Of a stretch of DNA of 52,668 nt, positions 1 through 52,668 are shown piece after piece (within the stretch, counting starts at the first letter, position 1; every line of letters starts with the position of its first letter). This DNA is from Streptacidiphilus melanogenes. GTDB taxonomy: Bacteria > Actinomycetota > Actinomycetes > Streptomycetales > Streptomycetaceae. The translations under genes were made by a program, and so were the position numbers. The stretch covers positions 26,412-79,079 of the forward strand of contig NZ_BBPP01000007.1 of NCBI RefSeq assembly GCF_000787835.1, in the 5' to 3' direction. The notes below the pieces were generated by a model, which searched no databases, had not been told where the DNA came from, and saw only the letters and a program-made list of their open reading frames with translations.

Positions 1-78
1 CCTGCGGACCCAGCCGCCGGCGCCGCCGTTGGCCGTCGGATCCCACACTGCGGGGCTCGTGCCGTCCCGATCGCTCAT
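1..78 (-). CDS. 5' end of an unidentified gene, cut by the window edge
   Basis: Only the first 26 codons are present (MSDRDGTSPAVWDPTANGG then AGGWVRR). The ATG ends at base 78 and is preceded on the minus strand by a GAGGTG ribosome-binding site about four bases away. The frame stays open to the edge of the window and has the strong G/C third-position bias of real genes here. Too little is visible to name a family. It lies downstream of the methyltransferase gene on the same strand, about 125 bp away. Confidence 0.5.
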   Translation of the reverse strand, partial: MSDRDGTSPAVWDPTANGGAGGWVRR

Positions 79-204
79 CGCCCACCTCGCCGCGTACCGC
101 AGGTACCCCGAAACCGATGGGCGCCACCGTATCGAACCCCTGCAGCCCGCAGGCGGCTTTGTACGATCAAGAACGCCCGCGTTCAGCCCCGACCGAACAG
201 AGCA

Positions 205-864
<660 letters not shown>

Positions 865-932
865 TCACCCTACCGGCCGGTCACATGCGCACCGAGGCCG
901 CATGCGTCCGGCCGGTCAGCCGGGCGTGGAGG

Positions 933-2285
933 TCACACCCCGAGCAGGTCGTCGGCGATCGGGCGGGCGAGGAGCCGCAGCTCGGCGTCGATCGCGGCGG
1001 AGGCCTCCGGGCTCAGCAGCACCGCCGGCTCTGCCGCCTCGTCGCGGCGGCGCACGAAGGCCAGGCGCAGGTGGGACGGCGGGTGGGTGCCGTCGAAGTC
1101 GCTGTGGGTCAGCTCGGCCGCGAGGATGCGCCGGGTGCGCTCGGCGGCCGGGATGCTCCGCACGTACTCCTGGATCTGCGTCCACAGGTCCGTCTTCGGC
1201 GCCTCCGCCACCGTTGCGGGCTCGTCGGCCGCCCCGGCTCCCCGCCGCCACCGGCCGGGCACCCGCTGGCCCGCGACCTTGCGCTGGTGGACGACGCTCT
1301 CGTAAGCCGTCCCCAGGCGCAGCGCCTCGACCAGCCCGACCGCGCCCTCGGTCCCGGCGAGCCGGGTGGTGAAGGAGTCGGCCAGGTACTCGGCGCGACG
1401 GCTGCCCATCCGGGTGAGCCAGTGCAGCAGCCGCGCGTAGAGCAGGACAAGCTGGGCGATGCCGGCGGTCAGCCAGCTGACGACCAGGGCGACGACGGCC
1501 TCCATGCCGCGGCGCCGACTGCGCATGCTGGAGTTGGCCCGCAGGCCCTGCACCCACTCCACCAGCGCCTCCAGCGCGGCCCCGAGCCAGATCCCGCGCC
1601 GCGCGTCGCCGTTGGCGCCGTGGCCGAACTCGTGGGCCAGCAGCGCCACGCGCTCCTGCTCGCGCAGGGACGCCCACATCGGCATGCCGATGCGCAGCAC
1701 GACCCGGCGCCGCAGACCGACGCGCGTGTAGCCCGCGTTGTAGCGGCCGTCGATGAGAATGGCGTCGGCACGACGGGTGCCGATCCCGTCGGCGACGGAG
1801 TCCGCCAGGTCCCACAGTGCCGGGGCGTTCTGGCGGGTGACCGCGGTGCTGCGCTTGAGGAAACGCCGGTAGGAGCCGAGGCGCGGCCGGCCGGCGTAGG
1901 CGACGGCGAAGAGGGCCAGGGCCCCGATCCAGGCGGGCCAGGCCCCGTAGGCGATCAGCAGGCAGCCGGAGACGAGGGCGGCCAGGGTGACGAGGTGCAC
2001 CGGCAGGGCCAGCGCGACGGCCGCGTAGTGGGCCGCGTCCCGGCGCGGGCCGAGGTCCTTGCCGGAGACGGCCTCGTCGAAGAGCCGCTCCTCCAGGGCC
2101 CGGTCCAGTCGCTGGCGCAGGCCGTTCCCCTCTTTCTTCCCCTTCTTCTCCGCAGCCTTGAGCTGCGATTCCGGCAACACGTTCCAATGGCATGAAGGGC
2201 ACCAGACGGCGAATCTCGGGTCGCTGGTGAGCGAACCGGAGCATTCCGGGCAAACGGCGTTCAGGCTCGTCAGGGAGGTGGTCAC
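933..2285 (-). CDS. M48-family zinc metallopeptidase, membrane-anchored
   Basis: A 450-residue protein. It opens with a small zinc-ribbon-like pair (CPEC at residues 12-15 and CPSC at 29-32), then two hydrophobic segments (about 88-131), then the peptidase domain with the catalytic HEFGH motif at 218-222. RRAEYLAD near residue 299 supplies the third zinc ligand (Glu) expected in M48. A third hydrophobic stretch lies at about 263-283. The architecture resembles HtpX-like or Ste24-like membrane proteases with an added N-terminal zinc finger. The GTG start at 2285 is the only one that retains the finger. It is divergent from the acyl-CoA dehydrogenase gene across 117 bp that hold a KstR-like site, but nothing shows that this site controls it. 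Confidence 0.85.
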   Translation of the reverse strand: MTTSLTSLNAVCPECSGSLTSDPRFAVWCPSCHWNVLPESQLKAAEKKGKKEGNGLRQRLDRALEERLFDEAVSGKDLGPRRDAAHYAAVALALPVHLVTLAALVSGCLLIAYGAWPAWIGALALFAVAYAGRPRLGSYRRFLKRSTAVTRQNAPALWDLADSVADGIGTRRADAILIDGRYNAGYTRVGLRRRVVLRIGMPMWASLREQERVALLAHEFGHGANGDARRGIWLGAALEALVEWVQGLRANSSMRSRRRGMEAVVALVVSWLTAGIAQLVLLYARLLHWLTRMGSRRAEYLADSFTTRLAGTEGAVGLVEALRLGTAYESVVHQRKVAGQRVPGRWRRGAGAADEPATVAEAPKTDLWTQIQEYVRSIPAAERTRRILAAELTHSDFDGTHPPSHLRLAFVRRRDEAAEPAVLLSPEASAAIDAELRLLARPIADDLLGV

Positions 2286-2353
2286 GGCCGGAGATCATGC
2301 CCGATCCGATTCTCCCGACGGAAGCCGACCGCGGCGCCGGGCTTCCCAATTTC

Positions 2354-2367
2354 TGTAACGGGTTCTA
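2354..2367. promoter_or_regulatory. KstR-like operator upstream of the FadE34-like gene
   Basis: The bases TGTAACGGGTTCTA fit the pattern TnnAACnnGTTnnA known for KstR, the TetR-type repressor of cholesterol catabolism in mycobacteria and rhodococci. The site sits 36-49 bp before the ATG at 2403, where a repressor would block transcription. A better palindrome of the same type lies at 5898-5913. Assigning KstR itself is inference; no kstR gene is in the window. Confidence 0.6.
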
Positions 2368-2402
2368 GTCTGACGCCACGTCAGCTTCAGAAGGGGGCGT
2401 CC

Positions 2403-4583
2403 ATGGCGGTCGGCATCAGCGAGGAGCACCGGGAGTTGCGGGGCTCGGTGCGGCGCCTGCTGGAGCGGGAGGTCCCCGGACCGGTGGTCCGGGCGGCGCT
2501 GGCGGAGGAGCCGGGTGTCGTGGGGACCGCCCGGCCCTCGTGGTGGAAGGGGCTGGCCGAGCAGGGGCTGCTCGGCCTGCACCTGCCCGAGCGGGCGGGC
2601 GGGGGCGGCGGCGGACTGCTGGATCTGGGCGTGGTGGTCGAGGAGACCGGCCGGGCGCTGCTGCCCGGCGGCTACCTGCCGACGGTCCTGGCCGCCGCAC
2701 TGCTCGCCCGTTCCGACCCCGACGACCCGCGGCTCGCCGCTCTCGCCGACGGCGCACTGACCGCCGCCGTGGCCTGGTGCGGAGCGGTGACGGCGACGCC
2801 GGACGGACACCTGGACGGGGTGGCCGGCGTCGTGCCCGGTGCGGCGGAGGCGGAACTGCTCGTGGTCCGGGCCGTCGGTGGGGGCGGCCCGGTCTGGTAC
2901 GCGGTCCCCGCCTCCGCCGCGCGGATCACCGCGCTGACGGCGCTCGACCCGACCCGTGGCCTCGGCTGTGTCGCGTTCGACGACGCCCCTGCCGAACAAC
3001 TCGCGGGCCCCGCCTCCGATGCCGCGTCCGATGCCGCGTCCGACGCCGCGTCCGACGCCGACGCCGCCTACGACGCGATCGTGCGGACCCTGCTCGCCGC
3101 CGAGGCGTCCGGCATCGCCCGCTGGGCGCTGGAGACCGCCGCCGAACACGCCAGGGTCCGTGAGCAGTTCGGGCGGCCCATCGGCCAGTTCCAGGCCGTC
3201 AAGCACCTCTGCGCCGGGCTGCTGGTCCGCGCCGAGAAGGCCGCCGCCGCGACCTGGGCCGCCGCACGTGAGACCACGCCGCTGACCGCCGCCGTCGCCG
3301 CGGCCCTCGCCGTCGACGCCGCCTGCGCCAACGCCGAGGACTGCATCCAGATTCTCGGCGGCATCGGCTTCACCTGGGAGCACGACGCCCACCTGCGTCT
3401 GCGCCGGGCTCTCTCGCTGCGCCAACTCCTCGGCGGCGAAGGAGCGCTGTGGCGCGCGGTCGCCGAGGCGGCCGCAGTCGCCGAGCCGTGGCGCCCGCAG
3501 CTGGAACTGCCGCCCGAGGCCGCGGAGTTCCGCGCCGACGCCCGAGCGGCGGCGGCCTCCGTCGCCGGGCTCGACCCGGCCGAGCAGCGCCGCCGCCTCG
3601 CGCCCGACGGCTGGGCCGCGCCGCACCTCCCGCCCCCCTACGGGCTCGGCGCCGGACCGCTGCGTCAGCTCGTCGTCGAGCAGGAGCTGCGCGCTGCAGG
3701 GGTGCGGCTGCCGGACCTGACCATCGGCAACTGGGTCGTCCCCTCCCTCGTCGCCCACGGCACCGACGCCCAGCGCGAGAGGTTGCTGATGCCGACCCTG
3801 CGCGGCGAACTGACCTGGTGCCAGCTCTTCTCCGAGCCGGAGGCCGGCTCCGACCTCGCCTCGCTGCGCACCCGCGCGGTCCGGCAGGAGGACGGCAGCT
3901 GGCGTGTCGACGGCCAGAAGGTGTGGACCTCCAGCGCCCGGACCGCCGACTTCGGCATCCTGCTCGCCCGCACCTCGCCCGAGAAGCCCAAGCACCAGGG
4001 CCTCACCTACTTCGTCGTCGACATGCACGGCACCCCCGGCATCGACATCCGCCCGCTGCGCGAACTGACCGGCGACGCGGTCTTCAACGAGGTCTTCCTC
4101 GACGACGTGCGGCTGCCCGCCGACGCCGTGGTGGGCGCCGTCGACGACGGCTGGCGGGTGGCCCGGCACACGCTCGGCAACGAGCGCGTCCACATGGCCG
4201 ACGCCAGCCCCACCGGTCCCGCCGTCCAGCGCCTGCTGCACGCCCCCGGCGGCGACCCGGCCGTCCTAGGCCGCCTCGTCGCCGACGAGCACGTGCTCGC
4301 CTGCATCGACCTGCGCACCACGCTCAGCGCCCTCGACGGCCTGGACCCCGGCGCGGGCGGCAGCGTCCGCAAGCTCGTCTCCGCCCCGCACGCGCAGCGC
4401 GTCGCCGCGTACGCGCTGGAGCTGTGCGGGGAGACGGGCGCGGTGTACGAGGGCCTCGGCCGCGAGATCGGGCACGCGGTGCTGATGTCGCGCTGCCTGA
4501 CCATCGCCGGCGGCACCACGCAGGTCCAGCTCAACGTCGTCGCCGAGCGCATCCTCGGCCTCCCGCGCGATCCGCAGCCGTAG
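2403..4583 (+). CDS. Fused two-domain acyl-CoA dehydrogenase (FadE34-like)
   Basis: This 726-residue protein holds two acyl-CoA dehydrogenase units in tandem. The first (about 1-360) ends with the conserved helices [18 protein letters not shown] and [13 protein letters not shown]. The second (about 365-726) carries [17 protein letters not shown], the FAD/substrate loop [11 protein letters not shown] and the C-terminal [11 protein letters not shown] motif. Fused dehydrogenases of this length are typified by mycobacterial FadE34, which oxidises steroid side-chain CoA esters in the KstR regulon. The start has a good AAGGGGG ribosome-binding site. A run of four 12-bp repeats in the first unit adds a low-complexity Ala-Ser-Asp linker. 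The thiolase gene follows 19 bp downstream, so the two are probably co-transcribed. Confidence 0.88.
3016..3066 (+). repeat. In-frame 12-bp tandem repeat inside the acyl-CoA dehydrogenase
   Basis: About four copies of a GCSTCCGAYGCC unit encode a repeated Ala-Ser-Asp-Ala tract, followed by Asp-Ala-Asp-Ala-Ala. The tract falls between the substrate-binding part and the C-terminal helical domain of the first dehydrogenase unit, so it looks like a flexible, length-variable linker. Copies differ only at the third base of the Asp codon. Confidence 0.8.
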
Positions 4584-4602
4584 CAGCAGAGTCGGAGTAG
4601 AG

Positions 4603-5796
4603 ATGACCGAGAAGGTGTTCCTCGTCGGCGTCGGCATGACGAGGTTCGAGAAGCCGGAGACGCGCGACTGGCAGTACTGGGACATGGCGAAGGAGGCGGG
4701 CGAGGCCGCCCTCGCCGACGCCGGGATCGCCTACGGCCTCGTCGAGCAGGCCGCCGTCGGCTACTGCCACCAGCAGTCGACCGCCGGGCAGCGCGCCCTC
4801 TACACCGTCGGCCTGACCGGCGTCCCGGTCTACAACGTCAACAACAACTGCGCCACCGGCTCGACCGCGCTGATGATGGCACGTCAGTTCGTCGCGGGCG
4901 GTCTGAACGACTGCGTGCTGGCGTTGGGCTTCGAGCAGATGAGCAGGGGCGCGCTCGGCGGCGGCGCGGGCGCGGGAGGCTTCGCGGCCAGCCCCGTCGC
5001 CCGCCACTACGGCGTGATGGCCGCCCGGCACGGTTTCGAGGCCACCCCGCCGACCGCGCAGATCTTCGGCAACGCCGCCCGCGAGCACATGGAGCGGTAC
5101 GGCACCACCGCCGAGCAGCTCGCCCTCGTCGGCGTGAAGAACCACCGGCACTCGGCGGCCAACCCGCGCGCCCAGTTCCGCGACGAGTACTCCCTTCAGG
5201 AGGTGCTGGCGGCGCGGACCATCCACGCGCCGCTGACCAAGCTCCAGTGCTCGCCCACCTCCGACGGGGCCGCCGCGGCCGTCGTGGCGAGCGAGCGCTT
5301 CGTGCGCGAGCACGCGCTGCAGGACCGCGCGGTCGAGATCGTCGCCCAGGCGATGACGACGGACACCGAGGAAAGCTTCGCCTCCGGCTCCTGCATCGAC
5401 GTCGTCGGCAAGCCGATGTCGCGCGAGGCCGGGCGGGCCGTGTTCGAGCAGTCCGGCCTCGGCATCGAGGACGTCGACGTCGTCGAGCTCCACGACTGCT
5501 TCTCCGTCAACGAGCTGCTCACCTACGAGGCGCTCGGGATGTGCCCGGACGGCGCGGGCGGCAAGCTCGTCGCCGAGGGCGCGACCACCTACGGCGGCCG
5601 CTGGGTGGTCAACCCCTCCGGCGGGCTGATCTCCAAGGGGCACCCGCTGGGCGCCACCGGCCTCGCGCAGTGCGCCGAGCTCGTCTGGCAGCTGCGCGGC
5701 GAGGCGGAGGGCCGCCAGGTGCCGAACGCCCGCGTCGGTCTCGCCCACAACATCGGCCTCGGTGGCGCGGCGGTGGTGACCATGCTGCGCAGGTGA
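4603..5796 (+). CDS. SCP2-type thiolase / lipid-transfer protein
   Basis: A 397-residue thiolase-fold protein. The nucleophile region is [19 protein letters not shown] (Cys83), and the second active-site stretch is [20 protein letters not shown]. The C-terminal motif is [11 protein letters not shown], with His where degradative thiolases have CxGGGQG, which is characteristic of SCP2-thiolase and Ltp proteins. Ltp proteins in actinobacterial cholesterol catabolism act as thiolases or, together with DUF35 partners, as aldolases on side-chain CoA thioesters. No DUF35 partner is adjacent, so a thiolase role is the simpler reading. The gene follows the FadE34-like gene by 19 bp and shares its KstR-like promoter site. 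Confidence 0.88.
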
Positions 5797-5897
5797 CCGC
5801 GGGCTCGGACCGCGGACGCCGACCGGGCCCTCAAGCGCCCTGTGCGGCTCTCCGTGACTGACCCGTGTCAGGGCGTTCTCAACTGAAGCGCTTTGCG

Positions 5898-5913
5898 CTA
5901 GAACTTGTTCTAG
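5898..5913. promoter_or_regulatory. KstR-like palindromic operator upstream of the MaoC-ADH-SDR operon
   Basis: CTAGAACTTGTTCTAG is a perfect inverted repeat (CTAGAAC / GTTCTAG around TT, extended by a flanking G/C pair) and matches the TnnAACnnGTTnnA consensus of KstR. It lies in a 286-bp gap, about 170 bp before the MaoC start. The rest of the gap holds no gene that I can see. Confidence 0.7.
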
Positions 5914-6082
5914 CTCAGCCCTCAGCCCGCGGGACCGGCCGGACCAGGAGCAGTCGGCACCCGCGTCGAAGCGACCCCGGCGCGGCCGACGGTGCGGACG
6001 GCCGCGTCGGGGTCCACCAATGCTGAGACCAGGCCCCCGAGAATCCTGAGTGAGCGAACCCGAAAGACGAGAGAGGCTCTCC

Positions 6083-6949
6083 ATGCCCATCAACCCCGCC
6101 GAAGCCCTCGCCGCCCCCGCCCGCATCACCGAACTCGCCTGGGACCACAAGGACGTGATCCTCTACCACCTGGGCATCGGCGCGGGCGCGCAGCGACCGG
6201 CCACCGACCCCGACGAACTGCGCTGGACCTACGAGAAGGACCTCCAGGTGCTGCCCAGCTTCGTCACCGTCGCGGGCGGCGGCCTGGCCAAGGCAGGAGC
6301 CTTCAACCTGCCCGGCCTCGAGATCAACCTCGCCCAGGTGCTGCACGGAGGCCAGCGCATCGAGCTGCACCGCCCGATCCCCGCCGCCGGCCGCGCCCAG
6401 CTGACCAGCTCCCTCGCCGCCGTCCACGACAAGGGCAAGGCCGCCGTCCTCGTCATGCGCAGCGAGGCCGCCGACGCCGACGGCCCCCTCTACACCTGCG
6501 ACACCGAGATCTTCGTCCGCGGCGAGGGCGGCTTCGGCGGCGAGCGCGGCGAGAGCGTCCGCATCGAAGTGCCCGACCGCGAGCCGGACGCCGTGCGCGA
6601 GATCCCGGTCCGTCACGACCAGGCGCTGCTCTATCGCCTCTCCGGGGACTGGAACCCGCTCCACGCCGACCCCGACTTCGCCAAGCTGGCCGGCTTCGAC
6701 CGCCCGATCCTGCACGGCCTGTGCTCCTACGGCGTCACCCTCAAGGCCGTCGTGGACGCCGTCCTCGGCGGCGACGCCTCCCGGGTGCGCGAGTACCGCA
6801 CCCGCTTCGCCGGGATCTTCTTCCCCGGCGAGACGCTGCGCGTCCGGATCTGGCGCGACGGCGGGCAGCGGCTGCTCGTCACCGCGACCAGCGTGGAGCG
6901 CGACGACGCGCCCGTCCTCGCCGACACCGTCGTCACCCACCAGCCCTGA
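6083..6949 (+). CDS. MaoC-type 2-enoyl-CoA hydratase (double hot-dog)
   Basis: The 288-residue protein has the two-repeat layout of hydratase 2 / MFE-2 C-terminal domains. The catalytic hydratase-2 signature is RLSGDWNPLHADPDFAKLAG followed by DRPILHGLCSYG in the second hot-dog. The first half (ELAWDHKDVILYHLGIGAG ... QVLHGGQRIELHRPI) matches the non-catalytic substrate-tunnel repeat. Enzymes of this class hydrate trans-2-enoyl-CoA esters, including steroid side-chain intermediates. The ATG at 6083, with GAGAGG about 9 bases upstream, is preferred to a GTG 33 bases earlier that lacks a binding site. It heads a three-gene unit with the ADH and SDR genes. Confidence 0.87.
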   Translation: MPINPAEALAAPARITELAWDHKDVILYHLGIGAGAQRPATDPDELRWTYEKDLQVLPSFVTVAGGGLAKAGAFNLPGLEINLAQVLHGGQRIELHRPIPAAGRAQLTSSLAAVHDKGKAAVLVMRSEAADADGPLYTCDTEIFVRGEGGFGGERGESVRIEVPDREPDAVREIPVRHDQALLYRLSGDWNPLHADPDFAKLAGFDRPILHGLCSYGVTLKAVVDAVLGGDASRVREYRTRFAGIFFPGETLRVRIWRDGGQRLLVTATSVERDDAPVLADTVVTHQP

Positions 6950-7029
6950 CCCGCCCCCTTCGATCCGCACCCCCCGCACCCCACGTCCGCAACCCACATC
7001 CGCACCGCCACGACCGAGGAGCGAAGAAG

Positions 7030-8118
7030 ATGCGCGCAGCGGTTCTGCACGAGACCGGCCAGGAGAAACTGGAGGTCCACGACGGCGTCGAGACCCCGGC
7101 GACCGGGCCCGGCCAGGTCCGGATCAGGATGAAGGCCGCCAGCCTCTGCCACTCCGACCTGTCCGCCATGAGCGGTGTGCTGCCGCAGCCCGCCCCGTTC
7201 GTCCCCGGCCACGAGGGCGCGGGCGAGGTCGTCGAGGTGGGCGCGGGCGTGACGAGCCTGGCCGTCGGCGACCGCGTCATCGTCTGCTGGATGCCGCCCT
7301 GCGGCGCCTGCCCCTCCTGCCTGCGCGGCGAGGGCAACCTGTGCCTGGCCGCGTTCGCCAACATGGGCACGCCCAACTACCGGCACGACGGCAAGGACAT
7401 CTTCGGCTTCTCCGCCACCGGCACCTTCGCCGAGGAGAGCGTCGTCGCGGCCGGCTGTGCGGTGAAGATCCCCGACGACGTCCCCTACGAGGTCGCCGCC
7501 CTGATCGGCTGCGGCGTCACCACCGGCGTCGGCGCGGCCGTCAACACCGCCAAGGTGCTGCCCGGTTCGAAGGTCGCCGTGATCGGCTGCGGCGGCGTCG
7601 GCATCGCCGCCATCCAGGGCGCGAAGGTCTGCGGCGCGGCCCAGATCCTCGCGGTCGACCCCGTCGCCGCCCGCCGCGAGTGGGCGCTGCGCTTCGGCGC
7701 GACCGAGGCGGTCCACCCCGACGAGCTGAACGACGCCAAGGCCCGGATCACCGGCGGCGAGGGCTTCGACTACGCCTTCGAGGTCGTCGGCCGCTCGGCG
7801 ACCGTGCGCACCGCCTACGACGCGGTCCGGCGCGGCGGCGCCCTCGTCGTGGTCGGCGCGGGCGCGATGGACGACAACGCGCAGTTCAACATGTTCGAGC
7901 TGTTCTTCAACGAGAAGCGCGTCCTGCCCTCCCTCTACGGCGGCGCGGACGTGCCCGCGACCTACCGCAAGGTCATCGAGCTGTGGCGGGCCGGCCGCCT
8001 CGACCTCGAGGGCATGGTCACCCACCACGTGCCGCTCGGCCACGTCAACGACGCCATCGAGCAGATGCGCACCGGCGAGGCGCTGCGCACCGTCATCACC
8101 ATGGGGACGGACGCGTGA
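7030..8118 (+). CDS. Zinc-dependent alcohol dehydrogenase (MDR superfamily)
   Basis: A 362-residue medium-chain dehydrogenase. Catalytic zinc ligands are in ASLCHSDLSAMSG and in PGHEGAGEVVEVG. Four cysteines in CGACPSCLRGEGNLC bind the structural zinc. The Rossmann glycine motif is VIGCGGVGIAAIQGAK. The start has a GAGGAG ribosome-binding site eight bases upstream. The length and the CWMPPCGAC segment resemble NDMA-dependent or class III-type alcohol dehydrogenases. It lies between a hydratase and an SDR under a KstR-like site, so it likely oxidises a hydroxyl or aldehyde intermediate of a side-chain or fatty-acyl pathway; the substrate is not deducible. Confidence 0.88.
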   Translation: MRAAVLHETGQEKLEVHDGVETPATGPGQVRIRMKAASLCHSDLSAMSGVLPQPAPFVPGHEGAGEVVEVGAGVTSLAVGDRVIVCWMPPCGACPSCLRGEGNLCLAAFANMGTPNYRHDGKDIFGFSATGTFAEESVVAAGCAVKIPDDVPYEVAALIGCGVTTGVGAAVNTAKVLPGSKVAVIGCGGVGIAAIQGAKVCGAAQILAVDPVAARREWALRFGATEAVHPDELNDAKARITGGEGFDYAFEVVGRSATVRTAYDAVRRGGALVVVGAGAMDDNAQFNMFELFFNEKRVLPSLYGGADVPATYRKVIELWRAGRLDLEGMVTHHVPLGHVNDAIEQMRTGEALRTVITMGTDA

Positions 8119-9059
8119 CCACCACGTCGCTGGCGGGCCTCACCGCGATCGTCACCGGTGCGGGCCGCGGCCTGGGCCGCGCCGAGGCGCTGGAACTCGC
8201 CCGCGCGGGCGCGAACGTCGTCGTCAACGACTTCGGTGCGCCGGGCCGCGACGGCAGCGGCGCCGCGTCGGCGGCGCCCGCCGACGAAACGGTCGCCGAG
8301 ATCGCAGCGGCGGGCGGCCACGCCGTCGCGCACTACGGCGACATCGCCGACATCGGCACCGCCCAGGAACTGGTCGACCTCGCGGTCGCGACCTACGGGC
8401 AGCTGGACATCCTGGTCAACAACGCCGGCATCCTGCGCGACCGGATGGTCTTCTCCATGACGGAGGAGGAGTGGGACTCCGTCGTCCGCGTCCACCTGCG
8501 CGGCCACTTCGCCACGACCCGTGCGGCCGCCGCGTACTGGCGTGACCGGAGCAAGGCGGCCGGGGCGCCGGTGTACGGGCGGATCGTCAACACCTCGTCC
8601 GAGGCGTTCGTCGCGGGCTCCGCCGGACAGCCCAACTACGCGGCCGCGAAGGGCGGCATCGTCGGCCTCACCACCAGCAGCGCGAACGCGCTGGCCCGCT
8701 ACGGCGTCACCGCCAACGTCATCTGCCCGCGTGCCCGGACGCGCATGACCGAGGACGTCTTCGTCGGATCCATGAGCGCACCGGAGACAGGCATCGACCC
8801 GCTCGCCCCCGAGCACGTCTCCCCGCTCGTCGCCTACCTGGCCTCTCCGGCGGCGGCCTCGGTGAACGGCCAGTGCTTCGTCGTCCACGGCGGTATGGTC
8901 GCGATCCTCGGCGCCCCGCCGGTCCTGGCCAAGTTCGACACGGCGAAGGAGGTCTTCACGCCGGGTGAGCTGGACGAGCTGATGACCCCGTTCTACGCCG
9001 AACGCAAGCCGGGCGACGGCTTCGCCAACATGTCGGTTCTCGGCCTGAAGCACGGATGA
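8115..9059 (+). CDS. SDR-family 3-hydroxyacyl-CoA / 17-beta-hydroxysteroid-type dehydrogenase
   Basis: A 314-residue short-chain dehydrogenase. It shows the cofactor motif TGAGRGLGRA near residue 15, NNAG, and the catalytic Ser with the Tyr-Lys pair in SAGQPNYAAAKGG. The C-terminal extension of about 50 residues is longer than in FabG and resembles the N-terminal dehydrogenase unit of peroxisomal multifunctional enzyme 2, a layout also seen in cholesterol-cluster enzymes such as Rv3502c. The GTG start overlaps the ADH stop in a GTGA, so translation is coupled. Together with the MaoC gene it supplies the two middle steps of a beta-oxidation turn. Confidence 0.87.
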   Translation: MTTTSLAGLTAIVTGAGRGLGRAEALELARAGANVVVNDFGAPGRDGSGAASAAPADETVAEIAAAGGHAVAHYGDIADIGTAQELVDLAVATYGQLDILVNNAGILRDRMVFSMTEEEWDSVVRVHLRGHFATTRAAAAYWRDRSKAAGAPVYGRIVNTSSEAFVAGSAGQPNYAAAKGGIVGLTTSSANALARYGVTANVICPRARTRMTEDVFVGSMSAPETGIDPLAPEHVSPLVAYLASPAAASVNGQCFVVHGGMVAILGAPPVLAKFDTAKEVFTPGELDELMTPFYAERKPGDGFANMSVLGLKHG

Positions 9060-9068
9060 GCTGCCACA

Positions 9069-9098
9069 CCTGGGGGCGCGGTTCCCCGCGCCCCCAGG
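9069..9098. terminator. Bidirectional terminator between the SDR and the small peptide gene
   Basis: A perfect 13-bp inverted repeat (CCTGGGGGCGCGG, loop TTCC, then its complement) starts 10 bp after the SDR stop. It ends just before the stop of the convergent 44-residue peptide gene. There is no T-tract, as is usual in high-GC actinomycetes. Confidence 0.75.
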
Positions 9099-9101
9099 GT
9101 G

Positions 9102-9236
9102 CTACTCCGCGCGGCGGTGGCGACCGTGGGGGTTCGCCTCCTGCGCCTCCTCCTCGGCGATGTGGCCGCGGTGGCGGCCGTGCGGGTCCTCCTCCGCGGC
9201 GTTCTCAGTGGTGATGTCGGTGAGGGCATCAGACAT
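9102..9236 (-). CDS. 44-residue peptide with duplicated PHGRHR motif (candidate ribosomal peptide precursor)
   Basis: The ATG at 9236 is preceded by GGAG about 12 bases upstream. It encodes an acidic N-terminal segment (MSDALTDITTENAAEE) followed by two near-copies of a basic block, [D/N]PHGRHR, 18 residues apart (residues 18-23 and 36-41), separated by an acidic spacer. Both copies differ at synonymous codon positions, which argues for selection on the peptide. The S9 prolyl-oligopeptidase-type gene lies 88 bp upstream on the same strand, so a peptide/peptidase pair is plausible. No Cys is present, so lanthionine or disulfide chemistry is excluded. The function is unknown; a precursor of a processed peptide is inference. 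Confidence 0.6.
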   Translation of the reverse strand: MSDALTDITTENAAEEDPHGRHRGHIAEEEAQEANPHGRHRRAE

Positions 9237-9324
9237 GAGAGTCGTCTTCTCCGTGTTTGTTCTGTCTTCCGGCATTCGTGCTGGTGGTCCACCCTAGTGG
9301 CCTCGTAGGGACCTTCCCACCCGT

Positions 9325-11328
9325 TCACACCGTTCGCACACTTCTCAAAAAGCTCGCCAACAACTCCTGCAGAAGAGGCGCACCCTCCTCCGCGAGCACC
9401 TCGTGGCCCGCACGCGCGGCCTCCACGTACTGGAAGTCGACCCCCTCGACCCGGCCGATCCGCAGCAACTCCTGGCGCAGCAGCCGGGATTGCGTGACGG
9501 GCACGATCTCGTCCCGATCGCCGTGGACGACCAGCACCTCCGCCGTCAGCCGGTGGCACAGCAGCAGGACGTCCCGCGGGCCGTCCGGCAGGTCCGTCGC
9601 CGCGCCCATCCGCTCCGTGAGACCCCGAACGGCCGGACCCGCCTCGGCGGCCAGGCGCGCGCCGGAGAGGAACGGGGAGACCGCCGCCACCCGGGCGACC
9701 AGATCAGGGGCGGTGCCCGCCGCCAGCAGCGCGAGGAACGCGCCGTAGCTGACGCCGAACAGGGCCACCCGGCCCAGGCCCAGCGACTCGCGCTGGCCGC
9801 CGATGCTGTGCAGCAGCGCCAGCACGTCCTCCAGATCCGGGCCGCCCCAGGCGTGCTGGACGGCCTGTGCGTGCTCGACGCCGTAGCCCGTGCTGCCGCG
9901 CTGGTTCGGGGCGACGACGGCCATGCCCTCCGCCGCCAGGCGCTGCAGGGTCGGCTCGAACTCCAGATGCCAGGCGTCGGCGGGCCCGCCGTGCAGGGCC
10001 ATCACCAGGTGCTCGGCGCTGAGCCACGCGTCGCCCCCGTAGACGACGCCCTCCACCGGACCCGTGGCTCCCGGCAGGGTGACCGTCTGCGCGCTCTCCC
10101 AGGGGCGGCCGTCGCCGCGCCGGGTGCTGCCGTCCAGCCGCCAGCCGGTCTCCACGGGCTGGGGTATCACCTGCACCACGCTCGCCAGGCCCGCGCGCCC
10201 GCCCTGGACCGGCGCCAGCCGGGGCCGCTCCGGCTGCGGCAGCGGCCGCGTCTCGCCGCTCAACAGCAGGTCGACGTCGATCGAGGCCATCGCTGCCGGG
10301 TGGTCCGGCGCCGAGTAGGGCATCCGCAGGCCTGCCGCCGACCAGTGCGCCACCCCGCCGAACCGGCCGGGCGGGATGGGCAGCGGGTCCAGCCGCGTGG
10401 CGCCCGGCTCCCACAGCGCCAGCGTCGTACCGGCGCCCCAGTCCGCCTGGACGGCCACCCGGCCGCGGCCCGGCTCGATCGCGACGGGGCGCAGGAAGTG
10501 CTGCCCGCCGCGCAGGCACTCAGGGAAGTGCAGCGGCTCGCCGGAGCCGAGGCGGCCCCAGCCGAGACGGTCCTCGCCCGGCGCGTCGCTGCGCACCAGG
10601 ATCAGACCGCTGCCCGGATCACAGGCCGCGAGGCGGTCGTTGCTGTGCTCGGTGAGCTCCAGCAGCGGCGAGAGCCTGACGGAGACGAGGTCCAGCACGA
10701 CCGTCTTGACCCGGCCCGTGCCGTCGGCCAGGCGCTGCAACCGGTCCAGGCCGAGCATCCGCCCGCCCCGGTCCAGCCAGACGCCGCCGCCGTACAGACC
10801 GGGCAGCTCGGCGACCTGCTGCGGGGCGGAGACGCCGTCCGCGCTGACCAGCCAGACCGAGGTGGACGTCTCGCCGTCCGTGCCCAGCGCCAGCGCGACC
10901 GGCGCGCCCGCCGCCGGGGCGGGCAGCGGCAGCAGCCGCAGGCCGGCCTGATGGAGCCGGCCCGCGGCCAGGTCCGCCTGCCCGTCCGTGCCGCGCACGA
11001 TCAGCTGCTGCTGCGTGCCCTCGTGACGGCAGATCAGCACACGGCCGTCGGTCAGCGCGACGAGCTGCGCGTGCACGTCCTCCGAGCGCCGCTCGCGTGC
11101 GCCCGCGCCGGGGCGCAGCGGCTGCGGCGCGCAGACCTCGCCCGGCTCCGCGCCCAGCAGCCAGCTCTCGACGAACCAGCGGCCGTCGGCCTCCGCCGCC
11201 AGGCAGGCGGCGTGCGAGCCGTCGGAGGCGAAGCTGAAGCTGACCCGCCGCAGCGCGGCGGAGACCGGCGCCCCCGGCCCAGAGGCGGAGCCGGAGCGCG
11301 GAGGGACGGTGAGGGGGATCGTGGTCAT
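9325..11328 (-). CDS. S9-family serine peptidase (prolyl oligopeptidase type)
   Basis: A 667-residue protein with an N-terminal beta-propeller-like half and a C-terminal alpha/beta-hydrolase domain. The catalytic triad is visible as Ser527 in GVSYG, Asp606 in HGDRDEIVP and His642 in AGHEVL. ALHGGPADAW and NQRGSTGYG are the oxyanion-region motifs of the family. There is no signal peptide, so it should be cytoplasmic. The ATG at 11328 is chosen because the upstream in-frame extension is translated from tandem repeats. Related enzymes cleave after proline or remove N-terminal dipeptides. The short PHGRHR peptide gene follows in the same orientation. Confidence 0.87.
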   Translation of the reverse strand: MTTIPLTVPPRSGSASGPGAPVSAALRRVSFSFASDGSHAACLAAEADGRWFVESWLLGAEPGEVCAPQPLRPGAGARERRSEDVHAQLVALTDGRVLICRHEGTQQQLIVRGTDGQADLAAGRLHQAGLRLLPLPAPAAGAPVALALGTDGETSTSVWLVSADGVSAPQQVAELPGLYGGGVWLDRGGRMLGLDRLQRLADGTGRVKTVVLDLVSVRLSPLLELTEHSNDRLAACDPGSGLILVRSDAPGEDRLGWGRLGSGEPLHFPECLRGGQHFLRPVAIEPGRGRVAVQADWGAGTTLALWEPGATRLDPLPIPPGRFGGVAHWSAAGLRMPYSAPDHPAAMASIDVDLLLSGETRPLPQPERPRLAPVQGGRAGLASVVQVIPQPVETGWRLDGSTRRGDGRPWESAQTVTLPGATGPVEGVVYGGDAWLSAEHLVMALHGGPADAWHLEFEPTLQRLAAEGMAVVAPNQRGSTGYGVEHAQAVQHAWGGPDLEDVLALLHSIGGQRESLGLGRVALFGVSYGAFLALLAAGTAPDLVARVAAVSPFLSGARLAAEAGPAVRGLTERMGAATDLPDGPRDVLLLCHRLTAEVLVVHGDRDEIVPVTQSRLLRQELLRIGRVEGVDFQYVEAARAGHEVLAEEGAPLLQELLASFLRSVRTV

Positions 11329-11679
11329 GGAGGCACCACCGCAGCTCGGTCGGGACGACACACGTCGCCGGAACGGAAGGGAGAGGAAGCAATGATGTGC
11401 AAGAAAGACGTGCAAGAAAGACGTGCGAGAAGGTGCGCAGCGTTCGGAAGAGCTCACGAGAGCCGCTCGCGTCGTTCGGGCTCGCCTTGTTCTTCGAGCT
11501 CACCGTGTTCAGGGCGGGCCCTCCGCGGTGGGGCCCGTCCGCACCACCGAAGCTACTGACGGACGTGCGCCGCTCGCACGGGATCGCGGACACATCACTC
11601 GTAAGGGTGGAGCTCCTTCCTGGCCCGTAACCTTGCGCGCTGTCCGACGCGGCCACCGCGCCGCGATACCCTCGGACAC
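11329..11679. other. Divergent intergenic region, S9 peptidase / Nif3
   Basis: This 351-bp gap must hold the promoters of the S9 peptidase (minus) and the Nif3 operon (plus). It contains the 13-bp tandem repeat at 11397-11422. A short plus-strand frame starting ATGATG near 11393 has a good binding site (GAGAGGA), but its continuation lacks coding character, so I do not call it a gene. Confidence 0.6.
11397..11426. repeat. 13-bp tandem repeat in the S9 peptidase upstream region
   Basis: Two perfect head-to-tail copies of GTGCAAGAAAGAC and the start of a degenerate third (GTGC GAGAAGG) lie 70-100 bp upstream of the peptidase start. The period of 13 is not a multiple of three, so this is not a protein repeat. 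It could be a direct-repeat operator for the peptidase gene. Confidence 0.7.
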
Positions 11680-12540
11680 GTGCCGAAACTCTCCGACGTC
11701 CGCCGCGCGCTCGACGAGCTCTACCCGCCCGCGTGGGCCGAGTCCTGGGACGCCGTCGGTCTGGTCTGCGGCGACCCGGAGGACGAGGTCAGCCGGGTGC
11801 TGTTCGCCGTCGACCCGCTGCAGGCCGTCGTCGACGAGGCCGTCGCCTTCGGCGCGCAGCTCGTCGTCACGCACCACCCGCTCTACCTGCGCGGCACCAC
11901 GACCGTCGCGGCCGACACCTTCAAGGGCAAGGTCGTGCACACCCTGGTCCGCCACGGCATCGGGCTGATGGTCGCGCACACCAACGCCGACGTCGCCGAC
12001 CCCGGCGTCTCCGACGCCCTCGCCGAGGCCGTCGGCCTGCGCGTGACCGGACCGTTGGTCCCGGACCCGACCGACCCGACGGGACGCCGCGGCACCGGCC
12101 GCATCGGCGAGCTCCCGGCGCCCGAGCCGCTGGCCGCCTTCGCCGCCCGCGTCGCCGCCGGACTGCCGGCCACCGCCCAGGGCGTGCGCGCCGCGGGCGA
12201 CCCGGACCGTCCTGTCCGCCGTGTCGCCGTCTGCGGCGGCTCCGGCGACAGCTTCTTCGCGGAGGTCCGCGCGGCCGGCGTCGACGCCTACGTCACGGCC
12301 GACCTGCGCCACCACCCGGCCTCGGAGGCCCGCGAGAACGCGGACATCGCCCTGGTCGACGCCGCCCACTGGGCCACCGAGTGGCCCTGGCTGCGCAGCG
12401 CGGAGAGCGCGCTGCTCGCCGTCTCCGAAAAGCACGGCTGGGGCCTCGGGACGCGGGTGTCCACCCACGTCACCGACCCCTGGACCGCGCACGCCCCGAT
12501 GACTTTCGCACCGACCACCGCCTCAAGGAGCTCCAACTGA
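11680..12540 (+). CDS. Nif3-like dinuclear metal centre protein
   Basis: A 286-residue Nif3/YbgI family protein. Metal-binding segments VVTHHPLYLRG, MVAHTNADV and the C-terminal DAAHWATEWPW match the two-metal site of this hexameric family. The PII-like insert of longer homologues is present in the middle. The GTG start follows a normal leader. In Streptomyces coelicolor the same order, Nif3 (SCO2301), zinc-ribbon protein (SCO2300) and RNase HI/phosphatase (SCO2299), is known to me, and it is conserved here. The family's reaction is unsettled; roles as a nucleotide cyclohydrolase or metal chaperone have been proposed. Confidence 0.9.
   Translation: MPKLSDVRRALDELYPPAWAESWDAVGLVCGDPEDEVSRVLFAVDPLQAVVDEAVAFGAQLVVTHHPLYLRGTTTVAADTFKGKVVHTLVRHGIGLMVAHTNADVADPGVSDALAEAVGLRVTGPLVPDPTDPTGRRGTGRIGELPAPEPLAAFAARVAAGLPATAQGVRAAGDPDRPVRRVAVCGGSGDSFFAEVRAAGVDAYVTADLRHHPASEARENADIALVDAAHWATEWPWLRSAESALLAVSEKHGWGLGTRVSTHVTDPWTAHAPMTFAPTTASRSSN
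12525..12539 (+). promoter_or_regulatory. Ribosome-binding site that fixes a CTG start
   Basis: AAGGAG (12525-12530) lies six bases before CTG (12537-12539). That CTG overlaps the Nif3 stop as CTGA. No ATG, GTG or TTG exists in this frame between here and the conserved N-terminal residues NAAPADQIRLLDLQAL, so CTG is the best-supported initiation codon. Confidence 0.65.
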
Positions 12541-13280
12541 ACGCCGCGCCCGCCGACCAGATCCGCCTGCTGGACCTGCAGGCACTCGACTCCCGCCTCG
12601 ACCAGCTCGCCCACCGTCGGCGCACGCTGCCCGAGCACGCCGAGATCGAGCAGCGTTCCACCGACCTCGCCCAGCTGCGCTCGCTCACCGTCGCCGCCGA
12701 GACCCAGCTGAGCGACACCCAGCGTGAGCTCACCAAGGCCGAGCAGGACGTCGACCAGGTGCGCCAGCGCGCCGCCCGCAACCAGAAGCTGCTCGACTCC
12801 GGTTCGGTCGGCTCCGCCAAGGACCTCACCAACCTCCAGCACGAGGTCGGCTCGCTGGCCAAGCGCCAGAGCGACCTGGAGGACGTGGTCCTGGAGATCA
12901 TGGAGCGGCTCGAGTCGGGTCAGACCCGCGTCAGCGAGATGACGGCCCGCCGCGACGAGGCCGAGCGCTCCGTCAAGGAGGCCGAGGAGCGCCGCGACAC
13001 CTCCTACGGCTCGATCGACGCCGAGGTGGAGAAGGTCACCCGCGACCGCGAGACCCTGTCCGCCGCCATCCCGGCCGACCTGATGAAGCTCTACACCCGC
13101 CTGCGCACCCAGAACGCCGGCATCGGCGCGGCGCGCCTCTTCCAGCGCCGCTGCGAGGGCTGCCGGGTGGAGCTGTCCATCACCGACCTCGGCGCCGTGC
13201 GCGCCGCCGCCGCGGACGAGGTCGTGCGCTGCGAGAACTGCGGACGGATTCTGGTCCGCACCTCGGAGTCCGGTCTGTGA
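12537..13280 (+). CDS. Coiled-coil protein with C-terminal C4 zinc ribbon
   Basis: The 247-residue protein consists of a long heptad-rich helical region (about 10-190), rich in Glu, Arg, Gln and Leu, followed by a zinc ribbon with CEGC (206-209) and CENC (232-235). This matches the actinobacterial C4-type zinc-ribbon family, whose members may act as nucleic-acid or chaperone-like adaptors; the molecular role is not established. It starts at CTG in a CTGA overlap with nif3 and ends in a GTGA overlap with the RNase H gene. All three are therefore translationally coupled, and the protein probably works with one of them. Confidence 0.82.
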   Translation: MNAAPADQIRLLDLQALDSRLDQLAHRRRTLPEHAEIEQRSTDLAQLRSLTVAAETQLSDTQRELTKAEQDVDQVRQRAARNQKLLDSGSVGSAKDLTNLQHEVGSLAKRQSDLEDVVLEIMERLESGQTRVSEMTARRDEAERSVKEAEERRDTSYGSIDAEVEKVTRDRETLSAAIPADLMKLYTRLRTQNAGIGAARLFQRRCEGCRVELSITDLGAVRAAAADEVVRCENCGRILVRTSESGL

Positions 13281-14494
13281 CGGAAGGCGGGCAAGCTCGC
13301 CGGTTCGTCGTCGAGGCCGACGGCGGGTCGCGGGGCAACCCCGGGCCCGCCGGATACGGCGCGGTCGTGCGCGACGGCGACACCGGCGAGGTGCTGGCGG
13401 AGGCGGCCGAGTACCTCGGCCGCGTCACCAACAACGTGGCCGAGTACCGGGGTCTGATCGCGGGCCTGCGCGCCGCCGCCGCGATCGACCCGGCCGCCGC
13501 GGTCGAGGTGCGGATGGACTCCAAGCTCGTCGTGGAGCAGATGTCCGGCCGCTGGCAGGTCAAGCACCCGGACATGAAGCCGCTCGCGGCCGAGGCCCGT
13601 ACGGCCTTCCCGGCCGGGCGGGTCCAGTACCGCTGGGTGCCGCGCAAGGAGAACAAGAACGCGGACCGGCTCGCCAACGAGGCGATGGACGCGGGCCAGG
13701 CGGGCCGTGCGTGGGAGCCGAAGCTGCCGCCGCAGCCGACGCCGGTCACCGCCGCGCCGGTCTCCGACGCCACCGCCGAACCGATCGCCCGGCGGATCGC
13801 CCAGCCCGTCGCCGATCAGGGCGGCGAGCCGAAGGTCACCGCCCCGGCGGGCTGGGCCGCGCCCGCGGACATGGGCAAGCCCACCACCTTCGTGATGCTG
13901 CGCCACGGCGAGACCGCGCTGACGCCGCAGAAGCGGTTCTCCGGCAGCGGCGGCGGCGACCCGGCGCTCTCCGAGCGAGGCCGCTGGCAGGCCGAGCGCG
14001 CCGCCGCGGCCTTCGCCGCGCGCGGCACCATCGAGGCGATCGTCAGCTCGCCGCTGCGGCGCTGCCGGGAGACCGCACAGGCCGTCGCCGACGTGCTGGG
14101 CCTGGACGTCCGCGTCGAGGAGGCCCTGCGCGAGGCTGACTTCGGCTCCTTCGAGGGGCTCACCTTCGCCGAGGTGAAGGAGCGTCAGCCGGAGGCGCTG
14201 GACGCCTGGTTGGCCTCGCCGAGGACGGCCCCGCCGGACGGCGAGAGCTTCGTCGCCGTCGGCCGCCGGGTGGCCGCCGCCCGGGACCGCCTGCTGGCCC
14301 GCTATGCCGGGCGCACCGTCCTGGTCGTCTCGCACGTGACGCCGATCAAGACGCTCGTCCGGCTCGCCCTGGGTGCTCCGACGGAGGCGCTGTACCGCAT
14401 GGAACTGAGTGCGGCGGCCGTCTCCGCCGTCCAGTTCTACGCGGACGGCAACGCGTCGCTCAGGCTTTTCAACGACACCTCACATCTACGCTGA
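13277..14494 (+). CDS. Bifunctional RNase HI / histidine phosphatase (SCO2299-like)
   Basis: A 405-residue fusion. Residues 8-145 form an RNase HI domain with the acidic active site at Asp15, Glu57, Asp82 and Asp131. A Pro/Ala-rich linker (about 150-200) leads to a phosphoglycerate-mutase-like domain with the catalytic motif LRHGET (His211), a second conserved region SSPLRRCRETA and SHVTPIK near the end. The S. coelicolor homologue SCO2299 has been shown to have RNase HI and acid phosphatase activity. The phosphatase half resembles CobC, so alpha-ribazole phosphatase activity is possible. The GTG start overlaps the previous stop. Confidence 0.92.
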   Translation: MTEGGQARRFVVEADGGSRGNPGPAGYGAVVRDGDTGEVLAEAAEYLGRVTNNVAEYRGLIAGLRAAAAIDPAAAVEVRMDSKLVVEQMSGRWQVKHPDMKPLAAEARTAFPAGRVQYRWVPRKENKNADRLANEAMDAGQAGRAWEPKLPPQPTPVTAAPVSDATAEPIARRIAQPVADQGGEPKVTAPAGWAAPADMGKPTTFVMLRHGETALTPQKRFSGSGGGDPALSERGRWQAERAAAAFAARGTIEAIVSSPLRRCRETAQAVADVLGLDVRVEEALREADFGSFEGLTFAEVKERQPEALDAWLASPRTAPPDGESFVAVGRRVAAARDRLLARYAGRTVLVVSHVTPIKTLVRLALGAPTEALYRMELSAAAVSAVQFYADGNASLRLFNDTSHLR

Positions 14495-14515
14495 CCAGCG
14501 GGGTTTCTGAAGCGT

Positions 14516-14553
14516 GCGGACAGGGAGGCCCTGCACAGGGCCTCCCTGTCCGC
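14516..14553. terminator. Terminator after the nif3 operon
   Basis: A perfect 18-bp inverted repeat begins GCGGACAGGGAGGCCCTG, with a 2-base CA between the arms. It lies 21 bp after the stop of the RNase H/phosphatase gene. It is among the strongest hairpins in the window and has no T-tract. Confidence 0.85.
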
Positions 14554-14688
14554 GTTGGATGCTGGTCATGCACATTTAACCGCGGACAGCTTTCTGTCCT
14601 GTCTACGCGCGTGGTGTCCTGATGGACGGTCGGCCGACCACTCCGGGCAAGGTCACTGGCTCTCCGTCAACTCCCCCTAGGAGCACGC

Positions 14689-15681
14689 ATGTCCCGCAAG
14701 GGCAGAAGCCGCGCCACCGCCACCGCCACCGTCGCGCTCGCCGCCGGTGCCGCGCTGTTCGCCACCGCCCTCCCGGCCCACGCCGCGAGCTACACGGCGT
14801 TCACCTTCACCCTCGGCAGCAGCGAGCCGACCATCTACAACTTCATCAACTCGGCCACCAAGACGCTCGACATGACGATGTACGAGCTCAGCGACACCAC
14901 GGCCGTGAACGACCTGATCGCCCGCAAGAAGGCCGGCGTCACCGTCCGGGTCATCCTCGACGAGAAGGAGACCTCGACCAACAGCTCGGCCTACAGCGCC
15001 CTCAAGAACGCCGGCGTGGGCGTCGTGTACTCGTCCACCTCCTATGTGTACACGCACCAGAAGACCATCACGGTCGACGGCGCCACCTCGCTGGTCCTCA
15101 CCGGCAACCTCACCTCGAAGTACTACTCGACCAGCCGCGACTACGGCGTCTTCGACAACGACGCCAACGACGTCGCCGCGATCGAGAAGGTCTTCAACGC
15201 GGACTACGCCCACACCTCGGTCACCCCCGGCGACGGCGACAACCTGCTCTGGTCGCCCACCGACGCGCAGACCCGGCTGCTGAGCGTCATCAACGGCGCG
15301 ACCAAAACCCTGGACGTCGAGGAGGAGGAGTTCAGCGACTCGGCCGTCGTGAACGCCATCGCCGCCCGCGCCAAGGCGGGCGTGAAGGTGCGGGTGGTCC
15401 TGGAGACCCCCGGCAGCTACTCCAGCGAGGTCTCCCAGATCAAGAGCGCGGGCGGCACGGTGGTGGGCTACTCCTCCAGCACCGGCTTCTACATCCACGC
15501 CAAGGCGATCGTCGCCGACTACGGCCTGTCGACCCAGAAGGTCGAGGCCGGGTCGATGAACATCACGTCCAACTCCCTGGGCAACAACCGCGAGCTGGGC
15601 ATCATCCTGACCGACAGCGGTGTGGCGGGCACGATCGAGACCGCCTTCAACAGCGACTACGCGGGCGGCACCCCCGCGTAG
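14689..15681 (+). CDS. Secreted phospholipase D-like protein (two HKD motifs)
   Basis: A 330-residue protein with a Sec-type signal peptide (basic start, hydrophobic core, AHA cleavage site near residue 32). It has two PLD active-site motifs, HQKTITVD (His123, Lys125, Asp130) and HAKAIVAD (His270, Lys272, Asp277), each followed by the expected Gly-Ser/Asn stretch. At about 300 mature residues it is shorter than classical Streptomyces phospholipase D (about 500) and closer to single-chain PLD-like nucleases or phospholipases of unknown specificity. It is likely an extracellular phosphodiesterase. It is monocistronic, with a hairpin upstream and the convergent yaaA gene downstream. Confidence 0.87.
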   Translation: MSRKGRSRATATATVALAAGAALFATALPAHAASYTAFTFTLGSSEPTIYNFINSATKTLDMTMYELSDTTAVNDLIARKKAGVTVRVILDEKETSTNSSAYSALKNAGVGVVYSSTSYVYTHQKTITVDGATSLVLTGNLTSKYYSTSRDYGVFDNDANDVAAIEKVFNADYAHTSVTPGDGDNLLWSPTDAQTRLLSVINGATKTLDVEEEEFSDSAVVNAIAARAKAGVKVRVVLETPGSYSSEVSQIKSAGGTVVGYSSSTGFYIHAKAIVADYGLSTQKVEAGSMNITSNSLGNNRELGIILTDSGVAGTIETAFNSDYAGGTPA

Positions 15682-15712
15682 TCCCCCGCGCGGCCCCCGC
15701 GTGGACCGGGGT

Positions 15713-16507
15713 TCAGAGCTCGGCGACGACCACGTCCAGCGCCCACGGCCTGCCGGCCGTGGGCGGCTGCGCCTCCACGGTGAACTTCGCCTCGCGCAGT
15801 GCGTCCACCAGCTCCGCCGGGGTGGCCGGCTCCGCACCCGACTCCAGCAGCTGCCGCAGCAGGCGGCCCTTGGTCGCCTTGTTGAAGTGGCTGACGACGG
15901 AGCGCCTGGTGACGCCGCCCACGACCCGCTCGTGCAGCACGCGCACCGTGGCCGTGCGCGCGGCGACCTCGCCGGTCGGCTTCCACAGCGCGGCGTAGGC
16001 GGACGAGCGCAGGTCCAGCACCAGCCCGTCCCCGGCGAGCTCCGGCATCGCGGCGGCCATCGGCTTGCGCCAGTGCGCGCCGAGACCGCCGAGCGGCGGC
16101 AGCTTCGTCCCCCCGGAGCAGCGGTACGGCGGGATCCGGTCGGTGATCCGCACGACGCCCCACAGGCCCGAGAACACCACGAGGCCCTCCTCGGCACGGG
16201 CACGCGCCTCGGGCGCGAGGTCGGCCAGGCCGAGGTTGTCGTAGAGCACGCCGGTGTACAGCTCACCCGCGGGCAGCGCGGCCGCCGTGCGGAGGTCGGC
16301 GTTACGGGCGAGCTCGCCGCGCAGGCCCTCGCCGATGCCGAGCACCTCCAGGGCGGTCCCCTCGTCCCCCCGGCAGATCGCGACCAGCGCGTCCAGCACG
16401 GCCTCCCGCGTCCCGGTCAGACCGGGCAGCACGAGCGACCCGAGCTCGAGCGGCGCCCCCTCCCCGGTCGCGGCCTTGCCCTCCGACGGCGGCAACAGCA
16501 CCAGCAC
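15713..16507 (-). CDS. yaaA: YaaA-family peroxide stress protein
   Basis: A 264-residue DUF328/YaaA family protein. It begins with the invariant LLPPSEGK and has YTGVLYDNLGL, VVFSGLWGV and VVSHFNKATKGRLLRQLL, all typical of the family. E. coli YaaA limits intracellular free iron and oxidative DNA damage during hydrogen peroxide stress and binds DNA. The GTG at 16507 is chosen as start because AGGAG lies seven bases upstream; the longer frame from a TTG at 16522 would include that binding site in the coding sequence. It is divergent from serB. Confidence 0.88.
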   Translation of the reverse strand: MLVLLPPSEGKAATGEGAPLELGSLVLPGLTGTREAVLDALVAICRGDEGTALEVLGIGEGLRGELARNADLRTAAALPAGELYTGVLYDNLGLADLAPEARARAEEGLVVFSGLWGVVRITDRIPPYRCSGGTKLPPLGGLGAHWRKPMAAAMPELAGDGLVLDLRSSAYAALWKPTGEVAARTATVRVLHERVVGGVTRRSVVSHFNKATKGRLLRQLLESGAEPATPAELVDALREAKFTVEAQPPTAGRPWALDVVVAEL

Positions 16508-16601
16508 TGCACGACTCCTCAAGACACGGTCTTCCCGCCGACCACTCTAGGGGGTCCGCGACGGCCGCCCTGCGGCCCCGGCCTGCGGTGGGCGCACGGG
16601 G

Positions 16602-16629
16602 GCGGAGCGCCGACCCGGCGGCGCTCCGC
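16602..16629. other. Perfect 11-bp inverted repeat between yaaA and serB
   Basis: GCGGAGCGCCG and its complement flank a 6-base spacer about 100 bp upstream of the serB start. It could be a leader hairpin or an operator. Nothing in the sequence decides between them. Confidence 0.5.
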
Positions 16630-16727
16630 GCTCCTGGAGGGTGCGTCGAGAGACGGTGCAGTCACCTGTCCGGGTGGCGGGACGGGCGTTCGGGTGCGAG
16701 GGCGCACTGGGTAGCCTTGGAGGCACC

Positions 16728-17978
16728 ATGAACGCTAAGACTGCCGCCACCGCAGCCAGCCTCGATCCGGACACGCCGACCCTTCTCGTCAAGGTGTTCG
16801 GTAAGGACCGCCCCGGCCTGACGTCCGGGCTCTTCGCCACGCTCGCCGACTACGGCGTCGACGTCGTCGACTTCGAGCAGGTCGTGACCCGGGGGCGGAT
16901 AGTCCTCTGCGCGCTCGTGACGGCACCGCCCAACGACGGCGAGCTGCGGGCCCAGGTCCACCAGTGGGCCGAGGGCAGCCACCTCGACGCCGAGGTGATC
17001 TCCGGCCGGGGCGACAACCGGCCCCGCGGCGAGGGGCGTTCCCACGTCACGATCCTCGGCAACCCGCTTCCGGCGAGCGCCATCGCCGCGCTCAGCACGC
17101 ACATCACCGAGACCGGCGGCAACATCGACCGCGTGTTCCGTCTCGCGAAGTACCCGGTGACCGCCGTCGAGCTGGCCGTGTCCGGCGTGCCGACGGAGAT
17201 CCTGCGGGCGGCGCTCGCGCCGGAGGCGGCCGCACAGCGCGTGGACGTGGCCGTGGTGGCGTCCGGGCTGCAGCGCAAGGCCAAGCGGCTGGTGGTCATG
17301 GACGTCGACTCGACGCTGATCCAGGACGAGGTGATCGAGCTCTTCGCCGCACACGCCGGCTGCGAGGAGAAGGTCGCCGAGGTCACCGCCGCCGCGATGC
17401 GCGGCGAGCTGGACTTCGCCGAGTCGCTGCGCGCCCGCGTGGCCCTGCTCGCCGGGCTGGACGCGAACGTCGTGGACAAGGTCCGCTCCGAGGTCCGGCT
17501 GACGCCGGGGGCGCGCACGCTGATCCGGACGCTGAAGCGCCTCGGTTACCAGGTCGGCATCGTGTCCGGCGGGTTCACCCAGGTCACTGACGACCTGGCC
17601 GACCGCCTCGGGTTGGACTTCGCTGCCGCGAACACCCTCGAGGTCGAGGACGGCTGCTTCACCGGCCGCGTCGTCGGCGACATCGTGGACCGGGCCGGCA
17701 AGGCCGCCATGCTGCGCCGCTTCGCCGCCGAGGCGGGCGTGCCGCTGGAGCAGACCGTCGCGATCGGCGACGGCGCCAACGATCTCGACATGCTGAACAC
17801 GGCCGGGCTCGGGGTCGCGTTCAACGCCAAGCCGGTCGTCCGCGAGGCCGCGCACACCGCGGTGAACGTCCCGTTCCTCGACACCGTGCTCTACCTGCTC
17901 GGCATCTCCCGCGAGGAGGTCGAGGAGGTGGCGGAGAACGCCGAGGAGACCGAGTTCGACGAGGTCGGCGCGCCGTAG
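16728..17978 (+). CDS. serB: Phosphoserine phosphatase SerB with N-terminal ACT domains
   Basis: A 416-residue enzyme for the last step of serine synthesis. Residues 18-90 form one ACT domain (LLVKVFGKDRPGLTSGLFATL) and about 105-170 a second ACT-like unit. The HAD phosphatase domain follows with the nucleophile motif MDVDSTLIQDE (Asp192, Asp194), motif II IVSGGFTQV and motif IV AIGDGANDLDML. Two ACT domains are typical of mycobacterial and streptomycete SerB2-type enzymes, where they give serine feedback control. The start is fixed by GGAGG four bases before the ATG. Confidence 0.93.
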   Translation: MNAKTAATAASLDPDTPTLLVKVFGKDRPGLTSGLFATLADYGVDVVDFEQVVTRGRIVLCALVTAPPNDGELRAQVHQWAEGSHLDAEVISGRGDNRPRGEGRSHVTILGNPLPASAIAALSTHITETGGNIDRVFRLAKYPVTAVELAVSGVPTEILRAALAPEAAAQRVDVAVVASGLQRKAKRLVVMDVDSTLIQDEVIELFAAHAGCEEKVAEVTAAAMRGELDFAESLRARVALLAGLDANVVDKVRSEVRLTPGARTLIRTLKRLGYQVGIVSGGFTQVTDDLADRLGLDFAAANTLEVEDGCFTGRVVGDIVDRAGKAAMLRRFAAEAGVPLEQTVAIGDGANDLDMLNTAGLGVAFNAKPVVREAAHTAVNVPFLDTVLYLLGISREEVEEVAENAEETEFDEVGAP

Positions 17979-18014
17979 CCGACCCGGCCGGGGGCGTCCG
18001 GTCACCATCGAGGG

Positions 18015-18716
18015 ATGCAACTGCCGCTGCATTTCGGAACCGGACGCACCGCCCTGCTCTTCATGCTGGTGGCCTTCGTCGCCACCTTCACGCTCACCCG
18101 CCTGATCGTGCGCATGATCCGCTCCGGTCGCGGACCCTTCGGGAACGTCGCGGTCGGCGAGGTCCACGTCCATCACCTGGTGCCTGGGATCTTCCTGCTG
18201 CTGCTCTCCGGGGTGGTGGTGTTCCTCGCCGTCCCGCACGGCCTCTTCCGCGACTGCGTGGCGGCCGCCTTCGGCGTGGGCGCGGCACTGACCCTGGACG
18301 AGTACGCGCTGTGGCTGCACCTGTCCGACGTCTACTGGGCAGACGAGGGCCGCAAGTCCGTCGACACCGTCGTCGGCGTCGCCGCCCTCGGCGGGATCGG
18401 GCTGCTGGTCTCCAACCCGTTCTCGCGGCAGCCGGGGGAGGGGACCTGGTTCTTCGTCACCTTCATCCTGATCAACTGCGCTCTGTCGGTGATCTCCGTC
18501 CTCAAGGGGCGGTTCTTCCTGGGCGTCGCTGGTGTGCTGTTCCCCTTCCTCGCGCTGTGGGGGGCGCTGCGGCTCGGCTACCCGGGCTCGCCGTGGGGCC
18601 GGCGCTTCTACCGCGAGGGCGGGAACAAGCGCGCCCGCGCCGAGCGCCGCGCCTCCAAGCGGCGGCTCTCGGAACGGCTGAAGGCCTTGGTCAGCGGCCT
18701 GCCCGAGCGTCGCTGA
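18015..18716 (+). CDS. Integral membrane protein, unknown function
   Basis: A 233-residue protein with about five or six hydrophobic segments. Two conserved-looking polar stretches face the membrane: GEVHVHHLVPGIFLL (three His) and LDEYALWLHLSDVYW (acidic and His). The C-terminus is a basic tail of about 40 residues, rich in Arg and Lys. The HVHH and DEYALWLH motifs recur in an actinobacterial membrane family that I recognise but cannot name; the histidines and acids could bind metal, which is inference. The gene follows serB by 36 bp with only a weak binding site (GAGGG right before the ATG). Confidence 0.75.
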   Translation: MQLPLHFGTGRTALLFMLVAFVATFTLTRLIVRMIRSGRGPFGNVAVGEVHVHHLVPGIFLLLLSGVVVFLAVPHGLFRDCVAAAFGVGAALTLDEYALWLHLSDVYWADEGRKSVDTVVGVAALGGIGLLVSNPFSRQPGEGTWFFVTFILINCALSVISVLKGRFFLGVAGVLFPFLALWGALRLGYPGSPWGRRFYREGGNKRARAERRASKRRLSERLKALVSGLPERR

Positions 18717-18759
18717 GCCGTACCCGTGCTCCGGCCCGCACCTGTGCCTGTGCCCGTTC

Positions 18760-20466
<1,707 letters not shown>

Positions 20467-20578
20467 TCAACGGAGGTGGTGCTCGGTCCGGTCACGCAGC
20501 GGCGGGATCTGGAATCTCGCCCCGGGAGGTGGAGAAGTCAAGAGCGAACGCCGGTTCGGCGCCGTCGGCCCGGGTGGG

Positions 20579-21439
20579 TCAGTCCTGCCGGGGCGGCAGC
20601 CCGATCGGGTTCGCCCGCGGCGGGACCCCGGCGGCGCGCAACCGCGCCACCGGCTCGGCGAGCCCGTCGAGCAGTCGGTCCGTCGCCTCGGCGGTCACCG
20701 GACGAAGCAGCCGTGCGGCCAGGCGGTCCGTCGCGTCCTCTACGGCCTGTCGCAGCTCACGCCCACCGACCGTGGCCTGGGCGTCGGCGTCCACCAGGCC
20801 GCGTGCGCGCAGCCGTTCGGCGGCCGCGGCCCACTCGTCCTCGGTCCAGCCACGGTCCGTGCGCATCGTCTCGGCCGGCACCCGACCCGTCGCGGCGGCG
20901 AGCACCAGTGACTCCAGACCGTCCAGCTCCCGGTCGGCGAGCGCGGCAAGGTGCGCGTCGCCGCGGAACTCCCGCAGACCGGTGGTCAGTTGCCACAGCC
21001 GCTCGACCGGGTCCGCGATCCGCTCGGCGAGCGGCTGGTTGGCGGCGAACAGCGGCCGGGCCAAGGTGGGCGCGTCCGCGACCATGGCCGCCATCGGCGC
21101 CGCCAACTCCCCGGCCAGCGCGTCGATCCCCGGCACCGCACGGCGGAGCGCCGCGGCGGCTCCCCGGGCCCGCTCCGCCAGAGCCCGTTCCGGTGTCACC
21201 GCCTCCCAGGCCGCCGGCAGCGACCGTTCGACGCTGCGTGGCGCGAACGCCCCGAGCACCGATCCGGCGATCGCCGCGCCGACCGGACCCAACGGGCCGA
21301 CCCGCATCGCGAAGTAGCCCATCCAGAAGCCCTTGAGGCCCATCGCCCGGCCGAGGCCCCGGCACTCGGGGTCGAAGTAGACGACGGCGTGCAGGGGTTC
21401 GGTCCGCAGCCACAGTGCGCGTGCGAGGGTCGAGGTCAT
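20579..21439 (-). CDS. SCO6745-family protein
   Basis: A 286-residue Ala- and Leu-rich helical protein beginning MTSTLARALWLRTEPLHAVVYF. The opening LHAVVYFDPECRGLGRAMGLKGFWMGYFAMRVGPLGPV is the hallmark of the SCO6745 family, a widespread actinobacterial group resembling SalK-like proteins from biosynthetic clusters; no activity is established. The C-terminal half (WTEDEWAAAAERLRARGLVDADA) looks like a winged-helix-type helical domain. The same frame stays open upstream for 700 bp, but the family N-terminus is at the ATG at 21439. It is divergent from the GNAT gene across 51 bp. Confidence 0.8.
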   Translation of the reverse strand: MTSTLARALWLRTEPLHAVVYFDPECRGLGRAMGLKGFWMGYFAMRVGPLGPVGAAIAGSVLGAFAPRSVERSLPAAWEAVTPERALAERARGAAAALRRAVPGIDALAGELAAPMAAMVADAPTLARPLFAANQPLAERIADPVERLWQLTTGLREFRGDAHLAALADRELDGLESLVLAAATGRVPAETMRTDRGWTEDEWAAAAERLRARGLVDADAQATVGGRELRQAVEDATDRLAARLLRPVTAEATDRLLDGLAEPVARLRAAGVPPRANPIGLPPRQD

Positions 21440-21490
21440 GCGCACGACGCTACCCGGCCCGAACCCCGCCGGGTGGGCGAAGATCGACGC

Positions 21491-22054
21491 ATGACCGAGC
21501 TCACACCTGCCTACCGGGTCCGCCGCATCGAGCCGGGGGAGTGGCGCGAGCTGCGCGCCCTGCGCCTGGAGGCGCTCCGGGACGCGCCGACGGCGTTCAG
21601 CATCACCTACGCCGCCAGTGAGGCGCTGCCGGACGACGCCTGGCGCGCCCAGGCCGCCGAGGCGGCCACCGGCGCGTCCACGGCCCTCTTCGTCGCGGTC
21701 GGCCCCGACGGCTCCTGGCTCGGCACGGCCGGAGCCGCGCCCATCCCGGACGTCCCGGACCACGCGCACGTCCACGGCGTCTACGTCACCCCCGCCCACC
21801 GGGGCCGCTCCGGACCGGCGGCCGACCTGGTGGCGGCAGCCGTCGCGTTCGCCCGCACCCACATCGACGTCGGCCACCTCACGCTGGGCGTCCACGAGTC
21901 CAACGCCCGCGCGCAGGCCTTCTACCTCCGCGTCGGGTTCGTCCCGACCGGTCTGGAGGTCCCCTACCCGCTCGACCCGGCCGAGCGCCTGCGCATCCTC
22001 GGCTATCCGGGCTTCCGTGACCGGGCGGCGGCTAGGCCCACCGACACTAGTTGA
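21491..22054 (+). CDS. GNAT-family N-acetyltransferase
   Basis: A 187-residue acetyltransferase. Motif A is HGVYVTPAHRGRSGPAADLVAAAVAFA, containing a variant of the R/Q-x-x-G-x-G/A acetyl-CoA loop, followed by motif B LGVHESNARAQAFYLRVGFVPTGLEVPYP. The N-terminus ALRLEALRDAPTAF is typical of the RimI-like/antibiotic-type subgroup that acts on small molecules. The acceptor is unknown. The stop codon lies inside the TTGACA hexamer of the next promoter, so the following gene is probably transcribed separately. Confidence 0.85.
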   Translation: MTELTPAYRVRRIEPGEWRELRALRLEALRDAPTAFSITYAASEALPDDAWRAQAAEAATGASTALFVAVGPDGSWLGTAGAAPIPDVPDHAHVHGVYVTPAHRGRSGPAADLVAAAVAFARTHIDVGHLTLGVHESNARAQAFYLRVGFVPTGLEVPYPLDPAERLRILGYPGFRDRAAARPTDTS

Positions 22055-22080
22055 CAGAGGACTAGTCTCAATGCAACTAT
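22043..22080 (+). promoter_or_regulatory. Vegetative-type promoter overlapped by an inverted repeat
   Basis: TTGACA (22051-22056) and AACTAT (22075-22080), 18 bp apart, form a good housekeeping promoter for the gene at 22162. Two ACTAGT hexamers (22046-22051 and 22061-22066) lie within an imperfect inverted repeat, GACACTAGT / ACTAGTCTC (8 of 9 matching), that covers the -35 box. The arrangement suggests repression by a dimeric regulator. Confidence 0.6.
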
Positions 22081-22161
22081 AGAGCCATCGAAAGGAACGG
22101 CCCCGCACCGACGGAGCACCGAACAACCACAGTCCTCGCACGCACGGAAGGGTCCACTGAC

Positions 22162-22659
22162 ATGGCCGAGTACACGTTCACCCCGACCAGGCACGTCGAG
22201 CGCTTCAACGTCGACCACACGGTCGTCAAGCGGCTGGGCCACTGGACCACCGCCGACTCCTTCGAGATCCGCGCCCGCGGCGGCGCCGTGGTCCTCGACC
22301 TCCGCTCGCCCGAGCTGCCCGCCGACCTCGAGATCCACGTCGACCTGCGCCGCGCCTCGGTCAAGCTGCTGCTGCCGGAGGAGACCGAGGTGGACCACTG
22401 GGACGTGCAGTGGACCGGCCGCGGCAAGGTGAAGGACGCCGAGAAGGGCACCGCACTCCCCGCCACCCGCCGGGTCCGCCTCGTCGGCGCCGCCGACAAC
22501 AGCGAGATCCGCGTGCTGCGGGCCGGCGTCGCCGCCGTCGCCGCGATCTTCACCCGGGAGTGGCTCGACGATGCCCGCCGCGCCCGCAAGGAGGGCCGCC
22601 TCCCCACCCTCGACGACCCGACCCGCAACCCCTACGGTGACCCGCACCGCGCGGCCTGA
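22162..22659 (+). CDS. Conserved small soluble protein, unknown function
   Basis: A 165-residue protein starting MAEYTFTPTRHVERFNVDHT. It is dominated by short beta-strand-like alternations (SFEIRARGGAVVLDLRS, VDLRRASVKLLLP, RRVRLVGAADNSEIRVLRAG) and ends with a charged helix (TREWLDDARRARKEGRLPTLDDPTRN). It resembles actinobacterial proteins I have seen annotated only as hypothetical and recalls DUF4097-like repetitive beta folds. It is expressed from its own, probably regulated, promoter, and a strong terminator follows. Confidence 0.75.
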   Translation: MAEYTFTPTRHVERFNVDHTVVKRLGHWTTADSFEIRARGGAVVLDLRSPELPADLEIHVDLRRASVKLLLPEETEVDHWDVQWTGRGKVKDAEKGTALPATRRVRLVGAADNSEIRVLRAGVAAVAAIFTREWLDDARRARKEGRLPTLDDPTRNPYGDPHRAA

Positions 22660-22675
22660 GACCCGCGACCGATCG

Positions 22676-22720
22676 AAGCCCGAGCGGGGCGACCGGACAC
22701 CGGCCGCCCCGCTCGGGCTT
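22676..22720 (+). terminator. Intrinsic terminator
   Basis: A 21-bp stem with one mismatch (arms begin AAGCCCGAGCGGGGCG) and an ACA loop is followed by TCTGCCTT. It separates the 165-residue gene from the WXG/toxin operon. Confidence 0.85.
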
Positions 22721-22789
22721 TCTGCCTTCCCTCGGACCTCTCGATAGGATGCGTGCCGCCACGTTCCGTGACCAGCATGGGGGATTGCC

Positions 22790-23503
22790 TTGGCGGTGGA
22801 CGACCTGCCGGGTCCGGTGGTGACCTTCCTCAACGTGATCGGCGTCCCCTGGCCTTACCTCAACGAGGACGACGTCCGTCAGTTCGCGACGATGGTCCGC
22901 GAGTTCGGACAGGCCGTCGAGCAGACCCACCAGGACGCGACCGCGGCGATCGCCGGCTTCGCCCAGGCCTACCAGGGCGCGGCCACCCAGCGGATGCAGT
23001 CGGGCTGGGCACAGCTCTCCGAGCGGCACGTCCACGAGCTGGTCGAGGGCTGCGGCATCCTTGCGGACGCGTTGGACCTCGGCGCGGAGGTGATCGTCGC
23101 GCAGAAGGTCGAGGCGATCGCTGAACTGGTCGCCATGGCGGCCGCGTTCGTCGCCGACCAGGCGGCCGCCGTGGCCACCGCAGGGCTCGCCGAGGCGGCG
23201 GTCCCGGTGATCGTCGAGGCGGGCAGGAAGCTGCTGGAGACCCTCAAGCAGCAGATCATCCAGTACGTCACCGGCGAGATCGTCGAGGCCGCGGCCAAGC
23301 CGCTGTTCGCGAGGATCGAGGCCGCCGTGTCCGGTCTCGACTGGTCGCAGACCTCCACCGCCACCGACGGCGGCGCCGTCGAGGGCTTCTCGATCGACCA
23401 CGAGGCCGCCCGCGCCCACCTGGACGTCCTGCGCGGACACGCGGAGACCTTCCGCGGCCACGCGCAAAGGCTGCACGGCGGTCTCGAGGGGCTGGCCTTC
23501 TGA
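22790..23503 (+). CDS. WXG100-like N-terminal domain protein (type VII-type partner)
   Basis: A 237-residue mostly helical protein. After a short leader (LPGPVVTFLNVIGVPWPYL), residues about 27-85 form a helical hairpin with FAQAYQGAATQRMQSGWAQL at the turn, a WXG100-like arrangement with YQG in place of WxG. Residues about 110-185 are Ala-rich helices (VAMAAAFVADQAAAVATAGLA) that may be membrane-active or coiled. Proteins like this precede secreted toxins in actinobacterial operons. The TTG start has GGGGGA five bases upstream; a GTG six bases later is the alternative. The stop overlaps the next ATG (TGATG). Confidence 0.7.
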   Translation: MAVDDLPGPVVTFLNVIGVPWPYLNEDDVRQFATMVREFGQAVEQTHQDATAAIAGFAQAYQGAATQRMQSGWAQLSERHVHELVEGCGILADALDLGAEVIVAQKVEAIAELVAMAAAFVADQAAAVATAGLAEAAVPVIVEAGRKLLETLKQQIIQYVTGEIVEAAAKPLFARIEAAVSGLDWSQTSTATDGGAVEGFSIDHEAARAHLDVLRGHAETFRGHAQRLHGGLEGLAF

Positions 23504-24597
23504 TGGCCGCGGGCGGCGAGGAGAAGGCTGTCTTCCACGCACTGAGGCGCGACGCCCAGGACGCACTGCCGAAGATCGCCGAGAGGAACGCGCACGTCGT
23601 CGACTCGGCGGTGGAGAAGGGCTCGAAGAACCTCGCCGACCACGCGGAGAACGAGGCGCGGACCGCGGAGGACTTCCGGTCCAGGCTGCCGAAGGACAAG
23701 CCGCCGCTGCCGTCCCCGCGGACGACTTCCTCCGGGGCCTCGGCGGACGCCCCGGGACCGGTCCCCGAAGTCCCGGTCCACGCCAACAGGATCGAGCAGG
23801 CCCTCGTCCAGGACGACGGCACGGCCGCCGCCGACCTCTCCCGGCCGCGGTTCGGCAACGACGCACTGCGCGACTCGCCGAACTTCGACGACGAGATCGA
23901 CAAGGCCCTGGAGGGCACCGGCCTCGGCCGCGAGGAGTACGACCGGCTGCGCCTGCGCCCCACAAGCGACCTGACGCCGGAACAGATCCGCCAGGTGGGC
24001 GAGGTCCGCAACCGGATCCGGATCGGCGACGGGCAGATCGTCACCAAGGTCGTCAACAGGAGGCTGGTCGACGGCTACCTGGACAACGACCACGACCTGT
24101 TCGGCCCCGACACGTTCGACCCGACCACCTTCGGGAACTCCATCGCCCGCGGCACCGACACGGCCGACCTGACCACCCCGGCCCACCTGCGCGACGGCCT
24201 CGCCCTGGACGACAAGGGCCAGGGCTGGACACCTGTCCCGGAGGGCGCCCCCGAGGCCTACCAACTGCGATTCCCGGCCCCCAAGGGCCTCGGCGACCGC
24301 GCCGCGCCCAGCTACGGCGCGGTCGGCGACCCGAAGACCGACCCCAAAACCGACCCCTCGCCACAGCAACGGGCGAATGCGGTCGCCACGATCGCCTCCG
24401 GGCACGACGCGACCGGCTCGGTGATGGAGGATCCCTTCACCGGCACCGGCTACACCGCGGGCGGCGTTCCGGAGTGGCTGGCCCCGAGAGGGACGAACTT
24501 CGGTGCGCGCGCGGAGATCTGGAGGATGACCCCGGACGGCGGGGAGTCGATGGTGGGCTACTACTACAAGGGCGTCTGGAACAGGGTCGATGGCTGA
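23503..24597 (+). CDS. Putative polymorphic toxin with novel C-terminal domain
   Basis: A 364-residue protein. Residues 1-65 are a charged helical export-type region, 66-95 a Pro/Ser linker, 96-200 a helical middle, and about 215-364 a compact C-terminal domain. The last part carries LRF (255-257), DPFTGTGYT (310-318), VPEWL, GARAEIWRM (334-342) and GYYYKGVW. The order R, then S/T-rich turn, then Glu recalls ADP-ribosyltransferase folds, but I cannot assign a family. The gene is coupled to the WXG-like gene upstream and overlaps the small gene downstream by 8 bp. The same C-terminal motifs recur in the product of the gene at 25021. Confidence 0.65.
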   Translation: MAAGGEEKAVFHALRRDAQDALPKIAERNAHVVDSAVEKGSKNLADHAENEARTAEDFRSRLPKDKPPLPSPRTTSSGASADAPGPVPEVPVHANRIEQALVQDDGTAAADLSRPRFGNDALRDSPNFDDEIDKALEGTGLGREEYDRLRLRPTSDLTPEQIRQVGEVRNRIRIGDGQIVTKVVNRRLVDGYLDNDHDLFGPDTFDPTTFGNSIARGTDTADLTTPAHLRDGLALDDKGQGWTPVPEGAPEAYQLRFPAPKGLGDRAAPSYGAVGDPKTDPKTDPSPQQRANAVATIASGHDATGSVMEDPFTGTGYTAGGVPEWLAPRGTNFGARAEIWRMTPDGGESMVGYYYKGVWNRVDG

Positions 24598-25024
24598 GAG
24601 ACGGCGGTACCGGGCCGGGGAGTTCGCGGTCCACCAGGGGAACCTCTACGCCGTCTTCGGCGACGGCGACTCCTCCCGGGTCTCCCTCGCACTCATCGAG
24701 GAGGGCGATCCCGTCCCGGCGGATCTCACGCCGGATCCGAACGCCCCCACCCGGGTCTTCTTCGCCGCGCCCGAGCAGCTCGAGGCCTGGTATCGCACCC
24801 GGTGGACCTTCCGGTGGCACGGCCAGCCGTTCGACGCCGTGGGCTCCGCGGGGGGACAGATCACGGGCTGGTACGCGGGGCAGGAACTGTGGCGGGTCGC
24901 GGACCACCTGCGCCGTATCGAAGCCGACGCGTACCTGGGTACCTTCCCCCTCGACGAGATCAGAGGCCTCACCGAGCACCGGACGGACCTGCTGGCGGAA
25001 TGGAAGGAAGAGCACCACCGATGA
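24590..25024 (+). CDS. Putative immunity protein for the upstream toxin
   Basis: A 144-residue acidic, soluble protein. Key stretches are GEFAVHQGNLYAVFGDGD (10-27), PTRVFFAAPEQLEAWYRTRW (53-72) and FDAVGSAGGQITGWYAG (81-97). Its small size, position directly after the toxin-like gene, 8-bp overlap and coupled translation are typical of immunity genes. A related domain forms the C-terminal half of the next gene product. The ATG at 24590 has GGGTCG nearby but relies on coupling. The immunity role is inferred from context. Confidence 0.6.
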   Translation: MAERRRYRAGEFAVHQGNLYAVFGDGDSSRVSLALIEEGDPVPADLTPDPNAPTRVFFAAPEQLEAWYRTRWTFRWHGQPFDAVGSAGGQITGWYAGQELWRVADHLRRIEADAYLGTFPLDEIRGLTEHRTDLLAEWKEEHHR

Positions 25025-25974
25025 CCACCACCCCGGGCCTCACCCCGCGGACGATCATGCAGCTGCCGATCACCCGCGCCCTCGCGCGGCAGTACGTCGG
25101 CAACGCGGTCGTACCGGGGCTGTTCGAGCCCTTCCGGATGTGGGGGCTGTGCTCCCGGATGGTCGACGTGGCGCGCGTCGACTCCGGCGCGCAGGCGCGC
25201 GCGGTCCACGGCCTGACCGAGGCGGGTGCCGACTTCCCGGCGGGCGACGGGCTGTTCGTGATCCGGTTCCTGGCGGGCTGGCCCGGCCTCTTCCGCGCGT
25301 CCTTCGGCGGGCGGACGACCGAGAGTGCGGCCCGGCTGGGCTCCACCCTCGTCCTCCCGGACCCGTTCCTCGGCACGGGGTACACCAGGTACGCCCCGGC
25401 GGCCGTGCCCGAGTACTGGATGGAACTCGCGGAGGCGCCGATCGGCGCCGAGATCTGGCACATGGCCGAGGAGGGCGGCGAGGGTTACGAGGTCGGCCTG
25501 GCCGCCTACGCGGGCCGCTACGCCGGCTGGCGCTCCTACCCCGCCGCCGAGCGGCGCGGCCTCACCCCCGGCGGCGCCGCACAGGTGCCCGCCGGCAGCG
25601 TGGACCGCGGCCTGACCGCTGTCCACCAGGGCGCCCCGTACCCGTCCGACTTCGGGCCGGACGCGGGCGAGCTGACCTCCTACCGCACCGCGGACGACGG
25701 CTCGGTGATGTCCCGCCGCCTCGCCGAGGGCCAGTGCGACGAGGTCCTCTACCGGCGCCTGCTCACCATCTGGCGCGAGGCCCCCTTCGAGGTCCTGGCC
25801 CTCGACGCGGACACCGCCACGCTCGCGCTCACCACCGGCAACGCGGAACAGGCCGCCGACCTGGGCCTCACCCCGGCAGGCCGCCACGCCTGGCGAACCC
25901 GGGCCCCGAGGTCGGAACTGGGCGAGCTGACCGAGGAAACCCGCCGGATCGGCGTCCAGCCACAGCTCGGCTGA
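25021..25974 (+). CDS. Fusion of toxin-like domain and immunity-like domain
   Basis: A 317-residue protein whose two halves each resemble one of the two preceding genes. Residues 78-165 (FVIRFLAGWPGLF ... LPDPFLGTGYT ... VPEYWMELA ... GAEIWHMAEEGGEGYEVGLAAY) match the C-terminal domain of the 364-residue protein in motif order and spacing. Residues 195-285 (RGLTAVHQGAPY ... DEVLYRRLLTIWREAPFEVLALD ... TTGNAEQAADLG) match the 144-residue protein. The start overlaps the previous stop as ATGA. Such a fusion could be an inactive decoy, a self-neutralised effector or a broad immunity protein; this is inference. Confidence 0.65.
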   Translation: MTTTPGLTPRTIMQLPITRALARQYVGNAVVPGLFEPFRMWGLCSRMVDVARVDSGAQARAVHGLTEAGADFPAGDGLFVIRFLAGWPGLFRASFGGRTTESAARLGSTLVLPDPFLGTGYTRYAPAAVPEYWMELAEAPIGAEIWHMAEEGGEGYEVGLAAYAGRYAGWRSYPAAERRGLTPGGAAQVPAGSVDRGLTAVHQGAPYPSDFGPDAGELTSYRTADDGSVMSRRLAEGQCDEVLYRRLLTIWREAPFEVLALDADTATLALTTGNAEQAADLGLTPAGRHAWRTRAPRSELGELTEETRRIGVQPQLG

Positions 25975-26052
25975 GCCGGAGACGTCAGCGCAGAGCCGTC
26001 AGCGCAAAGCCGTCCGGTCGGCCGTCTGGCGTCTTCCGTCACCGGTCACCGG

Positions 26053-27393
26053 TCAGCCGGCGGCTTCGGCCGGGACGCCGATCGCCGGGGAGCTGAGCTT
26101 CCGTGCTCGACGCTGCCGCAGCGCGTGGAGGGCGAGCACGCCGAGGAAGGCGACGCCGACGAGGGTGTACAGCTCCCCCTGCAGGATCTGCGACCCGTGC
26201 CAGCCGAACTCGGCGTGGTTGTCGTAGGGGACCCACCAGATGATGCCCGAGGGCAGGGTGCCCGCCTGGGCGCCCTGGTAGCGGGGCCAGGCCGCGAAGA
26301 GCAGCAGCGCCGTGAGCGGCACGAGCCACCGAGGGTTCAGGACGCCACGGGCGCTCCGCGCGGCCCAGTCGGCGGCGACGATCAGCGCGGGCAGGATCCA
26401 CACCCAGTGGTGGGACCAGGAGATGGGCGAGGCCAGCAGCCCGACGACGCCGGTGACCAGGATCGCGGGCATCTCCTCGCCGCGCCGGTGCAGGCGTGCG
26501 GCGAGCAGGAGCCCGACCACGGCGACCGTGCCGGCGACCACGAACCACACCGCCTGGACGGCCGCGCCGCCGTGCAGAGCCCGGTCGATCATGCCGTGGA
26601 GCGACTGGTTGCCGACGTACTCGACCCCACCCATCCGCGCGGAGTCGAAGAACAGCCCGCCCCAGTACTGCCGCGCCTCCGTGGGGAACAGCGCGAACGA
26701 ACCGACGACGGTCAGCACGAACGTCCCGGTCGCGACCGCGGCGGCCCGCCAGCGGCGGGTGAGCAACAGGTAGGGGATGAAGACCGCCGGGACGAGCTTG
26801 AAGCCCGCCGCCAGACCGACGCCGACGCCCTTGCCGCGGAACCGGTCGGGCAGGCACAGGTCGGCGACCACGACCACCATGAGCCAGGCGTTGACCTGCC
26901 CGAAGGACAGCGTCTGCTGCACCGGCTCGGTCCCCAGCGCGATCCCACCCGCCAGCAGCGTCGCGCCGACGCGCCCCAGTGAGGCCCGGTGGCCCAGGCG
27001 CCCCAGGCACAGCCAGGCCGTCGTGAACAGCGCGAGGACCGTGCCGGCGGCCATCAGGACCTGGACGTGGACGAACTTGAGGAAGGAGGCGGCGGCGAAC
27101 ACCATCGCCGAGAACGGGGGATAGGTGAAGGGCAGCCGCACCCACGTGTAGCTGCCGGTGTACAGGTGGTCGCTGCTGCGCAGCGCCTTGCCGCCGTCGT
27201 AGTACACCTGCAGGTCCAGCGTGGACCCCATGCCGCTCCGGTGGCTGTCCATCCACGCCAGCCAGGCCCACAGCGCCGCGGTGGCGACGACCACACCGGG
27301 GACGATCAGCCAGGAGGGCAGGCCCCTCCGCCCGCTCTGTACACGAACGCGTTCCCGACTGACTGGCGGCTCTATGCCGGCCTCGGCGGCCAT
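26053..27393 (-). CDS. GT87-like polyprenol-dependent mannosyltransferase
   Basis: A 446-residue protein with about ten to twelve membrane segments. The first extracellular loop carries DLQVYYDGGKALRSSDHLYTGSYTWVRLPFTYPPFSAMVF, the acidic-motif loop and FTYPP signature of the GT87 / PimE-like GT-C family that uses polyprenyl-phosphate-mannose outside the membrane. SFGQVNAWLMV and ISWSHHWVWILPAL are further family motifs. It probably mannosylates a glycolipid or cell-envelope glycan. The start has AGGAGG seven bases before the ATG. It is convergent with the toxin operon. Confidence 0.87.
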   Translation of the reverse strand: MAAEAGIEPPVSRERVRVQSGRRGLPSWLIVPGVVVATAALWAWLAWMDSHRSGMGSTLDLQVYYDGGKALRSSDHLYTGSYTWVRLPFTYPPFSAMVFAAASFLKFVHVQVLMAAGTVLALFTTAWLCLGRLGHRASLGRVGATLLAGGIALGTEPVQQTLSFGQVNAWLMVVVVADLCLPDRFRGKGVGVGLAAGFKLVPAVFIPYLLLTRRWRAAAVATGTFVLTVVGSFALFPTEARQYWGGLFFDSARMGGVEYVGNQSLHGMIDRALHGGAAVQAVWFVVAGTVAVVGLLLAARLHRRGEEMPAILVTGVVGLLASPISWSHHWVWILPALIVAADWAARSARGVLNPRWLVPLTALLLFAAWPRYQGAQAGTLPSGIIWWVPYDNHAEFGWHGSQILQGELYTLVGVAFLGVLALHALRQRRARKLSSPAIGVPAEAAG

Positions 27394-27772
27394 GGTCCAT
27401 CCTCCTGCGTAACCGGCACCGCGCGGGGCCGTCGGCGTTCACCGGGCACTGCCGCGCCCTTGGCAGCCGCTACTGCGGGCATGTCGAAAACCGGTAGGGC
27501 TTCGGGAGGCTACCACGCCCAGTTGTGACCACCGGGTGGTTCGAATGCAACCCGGAACGGGCGAATTGCGATAAGACCGAGCGGGTTGCACACCTGGACC
27601 TTTGTCGTCCGCTTCCGCGCCGACTACTGGCATGGATCAGCGACCAGGTGCCGGTCGCGGCCCGACGGTCGGTGTTCGGGTTCGGCGACGTCATGGGAGC
27701 GATGCTCCTGCGCGGCGGCCAGGGCGACCCACCGGCGCCCACCATCGACGTTCCGCTGTTCGACCTCGACGG
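27394..27772. other. Intergenic stretch with a possible frameshifted ORF remnant
   Basis: No intact gene is evident in these 379 bp. On the plus strand, a frame from about 27586 (HTWTFVVRFRADYWHG) has coding-like third positions up to about 27634. A second frame then takes over the same bias (LLAWISDQVPVAARRSVFGFG and on to a TAG at 27774-27776). This looks like a short gene, about 64 residues, broken by one base change. I do not recognise it. Confidence 0.35.
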
Positions 27773-27863
27773 TTAGCCGCATCGAAGCCCGGCCCCGGCG
27801 GTCCGGGACCGGCGTCGCCGACGCGTAGTGGGCGACTTTCGGAACACTCGACCGGATCTCCGC

Positions 27864-28192
27864 TCAACGTCGAGGTTGGCTCGCTTGGCAGTTTGTCGTC
27901 GGCCGGTACGGCGAAGAGCACGGCCCCAGATCGACGGGGCAGTCCTGAGGGGAAACTCGCGCTTGCACCAGTCGCAGGAGAGTTGGGCTCGCACGCCGAC
28001 AGCGTTGAGGCGCCTTGCTGCGGCTGTTGCCCGCTCGAACCAGGTCACCTCCAGGATCGTGGTTGGCGCGGAGCCGAGCAGTTGCTTGCTCCGCCACGCG
28101 CTCAGGCCGGTCACCGCCCGAACCGCTTGAACGGCGTCCAGCTCCTGGGGTCCGTCCTCGCCGAGCCCGACGCGGAACCCGGGATCTTCCAC
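27864..28192 (-). pseudogene. Orphan L7/L12 C-terminal-domain-like protein, frameshifted
   Basis: From a GTG at 28192 (GGAGG five bases upstream), residues 5-75 (FRVGLGEDGPQELDAVQAV then RAVTGLSAWRSKQLLGSAP, ending NAVGVRAQL) follow the pattern of the ribosomal L7/L12 C-terminal domain (VxVIKxVRxITGLxLKEAKxLVxxxP ... LxxxGAxVEL). Next comes CDWCKREF, and the matching second Cys pair (CPVDLGPC ... NCQAS) lies in the neighbouring frame, ending at a TGA at 27864. One missing base around 27930-27940 would join them into a protein of about 109 residues. In the unshifted frame the ORF runs to 27773 with an Arg-rich, non-coding-like tail. Small orphan L7/L12-like proteins with Cys tails occur in streptomycetes. 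It is either a recent pseudogene or a sequencing error. Confidence 0.55.
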
Positions 28193-28275
28193 TGCATCCT
28201 CCAAGGATGATCTCCGGAGACCGCCACCAGGCAGTCCGGGGCCAGGCCGCGCGGACCGGGGGCGGCCAGGGATGG

Positions 28276-28863
28276 TCAGGATTCGCCGGCGAACCGCCAG
28301 GCCTCGATGTCGCGGTAGCGAATCACACCGGGGCCGCGGCCTATGTTGCTGCCGACCAGGTGGAGGCGTGCGGCCTGCCACCTGCGGCCGGTGAAGTCGG
28401 CGAGGCCCGCGGATGCGGACAGGATGCCGGCCTCCTGGCCGCGCTTGGCCCGGGCCAACGTCAGGTGTGGGCGCAGCGGGCGCTCCTGGAAGGAGATGCC
28501 GCAGGCTCGCACCGAGTCGCGAACTTCATCAGCGAGGCTGTGGAGGCCGTCGAGCTCCCCCTCGATCCCGGCCCACAACAGCCGTTCGTCGAAGTGGCCG
28601 CCGCCGTTCAGACGCAGGGCCAGGGAGGGGCGATCGGCGGCCAGCTGAGCGAGGGCCGGTCGCAGGAGCGGGACGGTCGTGACTGAGAGCTCGCCGAGGA
28701 ACGCCAGCGTGATGTGCCAGTCCTCGATCCGGTTCCACCGGAGGTGGGAGTACTTCTCGTAGGCGGGCTGCAGGGCGGCCGCCAGCTCTTCCTTGGCGTC
28801 GTCGGGCGGGGCCAGGGCAACGAACAGGCGCACGGTCGAGGACTGGTGGGGATGATCGGTCAC
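28276..28863 (-). CDS. thpR: RNA 2',3'-cyclic phosphodiesterase (2H phosphoesterase)
   Basis: A 195-residue protein of the LigT/ThpR family. The two catalytic HxT motifs are present: WHITLAFLG in the N-terminal lobe and RPHLTLARAK in the C-terminal lobe. RLFVALAPPDDAKEEL is the usual family opening. These enzymes hydrolyse 2',3'-cyclic phosphate ends on RNA, and some have RNA ligase activity. The GTG at 28863 lacks a clear ribosome-binding site; an in-frame GTG ten codons later, just before RLFVALAPP, is a possible alternative. It lies upstream of the L7/L12-like remnant on the same strand. Confidence 0.87.
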   Translation of the reverse strand: MTDHPHQSSTVRLFVALAPPDDAKEELAAALQPAYEKYSHLRWNRIEDWHITLAFLGELSVTTVPLLRPALAQLAADRPSLALRLNGGGHFDERLLWAGIEGELDGLHSLADEVRDSVRACGISFQERPLRPHLTLARAKRGQEAGILSASAGLADFTGRRWQAARLHLVGSNIGRGPGVIRYRDIEAWRFAGES

Positions 28864-29232
28864 CAGGGCTTTCTAGCATCCCTGCTGTTCCCGCCCCGCC
28901 TGCGCCTGCGGGTCGGTCCGGGGGCGGGACGACCGATCCGGCCGTCCGACCGGTGTGCGCGCGTCGCTGCCTGGCGGAGCGGATGCCGTGCAGGACACGG
29001 TCGGCCCTGTGCAGGGGCCGCAAGACCACGGCCGACACCCCGCTGCGATTGTGGGACTGGGGCGGACCGTGGCTGGTAGGCGTGCCCGGCCTGCTTTAGC
29101 CCTGATGGAACGTCGTGACCAGCCGGTAGCGGTCGCCGCTGTGCCGGACGGTCGACAGGACGCTGGGCCATCGGCCGCGTCGGCGGCGTAGCTGGATCCA
29201 CGTGGCCTTCGACAGCATGCTTGAATCGGCGG

Positions 29233-29367
29233 GTGATCGACTGGTCGACTCTGCAGGACGTCTACGGCGTGGCGGCTGAGATTCCCGAACTGCTGGAACG
29301 GGCGGCCGATGGTGATCAGGACGGGCGTGATGTTGGGTATTCCGCCGTTTTCGTGCACCTTACGTGA
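29233..29367 (+). pseudogene. Truncated N-terminus of an actinobacterial HEAT-type protein
   Basis: A GTG-started frame of 44 codons reads MIDWSTLQDVYGVAAEIPEL then LERAADGDQDGRDVGYSAVF. It recalls the first 35 residues of streptomycete proteins annotated as HEAT-repeat or hypothetical, which normally continue past this point for several hundred residues. Here it stops at a TGA. No ribosome-binding site is obvious. I read it as the stump of a deleted gene. Confidence 0.4.
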
Positions 29368-29567
29368 CGCCCGGGGCCGCTCTCAGAGATCGCTTTCAGC
29401 GCGCGATCCGTACACGGTCGCGAGGGATGTCCAGGGAAGTCGCCGCGGGAGAGACCGCAGGCCGGCGGCATGAACAGCGGACGAGTCGGCCTGTACGCCG
29501 GGTTCTTCCGCCCCACCTTTCCGACCTGCACCGACGGGGTAGCGAACCGGTCGTGACCTGCGGGAAT

Positions 29568-29607
29568 GGCAGTCAGAGGCAGTCAGAGGGCGTCACAGGC
29601 AGTCATG
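29568..29607. repeat. Four 10-bp direct repeats (GGCAGTCAGA type)
   Basis: Four successive decamers, GGCAGTCAGA, GGCAGTCAGA, GGGCGTCACA and GGCAGTCATG, are arrayed head to tail. The third is degenerate. A 10-bp period places all copies on one face of the helix, as for iterons or recombinase arm sites. Confidence 0.75.
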
Positions 29608-29611
29608 CTGC

Positions 29612-29653
29612 TTGGCCCCCGATTGGCCCCGCTGGCCCCCGCTTGGCCCCGGG
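29612..29653. repeat. Four TTGGCCCC(C)G direct repeats, ~10-bp period
   Basis: Four units, TTGGCCCCCGA, TTGGCCCCGC, TGGCCCCCGCT and TGGCCCCGGG, follow the GGCAGTCA ladder after four bases. Together the two ladders make an 86-bp helically phased array about 170 bp upstream of the plasmid-like gene module. Confidence 0.75.
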
Positions 29654-29824
29654 CTGATGCTGCGAGCGCAGGCCTGCCTCCGAGCAGTGCCGGACGTACG
29701 AATGCCCCCAGGAGTGGAGTCCTGGAGGCTTCGCTGGCACCGATTGGAGGTCGGTTCCGGGCACCACCCGCGGTTTTGACGGGCCTCGGTGGTGGTGTCC
29801 ACGTCCTTGCGAGACACGACCAGG

Positions 29825-31357
29825 ATGCCATCTCCTGTCTTCCCTCGGCAGCGGTCCGAGGAAGCGGTTTCGACCCAACCCGGCGCGGGACGCCCGGGTA
29901 GCTCCGCGGCACTCGGTTTGGCGGGTCTGCCGCACGCGGCAGCGGATCTAATCCTGCTGGGTGATCTCGGTGGCCGGTACGCGACCGGCGCCTACTCCCG
30001 GCTCGCTGGCGACGGGGCGGTCCGGCCGCGGGAGCGGCGGCAGGCGGAGTCCGAGCACGGCCACCGGATCACCGCGGCGATCGCCTGCCACGTGGCCCGC
30101 GCCGGCGGGACGGTCGAGCAGCTGACCCGGCTGCTGTTGCACCCGGAACACGAGGGCGGCCGCCACGCGCAGGTGATCGCGCTGCGGTCCGGGCACGCCC
30201 GCGCCCAGGGATATGTCGAGCGCGTCTGGTCCAGCGCCACCGCCCTGGTCGAGAGCACCACGGACGTCGCATCCCGCGAGGGAGTGCACGAGGACCTGGC
30301 GCGGCTGCGGGAGTGCATCGAGACCACCGCGTGGCGCGGTGAGCGGGGCCGGACCGCGCTGCGGGTGCTGCGAGCGCACCTGAACTTCGCCCAGGCCGCC
30401 GGGGGCCGCCTGCACTTCGCGAGTGAGCGGCAGGCGGCGGAGGAGGCCGGGATCTCCCGGCAGACCCTGCGGCAGGCTTACGAGCTGGTCCTCAAGCCGG
30501 GCGGCTGGCTGCGTCGGCTTCGCGTCGGCTACGGCACCGAGGGCTCGACCTGGTACCTCGCCGACGGCCCCGCCGACCCTCAACCCGCCGCTGTGTCTCA
30601 TGATCAGCCCAGTCAGTGCCCCCCCGACGGGGAGCTTGGGGAGTGGACCACCCCTGAGACGGACACCGGGGCTGACGTCGATTCCCGGGTCATCGGCCTG
30701 CTCATGGGGCACGACGCGTTCGCCCACAACGCGCTGGGTTCCTCTGCGTTGATGGTCATCGGCGCTCTGCATGCTCGCCCCGGCCAGACTCCCGGCGAGC
30801 TCACGGTCTCCGCGTCGCTGTCGCGGGCGACCGCCTACCGCACCATCGCCCGCTTGGAAGGCCACGGCCTGGTCCAGCGGTCCGGCGAGGGCTGGTCACT
30901 CACCACCCAGGCGCTGCGGGGGATCGGTAACAGCGTCCCCGAGGCTGTTACCGCCCTTGCGGTCGAGCCCGAGCCCGCCGTTGTCGGGTGGGACGTCCTC
31001 GCGGCCGCCTGCGGCACCGCCGGCATCGGGGCTGCCCGGCACGCTCTGCACGCGGCGGAACGTGCTGCCTACCGCGCCACCCTCGCGGCCCTGGAGGAGC
31101 GGCGCAGCCCCGCACGGACGGCCGTGGTCGACGGCCGAACCGTGTTGGTGCCCGGTCCTCGCGCTGACGAGATCCCCACCGGCTGGCGTGGCCCCGGCGG
31201 CACCGTTTTGGACCCGATCACCGGGCGGCCCGTGTCGGGCTGGCAGGTCGCCACCGACGGACGCCTGATCCTCCTCAGCCCTGGCGACGACCGCAGCTAC
31301 GACGAACTCGTCGCCGCCCACACCACCGCCCTGCACGAATGGGAGACCGCAGCATGA
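29825..31357 (+). CDS. Winged-helix DNA-binding protein of a plasmid/ICE-like module
   Basis: A protein of about 510 residues. Around residues 185-245, FASERQAAEEAGISRQTLRQAYELVLKPGGWLRRLRVGYGTEGSTWYLAD is a winged-helix unit. Around 325-370, TPGELTVSASLSRATAYRTIARLEGHGLVQRSGEGWSLT is a second. The C-terminus is Ala-rich with a conserved-looking GWRGPGGTVLDPITGRPVSGWQV. The start is uncertain: ATG at 29825 is used, but a GTG at 29789 keeps the frame. Its role may be replication initiation, partition or transfer control; I do not recognise a named family. The stop overlaps the next start (ATGA). Confidence 0.6.
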   Translation: MPSPVFPRQRSEEAVSTQPGAGRPGSSAALGLAGLPHAAADLILLGDLGGRYATGAYSRLAGDGAVRPRERRQAESEHGHRITAAIACHVARAGGTVEQLTRLLLHPEHEGGRHAQVIALRSGHARAQGYVERVWSSATALVESTTDVASREGVHEDLARLRECIETTAWRGERGRTALRVLRAHLNFAQAAGGRLHFASERQAAEEAGISRQTLRQAYELVLKPGGWLRRLRVGYGTEGSTWYLADGPADPQPAAVSHDQPSQCPPDGELGEWTTPETDTGADVDSRVIGLLMGHDAFAHNALGSSALMVIGALHARPGQTPGELTVSASLSRATAYRTIARLEGHGLVQRSGEGWSLTTQALRGIGNSVPEAVTALAVEPEPAVVGWDVLAAACGTAGIGAARHALHAAERAAYRATLAALEERRSPARTAVVDGRTVLVPGPRADEIPTGWRGPGGTVLDPITGRPVSGWQVATDGRLILLSPGDDRSYDELVAAHTTALHEWETAA

Positions 31358-31920
31358 CCACACCCGCCCGCCCCTCCGGCTGGGGTCCTGCCCGCCAGCG
31401 ACAGGCACTCGACATGGCCGCCCGCTACCGCCACGGGGCAACTGTGCGCGAGCTCGCCACCGCCACCGGCCTGTCCCCGTCCACAGTCCTGAACCGGTTG
31501 CGGATGGTCGACACCCCCATGCGCACCCAGCAGCAGACCCTAGCACTTCGCCAGGGCCCCGACCGCGCCCGCCTAGCCAACCGGCTGCGCACCACCTACC
31601 AGGGCGGCGCCACGGTCACGGCCCTCGCCGAACGGCACGGCCTGTCGGCGCGGACGGTGCGCCGGCTGCTTCGCGAGGCCGGAACCGTCCTGCGCTCCAG
31701 CGCCGAGACCCGAACACTGAACCGCGCAGGGCACGAGGCCGAGCGCCAGCAGCAGATGGATGAGCTGCGGCGCTGGTACGAGGCGGGGGTCAGCGTGCCC
31801 GCGCTGGCCGCCGTGCACGAGTGCTCACCGTCGACCGTCTACCGGCTGCTGCACCGCGCAGGCACCGTCCTGCGCCCCCACGGCCGAACCATCACCGGCC
31901 CCGCCACAGCACCACCGTGA
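31354..31920 (+). CDS. Triple helix-turn-helix protein
   Basis: A 188-residue protein made of three similar HTH units: TVRELATATGLSPSTVLNRLR, TVTALAERHGLSARTVRRLL followed by REAGTVLR, and VPALAAVHECSPSTVYRLLH followed by RAGTVLR. Each resembles the HTH of resolvases (HTH_23/Hin type). No catalytic domain is present, so it is likely a DNA-binding accessory or regulatory protein of the element. It is translationally coupled to the winged-helix gene. The three-fold internal repeat suggests recognition of iterated sites, possibly the decamer ladders upstream. Confidence 0.7.
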   Translation: MTTPARPSGWGPARQRQALDMAARYRHGATVRELATATGLSPSTVLNRLRMVDTPMRTQQQTLALRQGPDRARLANRLRTTYQGGATVTALAERHGLSARTVRRLLREAGTVLRSSAETRTLNRAGHEAERQQQMDELRRWYEAGVSVPALAAVHECSPSTVYRLLHRAGTVLRPHGRTITGPATAPP

Positions 31921-31999
31921 CGGGGAGTCCGATGCGGCCAATGAGCGCCGCACGCCGAACCCGCCGACAACTTCTCGCACTCAACGGAAGGACCACACC

Positions 32000-32644
32000 A
32001 TGATCATTGCTCACATCAGCCCGCGCACCGGCGGGAAGACCACCTCCGTCGGCTGGCACAGCCACGCGCTGCAGGAGCGCGGCTACCCGGTGGCGGCGTT
32101 CGAGGCCGACTACAGCCGTCAGCTCGCCGAGTGGGATGCCTGCGCTGGCGGGTTCCCCTTCCCGGTGCTGCAGCTGGCCTCACCGCTGTTCTACAAGAAC
32201 GCTCCGCAGGCCCTGCGCCCTGGTCAGATCGGCGTCGTGGACTGCGGCCACGCCGAGGACCACCGGACCATCGTCCAGTCCGTCCTGCGCATCGCCGACC
32301 TGGCCATCCTCAACACCGCGCCCACCATCGCCGACATCGACCGCATCGAGCGCTTGCCGATGGACCAACTCATCGACGACGTCGCCGTCCTACGGCCCGA
32401 CGGGAAGCCGCCCGCGACGTGGGTGCTGCTCAACCGCACCGTCGCCGGGGCCAAGGCCACCAACGACCACCGCACCTACCTTCGCGACCGCGGCTGGAAC
32501 GTGTTCACCACCACCATCCCCAACGCCCAGCTCTACGCCCAGTCCATGCTGCGGCCCGTCACCGCGCGCGGCTCCGCCTACGACGAACTCGTCACCGAGA
32601 TGACCACCCTCGGCCTGCTGCCCCCGATCGGAGACCAGTTGTGA
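32000..32644 (+). CDS. ParA-like P-loop ATPase
   Basis: A 214-residue ATPase. The N-terminus MIIAHISPRTGGKTTSVGWHSHAL carries a shortened deviant Walker A (GGKTTS, without the usual signature lysine two positions after the first Gly). GQIGVVDCGHAED gives the Walker B aspartate, and WVLLNRTVAGAK is the switch-like NR/K motif of ParA/MinD proteins. ParA drives segregation of low-copy plasmids. It has GGAAGGA seven bases before the ATG. The next gene overlaps it, giving a parA-parB-like pair. Confidence 0.72.
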   Translation: MIIAHISPRTGGKTTSVGWHSHALQERGYPVAAFEADYSRQLAEWDACAGGFPFPVLQLASPLFYKNAPQALRPGQIGVVDCGHAEDHRTIVQSVLRIADLAILNTAPTIADIDRIERLPMDQLIDDVAVLRPDGKPPATWVLLNRTVAGAKATNDHRTYLRDRGWNVFTTTIPNAQLYAQSMLRPVTARGSAYDELVTEMTTLGLLPPIGDQL

Positions 32645-33732
32645 CCCCCACCGACCGCAGCGCACCCCTGCGCGCCCGCACTACCGACGCGGCCGTCGCC
32701 GGCCAGAGCACGGCGCTGCCGATGGCGGCCACGGCCCGGCCGGCGGACCTGGTGATCACCGGCGAACTGATCCCCGCACCGGGTGACGGGCAGGGGAGCG
32801 GACCGCTCAGCGAGGTGGAACTCCACGACCTGGGCACGTGCGAGCGGGCCGTGGAGAACCTGGCCACCGCGACCTGGCTGGCGGGTAAGGCCCTGCAGAC
32901 CATCCGCGATGGCAAGCTCTACCGGCAGACCCACCGCACGTTTGAGGAGTACGTCACCGAGCGCTGGGAGATCGGCGAGCGCACTGCGTACCAGATGATC
33001 GAGGAATGGCCCCTGGCCGAACGCCTCAACCAGGCCTACGGCAAGCCCGTCACTGCCTCCCACATCCGCGCCCTGCTCCCCGTCACCACCCGCTTCGGCC
33101 TGGACGACGCCGTCGAGCTCTACCAGCAACTCCGAGCCCGCGCCCAAGCGGACGGCGTGCGGCTGACAGCACAGATCACCGGCCAGATCGCCAAGGCGGT
33201 CCTCAAGCGCGCCGGCCAGCAAGCCGGAGGGATCGAATTCACACATGCAGCCCGGCAGCTGATCACCGCTCAGCCATCGCTGGCCGAAGCGGGAGCGGCG
33301 CGATCGCGGTCAGCCGTGCCGCGTGATCGGCCGGTCGTGGCACCCGCCGAACCGGACCTGCGAAATTTCGCAGGAAATCACGGGGAGGTAACGGCACTGG
33401 CGAAGGGAGGGCAGCCGGGGCCCTTGACCGTGGACGGGATCGCGACCGTTCCAGTCAGGGCGGAGACGGGGAGCCCGGTGGCGATGGATGTCGGCATGTG
33501 GACCGCAGAGCTCGGTGAAGCGCAAGGAGGGGTGCTGAGCTCGGGGATGGCCAGGACTGCGGTCGGGCTCTACCGGGACATCGTCAGCCACATCCAGGCC
33601 ATCGAGCGGCTTGCAAGCTCGCCGTGTCTCGTGCCGAACGGACCGGACGAGGAGGCCGAGTTCGACCACCTCCACGTGCAGATCACCAACCGGCTCACCC
33701 AGATCCTGGACTCGCTCACCGCCGAGGGCTGA
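32641..33732 (+). CDS. ParB/KfrA-like partner of the ParA-like ATPase
   Basis: A 363-residue protein starting at a GTG that overlaps the ParA stop (GTGA). Residues about 60-145 (CERAVENLATATWLAGKALQTIRDGKLYRQTHRTFEEYVTERWEIGERTAYQMIEEWPLAERL) form a helical DNA-binding-type domain of the DUF3102 kind found in plasmid proteins; RFGLDDAVELYQQLRARAQ follows. The middle (240-300) is low-complexity, and the C-terminus is a short helix bundle. A centromere-binding role is inferred from operon position. A strong hairpin follows. Confidence 0.6.
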   Translation: MTPTDRSAPLRARTTDAAVAGQSTALPMAATARPADLVITGELIPAPGDGQGSGPLSEVELHDLGTCERAVENLATATWLAGKALQTIRDGKLYRQTHRTFEEYVTERWEIGERTAYQMIEEWPLAERLNQAYGKPVTASHIRALLPVTTRFGLDDAVELYQQLRARAQADGVRLTAQITGQIAKAVLKRAGQQAGGIEFTHAARQLITAQPSLAEAGAARSRSAVPRDRPVVAPAEPDLRNFAGNHGEVTALAKGGQPGPLTVDGIATVPVRAETGSPVAMDVGMWTAELGEAQGGVLSSGMARTAVGLYRDIVSHIQAIERLASSPCLVPNGPDEEAEFDHLHVQITNRLTQILDSLTAEG

Positions 33733-33741
33733 GCTCACGTT

Positions 33742-33771
33742 GCCGTGGTCCGCCAATCTGCGGACCACGGC
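33742..33771. terminator. Hairpin after the parA-parB-like pair
   Basis: A perfect 12-bp inverted repeat (GCCGTGGTCCGC, loop CAATCT, complement) lies 9 bp after the stop codon. It extends to 15 bp with one mismatch. Confidence 0.8.
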
Positions 33772-33811
33772 GACCTTCGTTCACCAGCCTGCATCTACTC
33801 GGAGCAAGGTC

Positions 33812-34474
33812 ATGTCGAACAAGCCCGCACTGCCAACGTCGCCCCCGGTCGGCACGAGGGCTGAGCAGTTGTCTCTGCTCTGCCCCAGGGACCCCGGCCC
33901 CGGGGCAGTTGGCGCTGTCCAACTCTCGTTGCTGGGGCAGCCAGCCGCTGTCCGGCTGCCTGCGGAGCTCTGGCGGTCCTGGCTCGACAGTCCCATCGTG
34001 GTCGCACGCTTTGAGGCCAAGCGCTACGTCCGTCGGGACAGCCGCTGCTGGCCGTGGCTCGGCGCGGTCAGCGACACCGGACACGGAAGCTTCAGAGCGG
34101 CGAGTCTCCCGGGAGTGTCCCGGCGTGGAACCGTCCCGGCGCACCTCTTCGCCTACCAACTGATCCATGGCGTCATACCGCGACTGGGCTGGTCGGAATC
34201 GGAGGACCCGGTCGTGTGCCACCGCTGCGACTCCCACGGCTGCGTCAACCCGCACCACCTACGCCTCGGCACCGCCGCCGAGAACCGAGCCGAGTGGGCA
34301 CGCCGCCACCGCGACCCGTCCGGGCCACTGGCGGACGTGCGCGGCCCAGTTGGCCGAACTCGCGCCATCGCCCAAGTGGTGAGGACCGGTCTCTCGCTCG
34401 GGGAGAGCCCGGCGCTCATCGACGCGCGAATCCTGACCGTCGAACGTGAAGGTCTCCCACTCACGTTGTGGTGA
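33812..34474 (+). CDS. HNH endonuclease-domain protein
   Basis: A 220-residue protein. Residues about 85-165 (CWPWLGAVSDTGHGSFRA ... AHLFAYQLIHGVIP ... VCHRCDSHGCVNPHHLRLGTAAENRAEW) form a phage-type HNH/HNH_3 domain with the catalytic HGCVNPHHL core and zinc-type cysteines. The C-terminal TRAIAQVVRTGLSLGESPALIDARILTVEREG resembles the HTH that often follows such nucleases. Related genes ride on phages and ICEs as homing or packaging nucleases. It is the last plus-strand gene of the module and is convergent with the candidate defence operon. Confidence 0.78.
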   Translation: MSNKPALPTSPPVGTRAEQLSLLCPRDPGPGAVGAVQLSLLGQPAAVRLPAELWRSWLDSPIVVARFEAKRYVRRDSRCWPWLGAVSDTGHGSFRAASLPGVSRRGTVPAHLFAYQLIHGVIPRLGWSESEDPVVCHRCDSHGCVNPHHLRLGTAAENRAEWARRHRDPSGPLADVRGPVGRTRAIAQVVRTGLSLGESPALIDARILTVEREGLPLTLW

Positions 34475-34487
34475 CCATGCGTCCATT

Positions 34488-34507
34488 CGGTTCCTTACGT
34501 GGAACCG
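34488..34507. terminator. Weak bidirectional hairpin between convergent genes
   Basis: CGGTTCC and GGAACCG flank a 6-base loop that contains the TAA stop of the minus-strand 565-residue gene, 14 bp from the HNH stop. Confidence 0.45.
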
Positions 34508-36192
34508 GGCGAGCTGTTTCCTTCGGGCTGTCCCTGGCTCTCGGCAAGTTCCGCCAGCCCGTTTAGGGCAGCCGCGGTGAGGTCGAGAATCTGGATGAAC
34601 TGCTGGTCCGGCCGGAGGTTTTCGAGGCCGGCACGGACCAGGGTGGCGTTCCAGTTCTTGCCACGCGCGTGAGCCGATCCGGTTGACCGCAGTCCTTGGA
34701 GGAGCCGCAGCGGTCCGATGAGGTTCTCGTTGTCCGAGCTGCTGGCGGTCACCCAGGCGTCCAGGCAGTTGATGCTCGCAGCCTTGGGATCCGACACGCC
34801 GGGTAGTTGCCGCAGGGCCTTGACATCGAGGTAGTCGACCACGCCCTTCGTAAGGCGCAGGATGAGGTTGTCGGCCTCACCTTGTTCGCTGGTGGTGGGC
34901 ACGTGCAGGCCCTCGAAGGCGATCTGGTCCTCGGGGTTCCAGGAGTTATAGACGGGTTTGCCCAGCAGGCTGGTCATGGATGTACTGAAGCGCTCTCGGG
35001 CGGCGAAGAGTTCACGCAGCGGGTCGGGTGGGCCGTCGAACCACTCGCCGAGAATGTCGCGGCGGTACCGGACATCGTCGCGTCCTCCGCCGGGCGGGGC
35101 GTTGAAGCTGACCCAGTGGTCACGCTCTTCCGTCGGCAGGTCACGGCCGAGGTCTCCGAGATACACCTCGACCATCCCTTCAGGGTTGGTGCCGATCGCG
35201 ATGCTCCAGAACCCGAGGCAGGAGAGCCGATCGTCGCTGATGCGGTACCGGGACGGCTGGGAGGTGTAGCGGTTCAGGACGGTGCGTCGGAAGTACACCC
35301 GAGTCAGGTAGTGCGGGGTTCCGCGATCAGTGAAATAGTCGCTCAGCTGGTCGGGGTCGCAGGTCGACGTGATCGGCTGACCGGAGCCCGGGTCGACTCC
35401 GATCGTGAACTCAGGGAACCGTTGCACTGACGGATGCGGGCGCGTGAGGGTCTCGGGCGCCGCGTCCAGGGGGAGGACGACTTGCTTGCCGAGAAGTCTG
35501 ACGAAGCCGGGCCGGTCGGCTGAGTGGATGTCTCCGCTGTGGAAGGAGAAGTGTCGCAAGTCGGTGTGCTCGGTGGCCTCGATCTTAGGGGAGGGGACCC
35601 GGTCGAGCCGGGTGATGCGGTTCAGCTGCACCACGAGCAGCCGCTGCCGGGCGGCAAGGTAGCGGCGCAGGGGAAGAGACGCGATGTCGATCCGCAGCTC
35701 TCCGGCAGTCCGGCGTACTCGTACGAGCTCGTGATCCCGGCCAGCATCGTCGAGGTAGTACCAGGACCCGTCGCTGCGGGGGATCGCGTCGAAGTACCAC
35801 AGGAACGACGGTCGGAATTCCGTCGTGGGCTCCGCCCGGCCGTGGTGATGGCGACGCTGAACGAAGAACTCCGCCCGGCTGTCGGAGTCTTCCAGTCCTT
35901 CTTCGAAGATTGCCCGCTGCTCGGGATAGGTGATGCTGATTCCGGCACTGCCGCCTGCACCGAATACGCCGGAGTAGTCCGCAAGTGCGCGCTGCCTCGC
36001 TGCGGGGGGAATCAGATAGCTGGCGATTCCCCAGTCGAGCCCCTCGGCGAGGGCTGCACCCAAGACGGTGACCCACTCGGTGGGCGTCGGGATGAGCGTC
36101 GCCAGCTCGGAGTCAGGCTTTGCTTCGTCAGGCAGTCCATCGCTGCTGCCACTGCTGTAGTTCAGCGCCACGTCCAAAGTGTAGGGAATCAA
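34495..36192 (-). CDS. 565-aa protein with HEPN-like C-terminus; last gene of candidate defence operon
   Basis: A 565-residue soluble protein that I do not recognise overall. The N-terminal two thirds are mixed alpha/beta with no known catalytic motif. In the last 110 residues an Asn-Leu-rich helix (SSSDNENLIGPLRLLQGL) runs into RSTGSAHARG (Arg502 to His508), an Rx5H pattern like that of HEPN RNases, followed by another amphipathic helix. HEPN domains are RNA-cleaving toxin parts in many abortive-infection systems; applying this here is inference. The TTG start at 36192 overlaps the TGA of a small upstream frame (TTGA), has no binding site of its own, and therefore probably depends on translational coupling. 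Confidence 0.65.
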   Translation of the reverse strand: MIPYTLDVALNYSSGSSDGLPDEAKPDSELATLIPTPTEWVTVLGAALAEGLDWGIASYLIPPAARQRALADYSGVFGAGGSAGISITYPEQRAIFEEGLEDSDSRAEFFVQRRHHHGRAEPTTEFRPSFLWYFDAIPRSDGSWYYLDDAGRDHELVRVRRTAGELRIDIASLPLRRYLAARQRLLVVQLNRITRLDRVPSPKIEATEHTDLRHFSFHSGDIHSADRPGFVRLLGKQVVLPLDAAPETLTRPHPSVQRFPEFTIGVDPGSGQPITSTCDPDQLSDYFTDRGTPHYLTRVYFRRTVLNRYTSQPSRYRISDDRLSCLGFWSIAIGTNPEGMVEVYLGDLGRDLPTEERDHWVSFNAPPGGGRDDVRYRRDILGEWFDGPPDPLRELFAARERFSTSMTSLLGKPVYNSWNPEDQIAFEGLHVPTTSEQGEADNLILRLTKGVVDYLDVKALRQLPGVSDPKAASINCLDAWVTASSSDNENLIGPLRLLQGLRSTGSAHARGKNWNATLVRAGLENLRPDQQFIQILDLTAAALNGLAELAESQGQPEGNSSPGST

Positions 36193-36405
36193 GGAAGTTC
36201 CACTTCGGCCTGTTCGGGATCACCACGTGCGCACCGCTGTGATTCCACGGGTGCGTCGACCCCGACCACCGACGTCTCGGCACCGGCGAGACCGAGCAGA
36301 TCGGTCCCGCTGCCGCCGCGACGGTACTGGCCCCTTGGAGGCGCGAGCCCGCGCGAACTTCGGTGCCGACGGGACCGGCACGGGGTTCGGCGCATCGTCA
36401 CTCAC
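36189..36405 (-). pseudogene. Small (~71-aa) ORF in the defence operon with an internal frameshift
   Basis: A GTG at 36405 opens MSDDAPNPVPVPSAPKFARA then RASKG. The coding signal then moves to the adjacent frame (QYRRGGSGTDLLGLAGAETS ... EQAEVELP), whose TGA overlaps the TTG of the 565-residue gene. Reading GGG instead of the GGGG run at 36331-36334 would give one continuous protein of about 71 residues. It could be a +1 slippage site, a recent mutation or a sequencing error. The stop/start overlap argues that this frame really ends here in translation. Confidence 0.45.
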
Positions 36406-36516
36406 CTACACCGATCGAGTCTGGCCGTGCGGCCCAACTCGAAGGCCTGGCAACCACGTTGCGCGGAGTCCCATCCGGGTGAGGGCATATGGCTGTCGGC
36501 CGAAGGGCGGCCTCGG

Positions 36517-38040
36517 TCACGCAGGCGACCCGCCGAACATCGTGCCGCGCCGCTTCGCGAGGACCTGCTCACACTGGCTGCAGAGATCTTGAAGGGCGTT
36601 GCGCCAGAGAATCGTCCTGGTTACGAGGGAGCTGGCCCGTTGCTGCCAGTCCCCGTCGTCTGCCCACCCTCCAGGTGCACGCCAGAGGACCGGTCGTACA
36701 TCCCTTTCCAACTGGCAGCCGTCCGGTGAGGCGATCTCCTCAAAGGTCACGCGCCGGGCCGTGACGTAGTCGGTGACGTCAACCTGGTTGTACATGGAAG
36801 TGAAGGCACGCACCGTTGACTGGCGTTTGACGATCTCGAACTCCAGTCGCACGAGCGGGAAGGGGTCACTGTCCGGCCAGAGGCGGTACTCGGCGGTCAG
36901 GGGCAGGACCATGGTGCTGCCCGTGTGCTCGTTGGGCTTCCAACCCAGAGCCTCCAAGGGCTCAAGTTGATCGGCGATTCTGCGAAGGGCGAGTTCCTGG
37001 TCAGCCTTCTGCGACATCTTCGCGGCGACGCGCTTCTGCGCGCGTTGTGCCGAGCCAGCGGGGACGGGCGCCGAATGCGTCGGGCCCGGTTCGTGAGGCG
37101 TCGATGCGAGGAGTGCCCGTCGAAGGGTTGGATTCCCGACGAGATCCCAGATGCCGATCTTGAGGTCGTAGCGTGCCTGGAGAAGGGAGCGGGCGGCTTC
37201 CAGGTCGGACGGGTCGCTCCATTGGCCGTCCCGGATGAGACCGGTGACGCCGAACCGTGCCTCGATCGGTACTGGACACGTGTAGCGGATCGGGTCAGGA
37301 GGTGCGGCGGGATCCCAGGGCAGTGCAGGTGTGGGCATTTCCGTGGTGTCAGGGCGGCCGGCGCGCAGCCATGCCAGATAGCCGCGGAGCAGGGATTCCG
37401 TGTGGTGGGTGTGCGGCATCACGAGGACGGTGTCTGGGGAGTAGAGGCGTCGCTCCTCGAAGGCCGTGAACACGGCGGAGGAGAGGCGGTCGCTGCCGGT
37501 GACGGTCTCGCTCGTGTCGATGACGACCGAGGCACCGATGACCTTCCCCGCTGCGGAGAGGTAGAACTCGTTGCCCTTCAGGAAGCGCCATCGGCTGCCC
37601 GGGTCACCGGGCTTGAAGCCGATAGTGCCCATGACCTCGTTGTTCCAGTTCTGGAGCCTGTGGGCGAAGGTGTACCCGTCCGGTAGAGCCTCATCCATGG
37701 AGGTGCGGATCAGCTCCAGTTCGGATGAGCCGCCTTGCAGCACCGAACGAAGCCCCGTCCTGCGCAGCGTGTCATCGGGTTGGAGCTCAACCACAGTGCG
37801 GTTGCCGAGCAGAAGGGCGAAGGCGTTGTCCCCGGCGGAGTCGAGGAGGCGACCGACTAGCGAGGACGCCGTGAGCCACCACAGTTGGGAGGTCGCGAGA
37901 CTGGAGTGGGTCACGTGGGAGGCGGGATCCCCGGTCACGGGCTGGCGGGAGTCCAGAGAGGATCCGTCGTCGACGGTCATCGGGCCGCCGACCAAGATGA
38001 TCGTCGGGGTGATTACGGCCGACGCCTGGTGATCGTTCAT
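36517..38040 (-). CDS. 507-aa protein of unknown family, second gene of candidate defence operon
   Basis: A 507-residue soluble protein without transmembrane segments or a motif that I can assign. The N-terminal half has a beta-rich region (FALLLGNRTVVELQPDD ... FYLSAAGKVIGASVVIDTS) followed by VLVMPHTHHTESLLRGYLAWL, whose clustered histidines could bind metal. The C-terminal part (DQELALRRIADQLEPLEALGWKP ... FTSMYNQVDVTDYV) is mixed. The ATG overlaps the helicase stop as TGATG and has GAGGAGGG upstream inside the helicase gene, so the two are made together. It may be the system's sensor or specificity subunit. Confidence 0.65.
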   Translation of the reverse strand: MNDHQASAVITPTIILVGGPMTVDDGSSLDSRQPVTGDPASHVTHSSLATSQLWWLTASSLVGRLLDSAGDNAFALLLGNRTVVELQPDDTLRRTGLRSVLQGGSSELELIRTSMDEALPDGYTFAHRLQNWNNEVMGTIGFKPGDPGSRWRFLKGNEFYLSAAGKVIGASVVIDTSETVTGSDRLSSAVFTAFEERRLYSPDTVLVMPHTHHTESLLRGYLAWLRAGRPDTTEMPTPALPWDPAAPPDPIRYTCPVPIEARFGVTGLIRDGQWSDPSDLEAARSLLQARYDLKIGIWDLVGNPTLRRALLASTPHEPGPTHSAPVPAGSAQRAQKRVAAKMSQKADQELALRRIADQLEPLEALGWKPNEHTGSTMVLPLTAEYRLWPDSDPFPLVRLEFEIVKRQSTVRAFTSMYNQVDVTDYVTARRVTFEEIASPDGCQLERDVRPVLWRAPGGWADDGDWQQRASSLVTRTILWRNALQDLCSQCEQVLAKRRGTMFGGSPA

Positions 38041-39806
38041 CAGCCCTCCTCGCGAAGCGAGAGGAGAGCTTCGAGCAACTCCGGTGCGTCGCCCGCCGCC
38101 AGTGCCAGGGATTCAGGGTCAGTGCCCGTCAAGCCCTCGCGTTCGATGAAGAGGCGGGCACAGGCGATCAGGACGGCGTGCGCTTCACGGCCCTGGGTGT
38201 CGAACGCGCCGCCCTGCTTGCCGACGGTACCGAGTGTTTCGAAGGAGCCCCTCGCTTCCCCGCTCCCGTCCTCGCCGCCGATCCGCAGGGCGCGTTCGCC
38301 GTCGGTGATGATGACCATCGGAGGTGGAAGCAGGTCTGCGTTCTCGGTGATGCGCCGGGCCATGTCGAGCAGGCTGGGGTCCGCCGGGATGTAGACGCGT
38401 CCGTGGTCGTCGACGTTGGCGGGGTCGGTGCGGACCACGCGGCCGACGATCTGGCGGAACGAGAGCAGGGTCAGGCGGTTGGTCAGGTAGATGACGGCGC
38501 GCAGCCGGGGGATGTCCACGCCTTCGGAGACCATGTTCACCGCCACGATCCACGGATCGTGCGCGGCGCGAAAGAGCCGGATCGCGTTCGCCGGGTCGGG
38601 GTCGTTCTCGTCGAAGAGCCTGGAGCAGGCGACGACCGGCCGGAACCCCAAGACGCGGGAGGCCATGTGGTCGGCGACGCGGGCAGCGTGGTCGCAGTCG
38701 ATGCAAACGACCAGTCCGGCCGCGTCCGTGTCACCGCGGGCGCGCAGGCCGAGAAGGTACTGGTTCGCATCCTGCAGCATCTGTTCAGCGATGGATCCCT
38801 CGCCGATCCACTCGATCGCTGCGCGCAGCCGCCCCCGCTCTCGGGTCTGGGGGACCTCGGTGTCGTCGAACGTGACCGAGTGGACCTCGTTGTCGGCGGT
38901 CCGGAATGTCGTCTCGCCGCGGGCTTCAACGAACTGGACCGGTCGGCAGGCGCTGTCGGTGATGGCCCGGTCGTAGGAGTAGCGGTAGTGCGGGCGGGCG
39001 TTCCCGTGCTCGGAGGGGACGAAGGCGATGGGGTCACGGCCGGTCCGAAAGGGCGTTCCCGAGAGCGACAGGATTCCCCACGCGCCGGCAGCGAAGGCCT
39101 CCTGCGCGGATATGCCCCAGGCTGCGTTGGCTCCGGCGTGGTGGACCTCGTCGAAGATGACGAGCGTGCGGTGGCCGGGATCGGTCGCATGGGCCAGGAA
39201 CATCTCCGTCACTGCGAACAGCGACTGGTAGGTGATGATTGCGCCCAGCCAGTCGTCTCCAATGGGATCCACGGGCCGCCACTCGCGCTGGGTTCGCAGA
39301 GGCAGGGTCGGCGAACTCGGCGTCGCCGACGACGCGGACCGCGACCAGCCGTCCGCAATCGCCAGCGACGGGACGACCACCAAGACGCGTGACACCTCGC
39401 CGCGGGCCACCAACTGGTAGGCCACCTCCAGGCCGAACCGCGTCTTACCCGCACCGGGACACGCTTCGACCAGGACCGGCTCGTGCCCCAGGTGGGACAT
39501 CACGATCGGCATGGCCTCCGCCTGCCAAGGCCGCAACCCCGCGATCGTCGGATGGATCCGGTCAATGGCGAAGCGTGCGCTGGTGACCTGCTGCGGCGTG
39601 CTGCCCTTCCGTAGATTGCATGACCCACAGATCGCCTGAAGGTTCTCAACGCTCGTGCGCCCGCCCCGGCTCCACGGAATGATGTGGTCGCCCTGCATCA
39701 GGTCGAACGGAATCGCGCGCCGACAGATATTGCAGACGTATCCCTGCAACTGCCATGTACGCCAAGTCTCTTGACGTGTGAACGTCCTGCGCAGGTCGAG
39801 AGTCAC
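38040..39806 (-). CDS. HNH nuclease - SF2 helicase fusion, first gene of candidate defence operon
   Basis: A 588-residue protein. Residues 15-68 are a zinc-stabilised HNH domain (CNIC at 25-28, Asp40-His41 in QGDHIIPWSRGG, Asn55, CGSC at 60-63 and Asn64). Residues 90-470 are a superfamily 2 DEAD/DEAH ATPase: Walker A ACPGAGKT (115-122), DEVH (219-222), SGT (249-251), a second RecA lobe with SEGVDIP, and motif VI QIVGRVVR (453-460). The C-terminal 120 residues are unassigned. The HNH-first order is reminiscent of restriction-like or defence helicases. The GTG start at 39806 has no strong binding site. This gene heads a coupled minus-strand operon. Confidence 0.85.
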   Translation of the reverse strand: MTLDLRRTFTRQETWRTWQLQGYVCNICRRAIPFDLMQGDHIIPWSRGGRTSVENLQAICGSCNLRKGSTPQQVTSARFAIDRIHPTIAGLRPWQAEAMPIVMSHLGHEPVLVEACPGAGKTRFGLEVAYQLVARGEVSRVLVVVPSLAIADGWSRSASSATPSSPTLPLRTQREWRPVDPIGDDWLGAIITYQSLFAVTEMFLAHATDPGHRTLVIFDEVHHAGANAAWGISAQEAFAAGAWGILSLSGTPFRTGRDPIAFVPSEHGNARPHYRYSYDRAITDSACRPVQFVEARGETTFRTADNEVHSVTFDDTEVPQTRERGRLRAAIEWIGEGSIAEQMLQDANQYLLGLRARGDTDAAGLVVCIDCDHAARVADHMASRVLGFRPVVACSRLFDENDPDPANAIRLFRAAHDPWIVAVNMVSEGVDIPRLRAVIYLTNRLTLLSFRQIVGRVVRTDPANVDDHGRVYIPADPSLLDMARRITENADLLPPPMVIITDGERALRIGGEDGSGEARGSFETLGTVGKQGGAFDTQGREAHAVLIACARLFIEREGLTGTDPESLALAAGDAPELLEALLSLREEG

Positions 39807-40253
39807 GAACGAAGGGTAACGGGAATTTCAGCGGCGCTCGCACAGCTCCGGCCCAGACTTGTCTCGGCTCCCCGTGAACAGCCAACAGATGAACTCGGGC
39901 GCACAACGGGACCAGCCGCCCGGCTCCTCACGCCGTGGATGACCCGAAGCATCCCAGCACACACTGCTGACCAAGATCAGGGCTTCGGGGATGCCGGCCC
40001 GGAACTCCCGGACTTTAGCCAGCGGGCCTCGGAGTGGTGGCCGAGGAGTGCCTGCGCGACCGCGAGGCAGACGAGTCCGGACTCGCTGAGCAGGGGCGGG
40101 CAGCCCATCCATCGCGTCCCCCGATCTCGTCGTGGATCTTCACGTAGAGTGCGATCAAGAGGGTGTTCAGGTCGGTCGTCACAAACTGATCTTGGACACC
40201 CTCGACCCTTTCCCAGGGCGTAACTTCGGATCTACTCGTCTAGGCTCCTCACC
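39807..40253. other. Region upstream of the helicase operon, with IS debris
   Basis: This 447-bp region between the divergent helicase operon and GIY-YIG gene contains a decayed IS982-type transposase start (40010-40182, minus). The rest has no supported gene. Promoters for both neighbours must lie here, but no convincing -35/-10 pair was seen. Confidence 0.55.
40010..40182 (-). mobile_element. Truncated, frameshifted IS982-family transposase remnant
   Basis: From a GTG at 40182 the translation reads TTDLNTLLIALYVKIHDEIG. After a frameshift the neighbouring frame continues RWMGCPPLLSESGLVCLAVA then QALLGHHSEARWL. Together this matches the N-terminus of Streptomyces IS982-like transposases as I remember it (MTTDLDTLLTALYVKIDD ... 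LVCLAVAQ ... SEARWL). The DDE catalytic part is missing. It marks past transposition at the right edge of the helicase operon. Confidence 0.7.
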
Positions 40254-40826
40254 ATGGACAAGGCCGTGGTGTGTGCCGCTCTCGCTGCCTTGGCCGACGG
40301 CCCACGTCACACAGCGAAGGAAGCCCTTGAGGTGGTGCCGAACGAGGCAGGCCTCTATGCGGTCTATGGTGACCTGCTGGCGGTCGGGGAACTCGCAGCA
40401 GGAACGGTTGGCCATCCCCTCTACGTGGGTAAGGCAGAGCGCAGCTTGGTAGGACGCGACCTGCACACGCACTTTGCAACGGGCAAGACGGGCTCCTCTA
40501 CCCTTCGTCGGACGCTCGCGGCGCTCCTGCGGGAGCCGCTCGAACTACGAGCAGTACCCCGCAACCTTGCTCTGCCTGACGGCAGCGCCAACTATTCCCT
40601 GGAGAACAGCGGCGACGAGCGGCTGACGGATTGGATGCACGCGAGGTTGCGGCTCGCGGTGTGGGTAAGGCCTGGGGGTATGGCCCTCGATGAGGTTGAG
40701 ACTGCCGTGCTCAATGCGCTACGGCCACCCCTCAACTTGGCGAAGATGGGTGGCCTGGGTGACCGCCGAGTCAAGGCGGCTCGCGCAACGATGGCAGCGG
40801 AAGCACGGGCCTGGCGAGAGGCGTGA
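40254..40826 (+). CDS. GIY-YIG nuclease-family protein
   Basis: A 190-residue protein. The GIY-YIG core appears as AGLYAVYGD (GLY at 33-35) and HPLYVGKAERSLVGRDLHTHF (YVG at 57-59, Arg68), followed by GSSTLRRTLAALL. The Glu of the active site is likely in ALDEVETAVLNALRPPLNLAKM, whose PPLN is typical for this subgroup. The family includes homing nucleases and repair or restriction-type nucleases. Placement beside the helicase/HNH operon hints at a defence function, but it is divergent and may be independent. Confidence 0.78.
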   Translation: MDKAVVCAALAALADGPRHTAKEALEVVPNEAGLYAVYGDLLAVGELAAGTVGHPLYVGKAERSLVGRDLHTHFATGKTGSSTLRRTLAALLREPLELRAVPRNLALPDGSANYSLENSGDERLTDWMHARLRLAVWVRPGGMALDEVETAVLNALRPPLNLAKMGGLGDRRVKAARATMAAEARAWREA

Positions 40827-41033
40827 CGGGCTGATTGGCCGGACCCGAGTTCGGCGTGGATGGTATCGAGGGATGCAGTGATCATGGGCTGGAAGACACC
40901 AGATGGCATGGATCACTCCCCGGCACAGTCTTGGAGTGCGTGGAGGCCACCGATAGCCATTCGAGCTCTGGCGCGTTCTCCGGGCACATGGCGCGGAACG
41001 TGCCGGGAGCAAGCACGGGCTGGTGGTCGGGGG

Positions 41034-41567
41034 TCAGGGCTGCCCGATACCGCCCATCTCCGCCGCGAATGCCACGGGATTGCTGTCGAACCCCCGGATC
41101 ATCTCGTGCAGCTCCCACCCGCCGGAATCATCCCGGGTGAACTCCGCCACTGTCGCGGCGGTGGATCCAGCGACTGTCGTGAAATCGTCCGTCAGCAACT
41201 CCCTGGACTTCTCAGCGATCACCACGCCGGTATTGGGGATGTCACGGAAGACGAGAGGGCCGTCAGCTTGATGGATGGCCACTCCCACGACCACTCGCGC
41301 GTAGGAGGGGGCCAGGCGGTCGAGCTCCAGGACCATCACCTCGTCGAAGCCGAGCCCCTGGCCGGTCTTGCTGTGCCGGTTCATGTTGATGGTGCCGTCT
41401 GGCGACCGACTGTCGTAGTGAGCGACGTACACCGGCCGACCGTGGGAGGCAGTCACCGAGTAGGTCGCGGCGATGATGTCCAGATGGTGGGGAGGCTCAC
41501 CCCAGGGTGCAGGGTCCCAACGGAGCTTTACTTCGACCTTCGTGAGTTCCTTGTGGACACTGCTCAT
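41034..41567 (-). CDS. TerD-family protein
   Basis: A 177-residue TerD domain protein. It contains VEVKLRWDPAPWGEPPHHLDIIAATYS, GFDEVMVLELDRLAPSYARVVVGVAIHQ and TVAEFTRDDSGGWELHEMIRGFDSNP, which align with the calcium-binding TerD fold of tellurium and stress resistance proteins. Solitary TerD proteins are common in streptomycetes and linked to stress or differentiation; this one has no ter cluster around it. The ATG at 41567 is preferred to an upstream in-frame ATG because MSSVHKELTKVEVKL is the usual N-terminal shape. Confidence 0.85.
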   Translation of the reverse strand: MSSVHKELTKVEVKLRWDPAPWGEPPHHLDIIAATYSVTASHGRPVYVAHYDSRSPDGTINMNRHSKTGQGLGFDEVMVLELDRLAPSYARVVVGVAIHQADGPLVFRDIPNTGVVIAEKSRELLTDDFTTVAGSTAATVAEFTRDDSGGWELHEMIRGFDSNPVAFAAEMGGIGQP

Positions 41568-42345
41568 CGAACCCTGTCTCCCCGAATCAGGCGAGTGCGG
41601 GAATCTCCGCATGCTCAAGTATGGTCGCTTAACAGCCTGTTGATCCCTTCATAGCGTGCTTGATCACTGTGGTGCAAGCCATGGGGTAGGCGGCCCCAGC
41701 GGCGGTCATCGCAGGTCAGCTGCTCGGCTCGGGCGGTCTCGGCCAGGTTGGAGCCCTTCCGATCTCGACAGCGGTCATGTGGGATGTGTCGCGCGGCGAC
41801 GCCTTCCGCGAACGCCGACGACGGTTCGCCCGTACACGGCAACTCGTCCGCACTACTGAGGCGTCCCTGCGGCCGCGCCGGAGCCCGGCTGGGCTGGACA
41901 CAAGGGAGGTGCAGCATGCCCTTCCCCTGCACTGGGCAACGTCAGGTGCCGCCGGCCAGGTTGATGGCGTGCCGGGAGTGCGACAGCACCAGCGTGACGA
42001 GGGTCGTCAGCACGAACCCGGCGACCAGGCCGGTGATCGGGCGCCCGGTCGGATTCAGGCGCCCCTCCCAGGTGGTGTCCGCGCCGGAACGGGCGCGACA
42101 ACGACGAGGTGTACGTGCTGCCGGGCGACAATAGCCAGATCGCCGGCCCGGAGCTCTCCTTGGCCCGTCCGCGTGCCGACGGGTCGCGTTGGTCCATGGG
42201 CAATCGTCACCTTCACAGAGCTCTGTTCGTGGCGTCAGGAGCTGGTTACAGGAACGGGCCGCGACTTCGTCGTCCGGGGTAACACGTCCTCCCTAGCTTG
42301 CGGTCACCGGTCGGCGTCGGGCTGCCGGGTGGAGGGAGGACCCCC
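41568..42345. other. Gene-poor region with remnants between TerD and NarK
   Basis: In these 778 bp I see no intact gene. A minus-strand fragment at about 41942-42088 encodes the end of a membrane protein. A frame at 41615-41932 (minus, ending RYEGINRLLSDHT) has irregular third-position bias and is not called. The last 60 bp before NarK carry its ribosome-binding site and presumably its promoter. Confidence 0.5.
41942..42088 (-). pseudogene. C-terminal fragment of a membrane protein
   Basis: The translation DTTWEGRLNPTGRPITGLVA then GFVLTTLVTLVLSHSRHAIN and LAGGT, with a TGA at 41942-41944, contains one convincing transmembrane helix and coding-type third positions, but it has no start or upstream domain. 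I read it as the stump of a deleted gene. Confidence 0.4.
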
Positions 42346-43737
42346 ATGGCGACAGAGATCACCGCGGCCACGCCGGGACCGGCGGCGCTACAGGCATCCG
42401 AGGACGAGCTTCTGCAGCGTCGGCCGCACCGGTGGATCGACCGGTGGCAGCCGGAGGACGAGCAGTTCTGGGAGACCGTCGGCGCCCGGACCGCGCGCCG
42501 CAACCTGGTCTTCTCGATCCTGTCCGAGCACATCGGATTCTCGGTGTGGACCATCTGGTCGGTCCTGGTGCTCTTCATGCCCGCAACCAAGTACGGATTC
42601 AGCGTCAGCGACAAGTTCCTGCTCACCACCACGCCGGCGGCGCTGGGCTCGCTGGTGCGCGTGCCCTACACCTTCGCAATCGCGAAGTTCGGGGGCCGCA
42701 ACTGGACTGTGATCTCGGCGCTGCTCCTGCTGATCCCCTCCGTGCTGGCGCTGGTCGTGCTGAAGCCCGGGGTGTCGCTGAGCACCCTGCTCGTGGTCAC
42801 CGGGCTCGCGGGCGTCGGCGGCGGCAACTTCGCCTCCTCGATGGCCAACATCAACAACTTCTACCCGCAGCGACTCAAGGGGCGCGCCCTGGGGTTGAAC
42901 GCGGGAGGCGGCAACATCGGCGTCGCCACCGTGCAGATCGTGGGCGCGGTGATCATCGCGGCCTTCGGCGCGGCGACCGATCCGCGCGTGCTGCTGGCCA
43001 TCTACATCCCGCTGGTCGTCGTGGTCGCGGCGACGGCCTGGACCCGCATGGACAACCTCACCGAGGCGACCAACGACTCCGGCGCGCTGCGCGAGGTCGC
43101 CCGCTACCGGCACACCTGGATCATCTCCTTCCTCTACATCGGTACCTTCGGGTCGTTCATCGGGTTCGGGTTCGCGTTCGGCCAGGTGCTGGCGGCCTCC
43201 CATGTCGCGCACCCGGTCTACGTGGTGTGGTTGGGCGCCTTCGTGGGCTCGCTGATCCGCCCGCTCGGCGGCATGCTGGCCGACCGCTTCCGCGGCTCGA
43301 CGGTGAGCCTGTGGAACTTCGTCGCCATGACGCTGACGTCCGGCGTCGTGCTGGCGGCCTCGCACTCGGGTTCGGTGGCTCTGTACGTGGCCGCGTTCAC
43401 CGTTCTGTTCGCGCTGACGGGTGTGGGGAACGGGTCGGTGTACAAGATGATCCCGGCGATCTTCCACGCCCGCAGTGCCGTACGGATCGCGGCGGGCGCG
43501 GATCTGGAGCAGGAGGCCTTCCAGGCCCGCAGGCTCTCCAGCGCCCTGGTCGGCCTCGCCGGAGCCGTCGGCGCGTTCGGCGGCGTGCTGGTGCAGATCG
43601 CGTTCCGCCAGTCGTTCCTGACCCTGGGCAATGGCGACGCTGCCTACCTGGCCTTCATCGCCTTCTACGCCCTGTGCGCCGCGGTGACCTGGGCCGTGTA
43701 CGTCCGCCCGTCTCGGCGTGGTCTTGACGGAGTCTGA
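42346..43737 (+). CDS. narK: NarK-type nitrate/nitrite transporter (MFS, NNP family)
   Basis: A 463-residue major-facilitator protein with about twelve membrane segments. The nitrate-porter signature is AGVGGGNFASSMANINNFYPQRLKGRALGLNAGGGNIGV, and a second related Gly-rich stretch (LTGVGNGSVYKMIP) lies in the second half. It should import nitrate and/or export nitrite. A strong GGAGGGAGGA binding site fixes the ATG at 42346. No nar reductase genes are adjacent in this window. The extended hydrophilic N-terminus (about 55 residues) is typical of actinobacterial NarK2. Confidence 0.9.
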   Translation: MATEITAATPGPAALQASEDELLQRRPHRWIDRWQPEDEQFWETVGARTARRNLVFSILSEHIGFSVWTIWSVLVLFMPATKYGFSVSDKFLLTTTPAALGSLVRVPYTFAIAKFGGRNWTVISALLLLIPSVLALVVLKPGVSLSTLLVVTGLAGVGGGNFASSMANINNFYPQRLKGRALGLNAGGGNIGVATVQIVGAVIIAAFGAATDPRVLLAIYIPLVVVVAATAWTRMDNLTEATNDSGALREVARYRHTWIISFLYIGTFGSFIGFGFAFGQVLAASHVAHPVYVVWLGAFVGSLIRPLGGMLADRFRGSTVSLWNFVAMTLTSGVVLAASHSGSVALYVAAFTVLFALTGVGNGSVYKMIPAIFHARSAVRIAAGADLEQEAFQARRLSSALVGLAGAVGAFGGVLVQIAFRQSFLTLGNGDAAYLAFIAFYALCAAVTWAVYVRPSRRGLDGV

Positions 43738-43802
43738 GCAGCAGCCGAGAGGCCGCGGCCGATCGGTGAGGTCAGCATTGCCGGGCTCGACGGGCAGAGA
43801 GG

Positions 43803-43823
43803 TGCGAGCGGGATTCGCTCGCA
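43803..43823. terminator. Hairpin after narK
   Basis: An 8-bp inverted repeat (TGCGAGCG, loop GGATT, CGCTCGCA) lies 66 bp after the narK stop, in the short gap before the convergent zinc-ribbon gene. Confidence 0.55.
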
Positions 43824-43964
43824 GGTCCACGAATTGACGGCGGCGCGTTCGGCGGCCCGTGGTGCGCTGCACCGCGTGCCGCCTCACGTCGTACCCCCGG
43901 TGGATGCCTGGGATGGGAGTGGGCCTTCCGCCCGCCGCGGGAACCCCGGCACCCGGGCCGCGGC

Positions 43965-44252
43965 TCAGGCTGTGGCCGCCGACGGGGTTGCCGCGCCGGG
44001 CGGCGGAGCCGACGGGGACTCGGCAAAGCGCCTGCGGGCGAGCCGGCCCGCGGTCCGCGTGCCGCATTGTGGGCACTCGACCGCGCCTTCGGCGCTGAAC
44101 GGTGGCAGGGCTGGCAGGTCGTTCCACCAGTAGTAGTCGCGGGTGTCCCCGTCGGGTTCCTCGCAGTACCTCACCCCATACTCGCGGAACCAGCGGGCGG
44201 AGCAGCTTGGGCAGATGAATTCCACCAGGTCAGAGCCGGTTTTGATGTTCAT
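43965..44252 (-). CDS. Small zinc-ribbon protein
   Basis: A 95-residue protein with two CxxC knuckles: FICPSCSARW near residues 13-18 and VECPQCGTRTAG near 59-64. Between them is an aromatic, acidic loop (YCEEPDGDTRDYYWWNDLP). The C-terminal tail is Pro/Ala-rich and probably disordered. The function is unknown. Start choice among ATG 44252, GTG 44255 and GTG 44261 is open; AAAGG lies ten or seven bases before the first two. An imperfect copy of the TTGCA operator lies about 40 bp upstream. Confidence 0.65.
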   Translation of the reverse strand: MNIKTGSDLVEFICPSCSARWFREYGVRYCEEPDGDTRDYYWWNDLPALPPFSAEGAVECPQCGTRTAGRLARRRFAESPSAPPPGAATPSAATA

Positions 44253-44287
44253 CACCGTCACGCCTTTCTCCACCCCTTCCACCATTA

Positions 44288-44308
44288 TTGCACTGGGCAA
44301 AGGTTTCG
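44288..44308. promoter_or_regulatory. Degenerate fourth copy of the TTGCA operator
   Basis: TTGCA-CTG-GGCAA followed by AGG-TTTCG has the spacing of the three good sites at 48-50 kb, but with mismatches in the second and third half-sites. It lies 36-56 bp upstream of the zinc-ribbon gene. Confidence 0.35.
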
Positions 44309-44322
44309 GTCGATGGTGGATT

Positions 44323-45369
44323 TCAACCGCCGCCCCGGTGGGCGAGGCGCGCGAGGTAGGCGTTGTAGGCGGTGAGTTCGGCGTCGTTGTCCCGGTCGGC
44401 CTGGCGGTCTTTGCGGGCCGCGGTGCGCCGGTCGGAGGCGGACCACTGCGCGAGCAGGGCGAGGAGCACGAGCACGGTGGGGATCTCGCTGAAGCCCCAA
44501 GCGATGCTGCCCGCCGTGCTCTGGTCGCCGAGCGCGGTCAGGTGCCAGTTGGCGGGCGGGTCGGCGAAGTAGCGGACGATGAGGCCGTGGGACATCATCA
44601 CGGCGATGCCGAAGAAGGCGTGGAAAGGCATGCCGATGAAGAGCTCCAGCATCCGCAGGACGTGGGAGGGGCGGCGCGGGGCGGGGTCGACGCCCATGAT
44701 GGGCCAGAAGAAGAGCAGGCCGACGCCGAGGAAGTGCGCGAGCATCCATTCGTGGCCGAGCCAGGAGCCCATGGCGAGGTCGAACAGGGGGGTGAAGTAG
44801 AGCGCGTAAAGGCTCGCGATGAACAGCGGGAGTGTGTAGAACGGCGAGGAGACGATGCGGGTGAAGCGGCTGTGGAGCAGCCAGGTGAGCAGTTCCCGCG
44901 GTCCGGTCCTGCCGCGGGCGGCGGTGGGCAGGGCGCGGAGGGCCAGGGTGATCGGGGCGCCGAGCAGCAGCAGGATCGGCGAGAGCATGGACAGCACCAT
45001 GTGCTGGACCATGTGGACGCTGAGCAGCTCCATGCCGTAGCCGCCGATGCCGGTGCAGGTGACCAGGGCAACGGTGGCGACGCCGGTGGTGAACGCGACC
45101 ACGCGATGCCAGGGCCAGCCGTCGCCGCGGCGGTGCAGCCGCCACACGGCGCCCCAGTACAGTGCGAGGACGAGCAGGCAGGCGAGCGGTTCGACGGGCA
45201 GTGGCTGGGGGTGCCAGTCAAGTAGTCGGGCCAGGCTGGGCGGGTCGATGGGCGTCCACATGGGGCCGCTCATGGCGGGATGCGTGCCGTGGCCCATGCC
45301 TGGCATGCCCGGCATGGCGTTCATAGCGAGCATCGAGGGCGTCGGGATGGTGGGAGTGAGGGCGGTCAA
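44323..45369 (-). CDS. CtaG-like cytochrome c oxidase assembly membrane protein
   Basis: A 348-residue protein with about seven membrane segments of the caa3_CtaG family (MVQHMVLSMLSPILLLLGAPITLALRAL, FTPLFDLAMGSWLGHEWMLAHFLGVGLLFFWPI and FIGMPFHAFFGIAVMMSHGLI). The N-terminus is rich in Met and His (MLAMNAMPGMPGMGHGTHPAM), which could bind copper in the extracytoplasmic space. The TTG at 45369 is chosen because GAGGAAA lies about nine bases upstream. The family helps deliver copper to cytochrome oxidase; the precise role here is inferred. It is separated from the VKOR gene by a terminator, so it forms its own unit. Confidence 0.85.
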   Translation of the reverse strand: MTALTPTIPTPSMLAMNAMPGMPGMGHGTHPAMSGPMWTPIDPPSLARLLDWHPQPLPVEPLACLLVLALYWGAVWRLHRRGDGWPWHRVVAFTTGVATVALVTCTGIGGYGMELLSVHMVQHMVLSMLSPILLLLGAPITLALRALPTAARGRTGPRELLTWLLHSRFTRIVSSPFYTLPLFIASLYALYFTPLFDLAMGSWLGHEWMLAHFLGVGLLFFWPIMGVDPAPRRPSHVLRMLELFIGMPFHAFFGIAVMMSHGLIVRYFADPPANWHLTALGDQSTAGSIAWGFSEIPTVLVLLALLAQWSASDRRTAARKDRQADRDNDAELTAYNAYLARLAHRGGG

Positions 45370-45671
45370 GGTGCGGATTTCCTCTTGAGGGGGAGCGGGG
45401 TGGGTGGTCGGCTCTCCGGGCCCGTCCGGCGCGTTCCTCTTGGGCGGCTGCCAGGGAACGAGAAACCGGATGCCGGGCTCACGGGGCGGTGCTCGGGTCG
45501 GCCCCGCGGGCGTTGAGGAGCCGTCCGTTGTTCTGGCTGCCGTCGCGATCAAGGATCCGGCGGTGCCACATCGCGCTGCCTGGCGCGGGTTGGTTCCGGC
45601 GCATGCTCCGGCCTGCGCAGTCGTGGCCCGGATGGCGTGTCTTGCGTCGGGGCAGATGGCGAGGGAGAGGG
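45370..45671. other. Intergenic region upstream of the CtaG-like gene
   Basis: About 300 bp with no recognisable gene. The minus-strand frame stays open through it, but its composition (GTNPRQAARCGTAGSLIATA) is not protein-like. The promoter of the CtaG-like gene must lie here. Confidence 0.55.
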
Positions 45672-45709
45672 CATGTCGGTGCGGGCCCTCGTTGGCCCGC
45701 ACCGACATG
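45672..45709 (-). terminator. Strong terminator after the DsbA-VKOR operon
   Basis: A perfect 16-bp inverted repeat (CATGTCGGTGCGGGCC, loop CTCGTT, complement) starts nine bases after the VKOR stop on the minus strand. Confidence 0.88.
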
Positions 45710-45717
45710 ACGGCCAG

Positions 45718-46407
45718 TCAGAGCAGGGTGCTCCAGTAGTACCAGAAGCGGTTGAGGACCAGGAGCGCGATGGTCAGGTAGCAGGCGAAGGGGACGAGCC
45801 AGTACCAGCCCGCCACCGCTTCCAGGCGGTCCCGCGCGTGTTCGGGGAGCGGGATGGCGCGCGTGCGCAGGTTGTGCACGGTGGTGTACCAGAACAGCAG
45901 GATCGTGGTGGCCCACACGACCATGCACCAGGGGCAGACCGCGCCTATGCGGTACAGGGTCTGGTCGATCAGCCAGGAGATCATTCCGACCCCGAACAGG
46001 GTGCCGGTGTTCAGGCCGAGCCAGAACCAGCGCGGGAGGCGCGCTCCGGTCAGGGTGATCACGCCGACCGTGACGACGACGGCGAAGGCAGCGAGTCCGA
46101 TGAGCGGGTTCGGGAAGCCGAACGCGGAAGCCTGCCAACTGTGCATGACCGAGCCGCAGCTGATGACGGGGTTGATGTTGCAGCTCGGGACGTAGTTCGG
46201 GTTCTCCAGGATCTTGATCTTGTCCAGGGTGAGCTGGATCGCGGCGCCCAAGGCGATCGCGCCGGCGATCACGAGCAGCCAGGCGTAGCCCCGGCCCGCT
46301 CCCACACGGGAGTCCGGCTCGGCCGAGGGCGCCCCGGCGGCGCGGGCCTTGGCTGCGAGGTCGGTGGTCGTCGAGGGATTGGTTCCGTCCATGAGGGCGC
46401 GGCTCAC
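45718..46407 (-). CDS. VKOR-family membrane disulfide oxidase
   Basis: A 229-residue vitamin K epoxide reductase homologue with about five membrane helices. The loop pair is Cys76 and Cys84 (SCNINPVISCGSV), and the active CxxC is CPWC (158-161). Bacterial VKORs reoxidise DsbA-like proteins using menaquinone. The GTG start overlaps the stop of the DsbA-like gene (GTGA), so donor and acceptor are made together. The terminator follows directly. Confidence 0.92.
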   Translation of the reverse strand: MSRALMDGTNPSTTTDLAAKARAAGAPSAEPDSRVGAGRGYAWLLVIAGAIALGAAIQLTLDKIKILENPNYVPSCNINPVISCGSVMHSWQASAFGFPNPLIGLAAFAVVVTVGVITLTGARLPRWFWLGLNTGTLFGVGMISWLIDQTLYRIGAVCPWCMVVWATTILLFWYTTVHNLRTRAIPLPEHARDRLEAVAGWYWLVPFACYLTIALLVLNRFWYYWSTLL

Positions 46408-47252
46408 TTTCCTGCGACGGTCTGCTGGACCAGGGCGGCGTACTGGGTGGGCGTGATGGCGTTGCCCTGCGCGTCGAAGACGTTCAGCTGCGTGCCGTCG
46501 AGTTTGAGTGTCGGGGTGCCCTGGATGCCGCTGGCGTTGAAGGCGTCGGAGACCTTGCCCGCCCAGGGGGCGTAGACGCGGTCCTGCACGTCCTTGGTGA
46601 ACTTCGGGGTGACCAGGCCGGGCACCTTCTTCGCCAGGTCGAGCAGGGTGTTCAGGTTGCCGAAGCCGTCGGTCTGCTCGGAGGGCTGGTTGGCGTACAG
46701 GACGTCGTGGAACGCCTTGAACTTGGCCGTGCCGCCGTCTGCCAGCGCGGCGCCGGCGACCTGCAGGGCGTCCATGGAGCCGGTGCCGCCCAGGTTCCGG
46801 TCAAGGAAGGTCGCCAGGTGGTACTGGATCTTGTAGGTGCCGCTGTCGGCGAGCTGCTGGATGGTGGGGCCGTCGGCCTTCTCCAGCTTGTCGCAGATCG
46901 GGCAGCGGAAGTCCTCCCACACGTCCAGGGTGTGCTTGGCGTTCGGGTTCCCGTACACGATGACCGTGCCGTTGGTGCCGCTCGCGTTCGCCGGGACGAC
47001 CAGCGGTCCGCTCGCCGCGCCCGGGGTGCTCGTGCTCGCGGTGCCGATCGCCACGGCTATGCCCGCCGTGACGGCGAGGACCGCGGCGACGGCCGCGCCG
47101 ATCTTCGCTGTGCGGCGTCGCGCCTGGATCTGCTTCTGGCGGGCGCGCTGCTGGGCGAGCCGCTCACGCGCCGAGGCGCGGGCTTCCCGCTTCGTGGGCC
47201 GGGCGGACGTGCCGGCGCTGTTAGCGGCGCCCGGGATGGTGTTCTTGCTCAA
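46404..47252 (-). CDS. Membrane-anchored DsbA-like thioredoxin-fold protein
   Basis: A 282-residue protein. A basic N-terminal cytoplasmic part (residues 20-48, KREARASARERLAQQRARQK) leads to one membrane helix (about 50-70) and an extracytoplasmic thioredoxin-like domain with the redox motif CPIC (117-120) and GIQGTPTLKLDG (cis-Pro loop). It oxidises secreted proteins and is recharged by the overlapping VKOR. The TTG at 47252 is chosen over an upstream in-frame ATG because GAGGA lies six bases before it. The gap to the next upstream gene is 133 bp with no gene. Confidence 0.88.
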   Translation of the reverse strand: MSKNTIPGAANSAGTSARPTKREARASARERLAQQRARQKQIQARRRTAKIGAAVAAVLAVTAGIAVAIGTASTSTPGAASGPLVVPANASGTNGTVIVYGNPNAKHTLDVWEDFRCPICDKLEKADGPTIQQLADSGTYKIQYHLATFLDRNLGGTGSMDALQVAGAALADGGTAKFKAFHDVLYANQPSEQTDGFGNLNTLLDLAKKVPGLVTPKFTKDVQDRVYAPWAGKVSDAFNASGIQGTPTLKLDGTQLNVFDAQGNAITPTQYAALVQQTVAGK

Positions 47253-47385
47253 GGCTGTCCTCACGGAGGTGAAAAGAGGCAGGAAGGTGAGGAGAAGAGC
47301 CCGCGAACGGCATGCCTGCACGCCTTGCGGCGCACGGGAGTACCCCGCAGCCAGGCGTGATCAGGAAGAAGGAGGGTGCTGCCGG

Positions 47386-48135
47386 TCAGCGGGCCCCGGC
47401 GAGAACCGGAGGGCCGCGGCGCGAAACGGCGTCCAGCAGCGCATCCTGTGGGCCGCGAAGCGGCTCGGGCGCCGCGGGCGGTGCCCACGAAGGCGCGACC
47501 GGGAGCGCGACCGGGGTCATAAGCCACACCAGCAGCACGCTCACACCCGGCCACGAGACCACGGCGGCGATGCGCAGCACCGCGAACAAGGCCGCCTCGC
47601 CGCGCCGCAGCCACCAGGCCGCGACGAGCGCCAGCGCGAGGTGCACGGCGAGGAGCAGCAGCGCCGCGCCGCCCGTCAGCGAGACCAGCGCATGCGGCGC
47701 CCGCTCGGTCAGCCCCAACAGCCCGGGGCGGATCGAGCCCCCGCCACAGGCCAGCACGCTCCACCCCGACACGGCACCCGCCCCGCCGGAGCCGGTCGGG
47801 CAACTGTTCTGGCCCACGTTGAACAACGCGTTGAGCGCCACCTGGAGCGGGACCATCACGGCCACGATCGCCCAGTACCGGCGCTCCGCAGCGAAAAGGA
47901 TCAAAGCGACGCCGAGGCTGAAACCAAAGGCCAGACCCGCGATGTCCAGCGGCACCGGCTGTCCTGTCACCACCAAACGGGCGCTGGTGGACAGCAGGAC
48001 GGACAGCGCGGCGAACACCGCCGCGCGCACGAGCCGTATGCCCAAGCCGTCCATCGCCCGGAGTATCGCAGGCGCGCCAGAGGGGTCGGCAGGGGCCGAA
48101 GGTCCCCGACCGGGCTGGTTCTCGGGGCGGCTCAT
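47386..48135 (-). CDS. Membrane protein, unknown function
   Basis: A 249-residue protein with a polar N-terminus (MSRPENQPGRGPSAPADPSG) and about six hydrophobic segments. A loop with two cysteines (NSCPTGSGGAGAVSGWSVLA then CGGG) lies between helices three and four, so it could itself carry a disulfide. No family is recognised. The ATG overlaps the methyltransferase stop (ATGA), so the two form an operon under the TTGCA operator at 48862. Confidence 0.7.
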   Translation of the reverse strand: MSRPENQPGRGPSAPADPSGAPAILRAMDGLGIRLVRAAVFAALSVLLSTSARLVVTGQPVPLDIAGLAFGFSLGVALILFAAERRYWAIVAVMVPLQVALNALFNVGQNSCPTGSGGAGAVSGWSVLACGGGSIRPGLLGLTERAPHALVSLTGGAALLLLAVHLALALVAAWWLRRGEAALFAVLRIAAVVSWPGVSVLLVWLMTPVALPVAPSWAPPAAPEPLRGPQDALLDAVSRRGPPVLAGAR

Positions 48136-48761
48136 GCGGTAGCCGTGATCAGCTCGACATCGGCGAGCAGGGAGGCCGCAGGCAGCGGTTCGACGCTGCC
48201 GACGCGCAGCCCGCAATGGCCGAGCGCCCCCAGCAATGGATCTTTGTCTGCTGATCGCCGCTGCCATCGGGCCTCGGCGATCAGCAGCACCGCGCCAGGC
48301 GCCGCGACGCGTGCGATCTCGGTCGCCGCGCGCGCAGGGTCGCTCCAGTGGTGGGCCGACAGCGTGCTGAGGACGAGGTCGAAGGCCCCGTTGTGGAAGG
48401 GCAGTTGCTCCGCACAGCTCACCGCGACGAAGGCGGGCGCCGCAGATCCGCGCGGCGTCGGCAGTGCTTCGCGGGTCCACACCGCCATGGAGAAGGAGGG
48501 ATCGACGCCGACAAGGCCCGCATGGGGCAAGACCGTGGCGATCTGGCGGAGCAACAGCCCGGTTCCGCAGCCGATGTCGAGGACCCAGCGGGCGTGCGGG
48601 GCCACACGGCGGGCCTGCCGCACCACCGCGGCGTGCGCCGGACGGTAGAGCACGTCCTGGAGCTGGCTGCGGTCGTAGAACGCGGCCCAGCGATCGAACA
48701 CGCCCCTTGCGGCATCGGACGGCGCCGGCTGCCAGGCGAGGTGGTGCCGGTGGGAAGCCAC
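48132..48761 (-). CDS. SAM-dependent methyltransferase (UbiE/Methyltransf_11 type)
   Basis: A 209-residue enzyme. Motif I is WVLDIGCGTGLLLRQIA, the second SAM contact LVGVDPS, and motif post-II AFDLVLSTLSAHHWSDPARAATEIARVAAPGAVLLIAE. The N-terminal RWAAFYDRSQLQDVLYRPAHAAVV is typical of small-molecule methyltransferases. The GTG at 48761 follows an AAGGAGGAGG binding site. It is divergent from the F420-type reductase gene, with a TTGCA element on each side of the shared 238-bp region. Confidence 0.87.
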   Translation of the reverse strand: MASHRHHLAWQPAPSDAARGVFDRWAAFYDRSQLQDVLYRPAHAAVVRQARRVAPHARWVLDIGCGTGLLLRQIATVLPHAGLVGVDPSFSMAVWTREALPTPRGSAAPAFVAVSCAEQLPFHNGAFDLVLSTLSAHHWSDPARAATEIARVAAPGAVLLIAEARWQRRSADKDPLLGALGHCGLRVGSVEPLPAASLLADVELITATA

Positions 48762-48861
48762 GGGTTCCTCCTCCTTCCGGCAGCTGGGCCTGTTCAGGAC
48801 TTCGGGCGCGGCAGGCCCGTCCGCGAAGCGTTGCGCACGGCAGTGCCACGACACCAAGGTA

Positions 48862-48882
48862 TTGCACCATGCAAAGATTGCA
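48862..48882. promoter_or_regulatory. TTGCA operator copy 1 (methyltransferase promoter side)
   Basis: TTGCA-CCA-TGCAA-AGA-TTGCA: an inverted pair of half-sites followed by a third half-site in direct orientation, 101-121 bp upstream of the methyltransferase start. Identical geometry occurs at 48943 and 49843. Confidence 0.75.
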
Positions 48883-48942
48883 TAGTCTCGATAGTGCGGG
48901 CTGCTGATGACCGCCGGTGGAGCTGGTGGTTTACAGTCTGGA

Positions 48943-48963
48943 TTGCATCCTGCAAAGATTGCA
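48943..48963. promoter_or_regulatory. TTGCA operator copy 2 (F420-type reductase promoter side)
   Basis: TTGCA-TCC-TGCAA-AGA-TTGCA lies 37-57 bp upstream of the ATG at 49000. The bases after it (CTGTCTC) also resemble those after copy 1 (TAGTCTC), extending the shared element. Confidence 0.78.
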
Positions 48964-48999
48964 CTGTCTCAAGAGTTCGACGATGCGTGCGGAGGGTGG

Positions 49000-49497
49000 A
49001 TGGCCAGCAGGGTCCGTCCGTCGGCGGGGCCGACGGGGTGGCGGCGTGCGCTGTTCCGGGCACCGGTGAAGCTGTACCGGTGGCACCTGGGCTGGCTGCT
49101 CGGGTCCCGGTTCTGCCTGCTCACGCACACCGGCCGCAGCAGCGGGCTGCCACGACAGACGGTGCTGGAGGTGGCCGGGCGCGATCCGGAGACGGGGGCG
49201 ATCCTCGTCGCCTCGGGATTCGGGCAGGCGTCACAGTGGTACCGCAACATCTGCCACGACGCCCGCGTCCACGTGCGGGTCGGCCGCCGCAGCAGTGAGG
49301 CCCTGGCCCGGCCGTTCACGCCGGACGAGTCGGGGCGGGCGATGGCCCTGTACGCGTCGCGCCACCCGCGCGCCGCGCTGCAGCTGCTGCGCTTGTGCGG
49401 CCTGGAGGCACAGGCGACCGCGGAGGAGTTCTATCAGGTCGGCCACGACTTCATCCCCTTCGTGGCGCTGACGCCGACTGGATCGTCGCTGGTATGA
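49000..49497 (+). CDS. F420-dependent (Ddn-type) nitroreductase-family oxidoreductase
   Basis: A 165-residue deazaflavin-dependent nitroreductase family protein. It has LLTHTGRSSGLPRQTVLEV, VASGFGQASQWYRNICHDARVHVRVG and a C-terminal RLCGLEAQATAEEFYQVGHD, all typical of the split-barrel Ddn/FDOR-B group that uses reduced F420. M. tuberculosis Ddn is the best-known member, reducing quinones and nitroimidazoles. A GGAGG site four bases before the ATG fixes the start. Two hairpins follow within 60 bp of the stop (from 49504). Confidence 0.87.
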   Translation: MASRVRPSAGPTGWRRALFRAPVKLYRWHLGWLLGSRFCLLTHTGRSSGLPRQTVLEVAGRDPETGAILVASGFGQASQWYRNICHDARVHVRVGRRSSEALARPFTPDESGRAMALYASRHPRAALQLLRLCGLEAQATAEEFYQVGHDFIPFVALTPTGSSLV

Positions 49498-49946
49498 GAC
49501 GGCGGCGGCCTGCGGGCCGCCGCGCAAGTGAGCCGCCTGCGGCGGTGCGGCGGCTCGCGGCCGCGCGTGGTTCGGCCGTCCACCCGAAAGGCGGCCGGCC
49601 ACCCGCGGCCCGGGGCCGCGCGGGCCATCCCGACCTGCGCGGCCCCGCGCTGTTCCCGGGACGCTCTGGCCCCATCGCTCGGGCACGGGAATCGTCCAGG
49701 GTGATCGCGACCCCGCATGCGAAGACCGCCCTCGGCGTGAAGTGGCGCCGTCGCGACACGCCGCCCGCTCGGCGGTTCGCCACCATGCGGGGCCGGGAGC
49801 TGGGGTGATGCCCAGTCGGCGGAATTCACCCTGCCAAATTCATTGCACCGTGCAAACCTTGCATGAGGATGGCGTTGTGTGGCAGCGCGGGCGGACCGGC
49901 CGACGGCGTGTCATGCCCGAACGCCGGTATCGAAGTCAGGAGCATC
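49498..49946. other. Intergenic region with hairpins and operator copy 3
   Basis: These 449 bp have no supported gene. A 7-bp hairpin (GGCGGCC-TGCG-GGCCGCC, 49504-49521) and a further GAGCCGC / GCGGCTC pair close by probably terminate the reductase transcript. The TTGCA element at 49843-49863 serves the next gene. Confidence 0.6.
49843..49863. promoter_or_regulatory. TTGCA operator copy 3 (lipoprotein deacetylase promoter)
   Basis: TTGCA-CCG-TGCAA-ACC-TTGCA lies 84-104 bp upstream of the ATG at 49947. It keeps all three half-sites of copies 1 and 2 while its spacer bases differ, which supports selection on the half-sites. Confidence 0.75.
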
Positions 49947-51212
49947 ATGGCCCATTTCTCCCGCCGGGGCGTGGTGGCCGCAGCTGCTGCCGCAGCCTCG
50001 GCCCTGGTCTCCGGATGTGGTGGCACGACTGTGACGCCCCCTCCGGTGCGGCGCGGTACCCCCGGCGTCGACGCTCAAGGCAGGAGGCCCGCCCGACCGC
50101 TGACGTTGATCGGTGACGGTTCGATGGCGGACACGGGTCCCCAGCCGTTCCAGCCGGTGCCGCAGAGGCTGGAGCCGGGCCGGCGGCCGCCGCAGTTCGT
50201 GGTCTTCTCCTGGGACGGGGCCGGCGAGGACAGCAAGAAGCTGTTCTCGCACTTCCGCGCCGTCGCACAGGAGGTCAAGGCGACGATGTCGTTCTTCCTC
50301 TCCGGCATCTACGTCCTGCCCGAGGGCAAGAAGGACCTCTATCTGCCGCCGGGCCACCGACCGGGCGCCTCGGACATCGGCTACCTCGCCGACGACCATG
50401 TGCGGGCGACGCTGGAGCAGGTGCGCCTGGCCTGGCTGGAGGGCCACGAGATCGGCACGCACTTCAACGGCCACTTCTGCAGCCCCAGCACCGGGGTGGG
50501 GACCTGGACGTCCGCGCAGTGGCGTAGCGAACTGGAGCAGGCGATCGGCTTCGTGGAGAAGTGGAAGACCAACACCGGCTACACCGATCTCGCCCCGGTG
50601 CCGTTCGACTACCGCAAGGAGCTGATCGGCGGCCGCACGCCCTGCCTGCTCGGCCAGGACCAACTGCTGCCGACCGCGGCTGCAATGGGGTGGAAGTACG
50701 ACGCCAGCTCCCCGGGCGGCCTGCAGATGTGGCCGGGCAAGAAGCTCGGCCTGTGGGACTTCCCCCTGCAGTCCATCCCCTTCCCCGGACACAGCTTCCA
50801 GGTGCTCTCGATGGACTACAACATGCTCGCCAACCAGACCGGCGGCACCCCGCACGGCGACCCGGCCAAGCGCCCCTACTGGCAGCAGCAGTCCTACCTG
50901 TCCTACATGGCGGGCTTCAACCGCGCCTACACCACCAACCGGGCCCCGTTCTTCATCGGCAACCACTTCGAGTCCTGGAACGGCGGCATCTACATGAAGT
51001 CCGTCGAACAAGCCCTACGCGACATCGCCGCCAAGCCCGACGTCCGCCTGGTCTCCTTCCGCCAGCTCGTCGCCTGGCTGGAGGCCCAGGACCCAGCCGT
51101 CCTCGCGAAGCTGCGCACGCTGGCCCCCGGCCAGGCGCCGGGAGACTGGCGGGACTACACCGGCGGCGCGCCGACGACTCCCACCTCCGCCGTGGCGCCC
51201 GCGCGAACGTGA
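49947..51212 (+). CDS. Polysaccharide deacetylase-like lipoprotein
   Basis: A 421-residue protein with an Arg-containing signal and lipobox (SRRGVVAAAAAAASALVSGC), so it should be anchored outside the membrane. Residues 85-110 (PQFVVFSWDGAGEDSKKLFSHF) and GHEIGTHFNGHFC are the core strands of the NodB/polysaccharide deacetylase fold, with Asp and the His pair for metal binding in modified form. The C-terminus has APFFIGNHFESWNGGIYMKSVE and a helix usual for the family. The exact substrate (peptidoglycan or other glycan) is unknown. AGGAG lies six bases before the ATG. Confidence 0.82.
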   Translation: MAHFSRRGVVAAAAAAASALVSGCGGTTVTPPPVRRGTPGVDAQGRRPARPLTLIGDGSMADTGPQPFQPVPQRLEPGRRPPQFVVFSWDGAGEDSKKLFSHFRAVAQEVKATMSFFLSGIYVLPEGKKDLYLPPGHRPGASDIGYLADDHVRATLEQVRLAWLEGHEIGTHFNGHFCSPSTGVGTWTSAQWRSELEQAIGFVEKWKTNTGYTDLAPVPFDYRKELIGGRTPCLLGQDQLLPTAAAMGWKYDASSPGGLQMWPGKKLGLWDFPLQSIPFPGHSFQVLSMDYNMLANQTGGTPHGDPAKRPYWQQQSYLSYMAGFNRAYTTNRAPFFIGNHFESWNGGIYMKSVEQALRDIAAKPDVRLVSFRQLVAWLEAQDPAVLAKLRTLAPGQAPGDWRDYTGGAPTTPTSAVAPART

Positions 51213-51236
51213 ACTTCCGGCCCGTCGCCGCCAGTC

Positions 51237-51749
51237 CTACCAGCCGAGCAGATCGAGCTGGCGCTGGACCGCGTCCGGCTCCTGGCTCGCCTCGGTGAAG
51301 GCGCGCAGGGCGTAGACCAGGCCGGTTCGCTGCTCGGCCGGCATCTGGCCGATGATCGCTGCGATGTCGGCGCGACGGCGCTCGGTGGCCTCGATCACGG
51401 TGTCGGCGCCCTTGTCGGTCAGCTCGATGGCGACTTCGCGCCGGTCCTGCGCGTTGGTCTCGCGCACGATCATGCCGGCGGCGATGAGGCGGTCGATCAT
51501 CCGCATGGCGGTGGACGGGTTGACCGCGAGCTGCTCCGCGAGCCGGGACAGGTTCATCGCGCCGCGGGAGTGGAGCAGCACGAGCATGCGGAACTGAGGC
51601 AGGGTCAGCGTCTCGGCGACCGTCCCCAGGGAGCGTGCGGAGATCGACACCAGGACCCGGGAGGCGGTCAGGACGGCGGTCACCAGGTCCTCCTCCTCGA
51701 TGGTGGGAGCGGGGACCTTGGCGCGTGGGGAGCGGCGATCGTCGGGCAT
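51237..51749 (-). CDS. MarR-family transcriptional regulator
   Basis: A 170-residue winged-helix repressor. The recognition region is LPQFRMLVLLHSRGAMNLSR then LAEQLAVNPSTAMRMIDRLI, followed by the wing REVAIELTDKGADTVIEATERRR with the usual DxR motif (AQDRREVAI). MarR proteins are dimers that sense small phenolic or oxidant ligands. It lies next to the three TTGCA-type elements and could bind them, but no such element lies in the 36 bp before its own start. AAAGGA precedes the ATG. Confidence 0.9.
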   Translation of the reverse strand: MPDDRRSPRAKVPAPTIEEEDLVTAVLTASRVLVSISARSLGTVAETLTLPQFRMLVLLHSRGAMNLSRLAEQLAVNPSTAMRMIDRLIAAGMIVRETNAQDRREVAIELTDKGADTVIEATERRRADIAAIIGQMPAEQRTGLVYALRAFTEASQEPDAVQRQLDLLGW

Positions 51750-51785
51750 ACGTCCTTTCTACCTTCTTCGCGCTCGTTCGTGGGG

Positions 51786-52661
51786 TCAGGGGGTGGGGAT
51801 GACGGCGACCGGGCAGCGGGCGTTCAGGATGACGCCCTGGCTGACCGAGCCGAGCCGGCCCAGCGGACCGGTGGGATGACCGTGCCGTCCGACCACGACG
51901 AGGCGGGCCTGCCGCGACAGGCGCACCAGGGCTCGGATGGCGCCCGAGTGGACGGTCTCGGGGTGCAGGTCCACCTCTGGGTAGCGGGCCTTCCAGGAAG
52001 CGAGGATCCGGTACAGGCGCATGTCCTGCTCGGCCGTGACGCGGCCCTCGTCCGGGAGCCTGAAGGCGCCGTCGGAGCCGCCGGTCGGCGACTGGTGCCA
52101 GGCGTGCACGACCCCCAGCGGGGCGTCCTCGCGCACGGCCGACTCGAATGCGAAGGCCACCAGGTCACGGGCTGGCTCGCGGCCGTCGATGCCGAGTACT
52201 ACCGGCCCGTCCCCGCGCACCGAGAGGCCCGCGTAGGGGTCCTCGGGGACCACCACGACCGGGCAGCCGGCCGTCGCGGCCACGTGCAGGCTGGCCGAGC
52301 CGAGCACGCGCTCCGGGAAACGGTGCGCGCGCGTAGCGCCGACGACAAGAAGCTGCACGCCGTCCCACGGCCGCTCCAAGGCCTGGCGGGCGTCGGCGTC
52401 CACCACCTCGCAGGTCACCGCCAGGCCGGGGTGTGACAACTCGGTGAGCTGCGCGGCCTCCTCCAGCAGCTTGCGGGCACTCGCCTTCAGGAAACCGTCC
52501 CGCAGCAGGTCGGGATCGTGGTGCGCGGCCCCCGTCCAGCCAGTGACCAGCCGCAGGGGCGCGCTGCGCGCCAATGCCTCCTGGGCTGCCCAGTCCAGGG
52601 CTCGGCTCGGCCCGGCCGGGTAGTCGACGCCGACCGCAACGGCGGGAACGGCAATGGTCAT
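51786..52661 (-). CDS. Universal stress protein, two tandem Usp domains
   Basis: A 291-residue protein with two Usp domains, about 1-140 and 150-291. The second ends with VVVGRHGHPTGPLGRLGSVSQGVILNARCPVAV, matching the ATP-binding G2xG9xG(S/T) motif. The first has VVGATRAHRFPERVLGSASLHVAATAGCPVVVV, a close variant. Tandem Usp proteins are common in actinobacteria and respond to hypoxia and dormancy. The ATG at 52661 is near the window edge, so the promoter is not fully visible. Confidence 0.9.
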   Translation of the reverse strand: MTIAVPAVAVGVDYPAGPSRALDWAAQEALARSAPLRLVTGWTGAAHHDPDLLRDGFLKASARKLLEEAAQLTELSHPGLAVTCEVVDADARQALERPWDGVQLLVVGATRAHRFPERVLGSASLHVAATAGCPVVVVPEDPYAGLSVRGDGPVVLGIDGREPARDLVAFAFESAVREDAPLGVVHAWHQSPTGGSDGAFRLPDEGRVTAEQDMRLYRILASWKARYPEVDLHPETVHSGAIRALVRLSRQARLVVVGRHGHPTGPLGRLGSVSQGVILNARCPVAVIPTP

Positions 52662-52668
52662 GGCGAGC

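Follow-up and report, generated by a model that had tools for sequence, protein, structure and literature searches.

Whether three consecutive large genes on the minus strand of this locus act as a single phage-defence operon is the question addressed here. A preliminary description had joined them, together with a small frame lying between two of them, into one four-part set. In the window (the whole 52,668-nucleotide stretch of Streptacidiphilus melanogenes DNA that was analysed), the three large frames were indeed found on the minus strand (588 aa, 38040-39806; 507 aa, 36517-38040; 565 aa as called, 34495-36192). All three have gene-like codon-position GC (.66-.68/.49-.51/.80-.85), and the 507-aa frame overlaps the stop of the 588-aa frame through the expected TGATG at 38040. 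The small frame, a 70-aa minus-strand ORF (36189-36401) located inside a 345-bp gap (36172–36516), did not hold up as a gene: its codon-position GC of.77/.63/.68 is that of non-coding DNA (the 565-aa gene has.67/.49/.80), and a tblastn search of 11 loci gave nothing better than chance (best E 0.47). Neither this ORF nor its TTGA overlap with the next gene is part of a coding unit.

The TTG start on which that overlap depended was very probably mis-called. Five Streptomyces-type homologues with readable upstream DNA align their starts at GTG 36171 rather than at TTG 36192, so the third gene probably runs from 36171 to 34495 and encodes 558 aa. Six Streptomyces-type copies were inspected (the window, L005, L035, L036, L037 and L038), and each has a TANNNT box 6–7 nt ahead of the aligned start. 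In the window it reads TACACT (36178..36183, minus strand), matches the −10 consensus 6 nt upstream of the GTG, and could possibly be the gene's own leaderless promoter.

In order to establish which of these genes belong together, their co-occurrence was tabulated. Thirteen stretches of genome contigs were matched, eight of which encode a relative of the 507-aa protein (42–65% identity). In 8/8 of these bacterial loci a helicase homologous to the 588-aa protein (69–84% identity) lies directly upstream of the partner, although in L019, L020, L021 and L024 the contig starts inside the helicase gene and its end alone is visible. The two genes overlap by 4 bases in all six relatives in which both frames could be read (L017, L018, L020, L022, L023 and L024). 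Both genes were likewise found together in two near-identical phage contigs. The 565-aa gene, in contrast, was not seen with them: it was found in 0/10 pair loci (3.8-17.5 kb), and neither helicase nor partner was found in any of the 13 fetched loci of the solo gene (10-20 kb each; tblastn E 1e-3 in both cases). Among eight plasmid records with DNA similarity none spans both units, and the DNA similarity shared with the S. geranii locus is confined to 36572–39821. The ten pair loci are a small sample that includes five similar MAG copies and the two near-identical phage contigs, and this sample favours pairs because the partner served as query.

These counts (8/8, 0/13 and 0/10) lead us to a two-gene module next to an independent gene. 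The helicase and the 507-aa partner form a conserved overlapping two-gene module, which is rare and distributed over Actinomycetota and one phage, and the 558-aa gene is a family separate from it. The four-gene operon as first proposed has in its favour that the three large genes are consecutive and on the same strand. Against it stand the co-occurrence data, the non-coding small ORF, and the −10-like box and 345-bp gap that precede the solo gene, and we consider it very improbable. We estimate at about 0.55 the probability that the locus holds two independent neighbours, a two-component DNA-interference module and a solo HEPN-like gene.

The first gene of the pair (38040..39806) encodes, as had been claimed, an HNH nuclease fused to an SF2 helicase (Pfam HNH, E 8.8e-13; ResIII, E 5.7e-15; Helicase_C, E 1.1e-5). 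The HNH motif (CxxC, DH, CxxCNxxKG) and the helicase motifs (GxGKT, DExH, SGTP/TGTP, QxVGR) are kept in 9/9 aligned sequences, the window and phage copies included. All nine thus carry the CxxC ... DH ... N ... CxxCN signature of HNH endonucleases as well as the Walker A, DExH, motif III and motif VI elements of SF2 helicases. A −10-like TACCCT box (39813..39818, minus strand) matches the consensus 6 nt ahead of the GTG that starts the helicase gene. The same box occurs 6–7 nt before the start in L017, L018 and L022, hence in four of six copies examined with the window counted, and no −10-like box was found in L023 or the phage; it could possibly be a leaderless promoter of the pair.

The second gene (36517..38040) encodes a protein for which no match was detected in Pfam, PADLOC, NCBIfam or PHROGs, and the PDB profile of its family gave no credible match (best E 0.39). 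Its core spans residues about 13–310 and is followed by a lineage-specific C-terminal tail. The partner diverges faster than the helicase (65/55/48/42% identity vs 84/74/71/72% in L017/L018/L022/L023). In L023 the tail contains a HIRAN domain (E 3.6e-11), from which the single PADLOC match of the family (candidate model PDC-M03B, 1/8 members, E 2.5e-8) probably stems. The L022 tail, possibly MuF/portal-like, gave matches to portal and minor head profiles (phrog_2662, E 2.6e-6; phrog_115, E 4.5e-4) and to phages by tblastn (2e-5 and 4e-5) but none in Pfam, and it aligns with the L020 and L024 partners; PF04233 had no match in the two phage contigs.

Several candidate relatives of the partner were rejected. 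A DUF4268-like C-terminus was not supported (PF14088 in 1/60 class genomes; hhalign of alignment A1 against that one member, probability 0.1%, E 0.5), and kinship with the ~205-aa partner of plasmid helicases was rejected (six sequences compared by phmmer, best E 0.059). Apparent distant partners in the whole genomes G179 and G438 were due to chance and correspond, by reading of their translations, to an ABC-transporter frame and a gyrB-like frame respectively. Within the core, E281 and D292-x-K294 are invariant in alignment A4 and are candidate nuclease residues; D276 is also conserved but is N in L019.

The phage contig G748 belongs to a tailed phage (portal, E 1.5e-132; major head, E 9.5e-93) and encodes the helicase (47% identity) followed by two short partners in tandem. 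Viral scans with single sequences of both proteins gave no relative; the phage relatives were reached with an alignment, and a second alignment returned the same two contigs only.

The solo gene product contains the Rx5H motif already noted (R502...H508 in the 565-aa numbering, R495 and H501 in the 558-aa one). Both residues are invariant in the 12 members of alignment A3, window included, and the spacing conforms to the Rx4–6H HEPN motif throughout (x5 in 10 members, x4 in 2). This conservation suggests that the 558-aa protein is a HEPN-type RNase. Neither Pfam nor the PDB profile recovered HEPN in the family (best PDB E 0.26, to an unrelated protein), PADLOC gave no match, and no relative was present in 50,697 phage records.

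Both units probably sit on an acquired island of lower GC: the region from 32.5 to 42.5 kb has a GC content of 0.66-0.68, compared with 0.69-0.76 across the first 30 kb of the window, which makes it island-like. The GIY-YIG neighbour previously noted is real (40254..40826, plus strand; PF20815, E 9.7e-15). On the other side, a plus-strand frame at the end of a plasmid-like module (33611..34474) is HNH/zinc-loop endonuclease-like (sub-threshold Pfam matches to HNH_3, E 7.9e-4, and zf-His_Me_endon, E 3.4e-4). Both genes lie outside the pair module, and neither had a match at E 1e-3 in pair loci L017–L024. One short transposase-like peptide, putatively of IS982, was seen in a broken minus-strand frame at ~39.98-40.11 kb.

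Elsewhere, the pair or the solo gene is found near genes of defence or mobility. The neighbours of the L017 pair include LmuA (E 4.9e-58) and a caspase (E 1.5e-16), those of L022 AbiEii (E 2e-71), while an integrase adjoins the L023 pair and a transposase the L024 pair; CBASS cyclases lie near the solo gene in L036 and L006. No mobile or defence family was recognised in three scanned neighbours of L018, one of L020 and one of L017, nor in three neighbours of the solo gene (L035, L036, L037). Taken at face value, the neighbours of LmuA type and those encoding a caspase, AbiE or CBASS cyclases make a defence role plausible for both units.

The role of the partner, whose core resembles no protein of known function, is what we infer, as are DNA cleavage and the anti-invader function of the pair. 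The first unit (39806→36517) would provide an ATP-driven SF2 translocase bearing an N-terminal HNH nuclease, co-produced with its partner from overlapping genes. The fast-evolving 507-aa protein would most likely recognise the target, be it a DNA end, a structure or a modification, and this recognition would license the HNH nuclease to cut foreign DNA. In cells the pair would be directed against invading phages or plasmids, and the version carried by the large phage would probably act against rival DNA. The second unit (36171→34495), a solo gene with apparently its own promoter, may serve in growth arrest or abortive infection.

The pair could instead be a mobile-element module for replication, recombination or repair, in which a fork helicase of UvsW/RecG-like kind, joined to an HNH nuclease, is loaded at forks or ends by its partner. 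The SF2 core is closest to the PHROG 16 DNA helicase (E 5.5e-24), of replication type, and a relative helicase, aligned mostly outside the HNH part, is near-universal (393/394 family genomes at E ≤ 1e-30); this kinship makes a repair or replication role possible. The phage-borne copy, a 34% relative of its helicase in Saccharomonospora phage PIS 136, the recombinase and coupling protein near the L022 pair, and the plasmid-borne helicase cousins that have another partner point the same way, as does the HIRAN domain of one partner, described in excerpts of PMC11706625 as binding damaged DNA. However, the S. geranii pair has an LmuA-type gene on one side and a more distant caspase gene on the other, and the pair is very sporadic, its partner having no true match besides itself in 394 family and 394 class genomes (one chance hit apiece set aside). 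We regard this explanation as possible but rather unlikely. A module for counter-defence or superinfection exclusion, captured from phages or mobile elements by bacterial genomes, would account for the two partner copies in a large tailed phage and for the MuF/portal-like tail on partners from Actinomycetes MAGs, MuF being known from excerpts of PMC5512222 to carry effector fusions in phages. Yet 8/10 loci are bacterial, a non-systematic scan of neighbours showed no phage structural gene, and a search of 50,697 phage records at E 0.1 gave no relative of the phage partner. We hold this explanation to be improbable.

A more speculative extension, to which we give little credence, makes the HNH–SF2 helicase the common motor of a modular two-gene interference family with an exchangeable sensor in the second gene. 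That sensor might be the 507-family core (13–310) plugged into HIRAN or MuF, or the unrelated 205-aa protein of a sister clade, though such a set is doubtful; the phage would, no more probably, have a duplicated sensor of its own. It is similarly a long shot that a portal-like sensor steers the nuclease to DNA passing through the portal.

The two-component interference module remains our preferred reading. For work on defence, the pair is a compact two-gene candidate in which motor and nuclease are intact and the partner core resembles no recognised family, and it occurs in bacterial genomes and on a phage. The HIRAN and portal-like tails render the targeting question testable by comparison of natural variants, and once the unrelated HEPN-like gene and the spurious small frame are set apart, no chimaeric 'system' need be tested. 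No earlier description of the pair was found in a partial literature search, in which the term 'HNH-helicase' had no match.

The solo family shares with HEPN RNases the Rx4–6H motif near the C-terminus, with a polar residue following R as defined in excerpts of PMC3710099, and differs from them in giving no Pfam, PADLOC or PDB profile match and in an N-terminal ~450 aa of no recognised type. As for the helicase, its PADLOC matches (25 families listed out of 26) are only partial, and the best of them joins its SF2 core to PbeA (E 4.7e-15). According to excerpts of PMC10853773, PbeA is an HKD nuclease–helicase fusion that acts with a CxC ABC ATPase and a DndE cognate in the phosphorothioate-linked PbeABCD defence. 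Compared with this outline, the window has HNH instead of HKD, and ABC and DndE proteins are absent among its Pfam-scanned proteins.

With restriction-type motors (type I/III Res) the pair shares a plan of translocase, nuclease and partner, and the helicase gave partial matches to such profiles (PADLOC type IIG, 4.6e-10; type II, 2e-8; NCBIfam dnd_restrict_1, 2e-9, far under its cut-off), but no methyltransferase was present among the window proteins scanned. Hachiman-like systems are also pairs of a helicase and a partner. The lack of a match to named systems noted in the preliminary description was confirmed by PADLOC, which recognised none: among the 25/26 families shown for the helicase there is no Hachiman model, and of Hachiman, Gabija, Druantia, DISARM and Zorya only GajB was hit (1.8e-4 over 36 residues), while the 507-aa and 565-aa proteins matched no PADLOC profile at all.

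A close parallel comes from Streptomyces plasmids (L009–L011) and whole-genome loci (L059–L061, L088), where HNH–SF2 helicase cousins are directly followed by a ~205-aa second gene. These helicases are just 31–37% identical to ours, and their second gene shows no kinship with the 507-aa partner. For L010 and L011 the annotation begins the helicase past the HNH part, though tblastn covers it; HNH and helicase motifs are kept in L009, L059 and L061, and the two genes overlap in 5/5 loci with both frames read, as in the pair described here.

The four-part defence operon proposed in the preliminary description (HNH-helicase, 507-aa protein, small ORF, HEPN-like 565-aa protein) resolves into a real two-gene module and an unrelated HEPN-like gene. 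Its three large minus-strand frames are present as claimed, encoding proteins of 588 aa (38040–39806), 507 aa (36517–38040) and 565 aa (34495–36192). The first was confirmed by domain search as a fusion of an HNH nuclease with an SF2 helicase; searches of Pfam, PADLOC, NCBIfam and PHROGs gave no credible family for the other two. The GC content is 0.66–0.68 across ~32.5–42.5 kb versus 0.69–0.76 in the first 30 kb, as for an acquired island. The same low-GC island carries a TerD-domain gene (41034–41618, minus strand; Pfam E 3.5e-14) near the GIY-YIG gene, and a broken frame in the gap between the helicase and GIY-YIG genes (39980–40110, minus strand) encodes a short transposase-like peptide.

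The 507-aa protein is rare. It had no match among 72,556 plasmid records, matched itself alone among 14 genus genomes, and gave itself plus one weak match (a chance frame) in both the 394 family and the 394 class genomes. A scan of genome_contigs returned 13 pattern matches, 8 of which encode a relative (42–65% identity), in Streptomyces geranii, Pseudonocardia acaciae, one Acidimicrobiaceae MAG and five Actinomycetes MAG contigs. In all 8 loci (L017–L024) an HNH-helicase (69–84% identical) lies directly upstream, the contig starting within the helicase gene in L019, L020, L021 and L024, and the two genes share 4 bases in all six relatives with both frames read. The independent loci are fewer than eight, since the five Actinomycetes MAG copies resemble one another, a single bin supplied two of them, and the L020 and L021 translations are identical. 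The HNH and SF2 motifs are intact in 9/9 aligned helicases. The partner evolves away faster than the helicase: identities to the window in L017 (S. geranii), L018, L022 and L023 are 84, 74, 71 and 72% for the helicase and 65, 55, 48 and 42% for the partner.

The pair was also found on a phage. Of 36 pattern matches in a scan of viral contigs that used the family alignment, two contigs encode relatives. They are 99.96% identical across the 11.2 kb compared and carry a helicase (47% identical to that of the window) followed by two short, tandem, overlapping partners of 263 and 428 aa (start codons chosen by us). These match residues 13–310 of the 507-aa protein, which places the partner core at about these residues; aligning the two phage copies with six bacterial ones leaves 37 invariant columns. 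At the core end, the tandem genes have in common a 171-bp segment that is 81% identical (L051, the phage locus, 5588–5755 and 6508–6675), indicating a fairly recent duplication or conversion. Among annotated phages the phage partner had no relative and the phage helicase two, the better being in Saccharomonospora phage PIS 136 (34% identity over 82%).

Beyond the core, the partner tail is variable. The L023 partner carries a HIRAN domain (Pfam E 3.6e-11). The PADLOC candidate PDC-M03B matched one of eight partner-family members (2.5e-8), probably through this HIRAN tail. A ~170-aa extension of the L022 partner resembles the domain at the C-terminus of portals and MuF head proteins, with matches to the PHROG families portal (E 2.6e-6) and minor head (4.5e-4) and, by phage tblastn, at 2e-5, 4e-5 and, for a Mu F-like protein, 0.09; a Pfam search of it did not call MuF. 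The L020 and L024 tails align with this extension.

The window helicase matched 75 plasmid records, all below 60% identity. In the three Streptomyces plasmid loci opened, HNH-helicases of 31–37% identity have another kind of gene, of ~205 aa, after them; it takes the same place in 4/4 whole-genome loci examined and overlaps the helicase gene in all five loci with both frames read. Considered as a relative of the 507-aa protein, the ~205-aa gene proved unrelated on comparison; its copies are 30–80% identical among those compared. The helicase core was matched at E ≤ 1e-30 in 393/394 family and 299/394 class genomes, in most matches listed over residues ~87–490 at ~36% identity, and in the family mostly without the HNH part. 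This match, near-universal in the family, looks like a housekeeping SF2 helicase, which may be an ancestor or cousin of the HNH-helicase. The window's own gene aside, none of the best matches listed exceeded 40% identity, so within this sample no close helicase without the 507-type partner was seen.

What is observed of the pair is that its HNH/SF2 motifs are intact, that every relative found is paired and that the genes overlap; in the proposed mechanism the partner would recognise DNA and the motor-nuclease would cut it. We give a probability of about 0.55 to the pair being an interference module. Its bacterial surroundings are suggestive at most. A gene whose product has Cap4-type nuclease and ABC-3C C-terminal domains (PADLOC LmuA 4.9e-58; Pfam CTD7 6.6e-34) is ~0.5 kb from the S. 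geranii pair, and a caspase gene is at a distance of 3 kb. The L022 pair has AbiEi/AbiEii nearby, along with a type IV coupling protein and a large serine recombinase; a phage-type integrase is near L023 and a transposase near L024; no mobile or defence family was detected in the neighbours scanned at L018 (three), L020 (one) and L017 (one). The 157-kb phage contig also encodes portal, major head, DnaB, primase, thymidylate synthase and exonuclease. A role of the pair in replication or repair is a tentative alternative, and counter-defence or exclusion by mobile elements appears more doubtful still. The pair may serve a cell in countering phages, a phage in countering its rivals, or the maintenance of an element. 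No description of the two-gene module was found in the portions of the literature covered by a search that included 'HNH-helicase'.

The 565-aa gene occurs apart from the pair. Plasmid tblastn found it in 14 records from Streptomyces, Rhodococcus and Pseudomonas, and in 4 of these the match spans 80% or more of the query; the plasmid copies L005, L007 and hits H9, H11 and H14, matched over 10–47% of the length, look like fragments or split copies. Matches, some by short pieces only, were present in 10/297 family genomes (the window's own counted), and there was no relative in annotated phages. Of the co-occurrence expected for an operon, the pairing of helicase and 507-aa protein held (8/8), and that of the 565-aa gene failed: at E 1e-3, none of its 13 retrieved loci (10–20 kb) has a relative of either member of the pair and none of 10 pair loci (3.8–17.5 kb) has a relative of the 565-aa gene. 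In the nine other carrier genomes the helicase profile matched outside the HNH part only, and these matches are on a different contig or no closer than 170 kb. A plasmid DNA search with 34498–39806 gave 8 records, six touching the 565-aa gene only and two a short helicase piece only. DNA likeness to S. geranii stops at 36572, and that to other copies of the 565-aa gene is confined to 34526–36185. The neighbours of these copies include CBASS cyclases (6e-116 in L036, 2.7e-237 in L006) and, on a P. syringae plasmid, gamma-mobile-trio genes; PADLOC gave no match for those scanned in L035, L037 and, a second one, L036. Downstream on the same strand lie an annotated DUF4238 gene in L007 and, in L035, a gene similar to it by reading (no PADLOC match).

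The small ORF has the composition of non-coding DNA, and its best match (E 0.47) is no better than chance. The start of the 565-aa gene, taken to be TTG 36192, is very probably GTG 36171, the aligned start in the five Streptomyces-type homologues with upstream DNA read; in L037 no start codon lies further upstream. A TANNNT box precedes this start by 6–7 nt in 6/6 copies, the window included, a spacing expected of a leaderless transcript. By the same kind of consensus match, TACCCT stands at this distance from the helicase gene in 4/6 copies. The Rx5H motif is present as described. Its R502 and H508 are invariant in 12/12 family members, that of the window among them, with a spacing of 5 in 10 members and of 4 in the other 2. 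Profile searches with the family did not confirm a HEPN fold; the motif suggests that the protein is HEPN-like. As in HEPN RNases (PMC3710099), the arginine of the motif is followed by a polar residue in this family.
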